DNA of 64,000 bases from Hyaloraphidium curvatum. Lineage: Eukaryota; Monoblepharomycota; Hyaloraphidiomycetes; Hyaloraphidiales; Hyaloraphidiaceae. Positions 1 through 64,000 of the stretch are shown piece by piece. The position numbers were made by a program, and so were the translations under genes. Below the pieces are notes generated by a model. It searched no databases. It was not told the origin of the DNA and worked only from the letters and a program-made list of their open reading frames with translations. Positions within the stretch are counted from its first letter, which is position 1; every line of letters starts with the position of its first letter. Where the stretch lies: the NCBI GenBank assembly GCA_025558095.1, contig JAIVFI010000010.1, positions 496,001 to 560,000 of the forward strand. Direction: 5' to 3'.

Positions 1-1148
1 CAGAAGAGGGTGCACCAACTCGCTCGACGCAAGCGAAGGCCTTGGAAAGAACGGGGCGCAAACAACGGAGGGCGTTGCGCCCGGGCAGCCGCAGCCGCTC
101 CCCCGCTGCCGCCCAGATGGAGACGATGCCGGCGCGAGCGCCGTGCGGGGCTTTCGCGGGCCCGAGGAACCGGCGCGGGCCTGTGTTTGGGCGAGGATTC
201 GGGGGTTGTTGTGATGGTGAACGCACGTGCTTGAAAGTTGAAGTACATCCGGCGATCTACCATCTCGCATCCTCGACCCCGAACGAGCACCTGGGGAAAC
301 CACGTTGGACAACGTTACGACTGGTTCCCGGTCTACCATGCCGGGATTCGCGCAGGTAGAGCGCGATGCAGCTCAGGCGCAGTCCTCGGTGGATGCGGGT
401 GCGGGATCGAGCGATTTGAGATCCCAGGCCAGGAAGAGCGCGACCCCTCGGGAAGTAGCCTCCGCGATGGCCTCCAATTGCGGCTCAGCGCCCGAGCGAA
501 GTCCGCGCACGGTCGCAGATCCTTCTGCGGTCGCACATTTCTGCTGCGTCGCCACTTCGCGCTGCCCAGAGCTTGAAGATCCAGAGCCCGTAAGCGCCGG
601 AGCCATGGATTCGGCGACGCGTCACGGAAATGCTGCCGCTGACCGGGAACGCGTAGGCAGCCGAGGGGATCGGAGCTTGCAGCACCACCGCGCACTTCCG
701 CACAGCACACATTCTAATGCTGGAGCGATCCCCAATTCGAGGAGGCATTTGTCTAGACTTGCAGGAAATCCTTTGGTGGTCGGACGTTCGATCCCCGGGT
801 GGAGGTGGTGGGCGGTTGCCGGACACGGTGGAAGATCCTGGGTACGAAAGGCATTTTCGAGGCGGATAAGAGAAGCAATGGTTGAGAAATGTATTCCTGC
901 CACGCGGGGAGAAGAGACCAGAATTCGGAGGTGAGCAACAGACTCTCCAACTGAGCTCTCGAACTTAGCTCTCGAACTGACGCATCCTGAAACAGCCATC
1001 ACCAATCGAACACAGCCTCGTTGGCACGAATGCGGTGTCTGGCCCGTCGCTCTTTTGTGTGTCCGGTCGGCGCAACTTGCCGAACGTTGCGGAGGCAACC
1101 AGCCTGCTCGAATCCAGCCTCGCACATCAGACCGCCTCCGTCCTCCGA

Positions 1149-2420
1149 TCACCGGCGGCTTCCGGTTTCCACAAGCCGCACGCGGATCAAGTGATCGCTG
1201 GCCAGGACGCGGAGGCCTTGCCGTTCCCAGGCTTCAAAACGCCCCGTTCCGAGGTTGGTATCGATGTTGTAGCGGATGCTGCGGTCGTCGAGCTCCTTCT
1301 TTGCGCGGATCAGCCTGTCCTTTGCCTTCGTCGTCACGGCGGGATCGATGCAGAGGAAGCGGGACAGCTTCGGCATGGCCTCGATGATACCCTGCAGCCA
1401 CTCCATCTTGAACCCGCGCGAACGGATCTCGAGCCAGCGGAGATGCGGCACTGCACCGGCAGGCAGGGCCTTGAGGGCGGCGTACGCTTGCGCCTCGCCG
1501 CTCCTTCTTCAGCAGGTCGCGAATCTGTCCAAAGAAGAGCTTGCCGGGCTGGAAGAGCCCGTTCTTCAGAGAATCGCCCAGGATCATAGCTTCAAGAGCC
1601 GGCAGCTCGGCAACCTGTCGCAACAGCGTGCAGAGCCCCTCCATGCGGTCGGCATCGATGGGCACAATGAGCTCCAGGCTGACCAGGGCGGCCGGCAGCA
1701 GGCCGACGATGCCGACATCGTAACAAGACGCGAAGCGGACGGTCGAGAGCGAGGCCCACCAACGAACGTGCAGCGACGCAAGCATTCTCAGAAATCCACG
1801 ATTCTTCGCTCGTAGTCAGCGACTGCAGCGGCAGTGCCCGCACGGCGGCCATCTCGAGGGCAGACAGCATCCGCCCGGCGACGTTGAGGCGCCGCAGGCT
1901 CCGGAAACGCGTCAACGCAACGCCGACTTCCCCGGCATCCGGCTCGACCCCGGCTGCAGCACGTGCGGGCGACAGCGGCATCGCAAGCTCGTCGAGATCG
2001 GGCCGCACGAGGGCCAAGACCGTGCCCAGCGCGACGCGTCCCAGCTCGCAGTCTCCCACGTCCAGCATTCGCAGATGTGTGCCGCAAAACTCCAGCAATG
2101 GCGCAAGATCCGTGACGTGGCCGCCGCGGTATGTGACGGAGGACACGGCGCCGCGCGGTACGGGCGCATCCGGTCCGCCGTGCTTCCCGCGCGCCGGTCC
2201 GCACCACGCCACGCAGCGTTCCGCGCCCCGCCCGGTCGGTCGCGTCCACGTGCGCCCACACGGCCGGCCAGGCTGCCGCGAGCAGTGCAGAGTGCACGCG
2301 CAGCAGCACCGCGGCGTCGCGGCGCGGCAGCTCGTCCAGCACCATTCGCAGCACCTCGGGCGGCAGCTCGAGCAGCGGCGGTATCGCGCGCGCCTCCGCT
2401 TCAGTCAGGCGCGATCCCAT
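1149..2420 (-). pseudogene. F-box/LRR gene, broken copy in the left arm
   Basis: The N-terminus reads as an F-box: a short leader, then LPPEVLRMVLDELPRRDAAV and a Trp-containing end, about 60 residues. The following leucine-rich-repeat-like part is in another frame. Compared with the right-arm copy this one has a 4 bp deletion where the right copy reads GACGCTGCGG (around 2195), and lacks about 160 bp between the LRR middle and the C-terminal part (near 1490). The last 100 residues are intact and stop at 1149. F-box proteins of this type are usually substrate adaptors for SCF ubiquitin ligases; this copy cannot make the full protein. Confidence 0.8.
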
Positions 2421-2689
2421 TTGTGCCGGCGATGCAGTGACTTCGCCGAGCAGCGCTTTGACAGCTGCGAAAGCAGCTCCGCGAATGATTACGGGCCTCT
2501 GCCGCGATCACGCCGGACTTCCATGCACTGCTTCAGAGATCGTCTCGGAAAGCCGCTCCTTCGTATCCATTGATAATACAGCCTCGACAACCCAGACTTG
2601 TGCAACACGACGTTGGTAAAGCGGACATCGCATAGATTCTGAAGTAGTGACGGCTTAACTCTATTGTTCTGATCTACATACAGAGATGA

Positions 2690-3650
2690 TCTTGCCGGTG
2701 GGCCCAGGGCAGCTGCGCACCCCGGTGCCTCCTAGCCGAAAGGCAGGAGGGTCGAGCGGGCGTGCGCGCTGGGGCCGAAGCCGCAGAGGTCCCCCGCGGA
2801 CCGCCCCCTTACCCATTCTTGCGCGTGCCTGCTGGAAAGGCCGGTTCTTCGCGGGTCCGGAGCAGCTGTGCACCCCGGTGCCTCCTAGCCGAAAGACAGG
2901 AGGGTCGAGCGGGCGTGCGCGCTGGGGCCGAAGCCGCAGAGGTCCCCCGCGGATCACCCTCCTACCCGGTCTTGCTCTTGCCGAGGTCGGGGCGCTGCGC
3001 TGTGTGGAAGGGCGGAAAGTTAGAATGCGGCAAGCCGGCCGCCTTGTGCTTGAGGGCCGAAGGTGGTCGCTTGGAGCCGGTCTCGGACGACTGATTGCCC
3101 GCCGCTCGCCGGCGCGGACAGTCGGGGCTGAGCCCATCGGCCGACTCCACATCCGACACTTGGCCTTGCCGCCTTGCCGCTTGCCTCGGAGCCGGTCTCG
3201 GGCTGCACCGTCCCCACGACGCCGCGCCGGACGCGTGGTGGAGGGTGCCGGGCAGAGCCCGCCGGCCGCAGCCGACCCCACATCCGACACTTGGAGATGC
3301 TGGATTGCTGGATGCCTTGCCACCTCGTCGACGGATGCGGATGCGGTGCGCTGCGCTGCGAGGAGGGTGGTGGTTAGTATGCGGCAAGCTGGCCGCCTCG
3401 TGCTTGAGCTTGACGTTGGCGCTTGGAGTCGACCTTGCGCGCCTTGCTGTTGGGCCCAGGGCAGCTCGCGTCCCCACTGCCGCCCGCGCCTTGCGGCGGG
3501 ACGGATCACCGGGCGACGCTGCTGGGGCCGAAGCCGCAGGGATCCTCCACGGACCACCCCCCTACCCGGTCCTGCCGCCCTGCCGCCCTGGCGTCCGATC
3601 GGCCTGGAGGGAACGCAATATTAGCGCGATATCTCTGCGTTGATGCGTGC
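2690..3650. repeat. GC-rich block of tandem and dispersed modules (left arm)
   Basis: A module containing CCGGTGCCTCCTAGCCGAAA followed by a GGGGCCGAAGCCGCAGAGG stretch occurs at 2731 and again at 2884, giving a 153 bp period. Variants of the second half return at 3510-3580. From 3000 to 3410 a different module carries repeated ACATCCGACACTTGG and CGGAGCCGGTCTCGG motifs; the right arm carries it twice. Long open frames run through this block on both strands, but they are arginine/proline/alanine-rich, keep no family similarity and follow from the high GC content. I see no gene here. Confidence 0.75.
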
Positions 3651-4051
3651 GCACCTGCCTTGCCGTGCGCCCCCACGCGTGGACGGCACCCCCCCTCCCG
3701 ACGCCCTCCCAAACAATGGGCCGTGCGCCGCCGCCAGCGCCACCCCGCGGGCGCCCCGCCGCGCACGTGTCCGCCCGTGCACGGGCAACAGCCGGGGGGC
3801 ACGCCGGCCCGGGGCGGCGGGGCGCGGGGGCGGGGGAGGGTGCCGTTGATTGAGGTCGAAATTGGGCAGGTCTCAGATTCGGATGCCGCCGGCTTATGTA
3901 CTTCTTAACCCAGCTCTACCCTAGCTCATCGCGATGCGGCGAATCGAGTACTCTCCACAGCTAGCTCGCTGCCCGGGCTGCCGCCTCCGGGGGGTCACGC
4001 ATTTGCATTCGCCCTTTTTGGCAGCCGTTTGAGCCCCCGGAACGGGCGCCC

Positions 4052-4074
4052 CCCGCCCTGGGAGACAGGGCGGG
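4052..4074. repeat. Perfect 9 bp hairpin at the inner end of the left arm
   Basis: CCCGCCCTG, a 5-nt loop GGAGA, then CAGGGCGGG. A related but less perfect copy lies in the right arm near 16585-16612. It sits close to where the two arms lose similarity. It could be a structured terminus or a chance GC palindrome. Confidence 0.5.
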
Positions 4075-4689
4075 CTCTCCATCGATTGAAGGCGGATTGC
4101 GATATTTGTCTCTGCGCTCATTACCAGCGCTTAGGAGAGTGCGATGCCCGCCCGGCAGCCGCATTGCATTTCAAATGGAAGATGCTCGCTCTGCGATGAC
4201 AGCTCCCGGACTAGCGGACGTACGCGGACAGTTCTCCGACACTGCAGGCCTCATGAACAATCGCTTCATAGTCATAGGTATTACATGATGGCCACGATAG
4301 TCAGCTCGCAATGTCCATGTCCATATGTGCCATAAACAGACCCGAAATCAAGGCCACGAGATGAGGGCGCCGAGAGTAAGCAGCACGGGGACCCATGCCT
4401 CCTCGATCCAGAGCAACCTGCCCGTCGAGCTTGGCCTCGCGCTCGTCGTCGTCAAAACCGCCACTGGCGAGCCCGACGGCGTGGCCGCGGTCGTCGGCGT
4501 CCCCGTAGGAGAAGCGTCTCCGCCGCCGTCGCCCCGCTCGCCCTCGTTGGCTCCTCGGCACCGAAGTCGGCGTCGCTCCCAACCCCGCCGTCGCCATCGG
4601 CACGAAGCTACACTTCTGCTGCTGCAGCCCAAGCGCGGCGACGTTCCGCCATCCTCGCCCTGCGCGCCGAGCCGCACCACTGCCGGACA

Positions 4690-4952
4690 ATCAGCAACTG
4701 AACACAGCCTCGATTGCACGAAACCCGGCGCCTCGCCAGTGGCATCTTGTGGCTCGTCGCCGAATGCTCACGGACGGTGGAGGCAAGAGGGATTTCGAAT
4801 GGATGGCTCCCTGCTGTTGGACGCCCAGCAGCGGATCCCGCGGCGGTCAAGCTCATTCTTCGCCCGGATCGGGCAGTCCTTTGCTTTCATCGTCACGGCA
4901 GGATCGACGCATTAGAAGTGAGCGACTTTCAGCAAAGCCTACGGGGCCATTA
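4690..4952 (-). pseudogene. Third relic of the F-box/LRR gene (3' end only)
   Basis: Read on the minus strand, 4915-4835 gives DPAVTMKAKDCPIRAKNELD, which matches the C-terminal part of the F-box/LRR family (DPAVTTKAKDRLIRAKKELD in the right-arm copy). The downstream flank at 4690-4730 resembles the family's 3' flank (ACACAGCCTCG motif). Upstream, similarity continues in decayed form to the stop codon of the neighbouring flavoprotein gene at 4953. It has stops and no start. It is an old fragment in the same orientation as the left-arm copy. Confidence 0.6.
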
Positions 4953-6200
4953 TCAGAAGCGTCTCATCCATTGGCCGTCGAGAAGCTCTTTCCACTTGTA
5001 AACCCAACTGGATGGCCCAAACGTGCGAGTTCCCCATAGTGCGATGGCTGTCCCGTCGCCGCAATTGACAATTTGCAACCAAGATCGTTGCGGCACGTAG
5101 GCTGCGAAAGTGTCGGGCGAGTGGCCTTCGACCGCCCGCAAAACGTTCGCTATCAGCGTCTCGGCTTGACGAACGGCGACAACACCAGACTTCGGCAAAT
5201 CGAGTCTCACGAGAGACCCGTCGGGCTCCCGAACCAGCAGCTGTGCGCAGTCGCCGGCCGCAAAACAGGTGGCCGGGTGAGCCACGCTCGTAAGCGTGCG
5301 GTCGACCGCGACAAACCCCTCGGGAGTCAGAAAGCCCAGCGCAGCAGAGCCTGTCCGTGCCTGATCAGCAAAAAATGGGTGCGGCATGACACCCGTTGCA
5401 AAGACAACAACGTCCGCAGGGATCGTTTTTGGGGTTCCAGCGGCAGAGCACTCCAAGACGCCATCAGAGAGCCGGTGCACCTCGACACCGCACGCAACAG
5501 AGATGCCCAAAGTCCCCAGCTTGTAGCCAATGACACGATGTTCGATCTCGTTGGATCGCGAAAGAACTGTGATGCTGACCTTGCCAGCCAGCGGGCCTCG
5601 GGACCACCGAGCTCGCAGCGCCATAGCCAGCTCGCAGCCCCCTAGCCCGGCTCCAACCACGACGCACGTAAAGACAGTCCGTTCATTGGCTGACAGTTGT
5701 CCAGTCATCGTCTCCTCCCGCATGTCGAGCAAACGCAAAAGTTCCACGAGAGGACGAGTTGGCAACACGCTGCCCAGCGCACCGGGAATATCGTGCAGGC
5801 CACGTGAGCTGCAGCCCACATCGATGCAAACAATATCGTAAGAAAGGTCCTGCACCTGCGGCGGCGCGTGTTCCGAGAGGGTCCCGTCCACGCCATGTCT
5901 TATCCTTGCCGTCCTCGCCGTCGCATCGATCGCCTCAACCGATCCCAGAACAAAGTGGAACAAGACATGGGGATTCGCGGTCGAAAGGAGTTTCGGGATC
6001 CGAATCTCTGCGGAAGCCGCACTCCCGCCCGAAATGCAAGATGGAACGCGTCCCGAGTACAGCACGGATTCGGTGGGGTTGACGAGCGTGACCACGAGGT
6101 CTCGCGGACCTTTTCCCGGTCGCCATCGCGCCAGCGCCTGAACCAGCTGTATATTGGCGTGGCCTGCCCCGAGGACTAGGATGTGGAGCGACGATGACAT
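4953..6200 (-). CDS. FAD/NAD(P)-dependent oxidoreductase, SelD-N-terminal type
   Basis: This intronless gene encodes about 415 residues. The N-terminus has a Rossmann dinucleotide motif (LVLGAGHANIQ), then YSGRVPSCISG, a second nucleotide-binding motif VVVGAGLGGCELAMALR around residue 180, the FATGV motif and FAAGDCAQ near residue 310, which binds the flavin. The C-terminus (YVPQRSWLQIVNCGDGTAIA, then W-KW-LLDGQWMRRF) is the hallmark of the family known as the pyridine-nucleotide oxidoreductase that is fused in front of selenide water dikinase (TIGR03169), rather than of plain NDH2. No SelD domain follows: the stop is right after MRRF. I chose the ATG at 6200 over 6305 because the Rossmann fold starts there and a MITE lies just upstream at 6229. 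The substrate is unknown. Confidence 0.8.
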   Translation of the reverse strand: MSSSLHILVLGAGHANIQLVQALARWRPGKGPRDLVVTLVNPTESVLYSGRVPSCISGGSAASAEIRIPKLLSTANPHVLFHFVLGSVEAIDATARTARIRHGVDGTLSEHAPPQVQDLSYDIVCIDVGCSSRGLHDIPGALGSVLPTRPLVELLRLLDMREETMTGQLSANERTVFTCVVVGAGLGGCELAMALRARWSRGPLAGKVSITVLSRSNEIEHRVIGYKLGTLGISVACGVEVHRLSDGVLECSAAGTPKTIPADVVVFATGVMPHPFFADQARTGSAALGFLTPEGFVAVDRTLTSVAHPATCFAAGDCAQLLVREPDGSLVRLDLPKSGVVAVRQAETLIANVLRAVEGHSPDTFAAYVPQRSWLQIVNCGDGTAIALWGTRTFGPSSWVYKWKELLDGQWMRRF

Positions 6201-6228
6201 CCGCGGGGACTCGCGTCGCCGCAGACTA

Positions 6229-6674
6229 GGCTGGCGGGCATCAAAAACATGGGCATGCCATTCATGGGCATGCCCATGGGCACCGATCTCTGATTCCTTG
6301 CCCATCCGTGCCCATCCTTGGGCGGCCGTGGGGGAGCCTGATCTGATGCTTCAACCAGGGGTTTTGGATCACGCCTCATACAAGATGCCTACAAGATCGG
6401 CGAGGACAGATGGCAGGCTAGGCCACAATAGAACTCCACTCAGTCCGAGCCTCAATCTCTTCTTATCGTTGTGCATAGTGTTAGCACAAGTGATGATCGC
6501 TCACGTGTGATCGCCGCTGCGACTCAGTGCCAAAATGTCTTCAATAGGGCCGTGATGAATCACCTTCTGCTACTGGGCACTTGATGGGCATGCCCATTAT
6601 GGTGCCCATGGGCACAGCTTGAGGGGATGGGCATGCCCGTTGGGCACCGGATTTTTGGAGCGTGCCCGCCAGCC
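6229..6674. mobile_element. MITE with TA target duplication (Tc1/mariner-type)
   Basis: The ends are GGCTGGCGGGCA (6229-6240) and its exact reverse complement TGCCCGCCAGCC (6663-6674), flanked on both sides by TA (6227-6228 and 6675-6676). The subterminal parts also pair loosely: AAAAA and GGGCATGCC follow on both sides. The element is 446 bp and has no coding frame. Near each end it holds clusters of the palindrome GGGCATGCCC and CCCATGGGCAC. The TA duplication and the terminal inverted repeat point to mobilisation by a Tc1/mariner-like transposase that is not in this window. Confidence 0.8.
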
Positions 6675-6701
6675 TACCGCGGACTCAATACTAACCATCA
6701 C

Positions 6702-9700
6702 TCAAAACCTGACAAACTCCAGGAACGCAGGTCTAGCTAAGTAGGCCGTGGTGTTGCGAACGAGAACCAGGTTTCTCCATCGGCGACTGCACGAGACCTG
6801 TCAGCCTGGATGCCAGGGACGGTCCAAGAACCGACCTACCTGTTCCCTGTCCCGAAGAGTTCCGCCAAACCCACCAACGAGCATGCTCCGATTGCCTGTC
6901 CCCGCCCTGCGGAAAGCGAGTAGCCACCGGTGGTGATGTAGCCAATCGCTCGGTCATCCGACGGGGTAGTAACCGACTGAACCCTGGAAGCCAAACGTTC
7001 CTCTGCTTCGAACAGTTGCGCCAGCTCCTCGAGTGCATCCAGCGTCGCGGGGGTTCGCTCTGCGTCGCCGGCAACAGCACGCTTTCCGCCCTTGTCCAAA
7101 GCTGCGGCCAGCTCTTCGTACTCGGAATCCGAAGGCCGGTAAATCACGGCGTTCTTGCTGGGGAGGCCCTTTTCGCAGTACTTCAGACGCACTGCTACCA
7201 AGGCGGTGTTCCATAACTGTTTGTCGGCGGGAAGTGTCGACTTCGAAGAATCTGTGTGCACAGCACCTTTGAGGGATGTGCTACACGCCGCAACGACGGC
7301 CTCGAAGAGAGAATCGTCTGCTCCGCTCGCTCTTTGTGTGAGCACTCGCTGAACGACGTTCAACAGCTTCTGGCTGTGTAGCATCCAGGGCGCCGAGTCC
7401 TCGCCGAACATTTCGTGCACGGTCCCGCCATCTGCGCAGGAAGAGTCCTCCTGATTGGCAATCCGAGTCACGCCGGCCCAGTCGGGCAGAAAAGGATGAG
7501 CGACTCCAAGCTTGGCAAAGTTTGTCCGCTTCGCGACCGGGGTCCGCTCCCAGTGAGCACGTTTTTGGTCAGCAACCTTCGAAGCCGAAGCCTGCTGTAC
7601 AGGGTTCCCAACGAAGTCTGTGGGGAAGTAGGGCACGCAGTTCGATTCGAAATGCAAGCTTTGCTGCTCTCGCAGGCCCGACGGCTTGCAGTCCAGGAAT
7701 GCCAAGGATTTCCAGAATGCCATTCCCCACCCGGCGGGAACGACAATGTCCCAGCCGCTTCCAAACGCCCCTTCGCTTGTTTCGACCGCGGCGTCCGGTG
7801 TCGGCCCTAGCTGAAATCCGCGCCGCTGGATCAGGAGGATTGGTATAGCTGCATCCCCTTCCCCGAATCGCAATCTGGTGCCGGGAACAGCGTTCCTCCG
7901 TCTCCGTTCGTTGAGGCTCTTTTCTAAGACCTTTCCTTCGAGAAGCTGCCTTCGCCGTTCGCCAGACCAAATATCCGATGCGGCAACATGCCCAGGCCAG
8001 GATGCCCTGAGGCGCTGCAGAGTCTGTGTCGGAGTTTCGGAGGTTCCGGAAGAAGCTTCGCCCTTCTTGATCTTTTGCGGGAACGTCAGGCGCGGGTCCT
8101 GCACCGTCAGTGCCAGAACAGATCCTTCCAGCAGCGCATCTGTGCGCGAACCCAATGAGCCCAATGAAGTCCACAAGTTCGCAGCGACGGTCGCCGTTCC
8201 CGCCACTCGAAGATCAGGTCCCTCCGATTCCAGATCGCTTCCCTTGCCGACGATTTCCAGCAAGCTCCTCAGAACGAGCGTCGACCGCGGACCGGTGAGC
8301 CTGAAGCGAACGAGCTCTTGTTGCAGGTTTGTTACCGTCACCGCGAAGTTGCCAGGCCGCTGGCCTCCAGTCCGCAATGTGCCAATCGCCACATCTAGGG
8401 AATTCAATGCCCTGTCCAAAGTTGCCGGATGGATCCACAGCCACAGTTGTCGCTCGCGACATCGGATCAAGCGCCGCGCATCATCGTCCATACTCTCTGG
8501 GTCGATAGTGCGTGGCAAACCAGGCACGGGGTTCCGCGTGCTGTTCCATAGAAAGTAAACAGGACCTATGGGCCTCGAAGGAAACCCTCCAGGAGCTTCG
8601 TAGAGCACGGTAGAGCCCTGCCGGGCCCCAGCCGTGTAGACTTTGGAACCCAGTCCCATCGCTTCCGTCGGATCCATAAGCAGCTCCATAACTTTGGCAA
8701 CGTCCTCCCGCGAACCCTTCAGCTCAATGACCGGCCAGTACGACATGTCGTGAACGATGCAGCCAGTCCGCGCATATCTGTACATCGAGCGGCCTGTCTT
8801 TTCGTTCGTGTGTACGGGTATCTTGAAACCCCAGAGCGGATCCATGTGAAAGCGCTTTGCGTGCCACACGTGGGTCTCCAACCACTTGAACTGGCCTGCA
8901 AGGGAGTCAATCACGAACCAGAGGGACGGGAGCTCGCTCGACACCCACCTTGGCGTCGCAGGAATTCCTGGGCGCGAGGCAGCTTGCTTTTCTTCTTGCG
9001 TTTGGGCGGGTTCTTCACCTCCTTTGGCGGGTTCTGATCCTTCTGCGCCTCCCTGATTGCGCGTGGGCGATGTCGAGGAGGGAGGCGCTTGATGTTGTGG
9101 CTCGCCGCGCGGCGTCGAAGTGTGCGCGGGATCGACTGGAAAACTCGCACTGTGCCCGTGAACTCGCTAGAAAGCGCCAATCAGTAGGTGCATTAGTAGC
9201 CGGCTGAAGTCAAGAAGGCCCACGTGCTTTGAGTCAGGGCCTTTTCCATGGCGTCGATTTCATAAGCCCTGGCCTTGACAAAGTCCTGGACGTTGATAGC
9301 TCGGAGGTCTGCGACTGAGTCCCCGAGACGGTATCAATGATGTGCACTAGCAGATACCCATCATCTCGTACGGACCACTGGGACTAGCGTCTGCCGCCAC
9401 CGGTTGCGGCTTTGGAGTAGCGGCATGGAAGCGTGCTGCACGAGCGAAGGGCTGTCAAATGAAGACTCACGCGTCGACAGGCACTGTGCTTGCCTTTCTT
9501 TCTTGCTTTGGAAGTCTTTTCGTCCCTCCAGTCCGCTTTCCGCTTTGTTCCGTGCCCTGCTGGCCCTCCTTTGGGCTCGCGGGTGCCAGCTTCGAGACCC
9601 GGAACTGAGCCATTTCCTCCACCTCCCCCAAACGGCCTTCCAGCAGCGGACGCTTTCGAAAGGTCCGGCAATGCCTGGCTCTTCGAATATCCGGAACCGC

Positions 9701-9722
9701 CCCGCCCTCCCGGAGCCGACAT
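6702..9722 (-). CDS. POP1: Pop1, RNase P/RNase MRP protein subunit
   Basis: Pop1 is the largest protein of nuclear RNase P and MRP, which process tRNA and rRNA precursors. The first exon (from ATG 9722) is glycine- and lysine-rich (KRKADWRDEKTSKARKKGK). A later exon near 9230-9290 reads INVQDFVKARAYEIDAMEKA, and the next has FQSIPRTLRRRAASHNIKRL, the signature of the Pop1 N-terminal domain. After an intron at 8948-8896 comes KWLETHVWHAKRFHM. The POPLD region (GWGMAFWKSLAFLDCKPSGL) lies near 7700, and the C-terminus has GYITTGGYSLSAGRGQAIG. An intron at 6839-6787 leads to a last exon with RRWRNLVLVRNTTAYLA and a stop at 6702. The splicing between 9490 and 9290 is the least certain part. Confidence 0.9.
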
Positions 9723-9865
9723 GGAGAACGCACGTCCCCGTGTGTACACGCGTCGATCAATCAACGCCCGGCGCGGCCACCAGGCGGCCGTCGCTTTTTC
9801 GTCGTTCCATTGTTCTACGTCGACAAAGGGTCTATCTAGGGTATGAAAAAAAGAAAGAGGGTATC

Positions 9866-11022
9866 CTACGAACGATCTTGACCAGCCATCATGCCCCGCG
9901 CTTGCTCGTATACCCCGAGGAAGATGGCGCCTCCCAGCGAGATCCACATCACTCTCGGGCCGAGGCCGCTGAGCAATGCCCCCGGACCTTGCGACCGCAA
10001 AATGGTGGCGAAAGCGCGGCCCGCAGTCGCGTAGCTCGGATCCGACTGCAAGATGACAAGGATCAGGAGGCGAAAGAAAGAGCAAAGGGCGAGTCGGGGC
10101 TTGCCTTGGACGAGAGCATCGTCCTCGTCTTGATCACATCGAGCGGCGTCGTCAAGCCCGCAGCGGTGCCTCCTGCAACCATGCCGCAAAGTCCTGCCTC
10201 CCAAGACGCAATGGCGCGTCCTTTGCGCGCCGCCCAAACGAGCTGAAAAGCGATCACGTCGGCAAGGCTTTGCATGCAGCAGGGACGTTGCTGACCTTTA
10301 GCCGCTCGTAAAGAGGAAACTGGATGCAAGCGAAGGGTATCTGGAGGGAGATGAAGCATGAATGCTGGCACACGGGGGGCTCCAGCGACTAGCAACCTCG
10401 CGAAAGACTGTGATTCCGAAGCCCCGGTAGAACCCCGCGATCCCGGCCGAGGAAAAGATGGAGGAGAGCGCGCTGCCCAGGGATCGGTACTGTCCAGTTT
10501 GCATGCGCTGCTTGACGACCTCGGTTGGAACCCTGATTAGGCAGGCGGCCTTTCGGGAAGTTGGCTTTGGCGGCCTCAGGATGTAAGAAGGCGAACTAAC
10601 CACTTCTCCCCCAGACGCAGCAACCAGGTGGGTGGCCGGACTTTCCGGCCCAAGATTCGGCAGCATATGCGGCAGCTGCCGTTTCAAGAGCTCATAGGAA
10701 GTGAAGAAAAGGCCCGCTGGAAACCGTTGGTGACCGACTCTGTCCGTCTCCCTCGGAACCTGAACCAACCGGAGGGCGCGGATCCTATGAATGCAGAAGA
10801 TAGGCCCGAGTAGACGCCGCGGAAGCCCCCGGCCTTCCAGAAGCCCTGCGGGGACTGGAGACGCGTCTTGAACGTGTCCAGCGGAAAGAGGATGGTGTCG
10901 ACGGCCATCCCGGCCATGGCTCCCGCCTGGTCGTAGTTAAGGCCTTTTGCATAGCAAAGATCCGTTCAAGGACGTACGAGGAGCGCCTGCCGGGATGTCA
11001 GGCCGCCGGGCGCGCCCGACAT
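9866..11022 (-). CDS. PET8: Mitochondrial S-adenosylmethionine carrier (SLC25A26/Pet8 type)
   Basis: This is a mitochondrial carrier of the inner membrane with three repeats. Repeat 1 is [20 protein letters not shown] with the PxDxxKTR signature; repeat 2 has [19 protein letters not shown]; repeat 3 has [13 protein letters not shown] and [20 protein letters not shown]. The [10 protein letters not shown] form of the second signature and the short [11 protein letters not shown] start are characteristic of the SAM carrier, which imports S-adenosylmethionine for methylation of mitochondrial RNA, lipoate and biotin synthesis. A first exon of 15 codons (11022-10978) is followed by a gtacgt intron; another intron begins after GGEV and ends before AACLIRVP. 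The order and lengths fit a carrier of about 280 residues. Confidence 0.88.
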
Positions 11023-11164
11023 GTCTTTGTTTACTACGCCTTCGCAGGCGTTCCTGCAATTTCTCCAAACTCCCCGCGCCGAGCAAGCAACATCGAGCAG
11101 AATAAGCATCAATTAAATGGTATGTACATGCACAAAGCCGCTCGCTGTGCTTGACCCCCGGGGA

Positions 11165-12884
11165 TCAGGCGTCGGGCCCGATGCTGGGCTTCGGAACGTT
11201 TTCGTCGACCACCTTATTCGCATCGGGCCCGACGCTGGGCTTCGGAACGTTCTCCTCGTCGACCGCTTTCGTTCCCTGGCCCCGGAAGTGCATCGGTCCG
11301 TTCGGCCCGCAGTACTGCGGCTTCCACCTTTCCAGCATGAAGATGACGACGAACAGGAGCAAGACCGCACAGGAGAAGGCCGCCATGATCCAGAAAGCGA
11401 TGACGAAAAGGGGCGGATCCACGAAGAGCTGCGGCGCGACGATACCTGCGACGTTTCCGAACAACACCGTGACGGCCGTAACGAGTGCTGTGTAAGTAGT
11501 GCCGTAGACGGTGTCGGTTCTCCAACTCATGTAAATCGGAGACATGGACGACAGGCCCGGATTCAGGATGAAAAGCGCCGCGAGCTTGGCTCCCGTCGCA
11601 TTGGCGGGCAATCCGGCGAGCATCGCGTATCCGACCACGGGAAATATGCCCAGAATCATGAGGTGCCAGAAGCGATCCTTGTACCGGTCCGAGGTGTATG
11701 CGGAAACAACGACGGCGATCATGCCGAACACGCCGAGCGGGGCCTGCATGGCGATTGCCGCCGTCGATTGGAATCCGAGCGAGGCAACCACAGCGGGGGC
11801 GTAGAACGTGATTCCATACACGGCCACGGCGATCAGAAAAGCCACTCCCGAGAAAAGGTACGTCAGCGGGTTCTTGGCGACCTCCCACGCTTCGGACTTG
11901 ACCCAGGCGGCACCATGCGCGTCCGAGCCCGCCTCGCCTCGCAGCCGCCACTCGAGAAGCTGCCGTTCGTCGCGCGAAAGCCAGGCTGTGGTATAGGGGT
12001 AGTCGGGCATCCAAAGCCAAGTTGCAACGCCAACGACGACGCTCATGAGGCCCTCAATGATGAAGAGCCACTGCCAGCCGAAGAGACCGCCCTTGCCGTC
12101 CAGCTGCACGATCCCGGCCCCCAGCAGCCCGCCAATGGCAAAGGTGAAGGAGCCGGCGAGGTAGAATGCGCCGATCCTTTTACCACGCTCGGTCCGCCGG
12201 TACCAGAACGTCAGGTAATAGAGCACACCAGGGGACAAGCCAGCCTGCGCATTGCCGTCGTGTCAGTAAACAGACAGCAAAGGAGACTGCAGGTGGACTA
12301 CCTACCTGAGCCACACCGAGGAAGAACCGAGCCGCAAGGAGGCTTGGGTAAGAAGTTGCCGCCGCCATGGCCGCCGCAATGACCCCCCACGCAACGGTCA
12401 TGAGGGCAATCCACCTTGAAGGCGAGAGCATCTTGAGGAAGACGTTGGTCGGAAGCTCGAAGACGATAAAGCCCCAGAAAAAGATGGACGAAATCCACGA
12501 GAACTGCGCAGCATCCAAGCCGATCGTCTGAATCATCGAGTGCCCGACCTCCTTGTTGGACACAGCGGCAGCAGAGACGTTCGTGCGGGTAAGGAAGCTG
12601 ACGAAGAAGAGGCAGAAGACGAGGGGGACAATTCTGGCGTCGACCCGCTGCAGGACAGCCCGCTCGGCAGCCTCGCGCTCGGCCGGAGACAGCTTTGCGA
12701 AGGCAGACGGCCGGAGCGTCCGCCCGAACTCGTCGCGAGCGAGGTCGTCGGCCACCTTGGGCGAACCAAAGAGCCGCGACAGCAGGGACGGCGGAGCCTC
12801 GTTGGCGCTGAGCGGTGTGACAGCAGCTCCGGTGCTCATGGTCGCCTCGGGAGCGGAAACCGCGTTCGATTCAGCCTTGTCCAT
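11165..12884 (-). CDS. MFS permease, anion:cation symporter family (Dal5/Tna1-like)
   Basis: The protein has a 75-residue cytosolic leader, then DARIVPLVFCLFFVSFLTRT (helix 1), NKEVGHSMIQTIGLDAAQFS, the motif IFFWGFIVFELPTNVFLKML, and about twelve hydrophobic segments. This arrangement is typical of fungal allantoate/nicotinate/carboxylate permeases of the ACS family at the plasma membrane. One intron (12305-12245) splits GVAQ from AGLSPGVLYYLTFWYRR. The C-terminal tail carries an in-frame 17-residue direct repeat ending in NVPKPS-GPDA (51 bp period, copies at about 11172 and 11223). I chose ATG 12884; an in-frame ATG at 12992 would add 36 residues. The substrate cannot be told from the sequence. 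Confidence 0.85.
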
Positions 12885-13049
12885 GTCTCGTAGAAGCTCG
12901 ATGTGAGATGTGATTGGAGGTGATTCGTTGTTCGAGTCAGTGCAGGTCGGGACCCAAGGACTCGGGCTGGAAGCGACGTCATCTAAATCCAAATGTCTTG
13001 CAGCCCAACACTGATGAAGATTGAAATGGTATAACGATACATCGGAACG

Positions 13050-16000
13050 TCATCCGCTTCTCCCCATCCGGCTTGACAGCACGTTGTAGCGCATTTCGTC
13101 GAGCTTTGCGTGCACCTGGTTGGCGACTTCAATCACGTCCGCAGGGAGGCCAGCAATCCGAGCCACGTTTATCCCGTGACTGTGCTTCACGATGCCAGGT
13201 ACGACACGGTAGTCAAACAGGTACGTTCCGTCCGATCTTTCGTGGAGGGCGGTCCGGAAGCACGCCAGCTTTGGCAAAGACGACGCTCGCCCTGACTCGG
13301 CGGTCTCGAAAACGAGCTCGGCCAGCTCGTGAAGATGGGTGGCGAATAGGGTGTTGCAGCGCGAGTGCTGGAAGCAAAAGGTCAGCAAAGGCGGTCGCCA
13401 AACAGCAAGGACCGGAAACAAACATCGTGCAGGTACTGAATGACTGCGTACGCTAGGCTGATGCCGTCCTTCGTGGACGTTCCGCGGCCCAGCTCATCAA
13501 TGACCGCAAGCGAGCGCTCCGTTGCGTGGTGCAGGATCTCCGCCGCTTCAACCATCTCCACCTGAAGAAACCATCTTGTTCAAGACTGCCAGTGGCAAAT
13601 TGGAGACTCACCATAAAAGTGCTCTGGTTGCTCGCCAAATCGTCCGATGCTCCGATGCGAGTGAAGACACGGTCCACGATGCACAAGTGCGCTGACTGGG
13701 GAGATGTCAGGGACAAGATAACGGCAGCGCAAGTCGGCGCCGTGCTGCACACCTTTGCCGGAACGAAAGATCCGACCTGTGCCAAGATCTGAATGATCGC
13801 GCACTGGCGCAGAAACGTCGATTTGCCGCCCATGTTGGGACCCGTTAGGAACAAGATCTTGGTGGAATCGTCCAGGGAACACGAGTTCGGAACAAAGGTG
13901 CCCTGATTGCGTTCTAACATGGCCGCTTCAACCACCGGGTGACGGCCCTCGCTGATGGCAATAGACGTTCCATGGCGGTCGATTGTGGGGCGGACATATC
14001 CGAAACGCTTTGCCACCTTTGCCAAGCCCCATGCAACGTCCAAATGAGCCAAAGCTGAGCATGATTCGATGATCCTGGAGCCTCGTCGGATGACCTGTTC
14101 GAAAAATTGACGCACGGTGTTGCACCCGACAGCGATCTCCAGCACCGTACCTCGTCGAAAGCTTCAATCATGATCTGCTTCTCGAGCCCGAAACACCGCA
14201 TTTCCAACCGACTAATGTCTCCGTGCAGAGCCGTCCACTCCTTGATCGCAAATTCCCCATCCGCTCGTGACCGTTTCGCCGACGGAAAGGCAGACTGGAA
14301 CTTGGGGGCTTTCTGCTTCCGCACAAACACGAACGGTCCCGCACGCAAGCTGTAGTCTAGCTGCACGTCGCCCCGTCCGAGGCCGGCCATAAGTTCAAGA
14401 GAAACGGTAAGCTTGTCCCTTTCGCTGTAAAGGTCGGCAAGCACGGCACGCTCGTCATCAAGGCTTTTGCTGATACCTGGTGCAACCATTCCAAGCTCAA
14501 ACTTCCGCGGGAGATTGCGCAGAAACGAGCGATCGTCAGACGCATCGCTCGCGCCGTCTTCCGTCCCGAGAGAATCATCGCGTGCAACAAGCGGTTGCAG
14601 CCTCTCGACGAGATCGCTAAAGTCGTGCAGTTTCGACACGAGGTCCGGGCGCACGGCGACGAACTCGGCCGTTCCGAGGAGCTTGTTCCGCAGGCTCGTC
14701 AGCTCCCGCAGCGTCAGCGCAATGACAGCCATATCGTACGGGCCCCCGCGTTCCATCGAGATCCGCCCGAGCGTACGCTCGACGTCCGAGGTCGACCTCA
14801 ACCGATCGGCCACGTAGTTGACCAGCGGATCATTGGCCCGAAGGAAAAACTCGACAAGATCCAATTTCCTCTCAATCTCATCTGCATCCGTCGATGGGCT
14901 TCGAATCTGGGAACGAAGCAACCTTGCTCCGGGTGCAGTCAAAGTTTCATCGAGCACCGAGACGAGGCTCCACGCTTTAGAGCGAGACCCGCTGTCCGAC
15001 TTCAAGGGTTGCAGAAGCTCCAATGATCGGACCGTTGAAGGGTCGAGGCGCATGCATTTGGCGGGGTTGAACTCGTCGATCCCGTGAATCGCCAAGTGCC
15101 GCCCGCCCTGCGCTTCCGCAACGTAGCCGAGGAGGGCTCCGCAAGCCTGAATCTGCAAAGCGTCAAGTTTTTCGATGGATAGATCGGCCTCGGGCCCGAG
15201 ATGCTTTGCCACGAGCTCTTTCGCGTCGTTCAGGCCGAATGCGGAAGCTGGCCGTGCAGTGACAAAGTCCTTTCCTTCGCCCAGCAACCCACACTTCTGC
15301 AACGCGAGTCGTAGTGCCCGCCATTCACGATTCGATTGGTCTGCGAAGGAGTTCGGAACTAGGACTTCGCTTGGCTGCAAGCGAGCAATGTCAAGAGTAA
15401 TGGTCTTCTCGGTCGCTTTGCCGACGGTGAATTGACCAGTCGAGACGTCAATCCAGGCTAGCCCGTACGTTGATCGCAAGGGGCTAGAGCTGGCGGAGAT
15501 CGCTAGCAGGTAATTGCTTTGCTTGGGGTCTAGGAACGCCTCGTCCATCACGACACCGGGAGAGATGGCCTCCGTCAGAGTGCGAGTTATCGTCGCTCTG
15601 GAAGCCGTTGGCGGGGAAAGCGCAGGCGTTTCGGCAACATCTGGACCTTCTGTCGTTTCAGAAGCCTGCGTCACTTGGTCGTACACAGCGACCCTCAGTC
15701 CTGCTTCCAGCAGCTTCCGAATGTTCGCATCACGTGACGCCAGAGGAAAACCGGCCATGCGAGCGGTCTTCGTCTTTCCTTCTCCTTCCTTGGTCGTGAT
15801 CCTGAGGCCCAAGATGGAGCTCGCCTCGTCCAGCATAAGATCGTGCGCGTGCCGCGACTGATCCTGCTTGTCCTTCGGCCGCGAGTATATCTCATAGAAG
15901 TCACCTATCTGGAAGAGAATGACGGAATCCGGATGACGGTCTTGAACGGCAATGAGCTGCTCGAAAATGCTCGGAGCTTTGGCCGGTCCGGCACCGCGAG

Positions 16001-16235
16001 CTCTCCGTCGTTTCGTGGGCAGGGCCTCAGCTGCTCCGTCGGTCGCAAGGCATCGCAAAGACAGCGAGAACGGGCTCCGTTGAGCCAGACAGTCCAGACA
16101 AGACGTCCCAGGAGTCCGAATGGGGCGAAACCACGAAACAGTCATTGAACGCGTCGGTGGCCCAGCAACGCGTCGCAAGGCCCGCATGGCTGTCCAAGGC
16201 AGTAAATTCGCCATAGACACGCGACTATAGTCCAA
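13050..16235 (-). CDS. MSH1: Mitochondrial MutS homologue Msh1
   Basis: This is a MutS-family mismatch repair ATPase of mitochondria. The arginine/serine-rich first 70 residues look like a matrix-targeting sequence. The mismatch-binding domain follows with [12 protein letters not shown] (the Phe-x-Glu DNA-contact motif). After connector and lever domains come the ATPase motifs: Walker [17 protein letters not shown] near 13840, the [11 protein letters not shown] signature near 13480, and [10 protein letters not shown] near 13330. It ends shortly after the last helices at 13050, so it has a short C-terminus. Several short introns lie between 14190 and 13350. Neighbours are the MFS gene downstream and the right repeat arm upstream (about 260 bp away). 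An ATG at 16214 would also serve. Confidence 0.9.
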
Positions 16236-17330
16236 CGCAGGCCAGGGGACGGTGCTGCCGGGCGCAACTGGTGTTTTCCCAAACTCCGCCCGCGCGGCCT
16301 GAGGCCGCCAAACGGGCCAACTCCCCTTCAGAACCGTCCCGCCGAAAGAGGCTCAATCGCCCTGGTCACACTGTGAGAGTTGCAATTCGTCGAACCAGCA
16401 AGTGTTCCTTGCGCTCGAGAATGAAAGCTGGCGCCGCGGAAGGGCCGATAAAGCAAGCTGTTATCTGACGCGTGCTCCAGTTTATGAGGAAAACATACTA
16501 GACATCTACAGCACGTCGCGAGAGTCCAATCATTGGCCTCAGAGACAAACAGCCCAACCCGCCCCGAATCGACGAAGCATTCGCACTGTCTCCCAGGGCG
16601 GCGGGGCGACGGTTCCGGGGGTTCGAACGGGTGCCGAAAAGGGCGAATGCAAATCCGCAAACCCCCGGAGGCGGCAGCCCGGGCAGCGAGCTAGCTGTGG
16701 AGAGTACTCGATTCGCCGCATCGCGATGAGCTAGGGTAGAGCTGGTTAGGAAGTACATAAGCCGGCGGCATCCGAATCTGAGACTTGCGCAATTTTGGAC
16801 CTCAATCAACGGCACCCTCCCCCGCCCCCGCGCCGCGCCGCCCCGGACCGGCGTGCCCTCCGGCTGTTGCCCGTGCACGGGCGGACACGTGCGCGGCGGG
16901 GCGCCCGCGGGGCGGCGCTGGCGGCGGCGCACGGCCCATTGTTTGGGAGGGCGTCGGGAGGGGGGGTGCCGTCCACGCGTGGGGACGCACGGCAAGGCAG
17001 GTGCGCATGCATCGACGCAGAGATATGGCGCTAATATTGCGTTCCTTTCAGGCCGATCGGACGCCAGGGCGGCAGGGCGACAGGACCGGGTAGGGGGGTG
17101 GTCCGCGGAGGATCCCTGCGGCTTCGGCCCCAGCAGCGTCGCCCGGTGATCCGCCCCGCCGCAAGGCGCGGGCGGCAGTGGGGACGCGAGCTGCCCCGGG
17201 CCCAACAGCAAGGCGGACAAGGTCGGCTCCCGCAGCAACGTCAACTCAAGCTCGAGGCACAAGGCGGCCAGCTTGCCGCATCCTAACCACCACCCGCCTC
17301 GCAGCGCAGCGCACCGCATCCGCATCCGTC

Positions 17331-18054
17331 GACGAGGCGGCAAGGCATCCAGCAATCCAGCATCTCCAAGTGTCGGATGTGGGGTCGGCTTCGGCCGGCG
17401 GGCTCTGCCCGGCACCCTCCACCACGCGTCCGGCGCGGCGTCGTGGGGACGGTGCAGCCCGAGACCGGCTCCGAGGCAAGCGGCAAGGCGGCAAGGCCAA
17501 GTGTCGGATGTGGAGTCGGCTTCGGCCGATGGGCTCAGCCCCGACTGTCTGCACCGCGCCGGCGAGCGGCGGGCAATCAGTCGTCCGAGACCGGCTCCAA
17601 GCGACACCTTCAGCCTCAAGCACAAGGCGGCCAGCTGGCCGCACCCTAAGTCCCTTAAGTCCCGCCCTCCCGCGCAGCGCAGTGCATCCGTCGACGAGGC
17701 GGCAAGGCATCCAGCAATCCAGCATCTCCAAGTGTCGGATGTGGGGTCGGCTTCGGCCGGCGGGCTCTGCCCGGCACCCTCCACCACGCGTCCGGCGCGG
17801 CGTCGTGGGGACGGTGCAGCCCGAGACCGGCTCCGAGGCAAGCGGCAAGGCGGCAAGGCCAAGTGTCGGATGTGGAGTCGGCTTCGGCCGATGGGCTCAG
17901 CCCCGACTGTCTGCACCGCGCCGGCGAGCGGCGGGCAATCAGTCGTCCGAGACCGGCTCCAAGCGACACCTTCGGCCTTCAAGCACAAGGCGGCCAGCTG
18001 GCCGCATCCCAACTCCCGTTCTTCCCACAGCGCAGCGCACCGTACAAGCTCGGC
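17331..18054. repeat. Two tandem copies of a 362 bp unit
   Basis: The unit begins GACGAGGCGGCAAGGCATCC at 17331 and again at 17693. It includes CCAAGTGTCGGATGTGGGGT and, about 140 bp later, CCAAGTGTCGGATGTGGAGT, so it has an internal half-repeat too. The two copies are nearly identical. The left arm holds a single copy (about 3000-3340), so the duplication happened in the right arm after the arms formed, or was lost from the left. Confidence 0.8.
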
Positions 18055-18624
18055 TGCTCGACAGAGTCGGCAAGGCGGCAGGACCGGGTAGGGGGGTCCG
18101 CGGAGGATCCCTGCGGCTTCGGCCCCAGCGCGTACGCCCGCTCGACCCTCCTCACGTGCGACGAGGAGGCACCGGGGTGCGCAGCTGCTCCGGACCCGCG
18201 AAGAACGCGGCCTTTCTGGCAGGCACGCGCAAGAATGGGTAAGGGGGCGGTCCGCGAAGGACCTATGCGGCTTCGGCCCCAGCGCGCACGCCCGCTCGAC
18301 CCTCCTGCCTTTCGGCTAGGAGGCACCAGGGTGCGCAGCTGCCCTGGGCCCACCGGCAAGATCATCTCCTCATGTAGATAAGAACAATAGAATTAAGCAC
18401 TACTTCAGAATCTATGCGATGTCCGCTTTACCAACGTCGTGTTGCACGAGTCTGGGTTGTCGAGGCTGTATTATCAATGGATACGAAGGAGCGGCGTTCC
18501 CAGACGATCTCCGAAGTGCATGGAAAGTCCGGCGTGATCGCGGCAGAGGCCCGTCATCATTCGCGGAGCTGCTTTCGCAGCTGTCAAAGCGCTGCTCGGC
18601 GAAGTCACTGCATCGCCGGCACAA

Positions 18625-20066
18625 ATGGGATCGCGCCTGACTGAAGCGGAGGCGCGCGCGATACCGCCGCTGCTCGAGCTGCCGCCCGAGGTGCTGCGAA
18701 TGGTGCTGGACGAGCTGCCGCGCCGCGACGCCGCGGTGCTGCTGCGCGTGCACTCTGCACTGCTCGCGGCAGCCTGGCCGGCCGTGTGGGCGCACGTGGA
18801 CGCGACCGACCGGGCGGGGCGCGGAACGCTGCGTGGCGTGGTGCGGACGCTGCGGCGCGCGGGAAGCACGGCGGACCGGATGCGCCCGTACCGCGCGGCG
18901 CCGTGTCCTCCGTCACATACCGCGGCGGCCACGTCACGGATCTTGCGCCATTGCTGGAGTTTTGCGGCACACATCTGCGAATGCTGGACGTGGGAGACTG
19001 CGAGCTGGGACGCGTCGCGCTGGGCACGGTCTTGGCCCTCGTGCGGCCCGATCTCGACGAGCTTGCGATGCCGCTGTCGCCCGCACGTGCTGCAGCCGGG
19101 GTCGAGCCGGATGCCGGGGAAGTCGGCGTTGCGTTGACGCGTTTCCGGAGCCTGCGGCGCCTCAACGTCGCCGGGCGGATGCTGTCTGCCCTCGAGATGG
19201 CCGCCGTGCGGGCACTGCCGCTGCAGTCGCTGACTACGAGCGAAGAATCGTGGATTTCTGAGAATGCTTGCGTCGCTGCACGTTCGTTGGTGGGGCTGGA
19301 CTCGCTCTCGACCGTCCGCTTCGCGTCTTGTTACGATGTCGGCATCGTCGGCCTGCTGCCGGCCGCCCTGGTCAGCCTGGAGCTCATTGTGCCCATCGAT
19401 GCCGACCGCATGGAGGGGCTCTGCACGCTGTTGCGACAGGTTGCCGAGCTGCCGGCTCTTGAAGCTATGATCCTGGGCGATTCTCTGAAGAACGGGCTCT
19501 TCCAGCCCGGCAAGCTCTTCTTTGGGCAGATTGGCAACCTGCTGGAGAAGGAGCGGCGAGGAACGCACGACACACGGCCGCTCAGACACCTGGAACTGCG
19601 CCTGCGACTGCCGGACGGCTACGCCAAAATGCTCTTCGAAATCGCCTTTGCCGGTGCCGCGCGCTCGGGCCCGCTTTCCCTCGAGGTGCTGGTGCTCGTT
19701 GCGGACGGCTGCGTGTTCCAAGACCAAGCGTACGCCGCCCTCAAGGCCCTGCCTGCCGGTGCAGTGCCGCATCTCCGCTGGCTCGAGATCCGTTCGCGCG
19801 GGTTCAAGATGGAGTGGCTGCAGGGTATCATCGAGGCCATGCCGAAGCTGTCCCGCTTCCTCTGCATCGATCCCGCCGTGACGACGAAGGCAAAGGACAG
19901 GCTGATCCGCGCAAAGAAGGAGCTCGACCGCCGCGGCATCCGCTACGACATCGATACCAACCTCGGAACGGGGCGATTCGAAGCCTCGGCGCGGCAAGGC
20001 CTGCGCGTTTTGGCTGGCGATCACTCGGTCCGCGTGCGGCTTGTGGAAACCGGAAGCCGCCGGTGA
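18625..20066 (+). pseudogene. F-box/LRR gene, longest copy, one frame break
   Basis: The reading frame from ATG 18625 gives the F-box (LPPEVLRMVLDELPRRDAAV to WPAVWAHVDATDR, residues 13-60) and continues as LRGVVRTLRRAGSTADRMRP. The rest, from AVSSVTYRGGHVTDLAPLLE near 18905 to the stop at 20066, lies in another frame and has leucine-rich-repeat-like segments (LRMLDVGDCELG, LRRLNVAGR, LRHLELRLRL, LRWLEIRSR). The switch falls at about 18888-18905. No GT-AG intron restores the frame there. The left-arm copy has the same switch. If joined, the product would be about 480 residues, an F-box protein of the SCF-adaptor type. It may be a shared ancient frameshift or an unusual splice. Confidence 0.7.
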
Positions 20067-21206
20067 TTGGAGGACGGAGGCGGTCTGAGGTGCGAGGCTT
20101 GCATTACAGCACGCTGTTGCCTCCGCAACTTTCGCCGACCGGACACAACAGAGCGACGGGCCAGACACCCATTCGTGCCAACGAGGCTGTGTTCGATTGG
20201 TGATGGCTGTTTCAGGATGCGTCAGTTCGAGAGCTAAGTTCGAGAGCTCAGTTGGAGAGTCTGTTGCTCACCTCCGAATTCTGGTCTCTTCTCCCCGCGT
20301 GGCAGGAATACATTTCTCAACCATTGCTTCTCTTATCCGCCTCGAAAATGCCTTTCGTACCCAGGATCTTCCACCGTGTCCGGCAACCGCCCACCACCTC
20401 CACCCGGGGATCGAACGTCCGACCACCAAAGGATTTCCTGCAAGTCTAGACAAATGCCTCCTCGAATTGGGGATCGCTCCAGCATTAGAATGTGTGCTGT
20501 GCGGAAGCGAGCGGTGGTGCTGGAAGCTCCAGTCCGTCGGCTGCCTTCGCGCTTCGGGCCACCGGCATCATTTCCGTGTCGCGTCGCCGAAACGATGGCT
20601 CACGACTTTTGGGGCTCTGGAGCTTCAAGTTCTGTTGTGCAGCGCGAGGTAGTGACGCGGCAGTGGATGTGCGACCGGGACAGGGATCAGCGACCGTGCG
20701 CGGACTTCGCTCGAGTGCTGAGCCGCAATTGGCGGTCATGGAGCAGTCTCCCCTTCCGCACCGTCGCGCTCTTCCCCGCGTGGAGGTGCAAACGGCACAA
20801 TCGGCGCTGGCGACCATGAAGGACTGCACTGAGCTGTCCCGCGCTCCATTTGCGGGAATCCCGTCTGCCTTGGGTCGGGAACCGTTCTATTGTGTCCGAT
20901 TCGGGTTTTATTGGCTTCTTCCGGACGTCTCTTGCCCGGGTTTCGACGATGGGATGAGCACGGAGCGTAGCGCGGTGTGTACGCTCAATCCAGGCCTCTC
21001 TCCCATCACACGCCCCGAATCCCGGTCCAAACACCGGACGCCGGTGCCGCTTGCCGCTCCGGAGCCCCGCCGCGCCCCGCCGTGTTCGCAAGCGGAACCG
21101 CGGAGCCGCATTCTGACTAGGCGCTTTCAGGCACTTCCCGGTTCGTATCGTCGCGGGCGAACCGGGCGCCGGTGGCCATTGTTTGGCACTTCATTTCGAG
21201 ACGACT

Positions 21207-22120
21207 ATGGACCGCCTGAGACAGTCCAGAGGTTCAGTCGCCTCACGATTCGAACCACAGCAGCAGACCGTCAACGTGCAACAGCTCTACGGCGTAGGAC
21301 TTGGTTATCACCCTACAGAGGCTCATTGGGACCGCTGGATAGGCCACATCCGGCAGACCCTGCCCAAGCTTCTCCGGCAAGAAAAAAACTTGCAACAGCA
21401 AAAGCGAGTCCTTGATTACTATGTGCTGTTGGAGACGTTTAAGCGGAAACGTCTTTTGGATGCGATAGCATCTCGCAGTCAGCCCTTTGGCAAAAAAGGC
21501 GCAACGTGGGTGCCACAGCACGACCCAACCACAAGCGCGCACACGCCGACCTTCGAATCGGCTTCGCTGGAAGAAGCACTGTCGGGCCTCATCTGCTGGA
21601 CTGAAGAGTTTTCCGCGGTGCCGAGCGAACCTCTGCACGACTCAGCACAATCTTTCATTGAAATCACCAGATACATGGCGATGATGGACCTGATGCTGAC
21701 TGTCTAACTACAACGAATTGCTCGGCTTTTGGTCTGTCTAACACGACGCTTTCCTCAGCGAAGGTCACGTATCGGATTCAGGTCAAAAGCTTGGCAAAAG
21801 TGTCCCTCTTCCCGACGTCGCAGTACCTCGCCATGATTTCGAAAGCTTATTCTGGCGGAAATGAAGAGCAGCACCTCCTCTGGCAAGCACGTGCCTTGGA
21901 GCTTGGTGGCGATGATGGCAACGGCATCACCACCGACGATTTCCACGAGTATGCGATTTCGGCTGAGAAGAACGTGAACGGACTCTTCGAATCCCCGGGT
22001 ATCCGCACCCTCATCCGCAGCATTGGATTTAGGCCTGCCGTCAGGACGATGCTGCTGGCTCTCATGGACTACGCTGAGGAGATACCACTGCCGCAAGCCA
22101 CCGTGACTGAGCTTGAGTGA
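21207..22120 (+). CDS. Uncharacterised 277-residue protein, two exons
   Basis: Exon 1 (21207-21701) and exon 2 (21782-22120) join in phase 0 across an 80 nt intron (gtctaa ... ttcag). The protein starts MDRLRQSRGSVASRFEPQQQ and has a predicted helical middle (WIGHIRQTLPKLLRQEKNLQ, then VLLETFKRKRLLDAI) and a helical end with FHEYAISAEKNVNGLFES. There is no signal peptide or membrane segment. I do not recognise the family. Codon use and the clean splice junction favour a real gene. It is the first gene outside the right repeat arm. Confidence 0.65.
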
Positions 22121-22267
22121 TGTTCGCCTTTCGTTGCATTTTGGACACGTGGATGACTCGCATGTTGCGCATGGTTGTGTGAGAACGTGGCGGGCGAGAC
22201 TTCGCTAAAGCCCCAGCAAGACATTGTAAGAGACGGCACAAAAGTAGAATCGACTTCTATCGTCCAT

Positions 22268-24008
22268 TCAGTGCTTTTGCTGTCCATGCTCAAAGATCAC
22301 CTTCTTGCCCAAGAAGCCGTCGATCTTTGCGTCGTCGTACCGCAGCACGTCCCGCAGCACTTCCCGGGTGTGCTGGCCCAGCAACGGAGGCGGCGACTTG
22401 ATCCTGCAGCTTCGCTTAGCAAATGAGAACAAAGCGACAGTTCGCAGCGCCCACTTGACGGTCGAATCGCTGTAGTGCACCGGAGGTCCCACGAGCTTGA
22501 TCTTTCCCGCCCTCGGATGATCGACCTCCTGGATGAGCTGCCGGTGCTTAATTTGGGGGTGCTGCGGCCGGACGAAGCTCAGTCGAAGCACAAGCGCGGG
22601 CCGCCGAGACGGCCACTCACGTTCATGGTCCGCTCCATGTTGTTGACGGCTCCGTAAGGGATACCGCTCCCCTCCAGGACCTCGCCCCATTCGTCCGTCG
22701 TCTTCTGCGCCAAAATGTCCTCCAGCATCGGGATGAGAACGTCCCGGTTCTTCACCCGCAGCTGGTTGGTGTTGAACCTCGGGTCAGAGGCCAGCTCCGG
22801 CCGGCCCAGTCGCTCCATCAGGACGTGCCACTGCCGCTCGTTCCCCGAAGCGATAATCATGTACGCGTCCTTTGTCCGCAGGGCCTGGTAGGGGACGATG
22901 GTGACGTGGCCGGAACCCCAGCGCGACGCCTCCTTGTTGGCGATGAGGTAGTTGGCGGCGATGTTGGCCAACGAGGCCACCTGAAACAGGGGATGAGCGA
23001 GGCGCCGCAAAGAAGCGTGAACAAGACCCACCTGGCACTCAATGAGGTTTACGTCGATCCACTGGCCGCGGCCCGTCTTTGTCCGGCTCAGAAGCGCGGC
23101 CATAATAGCGCCGTGCGCGTAGAGCCCCGTCGTCAGGTCCGTGATCGCCACGCCGACCTTTACGGGCGGCCGATCGTGCTCGCCGGTGATGTGCATCAAA
23201 CCCGCTTCTCCCTCCACAATCAGGTCGTAACCCGCTCGCTTGGCGTACGGTCCTTCCTGTCCGTAACCTTTGGAAAGGCCGGCCCGTCAACCACCATACA
23301 GTCAAAACAAGGGTTCATTCCCACCAGTCAGCGACACATAAATGAGCCCCGGGTTGATCTTGCTCAGATCGTCGTACCCCAGCCCGTACTTGCTCAGCGT
23401 CCCGGGGATATAGTTCTCAACGAGAACATCGCTCTCCCTCGCCAGCTCCCGGATCAGCTCCTGCCCCTCCTGGAGCTTGAAATCCACCGCCACGCTCTTC
23501 TTGTTCCGGTTCACGCACAGGAAGTAGACCGCCTCGGGCGAACCCCCGTCCAGGACCTGCGGCGCCGAGGGGGGCGCCCAGTGCCGCGTGTCGTCGCCCA
23601 TCTTGGACTCGAGCTTGATTACCTCGGCGCCCAAGTCACCCAGGATCTGCGTGCAGTGCGGGCCTGCGCGTCGTCAGGCCCCCAGAGAGGCGGGGGCGGC
23701 GAGGGACGCCCACCGGCGAGCACACGTGTCATGTCGAGGACGCGGTAGCCCTCGAGAGGGCCGGGAGCTCCCTCCGGCGCCTCGCGGAAATGCGACCGCT
23801 TCCCTGCCGCGGTCGCCAGGGATCGAGAGGGCTGCGAGGCGGGTGCGGAGGGGGATCGCGGCTTCGTCGCGGCGCGGGATTGGCGGCCCGCGGGAGAGGC
23901 GGTCGAGAGGGCGCATCGCTGCGGGGCGGGCGCGGAAAGGCCGGCAGGGAGGAGAACGGGCGCAGGAAAGCGCGGGATCGCGCGGGAGACGGCTCTGGAG
24001 GCAGCCAT
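22268..24008 (-). CDS. Class III CoA-transferase, glutarate CoA-transferase (SUGCT) type
   Basis: The first 65 residues (MAASRAVSRAIPRFPAPVLL and on, rich in Arg, Ser and Ala) form a strong mitochondrial presequence. The CaiB/BaiF fold follows: LEGYRVLDMTRVLAG, an intron, then CTQILGDLGAEVIKLESKMG-DTR, NRNKKSVAVDFKLQEGQ, DVLVENYIPGTLSKYGLGYD, and after another intron YGQEGPYAKRAGYDLIVEGE. The Asp-Leu-Thr-Thr-Gly and GRGQWIDVNLIE motifs come next. The C-terminal part is in two small exons ending FGHGQ-like at 22268. Members exchange CoA between succinyl-CoA and glutarate or related dicarboxylates in the matrix. The substrate is inferred from overall similarity to human SUGCT; another CoA-transferase activity is possible. 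At least four introns. Confidence 0.85.
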
Positions 24009-24117
24009 TGCTCGTTTGTTTGGGCGGCGGATCGGATCCACTTCGGGCCGGGCCGATCACTCAGCGCGGCCGCCGAAGCACCGCCGAAGCAGAAAGCCGG
24101 GTATCTCACATTCTCCC

Positions 24118-25837
24118 CTACAGCAACCTCACGCCCAGCGCCAGCAGCATCACCGCAAACCCGTAGCACGCGAGCCCCAGCGCCATCCTCCTCGTCGCCG
24201 CCCCCGCCCTCGCGAACGCCGCCGCCGGCTTGCCCGTCCCCTCGCCCGCCAGCGGCTCCGCCTCGTCGTCCGTGCCGCCGCCCGGGTGATCGTCCTCGCC
24301 TTCCGTGACCTTCCAGTAGAACAGGCCGGGGAGGATGTACTGGATCGTCACGGAGCCGGTGGCGCCGACGATCGAGAGGACCGAGCCGAGGTTGCCGGCG
24401 GCCAGGATCGCCGTGGAGTAGGAAGCGACGAGCAGGGAGACGGAGATGCCGACGAAGCGGGCCTGCGGCATCCGCTGCGCCGCCGCGGCCGGCGCCGCAA
24501 TGGGCGGGGTGCCCGCGGGGGTCGGGAGGGCGGAGGCGGGGGCCGCCGGGGGGAAAAGCACCGTGAGGACCTTGTCGATCGAGGTGCGGGCCGGGTGGGC
24601 CTGGAGGGGGAAGCTGAAGAGGACGAGGAGGGCGAAGCAGAGCTGGCCGATCACGACCGGGGCGCGGTCCGACGGGTACTGCCCGATCAGGTTCGAGCCG
24701 ACCGTGCGGCCGAATGTCAGGTAGCCCGTGATGCCCAGCACGAGGTAGGTGCTGATGGCCGTCGAGATGGCGGCCAGGATGACGAGATTGACGAAGCGCG
24801 GCGCGTTGTCGCTTAACTCGTTGTAGACGGAGAAGATGTTCTGGTGGCAGGTAAAGGCAAAGATAAAGACGGGGAGCGACTTGATGGCCCTGAAGACGCC
24901 GAGCTCCGGGGAAAAGAAGAAGTCAATGTCCTTGCTCGGCACGCCGCCGTTGAGCTGGGCAAACATGAGCACGACCAGGAGGAGCAGGTACAGGACGGCG
25001 AGGAGGGCGGCCGTGCTCGTGTGCCTCAGCGAGTCCAGCTTCCGCAGCATGACCGTGGGGACGACCAGGGGGGTCGAGGCCAGGATCCAGAGGGTCTTTG
25101 AGCGCCACACCGAGTCGGGCGGCAGCGTGTGGCCCACGACCGCGTCGGCAATTTCGGGCAGCTGTGAAGCGGGTGCACCGAGCAAATTAGGTGAGGATCC
25201 GTTGAAGGGGCCAGCGAGCAACCCACCAGGTCGCCCGCGATCACGAGGTAGCTGACGCTGACGCCGAAGCACTTCACCGCGATCGCGGCATCAAAGAACC
25301 CGGCGGCGGCGGGGTACGTGATGCGGCTGAGCGCAAAGAAGCTCGCCCCGCGGGGTCCCGCGCGCCGCGCGCTCTCGGCGAGCAGGTACAGGCCGAAGCC
25401 CGAGCAGGCTCCGGAGAATAGGAGCATAAAGACGCCCGGGAAGAGGCCGAGCGAGGCGATGGCGGAGGGCTGGCGTCGGTCGTCATTGTCGGGAACGCAG
25501 GAATGGCACGGCGGTCCTGTTGCAACCCACCATGGCCAGCATGCCAGCGCCGAGCAGGGTGTTGGTAATGGCTGTTTCGGCGGGCCCGGCACGCGTCAGC
25601 GGAGCGAATCGCGCGTCCCGAGGGCAGAAGCGCACTTATCACGCTGCCGAGCACGGTGCCCGTGGGTAGCGGCACCGCGGGCGGGGTCTGGCGCCTCAGC
25701 AGGGGCTGCACGACCGAGTCCGGCGGCCCGGGGTCCGCGGTGGCGGGGTCCCCGGCGATCGGCTTCCGCACCGCGTCCTTCTCGTCAGCGTCCGGGGACC
25801 TAGCCGGGCCAGCCGAGCCCGGTGCGTCGCCGGGCAT
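24118..25837 (-). CDS. Amino acid transporter, AAAP family (Avt/SLC38-like)
   Basis: The protein has a 75-residue hydrophilic leader from ATG 25837, then ITNTLLGAGMLAMP, the first-helix motif of the amino acid/auxin permease family, continuing after an intron as SAIASLGLFPGVFMLLFSGA. About eleven membrane segments follow, including SVSYLVIAGD, PVFIFAFTCHQNIFSVYNEL (helix 6 signature) and GNLGSVLSIVGATGSVTIQY. The C-terminal cytosolic loop is acidic and the last helix ends at 24118. This matches the vacuolar Avt5-7 or SLC38 branch, which moves neutral amino acids. At least three introns. The gene is divergent from the Gag1-like gene; the roughly 260 bp between them should hold both promoters. 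Confidence 0.85.
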
Positions 25838-26095
25838 TGTGCGGCGGAGGGAACGGAGCGGGACGGCGAACGGGTTCCCGGTGTGCGCGGCGCCTCTGCG
25901 CGGGGCGGAGCGGGGCGCGGAGGCTAATACCGCGGTGGTCCACGGCGCCATGTATCCATTGTCGGAGGCAGGCGACGCGGAAGTGAAGGGGGCCCGAGCT
26001 CTGCTTTTTTGAGACGGGGTGACTTCGCGCGGTCGGGCGGGGGTCGCGGGCGCGAAGGAGAACCAAGAAGCCAGCCCTCCCCCCCGGAGCCCCCG

Positions 26096-26656
26096 ATGGC
26101 GGACGTGGCCCGCCCATTCGGGCTGCCGTCCCCGGCGGGCAGCGCCGAGACGGCGTTCCCGTCGGCGCCCTTCCCCCGCGCCGCGGTGCCGACGCCGCCG
26201 CCCGACTTCCCCGAATCCCGTCGGCCCCCGCGGATGGCCGCCGTCCCGCGCGATGAGAGCCCCGCGCACCCGGCGACGCCGCCGACGGACGTCGAGGACC
26301 CGGCGGTCGGCGCTCGGGACGGGGACGCGGGCGCCCCGCACGCCGCACCGCCCCTTCCGCCCCGCCCCGCGAAGCCGGACGTCGGCATCGACCACTGGAA
26401 CAGGCGCCGCGCGGAATGGACAAAGAACCACGCGCCGCCGGAGCTGCCCCCGCCGCAGGGCCCGCCCTCGTCGCGCTACCCCTTCCTGGACGAGATCACC
26501 CCGCAGCACTTCGATTCCGTCTATTCCTCCCTCGTCACCGCACAGCGCAGATTCACGCGGCCCATGCCGCTCGATTTCGTCACCGCGGTGCTGGTGCACG
26601 GTTGGAAGCGCGAGGGGCTGTTTGCGGACGCCGCAGAGGGCTCGTCGCTCCAATAG
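26096..26656 (+). CDS. Gag1-like clamp domain protein (former DUF4050)
   Basis: This single-exon gene encodes 186 residues from ATG 26096, or 215 from 26009. A proline- and alanine-rich N-terminal half is followed by the domain: DHWNRRRAEWTKNH, a proline-rich spacer, YPFLDEITPQHFDSVYSSLV, and RPMPLDFVTAVLVHGWKREG near the end. This W-x(3)-R-x(2)-W ... PMPL ... GW order is that of the fungal Gag1-like clamp domain. The family is found in fungi, which supports the assignment of the organism. Its biochemical role here is unknown. Confidence 0.75.
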   Translation: MADVARPFGLPSPAGSAETAFPSAPFPRAAVPTPPPDFPESRRPPRMAAVPRDESPAHPATPPTDVEDPAVGARDGDAGAPHAAPPLPPRPAKPDVGIDHWNRRRAEWTKNHAPPELPPPQGPPSSRYPFLDEITPQHFDSVYSSLVTAQRRFTRPMPLDFVTAVLVHGWKREGLFADAAEGSSLQ

Positions 26657-26956
26657 TCCGCCGACCGGGGCCCGCGAAATGGACATGGGACAAAGTGGGG
26701 CTCGTGTTCGAAGGCAGCGGTTCCCCGCGGCGGCATCGGCCCGCCGCCGGGTCCGCTTCGGGACACGATCAACTTTGGGAAACGCGGTGCCGGCACCGCG
26801 GTCTGGATCGATTGGCATCTTGTATTGCACACTGGTTTTGTGGCGCGTTTCGTCGCCGGCCCGGGGGGCCCTGGATCTGTAAGCTATCGCACTAGAGCGG
26901 CCTGCTCTTGATCTCGGCGCCAGCCGCGTTCCGTCCCAGACCCGGCTCACGGTGAC

Positions 26957-27668
26957 CTAGCAAAGCGGCTTCGATGGGCCGGTAGCGGCGTGCACAAAGA
27001 GCTGCACGTTCTGCAGCTGCCTGATTTGCCGCTGCAGCTGCCGGATCTTGGCCCACAGCGCAGCCACGGGAAGTGATCGTCGCACCCGGCGCGACGGTCC
27101 GATCTTCACCAGGGTTCGACCAGAACACCGGGGTTTGCGCCCCTTTCCCTTCGTCACAGAGACCTTGGTCATCTCCTTGACAACCATACCCTCCTCTGGG
27201 TAGGGGATGAGCGAGCTGCGGGCCATCGACCAGGGTTACGCACCCGCGATCTCGACGATCTTGGTCGTCGCTTCGGCCGCCGCCCCCGCGACCGGGGCCA
27301 CCTTCGTGCACCCCTTCCGGACGCTTCCGGGCCCCTGCTTGCCGCCGTTGCCTGCATGCAGAATCATCGTCAGCCCGCGCGACGCGTCCGGGCCCCCACG
27401 CCTCACCCCTGGTCATGGCCGGAGGCTGCGTCGCGGCGATGCGCGCGGTGAGGCTCGATTTCGCGACCGCGGTGATCTTGTCTGCCGTCTTCGGTGCTTT
27501 TGACCTCTTTGCATCGGGGACGGGCAGGTTGCGGGGGGGCTTGGAGGCGTGCGCGCGGGCAGGGGTCGGGAAGCGGGAGGGGGCGGGAGTGGTGGACAAG
27601 GCGCGCGCCGGGGCCCGGAAGGCGGGCTTGGGGAAGAGGGAGAGGCTGCCCTGGAGGAAGCGGAGCAT
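26957..27668 (-). CDS. Putative small mitochondrial protein, family not recognised
   Basis: From ATG 27668 the first 85 residues (MLRFLQGSLSLFPKPAFRAP, then ARALSTTPAPSRFP) look like a mitochondrial presequence with basic residues and no acidic ones for about 45 residues. Further down, a frame reading MILHAGNGGKQGPGSVRKGC and then, after a possible short intron ending in CCCGCAG near 27215, SLIPYPEEGMVVKEMTKVSV and a basic coiled segment ALWAKIRQLQRQIRQLQNVQ to a stop at 26957 looks most protein-like. One uninterrupted frame also spans 27668-26892, so the exon structure is uncertain. It is divergent from the SRP receptor gene, about 210 bp away. Confidence 0.5.
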
Positions 27669-27879
27669 GGCAGACGGCTGTATGCTGGGTGTTCAGAATT
27701 GCTGAACAACGCCTGCTTTCGCGCTGCGTGCGGCGGAGCGTCGATCAGCCTTCTCCTCAAACAGCGCGTTTCGGACGCCCTCTCCCCGCCCTTTCCTTCG
27801 CCCTTGCTGCATTTCCGGTGCTTGGCCGAGCAATCGTTTGCCGGCTGCCCCGCGAGAATCGGCGTTTGCGGCCAGAAGA

Positions 27880-30037
27880 ATGCTTGAACAGTTCGTCGCG
27901 CTCACGCGGACCGGCATAGTGCTCTACTCGGAGCCGGCGGCATCGCCAAAGCCCGATGACCCCGTCGCGCTGCTGCTCCGCGACGTGCTCGCGTCGGCGG
28001 CGGCGCACCCCGCGGGCGGCTCCCGCCCCGTGTTCCGCGCCGGCGGCTTCGAGGTCAAATGGCGCGTCGACAACGAGCTCGACGTCGTCTTTGTCGCGGT
28101 GTACCGCGCGGCGCTGGGCCTCGACCACGTCGACGAGCTGCTCGACAGGGCCGCAAAGGCCTTCGCGCGGCAGTACGGCGCGCGCGTGCGCGACCCCGCC
28201 GGCCTGATCTCGGACGAGGACTACGACTTTGCGGACCGCTTCCGGAAGCTGCGCATCGAGGCCGAGGGCGACAGGGCGCGGCCGCGGCGGGGGCCGCAGC
28301 AGGGGGGTGCGTCGCCGTCGTCGCCGGACGCCCCGGCACCGGACGATGAGGAGGTCGGCGACGATGACGCGGACGCGGACCAGAGGCCGCTGTCGGCCGC
28401 AAACGCGGAGCACCCGGAGGAGGAGGGGCTGCCGGCAAAGCGACTGTCGCCACGGCTGGCAGCGCTGAGGTCGGGCCGGGGCGGGGTGGCACCCAAGGGC
28501 GCGAAAAAGGGGGCAACGCCTCCGGCGAAGCAGACCGGATCGGACTTGGAGTGGGTCGCGCCCGCGTCCGGCAGACGCCGGCCCGCTGACGTCCGTGCAG
28601 CACCGCCGGCTCGGGCAAGAAGAAAAAGGCGCCGAGGACGTGGGACGGGCAGGCGCCAAAGGGCGAGGCCGCCAAGGCGTTAGATTACAGCGGCTCCGAG
28701 GAGGGTACGGTGGACGCGGCAAAGATCGAGGAGCAATGGGTGGGCTCCGCCGACGTCTTCCTTCCGCACGTGACCTCACCGTCGCTGCGCCGTCGCGGAC
28801 CAGATCGACAAGCACTCGCTGGGCCAGCGCAGCCGGGACGGGCTGTACGAGGCGGCCGAGATGGAGGTGGCCGAGGCCGACGAGGACAGCGGGGACGACG
28901 GGGGCGGCAAGCCGGCGCAGGCGTCGGGCGGCATCGTCGGCTTCTTCAAGAGCCTGACGGGCAACCGGACCCTGACCGAGGCGGATCTGGCGCCCGTGAT
29001 GAACCAGATGCGGGAGCACCTGATCAACAAGAACGTGGCCGCGCACATCGCCGCCCAGGTGGTGGACTCTGTCGGGGCCGCCCTGGTCGGCAACAAGGTC
29101 GGCACGTTCAAGCGGGTGGCCACGGTGGTCCGCGAGCAGACCGAGCAGGCGCTGCAGCGCATCCTCACCCCGCGCACCTCGACGGACCTCCTGCGCGACA
29201 TCATGGCCGCGCGCAAGGAGGGCAGGCCGTACAGCATCGTCTTTTGCGGGGTCAACGGGGTCGGCAAGTCGACGAACCTGGCCAAAGTGTGCTTCTGGCT
29301 GCTCCAGAACGGCCTCAAGGTCCTCATCGCGGGCTGCGACACGTTCCGGGCCGGGGCCGTCGAGCAGCTCAAGGTGCACCAGCGCAACCTGAACGCCCTG
29401 TCGCGGGACGGGAGGGTGGACCTGTTCGAAAGGGGCTACGGCAAAGACGCGGCGGGCATCGCCAAGGACGCCATCGCCTTCGGTTCGTCGGGTTGTTGTC
29501 CGCCGCTCGGAGCGCCGGCTCACGTGCCCCGTCTTCCAGCCAAGGCCGGCCACTTTGACGTCGTCCTCATCGACACCGCGGGCCGCATGCAGGACAACGA
29601 GCCCCTCATGCGCGCCCTGGCCAAGCTGGTGACGACCAACAACCCGGACAAGATCGTCTTTGTCGGCGAGGCGCTCGTCGGGAACGAGGCCGTGGACCAG
29701 CTGTCCAAGTTCAACCGCTCCCTGCGCGACTTTTCGGGCGTGCAGGACCCCAGGGAGATTGACGGCATGATTCTGACAAAGTTCGATACCATTGACGACA
29801 AGGTGGGCCGCTGCCGACGAGCGGCAGACTCTGGTTCCGACAGCGCCCCGCGTCCAGGTCGGCGCCGCGATCTCCATGACCTACATAACGGGCAAACCCA
29901 TACTCTTTGTCGGCACCGGCCAGACGTGTAAGTCTCGGCCAAGAAGAGTGCACTTTCGGAAGCTGACCCCCGAGCCCGCAGACACGGACCTCAAGAAGCT
30001 AAGCGTGCACGCCGTCGTCGCGACGCTTCTCAAATAG
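27880..30037 (+). CDS. SRP101: Signal recognition particle receptor, alpha subunit
   Basis: This is the GTPase that docks ribosome-SRP complexes at the endoplasmic reticulum. The N-terminal SRX domain starts MLEQFVALTRTGIVLYSEPA and binds the beta subunit. A charged linker follows, with GKKKKAPRTWDG and ALDYSGSEEG, typical of eukaryotic receptors. The NG domain begins near 28860: helical N part to HLINKNVAAHIAAQVVDSVG, G1 GVNGVGKSTNLAKV, G2 DTFRAGAVEQL, G3 VVLIDTAGRMQDNEPLM, G4 LTKFDTIDDKVG and the closing motif AISMTYITGKPILFVGTGQT. Introns interrupt the linker (about 28583-28608 and 28740-28800), the segment before G3 (near 29485-29545), the segment after G4 and, from the gtaagt at 29930 on, the last exon. 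Confidence 0.92.
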
Positions 30038-30214
30038 ATCCAGGCGTCATGCCGCTATGATGGCTCCCCCGACGACCGCTGCCCCAATGACACCTCCAGC
30101 CGTGGCAACTCCGCGACCGAAAACTCTGTCCGTCTGATCCGAGAGAGCTGCGTTCTGCTGGAGGCTTCGGGTCCGTCGGGGTCGCGTCCCAGAATCGCCC
30201 AAGAGACAGACTCA

Positions 30215-30430
30215 CTACTGCATCATTTCCGGAGTCATCGGCTGCGCTGGTTGGAACTCCTCGGGGGTAATAACACAACAGGGGCACAGTTTCTCGAAGA
30301 GGCTCTTCTTCCGCGGAGCTGCTGGGGGTGCCGGCGCGACAGGCGGCGGAGGATAGTAGGGAGGCGGGGGAGCCACAGCGTCAGCCTCTGCGCCGGCTGT
30401 TTTGGCCGCCATCAGAGGAACACGGATCAA
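30215..30430 (-). CDS. Small proline-rich protein with a CPCC end
   Basis: It has 71 residues from ATG 30430, or 65 from 30412. An alanine-rich start leads to PPPPYYPPPPVAPAPP, then RKKSLFEKLCPCCVITPEEF and a short tail to a stop at 30215. The Pro/Tyr run followed by a basic stretch and a CPCC cluster resembles small fungal proteins thought to sit at membranes through cysteine modification, but I do not recognise a defined family. It is convergent with the SRP receptor gene. Confidence 0.5.
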   Translation of the reverse strand: MIRVPLMAAKTAGAEADAVAPPPPYYPPPPVAPAPPAAPRKKSLFEKLCPCCVITPEEFQPAQPMTPEMMQ

Positions 30431-30652
30431 ACACGGATTCTGGGAGGTCGGGCGGGAAGAGGTTCGAGACGCGACTACCCTGAGTGCGACCGACCCACGT
30501 CCGCAGCGCTGGCGCGATTCCGCGAGCTCCCTGCCTTACCCGACTCCACGCTCAACACGGCCCTGGAGATCGAGTCGTCCAATTGGTGCTCTTCTGTCGG
30601 ATCAAGCAGCAGATAAGGACTCTCAAAACGTAGTCATCCTCCCTCCATCGAG

Positions 30653-31759
30653 ATGCCGCCCCGGCGTCCTGCCGAAGAACCTGCGGAGGATGATCGAGCG
30701 ACTCGCCGAGGCGCAACAGCTGCGGCTCGCCGAGCAGTCGCGGGTGGGACAGCGACGGCGGACGAGCTCGAGCGGTACACCCGCGCCATCTCGCGCAATG
30801 TCAGCGTCCGCGCCTCTCTGGGTCAGAGACCGGGCGAGGGTATTCGTACGGCACGAGAGGCGGTGGCGAACGGAACGGCAACCGCGGCGCAGCTCGCGGC
30901 CGTCGGAGCGGCCGATGCGTACAACCTGCAGCGCCGCCTGGATCACGTTCCTCGACGAGTTCAGGAAGCAAGGCCCAGTTCCCGGGCCGGACGGCGTACG
31001 ATGCGGAGTTTCTGGCGAAGCTTTAGGCCGACGTGCAGCACAACTTCGACCTCGATACGCCGTGGGCGCCCACATTCCCGGCACCCCCGCAGACGGCCGC
31101 GGATGCGCGCGTACACGTGCGCGACTACCTGAACCTCGTGTCGACGGACGCCATCAACCAGGCCGTCTGCGTCTGTTGCGGACACTTTCACCATCGGACC
31201 GAGTCCGAGTTCGTGACGCTGGAATGGCTGTCGGCGACCGGAAAGCTACGGATCCCGCAGTCTGTGGCGGATCTGGTGTACTTCCAGGACTTCCCAAACG
31301 ACGAGGAGCGGCAGGGGCTCATCATGGGCATGCTCATTGAGCCACTGGGCCGCCAGGCGGACGGACGCTGGGCTCTTTGCCCCGAGTGCCGAATTCCCCT
31401 CGAAAGTTCCGATCCTTTCTTGCTCCCTCCTTTCGGATATTCGAACGGCTTCTGGAGGGGCGTGGAGCCAGAGTGCCTCAAGGTGCTCACGTTGGCGGAG
31501 CGGATTCTGATTTGCCCTTATCGCGCGAGGTCTGTCTTCAGCTGGTTGGCGATGACATCCTGGCCGAGCTGTCGCCCAGACATCATTTAACCACGCTGCT
31601 GAGGTACGGTCTCATTCGTTTGGGCCTGAACTTCAGCTGACTGCTACCTGTCAGACTCTTCCGAGCCCTCCATCCACGCCTGTCAAGGGCAAGGGCAAGG
31701 GCAAGCGCAAGCCGAACCAAACCGCAACGGGCGCTGCCAAGAAGAACAAGACTACTTGA
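30653..31759 (+). CDS. DUF6570 protein, Helitron-associated, probably a fragment
   Basis: An N-terminal part from ATG 30653 has two related helical segments (RRAVAGGTATADEL and REAVANGTATAAQL, about 50 residues apart). The second part, open from about 31026, reads NFDLDTPWAP, then CVCCGHFHHRTE, LLIEPLGRQADGRWALCPEC-like zinc-binding cysteines, and FGYSNGFWRGVEPECLKVLT followed by LAERILI. This is the DUF6570 domain found at the N-terminus of many Helitron helicases. No Rep nuclease or Pif1 helicase follows. A basic tail KGKGKGKRKPNQT ends at 31759. The ctttag at 31025 may be a splice acceptor, but I could not place the donor, so the joined frame is uncertain. It is a stand-alone derivative or a relic. 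Confidence 0.6.
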
Positions 31760-33378
31760 TCTCATTCGACAACTACGCGTACACAACTTCTTTTCCGTTC
31801 TTTCAACAAACACTTCACGAGCCTAAACTTTAACTTCGCGTTTCAACCGTGTAAAGTGCTGTTTAAGGGTGTAGTGTGCAGCGGGTTTGCTCAACTGCTT
31901 CAACGCCAAACATTTGGGGGTCCCCTAACTTTGACCGGTTAAAACCCCGCTTTTTTATTATGAAACCGCTCTTACAAATTTAGGAGCCGACGCGCGCGCT
32001 TCTTAGCTTCACCTCCCTTGGCCATCAGACCCCCCGAAGATACGTGTTGCCTCGTCCGACTCGCGCCTTTCGAGCCAAACGGTTTGGCGCGCGCCTGCGG
32101 ACGCGCCTTGCTTTATCGGAATGATTTGGGGTGATGCTCGGTTGGTCCCTGCGGGCCGTGCTGGCGCCGGGCGCCCGCAGGCCGGTCCGCCGGGGCCGGT
32201 GCCCCGCCAGCACTCGAGCCGTGGTCCCGCGATGTCTTGCCGGGAAACGACTCCCCGATCATGGCGCGCATCTGATTCGGCGGCCCCGCGTGTGGTGCTG
32301 GCAGCCGCCTGCGGTCTCGTTCCAAACAACGCACACCGGAGCGTTCCCCGAGCACCGCGCGCTCCGAAACCGGGCCGGACCACGGCAGGCCGCCGAGGCG
32401 GCCAACCCTGCGCGCGCCCGCGCCCCGCAGTGCCCTGCGGCGCGCCGTGCTCCGGCGCCGGCCGCCGCGCCGCCGTATCCTCACCATCGCCCGGATCCGC
32501 GGAACCAGCGAGGCTCCGCACGGGACGGTTTCCCATGCACCGCGTCGCCGCCGCATCGGGCTGTGCCCTCGGGGCTCGGCGGGGAACGCGCGTCTCCCGC
32601 TCGCTCCCGCACCGACTGCTTAGGTGGACTCTGGACTGTACCCCCAGCGAGTCCGAGCGGTGACGATGTGCATAGCGGCGCGCTGTCGCGGGGAAGGAGC
32701 CACGGGCGGCGTGAGGTTGGACGTGATTCGGCGCCTGGAGACGCAGCTGCCCCCGAGGGGAAGGAGGAGGAGGTGGACGCCGCCGGAACCGAGGCGCGGG
32801 ATTGGTCTCGCTTGGGGTCTCGCTTCATCTGACGGCGGGGGCAGCGGAAGGCTCGTCCCGCGCTGCGAACCCCGGGGAGTTCGACGCCGTGACAATAGCA
32901 GTGCAGATCGGCACTGCCCGGCCACGTCGACGTGGCGACGAGGTGCAAGAGGGCATGTTCGGGACTCGTCGAGCTTTTATTGATCTGAGTGGAGACTTCG
33001 CGCGACCACAGGCTACTGTGCCACATGGCACCGCGTTCGCTTGCGGACGACTGGAAGCATTTGCTCGCAGAGTGGCCGCGGCATCCCATGCCGCGCCCCC
33101 CGCGGAGCTACGCCGCCGTCCCTCTGGAGTGCGGGGTTGGAATCGCGGGGCACCGGAGAAGGGGTGGGCGCCTTGCGTGAACCGCGGAGGCAGATGGCGG
33201 CCTTCGGATCGCCTTTCAGATGGCGCCAACGGAGATGGTTTGCGGGCGGAGCCGAAGAGGAACGCAGTCGACCGCGGCGCCGAGATCAAGGCTCTTTCAC
33301 CACTCGACGACTTTCTGAACGGGCTGGAGCCAGCCCGTTAGCTGCAGCGGAGATGGAGCCCAGCGCAGCTTCATTTGG
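31760..33378. other. Stretch without a supportable gene
   Basis: 31830-31990 is clearly richer in A+T than its surroundings. From 32000 to 33300 all six frames stay open for long stretches, with arginine-, proline- and alanine-rich products that resemble nothing I know, as expected of very GC-rich DNA. I found no domain, splice pattern or repeat that supports a gene. Confidence 0.5.
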
Positions 33379-33588
33379 TTGGAACCTGTTTTGGAAAGAT
33401 GTGCAATCGAAAGAACAAACACTACCATCTCGGAAGTTGATCCAAAGAAGATGAACATCGAAGACACCGTTGTTTCGAGGCCTGGCGACGAAAGCTCTCC
33501 CGCCGATGAACGAAGGCTCTCCCGCCAGATGGCTCCCAGCCTTCTCGTCCCAGAAGGTAACGTCCCCGAACCAACTCCGAATAACTAG
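33379..33588 (+). CDS. Possible small protein, 69 residues
   Basis: This open frame reads MEPVLERCAIERTNTTISEV and continues with an imperfect repeat in SSPADERRLSRQ. Its composition is less skewed than that of the surrounding GC-driven frames. There is no recognised domain, and it may be an exon of a larger gene or not coding at all. Between 33589 and 34850 I find no supported gene; a minus-strand frame at 34294-33725 has fair composition but no recognisable domain. Confidence 0.2.
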   Translation: MEPVLERCAIERTNTTISEVDPKKMNIEDTVVSRPGDESSPADERRLSRQMAPSLLVPEGNVPEPTPNN

Positions 33589-34941
33589 AAGGTATCAGAA
33601 ACCTAAATGACCTGCCCAGCGTCACCGTCGGTCCAATGGCCGTTTCCATGGCGTTGCCTGCGCCGTGCACCCGTCCAGGCAGCATCGAAACCATCAGCGG
33701 TTCAGTTTCGCCAGAATGGATCCGTTAGTGTCGCCCAGTAGACATATGCGGCAGCAGAAAGCAACTACGGGGAGGAGACGGCGACCTTGGTGTAGCGAGA
33801 TCCCCCTTCCGCAGCAGAGTTGTTGACGGTCGCCCGCATTTGCCTCGCCTTGTTCCCCTCCAACGACGAGAACAGCATTCCCGCCATTGGCCGGTACCGG
33901 TAACCGACCGCTCTCGATCGATGACCAACAGCCCGGGAGAGCGGCGCCGCCGAGGATTCGCGGCGGGATGCGCACTCAAATCGAACGAGCGACCAGTCTT
34001 CGTCTCTCCCCCCCGCAGGTACTCGGCCGACAAGTCGAGTTTGATTCTGGGCGGGAAGAGAGGCGCCTGCGGCGCCCCAGGTAGGCAGAGACGCCGGCGG
34101 GCACCGACGCGGTCTGGCGGCGAGGTTGTGTTGTCCGAGCGGGCGACACGTGGCCCCGGCGCGTTTCCGGACGAGTCATCGCCGGCCGGCCGCCCCGAGG
34201 CTTGCTGCGCGGTGCCGCCTGTGTTGGAGATACCCACGGACAGCTGGCAGTCCGTTTCTGCCCACCCAACGCCAGACGCCTGGAGCTTTTGCAAGACACT
34301 TTTGTAAGCCTCGCTTTCCCCTGACGGCCGCGATTCGCGCTCACCTCATCGTACCCGCGGCAGAGCTCTCCTGTACCCGCAATCCAGCAATAGATGTCGC
34401 TGTCGCGGGGGCAATTGCCCGCGCGACGCGGCCCTGCACGTGGCTTCGCACGCCTCCACCTCCGAACCGCCCGCTTCCGGGCCCATCGGAGGCGTCTGAG
34501 GCCTCTTCTGCCGGCAACAGCTCGCATGGGAGCAGCGGCGTCCCGATGAGCTAATGACAGCGGGGAGGGTTGGCCGGCGCGCACCCGTCCATCACCCCCG
34601 CTGCTCTCCCCTTTCAAAGACCGCACACGGGAGCCGCGAACACGGCCCTGCGCCCCTTTCCGCAGTTCTTTCGCTCGAGCAGCTACGCACTCTTCGTTTT
34701 CGCGGCCGCTTGAGGGCCGGACGGCGGCGTCGGCCCCCGGAACCACGGACCGTACTCGTCGCGTACCGCGAGCGGCGCCGTTCACCGTTCTTTCCCGCGA
34801 CGCTACCGGTCTGTCATGGGCAAGCAAGTCACGGCCTAGGAGTCTCGTTTGCAGTCTGAGTCTCGCGAGCTGGTTGCCGCAGCTAGAAAGGTACTCGCTC
34901 GATTGGATCTCTATGTCCATTTCTCACGCAGCCTGCGTCAG

Positions 34942-37501
34942 ATGAGCGAAACCAGGCCTCCGTCCAAGAATCGCATGTCGATTCAAGATCTCGCACGAAT
35001 CCTTGCCAAGAAGGACCGGATCATCAAGCCGGGAGTGGTGTACCCCGGGACGAGAATCCCGTTCCCTACGATCTGCACCCTAGACTACACGGAGTTCGAC
35101 TCGGTTTTCTGGGGCGGGGAGCGCGTCACCAGAGTGTGCCCCTGCTGCTTGAAGGGATGGCATGCATTGAGTGACCACGGCCTCAAGTCTGACAACAGGG
35201 AATGGTTCTTGGTCAAAGAGTCCCCGGCTTTCACCGCCGAGTTCAACAAACACGCAGCCGGGCTCATCGAGGTATCGAATCGCGGCGAGCTTCGTGTCAC
35301 GGCCGAGGGCAAGGACTCGATCACGATCACGCTCGTCTCGCACACCGTCAAGGACGTGTACATCACGGCACAGATACGTGACCGCCGAAACTCGAAACAC
35401 ATTTTGGCGAGCGCCGATGTGCATTGCATTACCTACTACTCGATCGTGGGCCTCGGGTTTTCGAGCGAGATCAGGCCGGGGGGTGGGCCGCGCGACCGTG
35501 TCGACCACGTCGACCAGAACAAGACGGTTTGACAAGCTGTTTCTCTTGCTACGCCTGAGTGCTGATCTCCCTTTCTCATATGCAGAACAATGCGATCGAA
35601 AACTTGCGTGCACTCGACCGTGGACTGAACGCACTGAACTGCAAGCGCTACGAGTTTCAGAACATGCCCCAGGGTGCAGTTGCGGACCGATCCACGTGGC
35701 CTGTTCAGTTCGTTCCCACCCTCGAGGCGAACGCGGGCTTCGCTATGGAGTGGGGTTCCGTCCGGGAAGCTGGAGATGCCAAGGTGCTCTACTCGCAGTT
35801 CGAGAAGGACAAGCGATACCGCGACACGCTTCTCGCCACCGGTTCGCTTGGGCAGGCCGTGAACCCGAAGACCTTGAACTCGAATCAGGTCTGGATCAAG
35901 GACCCGAAAGGGAAGCGCATCGACGGCATCATCCAGTACCTGCCGAACGCGTCGTGCGAGGAAGGAGAGGAGTACGTGCGCCTAACTCTGGGCGACGTCC
36001 GCGACGCCGTGCGCTCGCGAGCCGATCTGCGATCGAAGGAGCGGGACGACGAGGAAGAGCTGGAGGAATTCAAGGCGTACGAGACGATGCAGACCGCAAC
36101 CGAGCTCCTCTCCGAGGTCTACATGTCTACCTACGGCAACTGCATGACGGTCAGTGATCCCGATTGCCTTTGCTTTCCTCACTCACGGGTTTTGCAGCTG
36201 TCTTCCGACAAGCAACCCATGCAGTGGGGAGGGACGAAGAAGGACGACAGGATCCACCGGCTCCGAGTCAAGGTCAAGTGCGAAGACGGCGAAACGTACA
36301 CCGTCCCCTTCACTGCATCTCGCGGTTTCGCGGTTCTTTTCTCCGAACGCGAGGGCGAGCTTGGGCTTGTGCCGTTCTCCGAGCTCGACGTCGACCACGG
36401 CGACAACAGCCACTCCAACAATGCGGCCGTCAACCTGTTCTGGATGTGGCCGAAAGACAACCGCAGGAAGGAAACCAGTGAGTGATAGAATCGGACGATT
36501 CCGCCGGCCTTAATCGCAGCACGGCGGCAGAGAGGAGGTACGCTGACCGCCGGGCGGCTCTCAAGGGTACGCAGCTCCAAGATCGCCGGTTCAACATTGT
36601 TGCTAACCGGTCCGCAGCGGCGGCTGAGCGCAAGGCGGACAAGATCCTCGGCGTCAAGGCGGATCTGCCCAAGGACGGTGCCGCGGCGCCGGCTCTCCCG
36701 AGTGAAGCCGTTCTTCGTCCGGAGGCTCACCCGAAAGGTGAGCTGGGACCCTCGTTTCTGTCGCGCCTGTTAACCTTTCCTTCTCAGCGGAAACGGCGGG
36801 GACGAGCGTTCCGGATGCTGCCTCCGCCCCTGCCACCTTTCCTCCGACTGAGAACTCTTCCTTCCCCGCGAAGCGGTCCCGACCTCAAGGCCTTGAAGGC
36901 AACGGCAGCAGGAGCAACAGCACAGAGCAGGTTTCGGTGAGCCATCTTTTGGCTGGATCTAGTTTCGTCGTGCCTCACAATCTTTCCGAACAGGAACTCG
37001 GTTCTGCGCAGGGTGCGCACGTAGCATTTATGCCAGAGTCTGGTTTCGGATCTCCTCCGCGCAAGAAGCCTTTCGCAATGCCGACAGCCCTCTCGAGCGC
37101 CCCAGTCATCCTGGCTCCGGCGGCATCGGCTCTCCACCAACGGATGGCACCCTTCAGCGTGCCTTCTACGACTGAAGGAGCTCCTCCCGGGCCCAACGAA
37201 AACACTCCGGTGCCTCCTCAACATGTGGGCTTCCTAGCGCTTTCGTGAACGGTGGAGCTCGCGGGTGAAGCAGGTCTCCTAGACTCCGACTCAACAGGAA
37301 CTGGATGGTTATAGGAGCACGATCTCTCGCCTTCAAAGCGAGATAGTGCAAAAGGCCACAGACATCTTGATCCTCAAGAGCAGGAGGCTTCCCCGCGACC
37401 AGGCCAACATCAAGCGGCAGGAGAAGGTTTTGGACAAGATGCAAAGGGAGCTGGAGCTTGCCGAGAAAGACCTGAGGAAGGCAGAACGCAAGGCCCGGTA
37501 G
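34942..37501 (+). CDS. Protein with two HNH-like modules and a coiled-coil tail
   Basis: From ATG 34942 the first exon has MSIQDLARILAKKDRIIKPG, a cysteine motif RVCPCCLKGWHALSDHG and VHCITYYSIVGLGFS. It ends at 35526; a 59 nt intron (35527-35585) joins it to the next exon in phase 0, completing VDHVDQNKT+NNAIENLRAL, the core of an HNH_3 endonuclease motif (H ... DH ... N ... N). Exon 2 ends with a second module, ELDVDHGDNSHSNNAAVNLF, whose upstream histidine is missing. Further exons give RSTAAERRYADRRA, a Ser/Pro-rich part and a coiled coil (KRQEKVLDKMQRELELAEKD) to the stop at 37501. A TTTGCAG at 34852 might be an acceptor for an upstream exon. The function is not known; a nuclease of mobile origin is the obvious guess. 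Confidence 0.6.
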
Positions 37502-37826
37502 CAGCGATCGTGAGGTGCTTTGACGTGGACTGTCGTTGTCGACTGTTTCTGACTTTCCCAGGCTACCTCGAGCTTTCTCGTGGACATGTTGATACCTTTG
37601 TGATGGATACCTTCGACTTATCTTCGGACTCGTCATTGATACCTTCGACCAGATGTTTACCTTCCGGACTTGCGCATGGGGTAGTGCGTGATGTGTAGTA
37701 ATCGTTGTGGCATGGGGCCAATCGAGGTTGTTTTTCCATTCTCATCTCTTGCCTTGACTACAGTAGCACTCTGGATCTCTTTTTTGGCCTCCTCGTCGTT
37801 GTCTGACCCTTCCTCCCTTCGCAGAC

Positions 37827-38140
37827 TGCGCCGGAACGCATCCGTCCTTGAACCGGGACTACGCGATCCAGTTCTACAAGGTCGAACCCGTCGAAAACTC
37901 CCTCTACTGCCGCCACTCGTGCCCCCGCCGCGACGAGCTCCCCGCCGACGCCTGCGGCCGCCGCCGGCCCCCCAAGCAGGAGCGCAGCGGCTGGGGCGAC
38001 GCCACGGGCCTGTGGCTCTACGCCTTCCCCGGCCTCAGCCTCAACTGCTTCAGCCTGGGGTTCTACACCATCAAGGTCGTCCCGCTGTCGCCGGGGAGGA
38101 CGATGCTGGAGAGAGAGATCTTCGTGGGCGTCTATAATAG
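37827..38140 (+). pseudogene. Fragment of a Rieske-type ring-hydroxylating dioxygenase alpha subunit
   Basis: The frame reads NRDYAIQFYKVEPVENSLYC, then ATGLWLYAFPGLSLNCFSLG, FYTIKVVPLSPGRTMLEREI and FVGVYN, which matches the C-terminal part of the catalytic domain of oxygenases such as choline monooxygenase (WLWLFPN-L-N-Y pattern and V-PL-PGRT). The Rieske cluster and the iron ligands upstream are absent; the sequence before 37827 is unrelated. Similarity ends about 70 bp before the PEX7 stop. It is a decayed fragment, perhaps an insertion or what is left of a lost gene. Confidence 0.6.
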
Positions 38141-38210
38141 AGAAGATAAAGAGTCCGTCGATCTCGTAAACCAATCCTCTGCATCTTTTTCGCAATTCGA
38201 CACATTCAAT

Positions 38211-39445
38211 TCAACGCCTCCGCATCAAGGGCGGCGGTGTAAACACGTGGATGAACTGATCCCAGCTGGCAGTCCCGATCTGCCCCTCCACGTAGAGGTT
38301 AAAGTCCAGGCCGAGCACAAACTCCGTGTGCTGGTCGTGCAAGTAGATCATGGCGTTCTCCTTGCCGGAAATGTCCCACAACCGCATCGTCATGTCGTAC
38401 GACGCCGAGGCGACGAGGTTGCCGTCGTGCGGGCTGCACTTCACCCGCCGCACCGCGTACTCGTGGCCCCGCAGGCACGTAATCTCCCGCTCCGGGAACC
38501 GCAAATCCCACACTTTGATCGTGTGGTCCACCGACGCCGTGACGAGCACGTTCTCGCGGTACTTGTTCCAGTCCAGCGACAGTATCTCGTTGTTGTGCGC
38601 CCGGAACGTCTGCATCGACCGCGGCGCTTTTGCGTCCCAGAGCTTCACGGTGTGGTCGCCGGAGCACGAGGCAAAGATGTCGGGTCCGTAGGGGTTCCAG
38701 ATGGTGGCGTAGATGCAGTGCGTGTGTTCCGCGTAGGTCCGGAGCGAGCGCGGAGCCTGCGGATTCCACTGCGGCGGAGGTTCAGACGGCGCGGAGATTG
38801 CAGCTGGAGCGACAAACCAGCTTGATGGTGTGGTCCCACGATCCGCTGACGAAGGTATCCTTCTTGACCATGTTCCAATTCACGCTGAAAACCTCCCTCG
38901 CGTGCTCATGCCAGTTCTGTATCGGAAAGTCCTGGTCGCCGCCGATGGGAAGTCAGCTACCCGCCGGAACGGCGCGCGTCCAGAACCCCTTCGGGGCCTG
39001 CCAGACGACAACGACGCACCGGCAGCGTCAGGTCCCAGAGCTTGATGCTTCCGTCTCCGCTGCTCGTGACGAGCTGGTTTTCGTGCATCTCCGACCACGC
39101 CACGTCAAAGAGGCCGTCCTGCGTGTCATACCTGTGGAAGACAAACCCATCGAAACCGAAGCCCGAGACAATACGCTGCCTTCACCCACGTCCGCTCCAC
39201 AACCATGCCGCCTCCCGGAGGCATTCCCGGCCGCGGCGGCGGACCACCCGTGGTGTTTAGAACCCAGAGCCTCCCATTGCCGACGATCCCAAAGTTGGCC
39301 GCCGACGCGCAGGCGATCTTGTTCTCGAAAAAAGGCGAGAACGAAAGCTGGACGTGCCAAGTTTGAGTCCACCGGCGGCCGCACTGGGGGCGAGAGGCCC
39401 CACGGAGTAGCCGTTGTAGCCCTCGGTTCGGAACCGCGAGAACAT
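38211..39445 (-). CDS. PEX7: Pex7, peroxisomal PTS2 import receptor
   Basis: Pex7 is a WD40 propeller that binds PTS2 signals in the cytosol and carries cargo to peroxisomes. The start [15 protein letters not shown] (ATG 39445) and, after an intron, [20 protein letters not shown], match the Pex7 N-terminus. WD repeats follow: [100 protein letters not shown] and [20 protein letters not shown]. It ends at 38211 after [12 protein letters not shown]. At least four short introns interrupt 39400-38750. The length (about 350 residues) fits the family. It shares a 177 bp divergent promoter region with UTP10. Confidence 0.9.
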
Positions 39446-39622
39446 GACGGCGGACAGATCGCGGCCCGATGGCGGCCGCAGATGCCAAGCAGCTTAGCGA
39501 CGGAGGTTACGCGCCGGAGCCGGCTTCGATGTAGGACGGAACGGCACGGGGACGAGAAGGAAGTTGCGGCAGCACCGGCGTTGCGGCAAACAAGCACATA
39601 CAACCAGGCCGATCAGAAAACG

Positions 39623-42600
39623 ATGTCGCTTGCTTCGCAGCTTGCGAAGCAGATATCGTCGCGGCAGTCCCGCACTGCGGTTGCGCCCGACGATGTCTCC
39701 AAGAACCGGGCCTCGTATCTCTTCGATGCCCGCGTTGCGGCCGACTACGACACCGAGACCATCCGGTCGCTGGGTCTGGACGGCCTTCGGGAGCTCATTC
39801 GTGGCCTTCCGCTTGCAACCGGAAGTGCGAAACCCTCCAGAGGCTTGCCGCAGTTTCAGGATTTCGAGCAGACCCTCTTCGGGGAGTCCTTGCGCGACTA
39901 CGACAGGACGCTTCACGTTGGTTCTGCCGCCCGCGGGTCCGGATTCCTCTGACACTATCCTGGCCGTGTTGCCCGGAACTGCAGTCCAAGGAAGAGAATG
40001 CGAAGCTGGACGAGAGCATTCGGTTGTTCCTCCGCCATGTGAGCCCGTTCTTCCTTTCCAAATCAGCTGCCAAGACCTTGGAGTGGCTCGTAAGGCGGTT
40101 TCGGATTCACGAGCTCAATGTGGACGACGTTGTTAGCTGCATTCTTCCTTACCATGAGGCCAAGCAGTTCGTGCCTATGGTTGCGATCCTGCGGATAGGG
40201 TGGGTTGTTTCTTGCCGTTGGTCGTGGCCGAAACCAACGGGCGGTTCTTTGAGCAGGGACGACAGCCGCTGGAGTTTCCTTCGTTCTGTGCAGCGTTCGG
40301 CGGTACCTTTGGATCGCAGCCACGTAATCCGGCGCTGCCGCACGGACCGCACGCTGCTCGACTTCATTGCGTCTTCGGCAATCACGTCTGCCAGAATTGG
40401 GATCAGGAACCCTGCTTTGGACGCACTTTTCGCCGCCACATCGGTCGGCCTCATGCGCGCCTTTCCCGAAGCTGTCGACGAGAACATGCTCGCGATGCTC
40501 CTGCCTCACGTCCTTGACATGGCGCGCGCAAAGGCCGCCCCGGATTCGCAGGCCGCCGCCCACATCGTGCTCCTTCAGCTTGGGTCGCAGATGACTCTCT
40601 CCGCCGAAGCTGTTGATGGCATGGTCGAGGTCCTTGCGCGGCGATCGAAGGATGTCGACGGCTCGATCGCCGTCCGGACCATTCTTTACCTGTGCCTCAC
40701 GCAGCCGGCCTTGACTCGCCTGTCGGACAGGGCCTTCAAACGCTTGGTGGATTTGGAGCCAGCTCGCATCAGGGCGGTAGCCGCGGAAATGGTGGCAAGC
40801 AAGGTCTCCGAGGTGCAGGCAGTCGACGCCGTCTGCGCGCCACTGGTGTCGCTGCTTCTAGCCAGATTCATCACCGATCCTTTTTGGTCGGATGAAACCT
40901 TCCGCGCTAAGCTTCTGGACCAGCTGAAGAATGGTGCACTTCCCCGCTTTTCGGTCGAAGCTTTTGCGAGGTCGTTCGCGGCCAAGCTTGCGAATGCCGT
41001 CTCCGAAACTGGCGACGGCGGGGAGGTGGAAGGTTTCCGGGACGTAGCGGAAGCCCTCGAATCCAATTGGGGTGCCCAGGCTGCCACCGCGCTCGATGCC
41101 GTCGCCGCCAGCAGCGCCGTACGGCGGTACTTTCGCGGGGATACGGCCAACGGATATTCCGCGCCAGGGAGCACCGCAAATCTTGTCGTGGACCTCAACT
41201 CTGTGGCTAAATCCGTACGGCTTGGTGCTCTGGAGCACCTGCTGAAAGAGCTTGGTCTCGAGGACGGACACCAAGAACCTGGTGACGAAGGGACCTCTCC
41301 AGAATCGGGTCGGGATGGCTTGGCCGAGATTGCTCGTGAGACCGTTCTTCGACGGCTTGCCATCGAGGACGACAAAGATGTGCTTCTGCTGCTCCTGGGT
41401 TGGGACGGGCTCACCTCACTTTTCTCTGGCCATCGCGAGGCCATCTTCGGGCGCGTGCTTCACATTTTCGGCGCAAACGACTCGAAACGTGTTCGCGTGG
41501 CCGCTTTTCGTGCCTTGGCGAGGATTGCCGCGGAAGAGCTCACAGTTGGAACCATCTTGATGCACGTTCTTTCCTCCCTACTGATAACTTCCGAGGTAAT
41601 CGCGTTTGTAGCGTGCTTGTTGGTCGCTGATTCGGTTTGCCAGAATCGGCAGGTCGCATCATCCTTTCTGGAGGCACTTCTGGATGTTTGCGCTTCCTTT
41701 CCGGAGTCTTTGCTTTCAGATCTCACCGAGGGGCTCCGCGAAGGAGCTGAGGTTCTTGGTGAGTCTGCTTCGGACGGAGAACCCAATGGCCTTCGGCTCG
41801 GGCGCAAGCGTTTGGGGGAGTTCAATCGGGTCCTCGTCAACACGGTCTCGCGCAACCTTGCGTCTTCGAGTACGGACAACGTACGGGGCCTGATTGAGTT
41901 CTTTGCTGCCGACGGACCTGGCGACGGTGTCGAACCGGCGAAGATCCTCTTTGCACTTGCGACATTGCAATCCGTGCTAGAGCGCGAGCCTCAAGTGACG
42001 CCGATCGACCTTCGCAGGGCAGCGATGGAAGCGTGTGTCCGAGTGATCAACACGGCCGCGCCGGTCCTCGATTCAGTCACCAAAGACCTTTGGGTGGAAA
42101 GGGGACTTCTGGAAAAGATCCCGAGGCAGGACGTGGATGCGCGAATGGTGGTCGAGTCGAGCTTGGCCTGCATTCGTTCCATTTTGCTATCCACCAGGAA
42201 GCTGTCTTCCGCGATTCTGTGGACGCGCGCCGCTCGAAGCCTCGAGAAACCCGACGGGGAGCTGCATTCTTACGAATCGCTGATACGGACTGCTTTTGAG
42301 GCTTGCGCATCGTCCGCCGTACTTGGACCGTACCAAAAGATACTGGAGGTCCTGTTCAAAGTTCACCTCGGTGCGGATGCCGTTGCTTTTCTGTCATCCT
42401 TTTGGTTCAAAGGCACCGAGACAGAGCCGCGTCTGTTGGATCGTACTCTGCGCATGGCCCTCGCTCTGATCCCGGAAACCGGGGAGCAATCTGTTTTGCT
42501 CGGAATAGTTACTCCGGTTCTGTGCTATCTAGCAAATCGGGACGAGAACGTTCGCGGGTCGGCCCTGTCCCTGCTCGAGGCCACACAAGGGCAGATGGTT

Positions 42601-45600
42601 TCGATCGGACGGGCCCCGCGGACGCGGAAGGGCGCCACGGGCGGCTTCCCAGGCACGGCTTTTGGCGAGATGGTAGTTGCGCTATCGGCACAGAAGGCCG
42701 AGATCGTGGCCGACGGGTCCCGTGCCAGCGAGATCCTTGCGAGGCACTTCAGCGACGAATCGGGTGAACAAAAGGGCAAAGAAGACGTGGTTTCGTGGTT
42801 GATTGCAGCGGCAAGGGAGTCGAATTCGGTTTCGCTTCAGATCGCCCTGCTTCAGCTCCTGGAACGAGTGTCCCTTCGTTCGAAGCTTGCAAGTCTCGCC
42901 CCGTCGCTTCAGGCGCTTCTCGCGGGGCCTGGCACAGCGCTATCTGACGAGAGCGAAGTACTTGCACGCCTGATGCTTCGGAGCGTGGACGCCGAAGAGC
43001 TAAACAGCCCAACTTCGAGGGTGCCGTCGCTGCTATTCGGTACCTTGTCGAAAGGCGCGCTTCCCGGAGCGGCTCGTGGGCACATCCTGGAAGCTGTCGT
43101 TGACCTCCTCCCGCTCGTTTTCCCGGATGTGGCCGAAGAGCGCCAAGGCGATATCGTAGCCCACCTTCTGAATCTCACGGCGCACGCGTCGCAGACTGTG
43201 CTTCAGCATGCTAGGGATGCTTTGCGGTCACTCAACGTCGACGGGCGCACTGTGACCTCCGAGCTCCGACAGTGCATGGCTTCTCTGTTTTCAAGCAAAG
43301 CCGCGGATTCGCCAAGGAAGAAGGCCAAGGTAGCGGCATCCGAGTACGCCGTTGAACCAGGCGCTCGGGATTGGCTATACCTTGTCTCCTTGCTGGAGCA
43401 CGTTCAGTACGGAACTGGTGAAGGTGCTTCAAAAGGCCTCATAGCCGCCCTGTTTGAGCTTTTGGGACACCTGAACGATGCCGCTACAAGCGGCGCCGGG
43501 TCTACAGAATACGCACGTCAGCTGACTTTGGAAGCTGCCCGGCGCTGCCTCGAGTCACACGATCACACGTTCGAACCGGTCGAGGACTCGGTGCTCAGGG
43601 TGGACAACGTCGTGCAATGTCTTCGGTCGTCCGACAACCCTCAGACTCATAGCGAGGTTCTTATGTTGCTCACGACCATCGCCAAGACGCATGCCGAACT
43701 CGTTGTGCACAACATCATGCCCGTGTTCACTTTCCTGGGAACAAACATGCTGCGGCAGGACGACAACTACAGCTTCTTTGTCATTCGTGAGACCATTGCG
43801 ACGCTGGTGCCTCGCCTGGTGGAGGTCGAGGGCGACGTATCGCACTCTGAGGCGGTGTCTCGGGCGAAACCCATCGTGCAGGTCTTCGTCGATGCACTGC
43901 AGCACATTCCCGCACATAGAAGGCTGGATCTTTTCGTTAACCTCGTGGAGGCGCTTGACCCGACCCTTCTGGATCTCGTCTTTGCGCGCTTGCTCGAGAA
44001 GTTTGTGTTGGATTCTTCAAACACCCCGGCGAGTGCTGCTGGCGTGCAACGGGAGAGCTTTGTAGAGTTTGGTTTGCTTTTGGCATCTCGTTTCAGTGTG
44101 GAAGTCAGGCTAGACTCCGCGGTCGGTCTGCTGCGTGCTTTGGACGAACAACCTGCCCGCACCGGTTCTAGCGGAAAGGATAGCTTGACTTCGGCTGCGG
44201 AACCAAGGCCGCTGTCGGACAAACAGCTTCGCCAGTACCGAATGGTCGTGACTGACTTTGTCGGGAGGCTCCTGGCTGGGAAGGAACTCGAACAGCATGC
44301 CTTGAGAGACGTCGAGGTGGCCACTGCCGTGCCGAAGTACGAGCCGAAGCTTCTGGCCATCGTGGAGCTGCTTCTGCTGTTGGTTACCCGTCTCACAGAC
44401 TCAGAGGCCGAGTTCGAGAGCTCCCATCTTGGGAGGTTCTGGAAGGCCCATTTCAAGCTCACGTACACTGTGCTTGCGAAAGTGAACGATCTTTTGTCGA
44501 TTCCCACCTTCCTCAAAATCGTGCGGCAGCTCATGACTCACGAGAGCATTGCCATAAGGAGGAAAGTGGTGGGGATGTTCGGGGAGAAGGTCTTTCCGCC
44601 AAAGTGGGCTTCCGGCAAAGAAACGGTGGCCCTGTTCAAGGCAGCTTTGGAGGAGCTTTTCCACACTGTCAGGAGTGTGTCGGCAGAAGCGGTTGATGAG
44701 GAGCTCTCCACGCTTCGGCGGTCAGCCATCAGGGCGATGAGTTTGCTGGCTGAAAAGCTCCATGGCGAGCATGCCGATCTCTTTGTTGATGCTATCCCTG
44801 CGATCCTTGGGCCGCACGCTCTTGGCAGTTCCGAGGACGACGACGTCGTCGCCTCCATGGATGCTCTGGCGTCGCTTTGGTGGGTGTCTTTCGTCGAGCT
44901 CGGATTGCATCGGCATGTCTGACGCAGTGTTGGCTCCAGTCGAAGCTTGGGTCCGCGGGCTCTTGGCCACCTGCCCAGGTTCATGCCGATGGTCATGTCC
45001 CAGCTTGGCGCCGCAGCGAAGGGCAAACGACGGTCGCTCAGGCGCCCGGGACTGCAGTGCACATTGGCCATTGTCATCATGTTCCCCCAATTCATGGGCC
45101 CCCATGCTGGGGACTTGCTCGACATCCTGTTTACTGGAGATTACGTAGAAGCGAAAGCCGATGACGCCGAGAAGGTGAGTACATGTTTCACCTTCCCCCT
45201 TACCCCCAACCGCTAACTGTCGTGCGAACGCGTTAGGCCCAGGATCTGGCCGAGAAACTGCGCCAGCAATTGTCCAGTGCAATCCCACCGCGATCGCTTA
45301 TACCGGTATTCGCCGCCGAAGTGGACAAGACGATCGGGCGTGGTCGATCATCTCTGGCGGCGCTCTTCCGTTGCGTCAGTACAGCGGTCGCCTCGATGTC
45401 TTCGGACAACCTTGTGGCGACATACAAGGCACTCTTCAAGATTTACGCGCGAGCCTTTGACCTCCGGCGGCTGGCACCCGCCACGTCCGCTTGGGCTGGC
45501 GATCAGATTGATCTCGCGGAAGCAGACATTGCCGCGAGCTTCGTTGCCATGGTGATGAAGCTTAATGAGGGTCTCTTCAAGCCCATGTTCGTCAAGTTGG

Positions 45601-46325
45601 TCGATTGGTCTACGCCGGATTCCACGAAGGCGGCCGCGAGTCTCGCCGAGGGCCGGCAGCTGGTGTTCTACAAGCTCTTGGATGCGCTCTTAGACAGCTT
45701 GAAGGTGATTGCTGCCGACTGTGCGCTTTGTCTGTGGATCTAATTGGCCCATCGACAGACGCTGTTCGTGCCGTATGTGTTCATGGTTGCGGATCAGATG
45801 CTTTCCATCCTGGAAGCCGCCGCCGTGGATGGATCCAGGCAATCTGGACGATGGACATTCGTCGTCTCGTCCTTGGCCAAGTCTTTTCTTCACGACACCG
45901 AGGGATTGTGGAGGCAGGACGGCCGCGCAGACAAGATTATGAAGGCGTTGGTCGACCAATTGGAAGCGGCTGGCGCGCCAAGTTCGCCGGGCTACATTGA
46001 TCGCATGAAGGCGCACGTGGTGCCTTGCGTAGCCGAGTACGCCGTTGCCGCGGGCTCTGAAAGGGCGCACAAGAGCCTGAACCTTGCACTTCTTGCCAAA
46101 TGTCGAAGCAGCACCGCAGAGGTCAGACTTGCGGCCCTTTGGAGCTTGCAGGCGATCTGGGAGAAGCTCGGGGACGAGCTTCTGCCTCATCTGCCTCAGA
46201 CGGTGCCGATTCTTGCCGATTTGTTGGAGGACGATGACCCACTGGTTGAGAGAACGACGCGGGAGCTGGCTCTGCGCATACAGGCCGTCATTGGAGAGGA
46301 CCTGATGACCTACATGACGCGGTGA
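39623..46325 (+). CDS. UTP10: Utp10/HEATR1, U3 snoRNP (t-UTP) component
   Basis: Utp10 is a large HEAT-repeat protein of the small-subunit processome, needed for pre-18S rRNA processing and rDNA transcription in the nucleolus. Six exons read through cleanly: 39623-39916, 39985-40199, 40257-44879, 44928-45174, 45237-45704 and 45759-46325, giving about 2137 residues, close to human HEATR1. The start MSLASQLAKQISSRQSRTAV, then ASYLFDARVAADYDTETIRS, LFLRHVSPFFLSKSAAKTLE and WLVRRFRIHELNVDDVVSCI are the conserved N-terminus. The conserved C-terminal part has ALGHLPRFMPMVMSQLG, the LFVPYVFMVADQML segment and KCRSSTAEVRLAALWSLQAI, and ends in HEAT repeats. Introns are 48-68 nt long. Confidence 0.93.
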
Positions 46326-46358
46326 AGCTAATATAGGGAGAACGGGCATGCATCCATG

Positions 46359-48206
46359 CTACTCCTCGGCACCGTTTGCACGTGTACTTCTGTCTGCTCC
46401 GCCCTTGCTATGCTTCTGCTTCGACTTCGACTGAGAAATCACCTGCTTCTTGTGTCCGGCCTTGCGGCGATCGAAGCCTGGGCGTGTATCTATCCGCGCC
46501 CTTGCAGGCGCCCTCTTCTTCAGCAAGCGCTTCAAAAGCTTTGATGGCTTCTCGAGTCGAAGCATCCACTCCGGCACCTCGCAGCCGCTTTCACGCATCA
46601 CGTTGACGATCGACTTCAAGTACGGCGCGTCTTCTTTGGTGAAGAACGTGACGGCCCGACCGCTGCGCCCCGCGCGTCCTGTGCGCCCGATCCTGTGAAT
46701 GTAGCTCTGCACCGTCTGCGGAAAATCGTAGTTCACGACCAGGTTCACGCCCTTGAAGTCGATACCGCGAGCCATGAGTTCCGTGCAAATTAGGACCCAG
46801 AGCGCCCCCGTTCGGAAGCTCTGCACGATGGCGTCCCGCTGCGCCTTTGTCCGTTCCGAATGCATCACGTCTACATTGATTCCCTCAAAAACCAGCTCGT
46901 GGAAAAGCTCCTTGGCGCGATCGATGGACTGAACGAACACCAGGACCGGCGGCTTGAAGCCTTCCTTGATCATGCGCCGTATCTCGAGCAGCTTTCCTTC
47001 CTCGGAGCCAACGAACAGCAGCTTCTGCTCTATGGTCTCCGTGGCCGCGTTTCTGCCGGAAACTCCTGGGTTAGGCCAACGAGCGGCACAAAGAGTCTCG
47101 GCCCGCTCACTTGTGTCCAATAACGACGCGGATGGGATCCTTCATGATCGAGGTTGCCAGCTCTTCCACCGAGGACGGGATGGTGGCGCTGTAGAGCGAG
47201 CGAACCACTTTGGGGTTCGTGCAAGCCGCGAAGATCTCGTCGATTTGATCCAAAAAGCCGAGATCCAACAGCTGGTCCGCCTCGTCGAGCACCAAGTGCC
47301 GGACCTTGTCAAGCTTCAGCGAGTCGTGCTTCAGAGCGTGGACGAGGCGGAGGGGCGTCGCGATGAGGATGTCTGATCCAAGGGGTGTGAGCAGCGAGGT
47401 CGAGCATGGAACGAGCACCGCTGCCCACCAAAGTGACCGAACTGAGCGGTAACCTTGGGATTCTCGAGGTTCGCGATCTGGGTGAGGAGGCATACCCTGA
47501 ACGGCTTCCCTTTGCTCAAATTCTGGAGGTGCCGGTACGTTTGCTGGGCGAGTTCACGAGTTGGCGAGATGATGACGGCCCGGAACCCTTCTTTGGTCGG
47601 TCCCCTGAGGTCGTGCAGGATCGGGAGGAGGAAAGCCAGCGTTTTCCCCGAGCCCGTCGGCGCGCAGGCAATGATCTCCCGCCCGTGTATGGAAATGGTC
47701 GTGGCCTGCATTTGGATTGGCGACGGCTCGGCAAAGTTCGCCGCCGCAACGTTCTTCCGGAGGTAGGCCTTGACTTTGAAGCGCTCAAAGAGCTCCTCAA
47801 ACGAGCGGACCGGATTGGGCACATCGGTGCCGTGAATCCGGATCCGATGACGCCTGCGGAATTCCTCAACGTCCTTCGGCGTGTCCAAAGACGCCTGCGC
47901 TCCCTCCGAGTCCGAAGTCGCTGCGTCACCCTCCACAGGTCCAGAGACTGCTCCATCGTCCACAACGGTGGGCTCCGCGACCTTTGCATCCCCAAAAAAG
48001 TCCAGCTCCGCCGATGCTACCTGCAGGGCCGGCATCGCCGACACGGAAACCTTCGCCCGCTTGCTCGGAGCCTGCGCGGCCGCACGTCACCAGGCGATGT
48101 GGCCGCCCTAACCAGCTTTTGATCCTACCTCGAAAATCGATACATCCTCCTCGAATTTTCTCTTGTTGTAGCTCGCGCCTCTCGAAAGCAGGGCGAATGG
48201 ATCCAT
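46359..48206 (-). CDS. ROK1: Rok1/DDX52, DEAD-box RNA helicase of 18S rRNA processing
   Basis: Exon 1 (48206-48129) reads [20 protein letters not shown] and joins in phase 0 to the exon starting at 48071 with [11 protein letters not shown]. Helicase motifs follow: Q motif region [14 protein letters not shown], motif I APTGSGKT, Ia [10 protein letters not shown], then, after an intron, [13 protein letters not shown] in motif II ([14 protein letters not shown]), motif III SATIPSS, and in the second domain [36 protein letters not shown] and [15 protein letters not shown]. The tail is basic. The N-terminal leader and the [12 protein letters not shown] motif before the Q motif are those of Rok1, which releases snR30 and helps 40S assembly. 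It is convergent with UTP10, with 33 bp between the stops. Confidence 0.92.
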
Positions 48207-48290
48207 TGTTTTCGTCGGGCTCCCCCCTGGCGTCGATCATGCGATGAACACAGTGCGAACTGCGCACACCACCCCCGGACCGGCGCAACC
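48207..48290. promoter_or_regulatory. Bidirectional promoter region, ROK1/YJU2
   Basis: Only 84 bp separate the start codons of ROK1 (minus) and YJU2 (plus), so both promoters and leaders must overlap here or extend into the genes. I see no TATA box. Co-regulation of a ribosome-assembly helicase and a splicing factor is possible but not shown by the sequence. Confidence 0.4.
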
Positions 48291-49342
48291 ATGTCCGAAC
48301 GCAAGGTTATCAACAAATACTTTCCTCCGTACGTTCTCGAGTGTGACGGAGCGTCAAAGGCATCGCGCTCACCCTGTCCGCGACCAGCGACTTCGACCCG
48401 TCGAAGATCGGCCGACGGAAGGGCCCGAAGAATTCGCAGCACAAGGTGCGGCTCATGGCGCCCTTTTCGATGAACTGCCGGACCTGCGGGAACTGGATCG
48501 CAAAGTCGACCAAGTTCAACGCCCGCAAGGAGAACGTCAAGGACATGGACTACCTCGGCATCCGCATCTTTCGCTTCTACATCCGGTGCCCGCGGTGCTC
48601 GGCCGAGATTACCTTCCGCACGGACCCGCAAAACACGGACTATGTTTGCGAGCAGGGCGCTGTCCGCAACTTTGAGCCCTGGAAGGACTCGTCGCTGACG
48701 GAAGACGAGCTGAAGGAGCAGCGCGCCAAGGACGAAGAGAACAACCCCATGAAGGCGCTGGAGAACCGTACCATGGAGTCGAAGCGTGAAATGGACATTC
48801 TCGACGCTTTGGACGAGATTCGGACGAGGAATGCAATGAACGAACGGGTCGATCCCGAGGGTTTGCTGGAAAAGCTCATGGAGAAGAAGCGGAAGGACAC
48901 GGAGGAGGCTTACGCCGTGCTGTTGGAGCAGCTGCTCGACGAGGAAGACGACGCTTATGCGAGGTCGATCTTTGGCGGCGGATCTTCGGTTGGAGAGGCG
49001 CCAGACGAGGCGCCTGCGGCGGCGGTCAAACGGCTGGCGCCCGACGAAGAGGACTCGGACGACGAGGCCGTATTGTCGAGGCTGCGTAGCAAGTTTGGGG
49101 GAGGTGATATTGGGCCGATGGCAGCTTCCAATGGCCATTCGTCGACCAAACCGGCGAATGGTCCCCGCGCGGCTCAGACCCTTGTGGTTGCCAAGAAGCA
49201 GAAGACGGACCTGGGTGTCGTGCCTGCCAAAGCGAATGCGCGAGCCCAGCAGGAGCCCGCCAAATCCGCACCGCCGCCATCCGCTTTGAGCGGTTTGGCT
49301 GTTTACGATGACTCTGACGGAGATTCGGCCTCGGGAAGCTGA
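48291..49342 (+). CDS. YJU2: Yju2/CCDC94, splicing step-one factor
   Basis: Yju2 promotes the first catalytic step of pre-mRNA splicing as part of the Prp19-associated complex. Exon 1 (48291-48328) gives MSERKVINKYFP; a 59 nt intron follows; exon 2 starts at 48388 and reads DFDPSKIGRRKGPKNSQHKV. The zinc-binding pair is visible as MNCRTCGNWI and YIRCPRCSAEITF, and the conserved TDPQNTDYVCEQGAVRNFEP comes next. A helical segment (MDILDALDEIRTRNAMNERV) and an acidic low-complexity tail complete about 330 residues. Confidence 0.93.
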
Positions 49343-49487
49343 TGGTTTGCATGTTTGCAAATAATGTGACATTCTTTTCGCGAACAGAACATATCTCATT
49401 ACCCTGCCCATACCGTGTCGCAGCCTGCCAACCATGCCCGACTAAACCAGCGCCGACGCACCACCATGTGCGATGGAGATTATCCCC

Positions 49488-51849
49488 TCACAGCCAGCTC
49501 ATCCACGTAAGATCCTGTTGGGCCAAGTTCACCGGATTCGTTGCCTGAGAAATGAGGTCGAGAATGGTCTGGTTCACAGGCACATTGACCTCAATGTTCT
49601 AGAACGGGACGTCAGAAGTGCCAGCACAACACCTGTCGACGAAGGACTGTACCTTTTCCCTCTCGATGCGGCACGAGAGCGCTTCGGCCCGCTTTGTGAC
49701 GAGCTGCACATTCTGCTGCACCAGATCACGGAACTGCGAATCCGACAGCAAACGGAGCACCGGCGATGCCGCCGCGCCCGACTGCCACGAGTTGAGCTCG
49801 TCCCGAATGAAGAGGCTCAAGTAATCGTCCATGTCAAACTCGGGAGTGGTCAGGGAGCGGGCAATGGCCATTAGGGCGCTCGTGAAGACCCCCTCCACGC
49901 CATTCGGGGTCATGAAGGTCTGGAGGTTCGGAGTGAACCTGAACGGAACCTTCTCGGTCGAAACGAGCATCGGCAGGTAGCCATTCTGATTCGTGCTTCC
50001 CGTTGCAAGGACTAGAGACGAGATTAGCAGCTGGTCTCGCGTGTTCAGCGAACGCAACGTACTGGGCGTCATCTCGGTCATCCATATGTTGCCGGTGCGG
50101 GTTGATATGATGAACCGGTGCGGGAAGCGGGGACCAATGCCCATCACCCAGGTCATGAAGGTCACCGCCGCCATCTGCTGCGTGAACTGCTTCCGGATCG
50201 TCCAAAAGTCTTCGTACGAGTCCATCCGCCTGAGCATGTACTGGCGACAAACGAGAATGAGAGATGAATCGGCCCGCTGCTGCGTGTGATGACGTACTCG
50301 TGTCAAGACCGTGTCTGGGCAAATCTTGTTCATGATGTGGTCGACGATCTCCACGCGCATGTTTGTAAGATCCTGTTTCTGTGGGAGCAACCGTTGAGCT
50401 CCACCGAAAAGCGGTGGCGAGCACCGACTCACCGCCTTGCGGCCGGCGGGGTCCTCCCCTCCCGGGGTGTTCTTCAGCATCTCTCGGAGCGTCGTCGTGT
50501 AGTAGATCATGGGCTCATCCTTGTAGATGCCGGTCCGGTCGCAGTGATCCTCGTATATCTCCGACAAGGACTGGTACGAAGGGTCGTCCTGCACCAAGCG
50601 CACTTGATGCGACAGGGGAACAATGAGCGGCAGGTGGAACGACAAGTTGCGTCGCCGTGACTCCTTCTTGCGTTCCAGAACCCTGCATCGACAAGGGTGA
50701 GACAAATAACTCGGGCGATCGCCAAAATGCGGGCGTACGTATTCAGGATTCTGAAGAACTGCATGATGCGCTCCTCGCGCCTCCCCTGCCGGGTCGCCGG
50801 ATTCTGTACCAAGAACGGATGAAGGCTGCCGTCATGCCCGCGTATGGTGAGCCGGCGCAAGCATGAGCCGTGGGCTCTGACGACGTCGACCTCCGGCTGG
50901 AAGCGGTCGATGCAAATGAAGTCGACATTCGCGTCCTTGTGCTGCAATCAAAAAGGTCAGCGCACGGGAGCAATGCACGTAGCGCCTGCGCTCACCAGCA
51001 AGTACTGCCCGGGCACCTCGATGTCTCCGAGCTTCTGGTGCTCGAACTCTATGAGGTAATGGCTGTACTGCTCAAGGTGCTGGCGACGCGGGCGGCTGTC
51101 GAGGAGATGCTCCAATTTGTCCCTCCAATCCCGGAAACGGGCGATAAGCTCGAGCAGGTTTGGCTTGGTCTTGATGAAGTCTTGCTCGAAAGCGCCCTTG
51201 TACTGCGAAGCGTTGGCTTAAGAAAATGAACGGAACGACGCGAAAGCGACCTTACCTTGATGTGGCTCTGGTGGTTCATCCCCTCTGCAAGCCTCGACAG
51301 ATTGGCTTCCATCATCCTAGGCAGAGACCAGTTCTCGTTCTGCACGACTTTAGACATCCAATTCTGCAAAAGGAGAAATCAACCACCGGCAAGATGGATC
51401 GCTGGAGCGGTTTCCGAACCTGCACAGCGTCGTTCAGCAAAGCCGAAATGAGCCGGTACATGTCGTCGTCCGCAGTGGGCTTCAGCCGCTGAATGATTTG
51501 ATCGACCATGGTTTCCATGGAGAGCGCGAGCAGAGGGAAGGCCGTCTTCAGGGCCGACATGATCTCCTCCACATGCTCCCAAGGCTGCCGGCGCTGATTC
51601 AAGGGAGCTTGCGATCCATCCTGGCCAGCTGCCGGGGTGCCTGCAGCAGCGCCCTGTCCGTTTTCTCCCGGCTGCGCGCTTTGGGGAGTTGCGCCGCCTC
51701 CAGCATCTTGGGCATTGCCCTCATTTGCGGGAGTCTGTGCCTGCTGACCTCCGGCCCCCGGCCCCTCGTCGGCGGCCGGCGTCTCTTTCTGATCCACGGA
51801 TTCCTGCTGCGCCCCGGTTGCCTCGGTTCTGGACGGCTCCGCCGTGGTT

Positions 51850-51881
<32 letters not shown>

Positions 51882-54800
51882 CTGGGCCGAGCTCATCGCA
51901 ACCTGCTTCCGAAGCACGGAATACTCTTCCTTCGCCGCCCGCAAATGGAAATGGAGCGCCTGGTCAACGAATTAGAGAACCAATCTCGAGCAGCATCTCA
52001 GCCACGACCAACCTGGGGGAAATGTTTCGCGATGCGCTTGAGCAAGTTCTTGGCGTGCCTCGTCTCCTTGTTCGAAAGCGCCGCGAGCAACTGGGGTATG
52101 AAGGTGATCCAGTACCAAACCGGGACGTCGCCTTTGTAGGCCTCGAAAGCTTTGTACAGAGTCCCCTGGCCATCATCCAAGCTAAGCAGCCAAAGCACCC
52201 TGGCGTTGAACTTGCGCGACTTTGCACTCTTGTAGAGGGCAGACGCATGGAGGTGGCAGTTGATGGCGTTGACGGCGAACTTGACTTCGGCCGGCTGCTC
52301 CTGGAACATGCGATCGTTGTACTCCCCCCAGGAAGCCCACGCCTTCGCCGTGTTGGAGTCGATCTGCACCGCTGATGCGTACGCCTCCGTCGCCTCCGCA
52401 TGAAGGTTGAGGCGCGCAAGGAAGTCCGCCTTGAGCGTGAAGAACTCCGCTTTCTGGGCCGGGATGAAGTACGCCAGGTTCGTGTTGTTGATCACGTCCA
52501 AGCCGGTGGGATACTCGTTGGGAGTTTGGAAGTAGCACTTGGCCTGCTCGCGCAGCTTGTAGAAGGCCTCCTGGATCTCGATGTTGGGCAGCGTGTAGAT
52601 CTTGCTGAGCGACGTGATGCAGACGTCCGTGAGGCCGTGCTTCCGCGCGACGTGCGCGAAGCGGTTGATAATCCAAGCGGTCTCGTGGTATCCTCGGAAG
52701 CCGTACGAGCTCGTGGGACTACCGTTCCCTCCGGCGCCCTGCTGCGTCAACTGCGGAATCAAGGGGATGTAGGCCTTGTTGATGGTCGTGAAGACGTGCT
52801 GGCGCCAAGCAACCAAGTCGCTCCACATGTTGATGTCCTCCCACAGGTTCGGCAGCCGCTCGCGCCAAGTCTGGAGGATTCCCTTCAGCTCCTGGGACTT
52901 TTGCTCGATGTTGGTCGCCGTCGTCGTGTTGAGATTCCCCTGGATGTTTGCCGCCTCGCTGAGCTCAACGTACTGCTGGAACATGTGCAGCAACGGAACG
53001 TGGGAGACGGAAATGATGCGGGGAAGGGAGTACCAATGCCGCAAGGAAAGCTCCATGCCTTGGTCGCACGCCTCCTTGAAGGCCTTCATTCGGTCCGAGT
53101 TCTCGGGGGAGTTGAGGATCAGGAAGGCATCGAACACCTTGCGGCGCGGGGTCGGGGCATCTGCCAGTTCTCCGACAGTACGAAGCAGCCCTTCCCGGTC
53201 GTTGGAGGTCGATTGCCAATCCGAGAGTCTCCAAGCGCACTCCAGCAGGAGGTCGTTCATCTTTTCGTGCTGCGCGAAGTCCGTCAGGAGCTCCCATTGC
53301 TGGAGCTTCTCGGTGCACCGAACCCAGTGCTCCTCCCACAGGTAGTACTCCGATTCGGCAAATGGGGTTACGCCCGTCTTCCCGCGGCTCTGCGCGAGCT
53401 CGTAGAAGTGCTGCGCATGCTGCCAGAGACCACTCTGCTCGTACGAAAGAGCCAGGTTCGTCTCGTTGTAAAGGCAGCGGCGCCGCCAGAGCCCGCAAAA
53501 GTAGTCGTCCTCGCTAAGCGAACCGTAGAGGTCGGCGAGGGCGTCAAGGGTGCTCTCGCGGATCTTGTCCTCCTCCTTCGTGCCGACAAAGCTATTCTTG
53601 GAATCCATCGCCGCCATGTTCTGCAAAATTTCGATTCCCGTGTGCCAAGCGTTGTACGTCCTCGACAGGTACTTGACCAGCTGCGGCGCCAAAGCAACCG
53701 GAGGTAGGCAGCGCGCGAGACCGTCCAAAAGCGTCTGAATCACGTTGGGCCGATGGAACATCTGCTTCATGTGGTAGTCTTTCGACAGGAGCGAGACCAT
53801 CATCTTGATCATGTCGTGGCGCTCCCGCAGCTCGAGGACGTTCCACAGAAGCGGGAACGTGAGCACCCAAAGGCCGTGCGCCATTTCCGCATCTACGTGG
53901 ATGAGCTCCTTCAAAGGAGATAGCAGGCTTTCGAGCTCCAGAATTGCAAGACCCTCAAGGAAAGCCTTGTGCTCGGCCACGACATTCTCGACCACGTGTC
54001 CACCGGTATCCGAGGTTTCCATCCTCTGATCGGCAACGTTCGGTGCCGAAAGCAAAAGCGAAGCAGCGCTGGTGACAGGGACTACCCGGCAAGACGACGA
54101 CACCTGCGACAGTGAGCGATCCTTGACGATGCAGCCGAGCAGCAGGCCCAACGCTTGCTGAATCCAGAAGGTGTCCGCCAAAGACTCCCAGTTCTGAACT
54201 CCGAGAACGTATCGCAGCCTCGTCGATACCGTGCGTGAGATGCTGTTGGTAAAGAGCGTCATGAAGCGGTTGCGAAGCGCCGGGTTCTCGTTCTTTGTGC
54301 CCATCAGAAACGCTTGCTCGAGCTTCACCGTCAGCTCCGTCCTGCTGAACTCAGGGTCCGAGTATATGTCCGCCACGAGCGACAGGTAATCCTCGAGAAG
54401 CCGGCGCTGGTCGGGCCTGGCTTCGAACGACATCATCTTCACCACCAGGGTTGCCTTCTCCTTGATCGTGGGGAAAGATTCGCCGGTCGCGAGTACCCAG
54501 TCGCGGACCATGTTGAGAACGGCTCGCAAAAGCTCCTGGTCGTTCGATCGCTCAATGATGTTGATCATCTCCTTCAGCAAGATCCGCCGGTTGTCCGGTA
54601 CCATATAGGCGGCCCGCTTCTTAAGAAGGTGCAGCAACGAGATGATGACGGGTCCTGATGCTTCGGGTGTTGAAGAACCTGTCGTCTGGCCAGTTTGGCC
54701 GGCATTCGCGGCATTCGGCGTCGGCGCGGGGTGCGGCGGCGTCGGCGCATGGTCCCTGACGAGCTTCTGCAGGAGCTTCGTGAGGGATCCGACGTACTTG

Positions 54801-57800
54801 TCGACCTCGCTTGGCCTGTCGTCGTACATGGCGTGCAGCAGGCTGACCACGGAGCTCGAATTCGCCATGTTCTGCAGCCCGTTCTGTATCACGCCCTCCA
54901 CCAGCTGGTTGAAGGAGGCTATCTCGTTACGTTGTGTCTCCTCGTCCGCGTCCGACAGGGACACGTTGGAAACGATCACGCGGACGATCTTGCTGACCAC
55001 CTTGACGAGCGCAGCCTGCTCCGTCCGAATGACGGGTTCCAAGCACCGCTGCAAAGCGGCGATGTTGCTCACGAAGAACTCCGGAGGCTTCGACTCGATT
55101 ATGGTGTACAGGAGCTCGAGGATGTTGGAGATCATGACGTTCACGTTGGCATTCGGCTCCTGCGCCGTCACTTTCTCCACGGTCGAAAGCTTGAACGAAA
55201 TGTCGGGCCACACGAGAAGGAGGTCCCGGATCAAGTTGGCAATGCGGTACGGGATACCGCGCTTCGACAGAGGCTCCGACAACGTGCACAGGAAACGGGT
55301 ACAATAGGCAAGCGTCATTTCCCGGTGGTGAGACGAGATGCTGCTCGGCTGGAGCGGAGCCATTGCCGCCAAAGCGGGTGTCACCGTCGGCGGTCCGAGA
55401 CTGTCTCCGCCCTCGGAGGCCACGTGCTGCCGCTTGGCCTCGGGGGCCCCGAAGTCGGACGGAGCTCGCCGCTTGTTCGATCCGTCAACGAGGACATCTG
55501 GCGGAGATCCGTCGTCCGTCGGCGCCACGTCGCCGTCGAATGCTTCCTGGAGCCGGCGCCGCTCCCACGAAAGAACGAGCTCCACAAGATCGATCGTCAA
55601 CAAGCGGGTTTCGTTAGTCGTGTTGGTCGTCAGGCCGAGCTTCGGCAAAGACGGTATGATGAGAGGGACGAACAAGTCGCGGTGCTCGTAGAAGAGTTCC
55701 GCGTGACGTATCACCAGCTGGTAGATGCACGTGACCTGCGGCACGTTGTTCGTATCCTCGGTGATGATCTTGCGAGTCCACCTGACCCAGGCCGGGAACC
55801 TCTGGTCGCTGCCCTGCGAGCCCGAAACGCTGGGCCCCGCAGCTTGCGCGTTGCCGACCCGCTTCGGCAACACCGGCACAAGAATGTCCAAAGCCTGGCG
55901 CACCAGGACCCGGCTCTCCGACTGGTGCGATTTCAACAAAGCAACCAAGGCCTGCATGATGATCTTGACGGGCGTCTCGAAAGCCTCGACGAAGCGCGCG
56001 AAAGCGACGTAGGCCGATTGCTTGCAGGTGGGATCGTCCACTTTCGTGCAGCTCCAAACGAATCTCACGGCGTCCTTTTTGTGTTCGCCGATGGACGTGC
56101 TGCCGTGCTGAACAATCAAGGTCGTCACTTGCAGAAGCTCGATCTTCATCGAATCCTCGAGCTGCAGAGCTTCCTGTTCCACAAGGTACGGAACCCAAAG
56201 TGTGGCAGCGAGCTGCCCGACCATCTCCATGTCCATGGTTCCAGCAAACTCCGGCTGGCTGACGGCCACGAGCATCACCGGTACCACAAGCATCCGCATC
56301 GCTGCCACAATCAGCTGCGGCTCAACAGCCCGCTCCTCAAACAGCCGGAGGAATTTGGCGATGACGGTGCGTCTGGATGACACCGGCAGCTTCAGCGCCA
56401 CATCCTCCCACAGAAACTTCTTGAGAAAGGCGAAGTCGATGACGCTCGGGGCAACGAAGGCCTGGATCATGTCAAACAGAACGTCCATGTCCCCCGGTTG
56501 CTTCCTCGAGTAAGCAATGAGAATCTCGAGGATGTACTGGGTTTCCCGGACGCGCTCAATGTCCAAATTCTGCTCCTGCCGAGTCGCGGCTATGCGGCGC
56601 TCCGAGCGCCAGAGCTGGAGGACCTGATCGAGCACGGATCTGGCGGGGAGGGTAAGAGAAGCAGCGAAAGAACGGTTGCGCGATCGCACCGTGACTGGAC
56701 GAGCCATTCGGGATGGAATGAAGCGATCTCCTTGACGATGAGAACTCCCTGGAACTGCAAGTAGTCTGCCTGGTCGGTCTCGTCCGGAGTGACGCGGAAG
56801 GTTTTTGCGAGAAGCTTATCGGCGTTCTTCATGACTTCCAGGCGAAGCGGCCCGGCTGCCTCCGCATGCAGGAGGTCAACAAACAGCCGGTTGTACCGCT
56901 GGTCGCTGAGGCGGTCGTAGAAATAGGCCAGAGCGTCAGTCGAATGGCGGTTCAGGAACTTGATGAGCGGCAATCGAAACGGGCTGGAGATGTAGCGTCG
57001 CAGCTTGCTTTCCAGATCCAGCACCTCGTTCACGAGATCAGGCAGGTAAATGTTGGCGGCTTGCGGGAGCAGCGGAAAGGCTTCCAGAATGGCGACAATG
57101 ATCTTGATCTCGTCAACCTCGCTCAGAGGGCGGTTCGACGCCTCCTCGAGGATCGCGGGGTCGGCCCAAGCCTTAAGGTGATCCAAGAGTTTGCGACCAA
57201 TTTCGTTCTTGAAGTAAGTCGTCAAGAGCTCCAGGAGCCGGGCGAGACCTTCCAAGCCCTGCACTGTTAGCTTCTTGTAGTCCGACAGGTTCACGAGGAT
57301 CGGGCGCAACCCGGCTTGCAAGAGGTCCTTCGGAAGCTTGTGTTGGTGCTGCAGCACCTGCGACAGGCCTTTGTAGGCGATCTCGACGACTTCTGAAGAC
57401 TTCGAGTACAAGGACTTGAAGAAGACGGCGATAATCCGGCTCCGAGCGCCATTCTGCGTCGGAGACATGAGCTCCGAATGCGCCATGGCCGACGACAAAA
57501 GCTTGATGCACACGACCCGCAACTGCGTGAGCTGTTCCGGGAGCTTTTGCGACGGGCCTTTGCTGGTCAGCGCCTGGTCTTCGGCGTCCGCGAGAGCCAG
57601 GGCCTCATGCATTAGGCGCAGAAGTTCTTCGTTGAACTGCAACAGAGGCGGCCTGAGCGACAAGCAATACGTGATCGCGTCAATGTGACCGATTTGCATG
57701 GGCATAGGAAGCGCGCGGAGCGGCTTCGCAAAGATGGGTCCCAGAAGACGGTCCCGAACCGGAAGGAGAAGGTCGGTAACTTCGGTGCCCGTCAGATCCG

Positions 57801-60800
57801 CAAGAAGCTGCAGCGACTCCTGAATTGTTTCGCGAACAACGCTGTTCGTGTTCGGAAGCTCCTGCACGAGCAGGTGGATCAGGTTGTTGACCTTGCCCTG
57901 TCGGTCCTGGACGTCATCGTTCTCCTCCTGCTGGTTGCACACCTTGAGAACGTGGGCGAGGGTGCGTCTCGCTTCGTCCACGTTGCTCATCGACATCTCC
58001 GACGACGTGTCCTTGAGAACGTAGAGCAGCGCCTTCGCAAACTCCAGCTGGTGGTCCACCATCCATTTGACGCCCATCTTGAGGTCCGAAGTGAGCATGG
58101 AGATGCCGTGGCACCCGCCGTTTTTCCGGTACCATTCCTGCTTGAAGCAATAGGAGCAGAAGCGCAGCGCCAGCGAGTGGAAGACGGGCAGCTGCTCCAC
58201 AAGATCTCCGCGTCCGCCGAAAATGCCCAGGCACGTTTCGTGCAGGTACACGAGCGCCTCGCCGCCCTTCTTTCGGACATCCGTGGCCTCGGACGTCATG
58301 ACGTCCACGATCGCCTCGACAAATGCGTCAATGTGGGAAGAGAAGACGTTGTTGCTCACTTCCAGCGAGGAAATGGTGGGCCGCATCGGCGGCTTGAGGC
58401 CCGCCTTCTGCGCCGCAAATTCGGGCACGTGGAGCAGAATGAAATGCTTGCAGATGTTCAGAATGACCGGCCACGCCTTGGCCTCGAGCTCAGGAACGCA
58501 CGCAGCGTAAAAGAGAGCGACGATGACCTGGGTGACGGTCCGATCGTGCGCATCCCTCCTAGCTTTGCTGGGGACTTTGAACCTCGGCTTGCTGTCCCCA
58601 TCAACGCTTTCGACGTTCACCAGCTCGTCGACCAGACTCTGCGCGGGCGCGATGTCCTCCCCGAGATCCATCGCCATCTCGCTATCCTGAATCACGGCGT
58701 CCGCCATGACCCGGGGAGACGATACGCCGTCGCCCGTGCCGACTTTGCTTGTCTCGATGACTGCCACGCTCCTTTGGACGGCTTCCACCAGATTGACCTC
58801 GCTTTCAATGTCGATGATCAGCGGAAGGCAGCTTTGAAGGAGCATGAACGCTTGCTCCTTGTAGTAGGGCAAGTGGGGAAGCTTCTCCTTTGCAACGATG
58901 TGGTTGCCCAGGACCCTAGTCACCAGGTCCAGCATGTCCCCGAGCTGAAGAAGCTGCTCCGTCGAGACGTCGCCTGTCCGCTCGGACAGGGTCAGCCGGA
59001 TGCCAATGTCCACAGCGCTGTCGAGGTTGGACTTGATCGACAAGATCGGTGAGTCCTTCAAGATTCGCCTGTTTCTGCCGCCGAGCTTCCCCAGGATTCG
59101 CATCGTGGTGTGGCTGTGCGTCTGGTTGTACGGCTGCGGCCGCAAATGCTTCCACAGAGCAGCCATAAGGTCGCCGATGACCGGGCTGACGATCGGATCC
59201 AGGAACTCGTGGGTCAGATTGTCAATGCACAGCTCCAAGGTGCGCAGGCCCTGGCTGACAAGCTCCGGGCCGGACTGGAGCGCCAGAACCAGCGGTTTCA
59301 TCAGGAAGTTGAGGTAAGGTAGCAGTGCGCTCAGGCGCACAGGAACCGTCAAACACAGCTCGACAAAGAGCTCCCGCATCTGCTGCTTGTACGCGTTCGA
59401 CAGCAAATTGTTCAAGGATTGGAGCAGCTCCGGCAGGAGCGGCAGCACCTCCTTGTACAGGAGCTCGAATCGGCCACCTCCAATGCTCCGGAACATGGAA
59501 CGCAGCAGCAGGAAGTAGTTGCTGGGTTCTTTGGCCTTGGACGACAGCTTCAGCGACGAGCGGATGATGTTGCTCATGTGCGGCTGCAGGACGACCTCGT
59601 TCTTCTCCGGGAAAACCGTTATCGCCATGAAAATGAGCTTGAACAGACGCAGCATGACCTGCGCCTGGGTGACAGCGGTCGGAGTATCGCCAGAACCGAG
59701 CAGCTCGATCCGATCGACCAAGAAGCGCAAGAGCACGCCGACGAAGTTCGGCGAGATCGCGGCGTTCAGGAGAAAGTAGTGAGGCAGGCCGAGAATGGTG
59801 GGGTTGGCCACCATCTGCTCAAGAAGGAAACCAATCTGGGACGTGATGATCTCCAGGAAGATGGCGGGCTCGACGACGGCAAATATGGCGCCAAAAGCTT
59901 CCAACACCTCCTTCTCCTCCTTTGCGTTGCTGTTTGGCGGGGCGTTCGCCGCTCCTTTCTCCCTATCCGGCGCCGAGGAATCTATGGCGTAGAGGTCGAA
60001 GCACTGGAGTCCGTCGCGGAGAATGCGCAAGAACAGCTGTATCTCGAGTTCTGACAGGCCGCGTACGGCAGCGTTGTATGCATCCTGGTCGGGAACGTTG
60101 GGAGCGGGAGGATTGCACTGCCGGAGGGAGTAGAGGATGCTCTTGATGCCAATGACCAAGTTCTTGAAGAGGAATTTGATCTCTGCAACCCATCACGTCC
60201 AGAGTCAGGAACCCACTTGAGCACCGCATGGCACCGAGGTCCTCACCCTTCACAACATCCTGCGACTGGTCGAACGGTCCTTGGTAGGCCTTGATGGGAT
60301 GCATGTACTCGTACTCGAGGAACATCTCTGGCTCGGGCACGAAGTTGGAAGTCGACTCGAGTCGCTTGCTTGACGACTTCTTCTTCCCGTAGTACTTGGA
60401 GATAAGAGGCAATGCCATGTGAATCGACGTGAACTTGCTCGCGAATGCGTCCAAGATCTTCATCAGCAGCGCTCGCGCTGGGAGTTGCCGGGAAGGTCAA
60501 AACGCGACGAAGAAACAATGACAAGTGATTTGCCCTCACCGTCCTCCTTGGTTTGCAGCATGATGATGCAGTCAATCAGATTCAGGAGGAGTTTGGAGCA
60601 CATTGTTTGGATTTGAGGAGCAAAGCTGAAGTCGTGGAGGTTCCGCGAATACGTGTACACGATCCTCGAGAGCTGCTCTTGAGAAAGCTCCATCCGGACG
60701 TGGTGCAGCAGGTCGGCCAAGAAGCTGTGCGCAAGCGGCCTGCAACGACATCGACGGTCAGCACCTTATTCGGACGCCCGCGACTTGCGGTACCTCAAGG

Positions 60801-62229
60801 TCTCGCGCGAAGTCACGCCGGTCCCCACAAGGACCTTCTCGTTCAAAAGAACGTCGATGTGCCTCACGAAAGAGGACTTGAACTCGCTTGCCCAAAGGTG
60901 GCGCGTGGCGACCAAAAGTTCCTGGAAAGGCGTCAGGCTAGATAAGTACCGCGCATCGCGGACAGGGAAGTGTCTCCATGGATCTGCGAACCTTTCTGAT
61001 GCCAGATGATTCTGGCGGGCAGTCCTTCATGAGCATCACGACAGCATCCGCGATCGCTTGCTGGTGGTCCTTGAGGATCGGCAGAAAGTTCTTCAGGATG
61101 TACGCGACGAAGGACAGCGTCTGGGTGGGGCGGATCAGAGTCCGAAAACGTTGGCACCCGAATCGGCAGGTACCTTGACTTGCATGGCCTTGAACTCTGC
61201 ATAGGCCGCGCGGTTCTTGATGGAGCTGGCGACGCCAACGAAGACTTCACCCCTCGCCGCGGCATCCTCGTGCGCCTGCACCTGAGCAGCTGGTTGCAAT
61301 CCCAGCACCTTGAGTGCGCCGTGTCAGCTCCCAATAGCGCAGCCAGAACACCGCAGGCGCCCCACCCTGATGATCAGCGGGACAAGATCGACGACAGTGT
61401 CATTCACAAACTTCCGGTGGATCTGCAACAGCAGCACCAGGATGATGGGGCACTCCTTGAGGACCTTGAAGCTGTACAAGCTCCTTGCGAGCCTGTGGTC
61501 GCCCTCCTCGGGGTTGTCGCCGCCGGCGCCAGTAGAGATGGGAGACGCGCCCGCATTCTGTTGCGCACCCAAAGCTTAAGAATATCGGGCCTTGCCCCGA
61601 CAACCCAATCCTGCTCACCGTAACATCGAATGCCTCCCGAACGGCCTCGTCCATGTTGCGGTACATGTCCCGGACCACGTCGAAGAACGGCGTCACGAAC
61701 TCCTCCAGGTGATTCTTGTATGCCTTGTGCAGCTCCACGATGATCTTCAGGGCGGTGGAGGCGTTGTCCTCGTCGTCCTCCCGAACAACCTTCATCAGCT
61801 CGGTGAGGAGTTCTGCTGCGCTGGCTTTCAAGGCATCCTGCATCGGGAATCGCTGGATGACGTCCAGAGTCAAGTGCCTCAGTTTCTGAAGCAGAGCGGC
61901 TCTTCAGTTGGGGTCGGGGGAGATTCAGCACGGAACGCACATGCTCGGGGGCATTAGAAAAGAAGGCCGGCGGTGTGGTCTTCAGGATATCCAGGAACGT
62001 CGGAAGCAACGACTGGAGATGGTTTTGGTTGTCCGGCGATTGCAGGACGTCCACGGAGTCCCGTATTTCCTGGACGATGGCGATCTTGGCGGGGAGGTCT
62101 GGCACGTCTTCAGTCCAGTGCGACCTGCAGGGACAGTCGAGCGATCCTACCGGTAGAGGCATCGCCCAGCTTCGCCGCGGCATTGGCCAGATCCGGCCCG
62201 CCGGACTGGGCGACGACCCGGCGGTGCAT
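49488..62229 (-). CDS. TRA1: Tra1/TRRAP, PI3K-related scaffold of SAGA and NuA4
   Basis: Tra1 is the activator-binding subunit of the SAGA and NuA4 acetyltransferase complexes. The N-terminus from about 62229 has [20 protein letters not shown] and [18 protein letters not shown]. Some 2500 residues of HEAT repeats follow, then the FAT region (60-52 kb; for example [20 protein letters not shown]) and the kinase-like domain with [19 protein letters not shown] and [20 protein letters not shown]. As usual for this family the ATP-binding and catalytic residues of active PI3K-like kinases are missing. The last exon reads [20 protein letters not shown] and ends in DLTWMSWL at 49488, a clear FATC. At about 51850-51885 a run of 12 glutamines and a Gly/Ala/Pro-rich insertion interrupts the conserved region. 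Many 45-80 nt introns. The exact start codon is less certain than the rest. Confidence 0.92.
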
Positions 62230-62494
62230 GGCCGCCCGAGGCTCCCTCCTGGACGCGTGCGTTCCTCAAGAGTCCCTCTCCCCGGGTCCAGCAACGCGTC
62301 CTATCGTCCTTTGGTCATGTGCCGCGCTGCGACGGCGCCAAAGGGCTCCCAAGGGGTCGTGCGCGGGAGCGCGTTTGTGCAGTTCGCGCGCGGGAGCGAG
62401 CAACCGCGCCTGCCCATCCACCCCACCCAACATCGCGCTCGGAGTGACCGAAGGGTCGCGCGCAGGGCCAATCGTCGGCATCTCAAACCAGGCG

Positions 62495-62853
62495 ATGTCG
62501 GACGAGCGGGACGTCAACCTGTACCTCGCCGCGTGGGCGGCCACCGGCGTGTTCATGCGGTGCTACTCCCTCGCGCTGCAGCGGCGGCCCATCTTCCAAG
62601 GTGGGAGCGATGCCCGCCGCCCCCGCCAATCGCACCGCGCTCTGACCGGAGGCCGCGTCCCCGTCCGCGCCTTGCTCGTCGTGGCGCCCGCGACGCGGCG
62701 GCGGCTGCAGGGCCCGTCACGCACATCGGCCACACCCTGGTGGCTATGGGTTTCGGCGCTGCCTTCAACTCGTATCGCGAGAGGCAGCTCGTGCGCCTGG
62801 AGGCGCAAAAGAACTCTTTGCTGGAGCGACGGAGGGCAAAGGAGGCGGCTTGA
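62495..62853 (+). CDS. Small protein with two possible membrane helices
   Basis: Exon 1 from ATG 62495 reads MSDERDVNLYLAAWAATGVF and ends in RRPIFQ; an intron (gtgggag ... ctgcag) leads to GPVTHIGHTLVAMGFGAAFN and a basic, charged helix RERQLVRLEAQKNSLLERRR with a stop at 62853. The product is about 80 residues: two hydrophobic stretches and a C-terminal coiled segment. The shape is like small accessory subunits of respiratory complexes, but I cannot name the family. It is divergent from TRA1, about 265 bp apart. Confidence 0.6.
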
Positions 62854-62942
62854 GTGTCACCGGACAAGTGACTGGATGGACACGAGACTGACGCCGCCGG
62901 AGGCGATGCTGGCGGAATCGGCTTGTAGGAACCACGGAGCAA

Positions 62943-64000
62943 CTACATCTTTTCTGCTGGCGCCTCGTCCGGATCCCCGCGTGGTGCTTTGGGGGGGAAC
63001 ATGTCCTCACTTCCCCCCAACTCCCGAAAGACATGCCTTGCTATGTCCGAAAGTCCCTCGAGATGGGCTGCAGGTGGAGTATCGGGCACGTAGATAACGG
63101 ACCCTTGGGGCGCGGTCGGACTTCGGTTGAAACGGAAGCGCTGCCTGAAGAACATGAGGAACAACGCCGCGGGCAGCTCCTTGGCAACGGGCGAGACTGC
63201 AAGCACAGTGATGATGTGAAGCTGCACGGGCTTCGCATACTGGAAGTGTACCAACCAGGGTTTCCGAAGCTACCAGTGTCGACGAACTGTCGCACGACGT
63301 CTAAGAGGTCCCCCCGCGCCGTGGCCTCGGCAAGACAAAAGAAGTGCAGCGCATCTGGAAGCAAACAAATCAGGTATTGTTCCGACGGAAAGGCCCCTTC
63401 CGCACATATCCCTGGTGGTGCCGTGTGGTTGCTCGCCGAAACCTGGAGCACCAACACCTTCCCTGCGCCGCTGTCTGCCCTGCCAGGCAGAACAACCAGG
63501 TCAAGCTCGCTGTCCGATTGTAGAGGCCTGTCCGTGAGGACGATGCATCGCGAGACAAAGGTCCTAATGCGCATCTTCAGTTCGGAACAGAAGGGCACGC
63601 AGTTCGAGGAACGCACTCATCACACAACAAAGAGTTGCCGCCTCCCAGATCGGCGTAATCGAGAGAAGCAACGGTGCGCTTGGCGTGGACAATCCGGCCG
63701 CCCGACAGCTCTACGTCGATAGCATGTGTCGCACCGTCTGGGGCCGCGGACAGCCTGCGAACGGGCTGATCGAGCATGTATGTTCCACCGTGAACGGCGC
63801 ACAGTCTGGCGAGCCAAAGCGTCAGGAAGAGCGTACTCTAGGCATCCGCACGTCGACTTGCCGGCTGAAACCCTGCGCCATCTCGCTGCCGCCTCCGTAT
63901 GCAGGGCAAAGAAACGGAGTGGGTCCGTAACGCCCCAACGATTTAAGGTAACGTCTTGTGCCGAGGACACCTTCGCGCACAGAAACTACCGTGTGGCAAC
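62943..64000 (-). CDS. MRS6: Rab escort protein (CHM/Mrs6), C-terminal part
   Basis: The gene runs off the window end. The first visible part reads PAYGGGSEMAQGFSR, then after an intron LCAVHGGTYMLDQPVRR, the conserved substrate-platform motif of the GDI/REP superfamily. Further on come SRCIVLTDRPLQSDSELDLV, VLVLQVSASNHTAPPG, YLICLLPD and ARGDLLDVVRQFVD. After another intron the end has GSVIYVPDTPPAAHLEGLSD and ELGGSEDMFPPKAPRGDPDE, as in Rab escort proteins rather than plain GDI, with a stop at 62943. Rab escort proteins present Rab GTPases to geranylgeranyltransferase II. The intron between GFSR and LCAV appears to use a GC donor (gcaagt). Confidence 0.75.

Follow-up and report, generated by a model that had tools for sequence, protein, structure and literature searches.

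A predicted spliced gene, located on the forward strand at 34942-37501 of the window (the whole 64,000-nucleotide stretch of DNA that was analysed), is most plausibly a nuclear gene that encodes two complete I-HmuI-type units together with a zinc ribbon, whose ancestry lies among HNH homing endonucleases of phage or virus type, and that settled in the genome before it was duplicated; we assign this reading a probability of about 0.6. The sequence is best read as coding for an HNH endonuclease of the nucleus that has been domesticated or has long been resident, with two predicted active sites. With just one other, much-diverged copy in the genome, the gene gives the impression of a phage- or virus-type nuclease that settled long ago, not of an active mobile element. 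HNH endonucleases of the I-HmuI type are known chiefly from phages and bacteria, and those that have been characterised are nickases.

Gene model and tandem HNH units

The gene consists of seven exons and six introns, all of the latter being GT-AG, and the exons join in a continuous frame to specify 739 amino acids (Table 1). The coordinates and frame given in the earlier note, together with its join of 35526 to 35586, were all reproduced, predicted splicing yielding an uninterrupted frame. Module 1 is, as had been proposed, completed only by splicing: VDHVDQNKT and NNAIENLRAL are brought together at the first join, and reading through unspliced intron 1 leads to a TGA at the second codon. The second module, VDHGDNSHSNNAAVNL, is located in exon 3. 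GC3 periodicity is strong in exons 1-3 (0.79-0.81) and weak in the tail exons 5-6, and the gene model is, as far as can be judged from sequence, well supported. The coiled-coil tail is its weakest part and exons 5-6 are the least certain; the tail encoded by exon 7 is probably helical. The length of intron 2 is divisible by three, and its retention would add 16 residues within unit 2. Among the Pfam matches that were rejected, that of Med21 on the tail (26.3 bits against a cut-off of 37.3) was read as sub-threshold coiled-coil similarity and not as homology, and those of MOSC_N, GSKIP, and Myosin_N were likewise all sub-threshold.

Table 1. Features of the predicted HNH gene, in window positions
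Feature	Position	Strand	Basis or remarks
Exons 1-4	34942-35526, 35586-36149, 36198-36477, 36531-36737	+	GT-AG joins
Exons 5-7	36788-36936, 36994-37224, 37298-37501 (including stop)	+	GT-AG joins
Introns 1-3	35527-35585, 36150-36197, 36478-36530	+	all GT-AG
Introns 4-6	36738-36787, 36937-36993, 37225-37297	+	all GT-AG
Intron 1	35527-35585	+	59 nt, phase 0, within HNH module 1
Intron 2	36150-36197	+	48 nt, without in-frame stop
Zinc-ribbon-like segment, C45-TLD48 ... C66-PC-C69	35074-35148	+	pair alignment, cysteine positions
Unit 1 (beta segment + HNH, aa 106-214)	35257-35642	+	unit HMM, hhalign; split by intron 1
Module 1 catalytic-type residues	D188 H189 35503-35508; N201 35601-35603; N210 35628-35630	+	flanking H161
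Linker (aa 215-383)	35643-36149	+	30% identical to paralogue; end overlaps start of unit 2
Unit 2 (HMM match aa 351-479; exon 3 = aa 384-477)	36198-36477	+	unit HMM, hhalign, AF2
Module 2 catalytic-type residues	D449 H450 36393-36398; N462 36432-36434; N471 36459-36461	+	flanking His replaced by Ser
Tail exons 4-6	36531-37224	+	Ala/Pro/Ser-rich low complexity, basic NLS-like patches; introns 4 and 5
Exon 7	37298-37501	+	charged, coiled-coil-like tail; sequence by eye

The presence of tandem HNH modules was borne out by a search against Pfam HNH_3 (PF13392), which the whole protein matched in two stretches with 34.7 bits (gathering cut-off, 24.8). The paralogue described below also exceeded this cut-off (34.3 bits), and the two modules taken singly scored 24.7 and 20.4 bits, slightly below it. 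A profile of the complete unit, i.e. the beta segment plus the HNH core, was constructed from 15 phage HNH proteins aligned with I-HmuI (114 positions; the first 107 residues of I-HmuI were checked against 1u3e), the phage set having been picked partly by similarity to these modules. This phage-only HMM matched the window protein twice at near full length (aa 106-214 with 25.4 bits, covering HMM positions 14-105, and aa 351-479 with 24.4 bits) and the paralogue also twice at near full length (aa 97-212 and 360-469); the top whole-sequence score in a shuffle control (n = 2000) was 7.6 bits. Among ORFs from all six frames across the window, this HMM gave no further match worth noting. When compared with the phage profile by hhalign, unit 1 gave 97.6% (over 97 columns), unit 2 gave 98.1%, and the linker, used as a negative control, gave 0.1%. 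The HMM and hhalign matches span both whole units, in agreement with the beta-rich segment that the earlier note had placed in front of each HNH core. As for a NUMOD4 segment, hhalign spans the whole unit, yet the N-terminal half alone scored 2-3 bits and Pfam NUMOD4 was unmatched. No C-terminal NUMOD1/HTH was matched by Pfam in the window protein or in the linker of the paralogue, although a divergent domain could escape such a search, and no other known domain was found by Pfam in that linker. The PHROG HNH families 959, 59, 4578, and 99 were matched, and a PDB profile search returned I-HmuI (1u3e) as its sole match (E 0.012), with module 2 aligned to I-HmuI residues 70-103.

A 'CPCC/H' motif, previously described upstream of the modules, is present, but constitutes only the second half of an N-terminal CxxC...CxxC zinc ribbon. 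The paralogue contains the complete form (CNVC-x16-CTAC); the window copy reads CTLD-x17-CPCC, one Cys having been lost at D48. Judged by the cysteine positions, CPCC is half of a putative zinc ribbon that lacks one cysteine in the window copy.

Catalytic-type residues and predicted fold of module 2

The residues D74, H75, N87, and N96, which we take to be the active site of I-HmuI, have equivalents in both modules: D188, H189, N201, and N210 in module 1 and D449, H450, N462, and N471 in module 2. All eight positions are identical between the paralogues, which share 35% identity overall; the probability of this occurring by chance is approximately 2e-4 if the positions are independent. In viral homologues, the equivalents of H75, N87, and N96 are kept in 81/81, 81/81, and 80/81 sequences, respectively. 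Module 2 is without the flanking His of the 'VHRLVA' segment (I-HmuI H56), which is replaced by Ser in the window copy and by Pro in the paralogue, and which is kept in 77 of the 79 aligned viral homologues. Because this loss is common to both paralogues, it is likely to be older than the duplication of the gene; it may have a cost to activity. Module 2 had been called degenerate; the upstream (flanking) His is indeed missing in both paralogues, but the I-HmuI-type catalytic set appears complete, and since the loss left this predicted set untouched, 'degenerate' is too strong a term. Module 2 is, moreover, among the better-conserved parts of the protein, with 39% identity to the paralogue versus 30% in the linker.

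Exon 3 was folded with AF2 together with 15 viral rows, giving strand-strand-strand-helix followed by a strand at 64-67 (DVDH), a strand at 80-83 (LFWM), and a helix at 85-94 (KDNRRK stretch), with a pLDDT of 86-92 in the core and poor confidence in the first 20 residues. The best solved match of this model in Foldseek was I-HmuI (1u3e; prob 1.00, 28% identity), followed by I-PpoI. VIA-align also returned I-HmuI (1.9 A over 50 residues, 34% identity) with a Z of 5.6, a value that would be modest if taken alone, and its lower rows are mostly other HNH/His-Me finger proteins, among them Gme HNH, McrA, Cap5, Cas9 HNH, and I-PpoI. The predicted fold of module 2 is thus a beta-beta-alpha-metal fold of the I-HmuI type, and the structure prediction that had been proposed as a check came out in favour of the HNH assignment for this module. 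AF2 of exon 1 alone yielded no usable model (pLDDT 34).

The second copy, the gene neighbourhood, and relatives

In the assembly of the same genome (31.9 Mb, 55 contigs), in which the window gene lies on contig C10, one other copy was identified on the minus strand at C35:492215-493834. It encodes the same zinc-ribbon/HNH/linker/HNH order, so that a gene family, as had been suspected, exists and is small, with two members in the genome. Introns 1 and 2 occupy identical alignment columns in identical phase in both paralogues, and the third intron of the paralogue is four columns off with its phase unchanged. Intron 2 of the paralogue carries an in-frame stop, unlike that of the window gene. The paralogue stops shortly past unit 2, without the Ala/Pro/Ser-rich and coiled-coil-like tail. 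That the gene exists in just two copies whose introns are conserved argues for long residence, and the HNH gene most likely settled in the fungal lineage before being duplicated into two diverged copies. Upstream of the paralogue, an exon (L011 3684-3950, minus strand) codes for a pair of hydrophobic segments (Kyte-Doolittle means of up to 2.7); it joins in frame to the zinc-ribbon exon of the paralogue and may form part of the N-terminus, but it was left out of the paralogue model because no in-frame start codon was found. Judged by this exon, the paralogue might be membrane-anchored.

Compared with each other by profile-profile alignment, units 1 and 2 show resemblance over just 21 residues, and both match the phage profiles far better than one another. 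The two units fall apart in the unit tree, with weak support, too few columns, and long branches meeting. A common origin of both units had a p-AU of 0.448 in the tree test, and a single origin is therefore not rejected by these sequences in the choice between duplication of unit 1 and fusion.

The neighbouring genes (POP1, HEATR1/Utp10, Tra1, and a DEAD-box helicase) place the window in a eukaryotic genome, which we infer to be fungus-like. Downstream of the HNH gene and convergent with it, a WD40-repeat gene (PEX7-like by eye) lies on the minus strand at 38211-38952. Between these two genes, a 361-bp segment (37770-38130) is a copy, with 98.3% DNA identity, from a gene on another contig (~C37:370929-371290), the frames around the source resembling, by eye, a Rieske-type, choline-monooxygenase-like oxygenase. 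The copied piece apparently takes in part of an intron and resembles a captured gene fragment or a filler insertion of recent date.

No long terminal repeats were found around either copy of the HNH gene. A proposed tie to a nearby Helitron-like gene found no support, as searches of the genome with the Helitron_like_N and PIF1 profiles reported no match on C10, although weak matches can escape such searches; Helitron_like_N matches were located elsewhere (C2:541600, C35:92638, and C8:491059), as were PIF1 matches (C19, C33, C17, and C7). The idea of a domesticated mobile nuclease survives in part, an ex-mobile origin being plausible. Homing endonucleases reside in self-splicing introns or inteins, or form free-standing mobile genes; the HNH gene described here is free-standing and nuclear, with GT-AG introns, and occurs in two diverged copies. 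A resident gene is favoured by the two diverged copies, their shared introns, the lack of long terminal repeats, and the lack of a Helitron or PIF1 match on C10.

Searches for relatives of the whole protein returned nothing past single-module matches in phages and none in plasmids or in bacterial and archaeal genomes; viral contigs, queried with the window protein and with the pair alignment, yielded no relative either. Two units in one ORF were found in 0 of 163 unit-carrying viral or phage ORFs, and no precedent was found in the literature on PF13392 or NUMOD4 together with fungi. I-HmuI and the phage NUMOD4-HNH_3 proteins (PF13392, PHROG 959; 1u3e) are similar to the window protein in that the whole unit is matched twice, the four catalytic-type residues are kept, and the module 2 fold superposes as described above. 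They differ from it in that the window protein has two units per chain, an N-terminal zinc ribbon, a long linker, and a tail, and in that its gene is nuclear and eukaryotic, with spliceosomal introns, no group I intron context seen, and no C-terminal NUMOD1/HTH found. The HNH proteins of jumbo phages (Pseudomonas phage Psa21 and Aeromonas phages PS1 and ACP1) share with module 2 an extra segment before the catalytic DH/NH (GELGLVPFSELDVDH in the window and MHLQHIPFKQLEVNH in Psa21), and that of ACP1 is likewise without the flanking His (Gln). These proteins have a single unit, however, and the tree gives no support for grouping them with module 2. A polinton-like virus in the eukaryotic genome of Symbiodinium encodes a NUMOD4-HNH_3-AP2 protein with an I-HmuI match (PMC12220804); its single HNH is fused to AP2 in a virus-like element, whereas the window protein combines tandem HNH units with a zinc ribbon in no such element. 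The His-Me finger superfamily is also represented in eukaryotic transposons by His-Cys box/KolobokP nucleases of the I-PpoI type (PMC9587614). These share the beta-beta-alpha-metal superfamily and a eukaryotic nuclear setting with the window gene, and I-PpoI appears low in the VIA-align list (Z 2.1), but the sequence profile of the window protein points to I-HmuI, not I-PpoI, and no terminal repeats were found around the gene.

Alternative readings and proposed activity

One or both modules may have lost catalysis, leaving a DNA-binding pseudo-nuclease, e.g. a regulator in which module 2 is an inactive partner. This is unlikely. In its favour, neither paralogue has the flanking His in module 2, and the zinc ribbon of the window copy is short of one Cys; on the other hand, although the paralogues are just 35% identical overall, each has retained the four I-HmuI-type catalytic positions in its two modules, and module 2 is better conserved than the linker. 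That the protein is a selfish homing endonuclease still active today, or belongs to a mobile element, is improbable: the family resemblance to phage homing endonucleases would fit, and the 361-bp copy just downstream could be the trace of a break repaired close to the gene, but only two, diverged copies exist, neither is flanked by long terminal repeats, no Helitron gene was found on C10, and spliceosomal introns are common to both. Least probable is that the predicted gene is a pseudogene in decay or that its exons have been joined wrongly, for which the weak codon periodicity of exons 5-6 would speak, since the periodicity of exons 1-3 is strong, all seven exons are stop-free, and the introns of the paralogue match.

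For the preferred reading, i.e. a long-resident endonuclease with two predicted active sites, we infer DNA binding, cleavage, cooperation of two sites, and nuclear location, as well as the proposed origin. On the analogy of I-HmuI, each unit would lay its beta segment on DNA and set its D-H-N-N active site at the phosphodiester, with the His acting as the general base and Asp and Asn holding one metal. In the HNH mechanism, an adjacent carbonyl, in most cases that of an Asn, positions the general-base His (PMC3943268), and I-HmuI, I-HmuII, I-BasI, and I-PfoP3I are nickases (PMC3428280). One strand would be nicked per unit, so that two units would produce either two nicks or one double-strand break, and targeting of nuclear DNA would be aided by the zinc ribbon and the basic tail. 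The analogy suggests paired nicking by two nickase-type units in one chain. Genome defence, DNA processing, and the persistence of a slow-living selfish endonuclease are candidate cellular roles. A bolder reading, which is tentative and unlikely, is that the protein is a natural single-chain pair of I-HmuI-type nickases, domesticated in a fungal nucleus, where it would nick DNA twice or cut both strands in the service of the host, for example in genome defence or programmed DNA rearrangement; HO, a domesticated endonuclease of yeast, would be comparable in kind.

If the preferred reading is true, the gene would be an unusual case of an I-HmuI-type enzyme adopted by a eukaryotic genome, with two units, and retained after gene duplication, and it would provide a natural test case for the question of whether fusing two nickases into a single chain yields an enzyme that cuts both strands.
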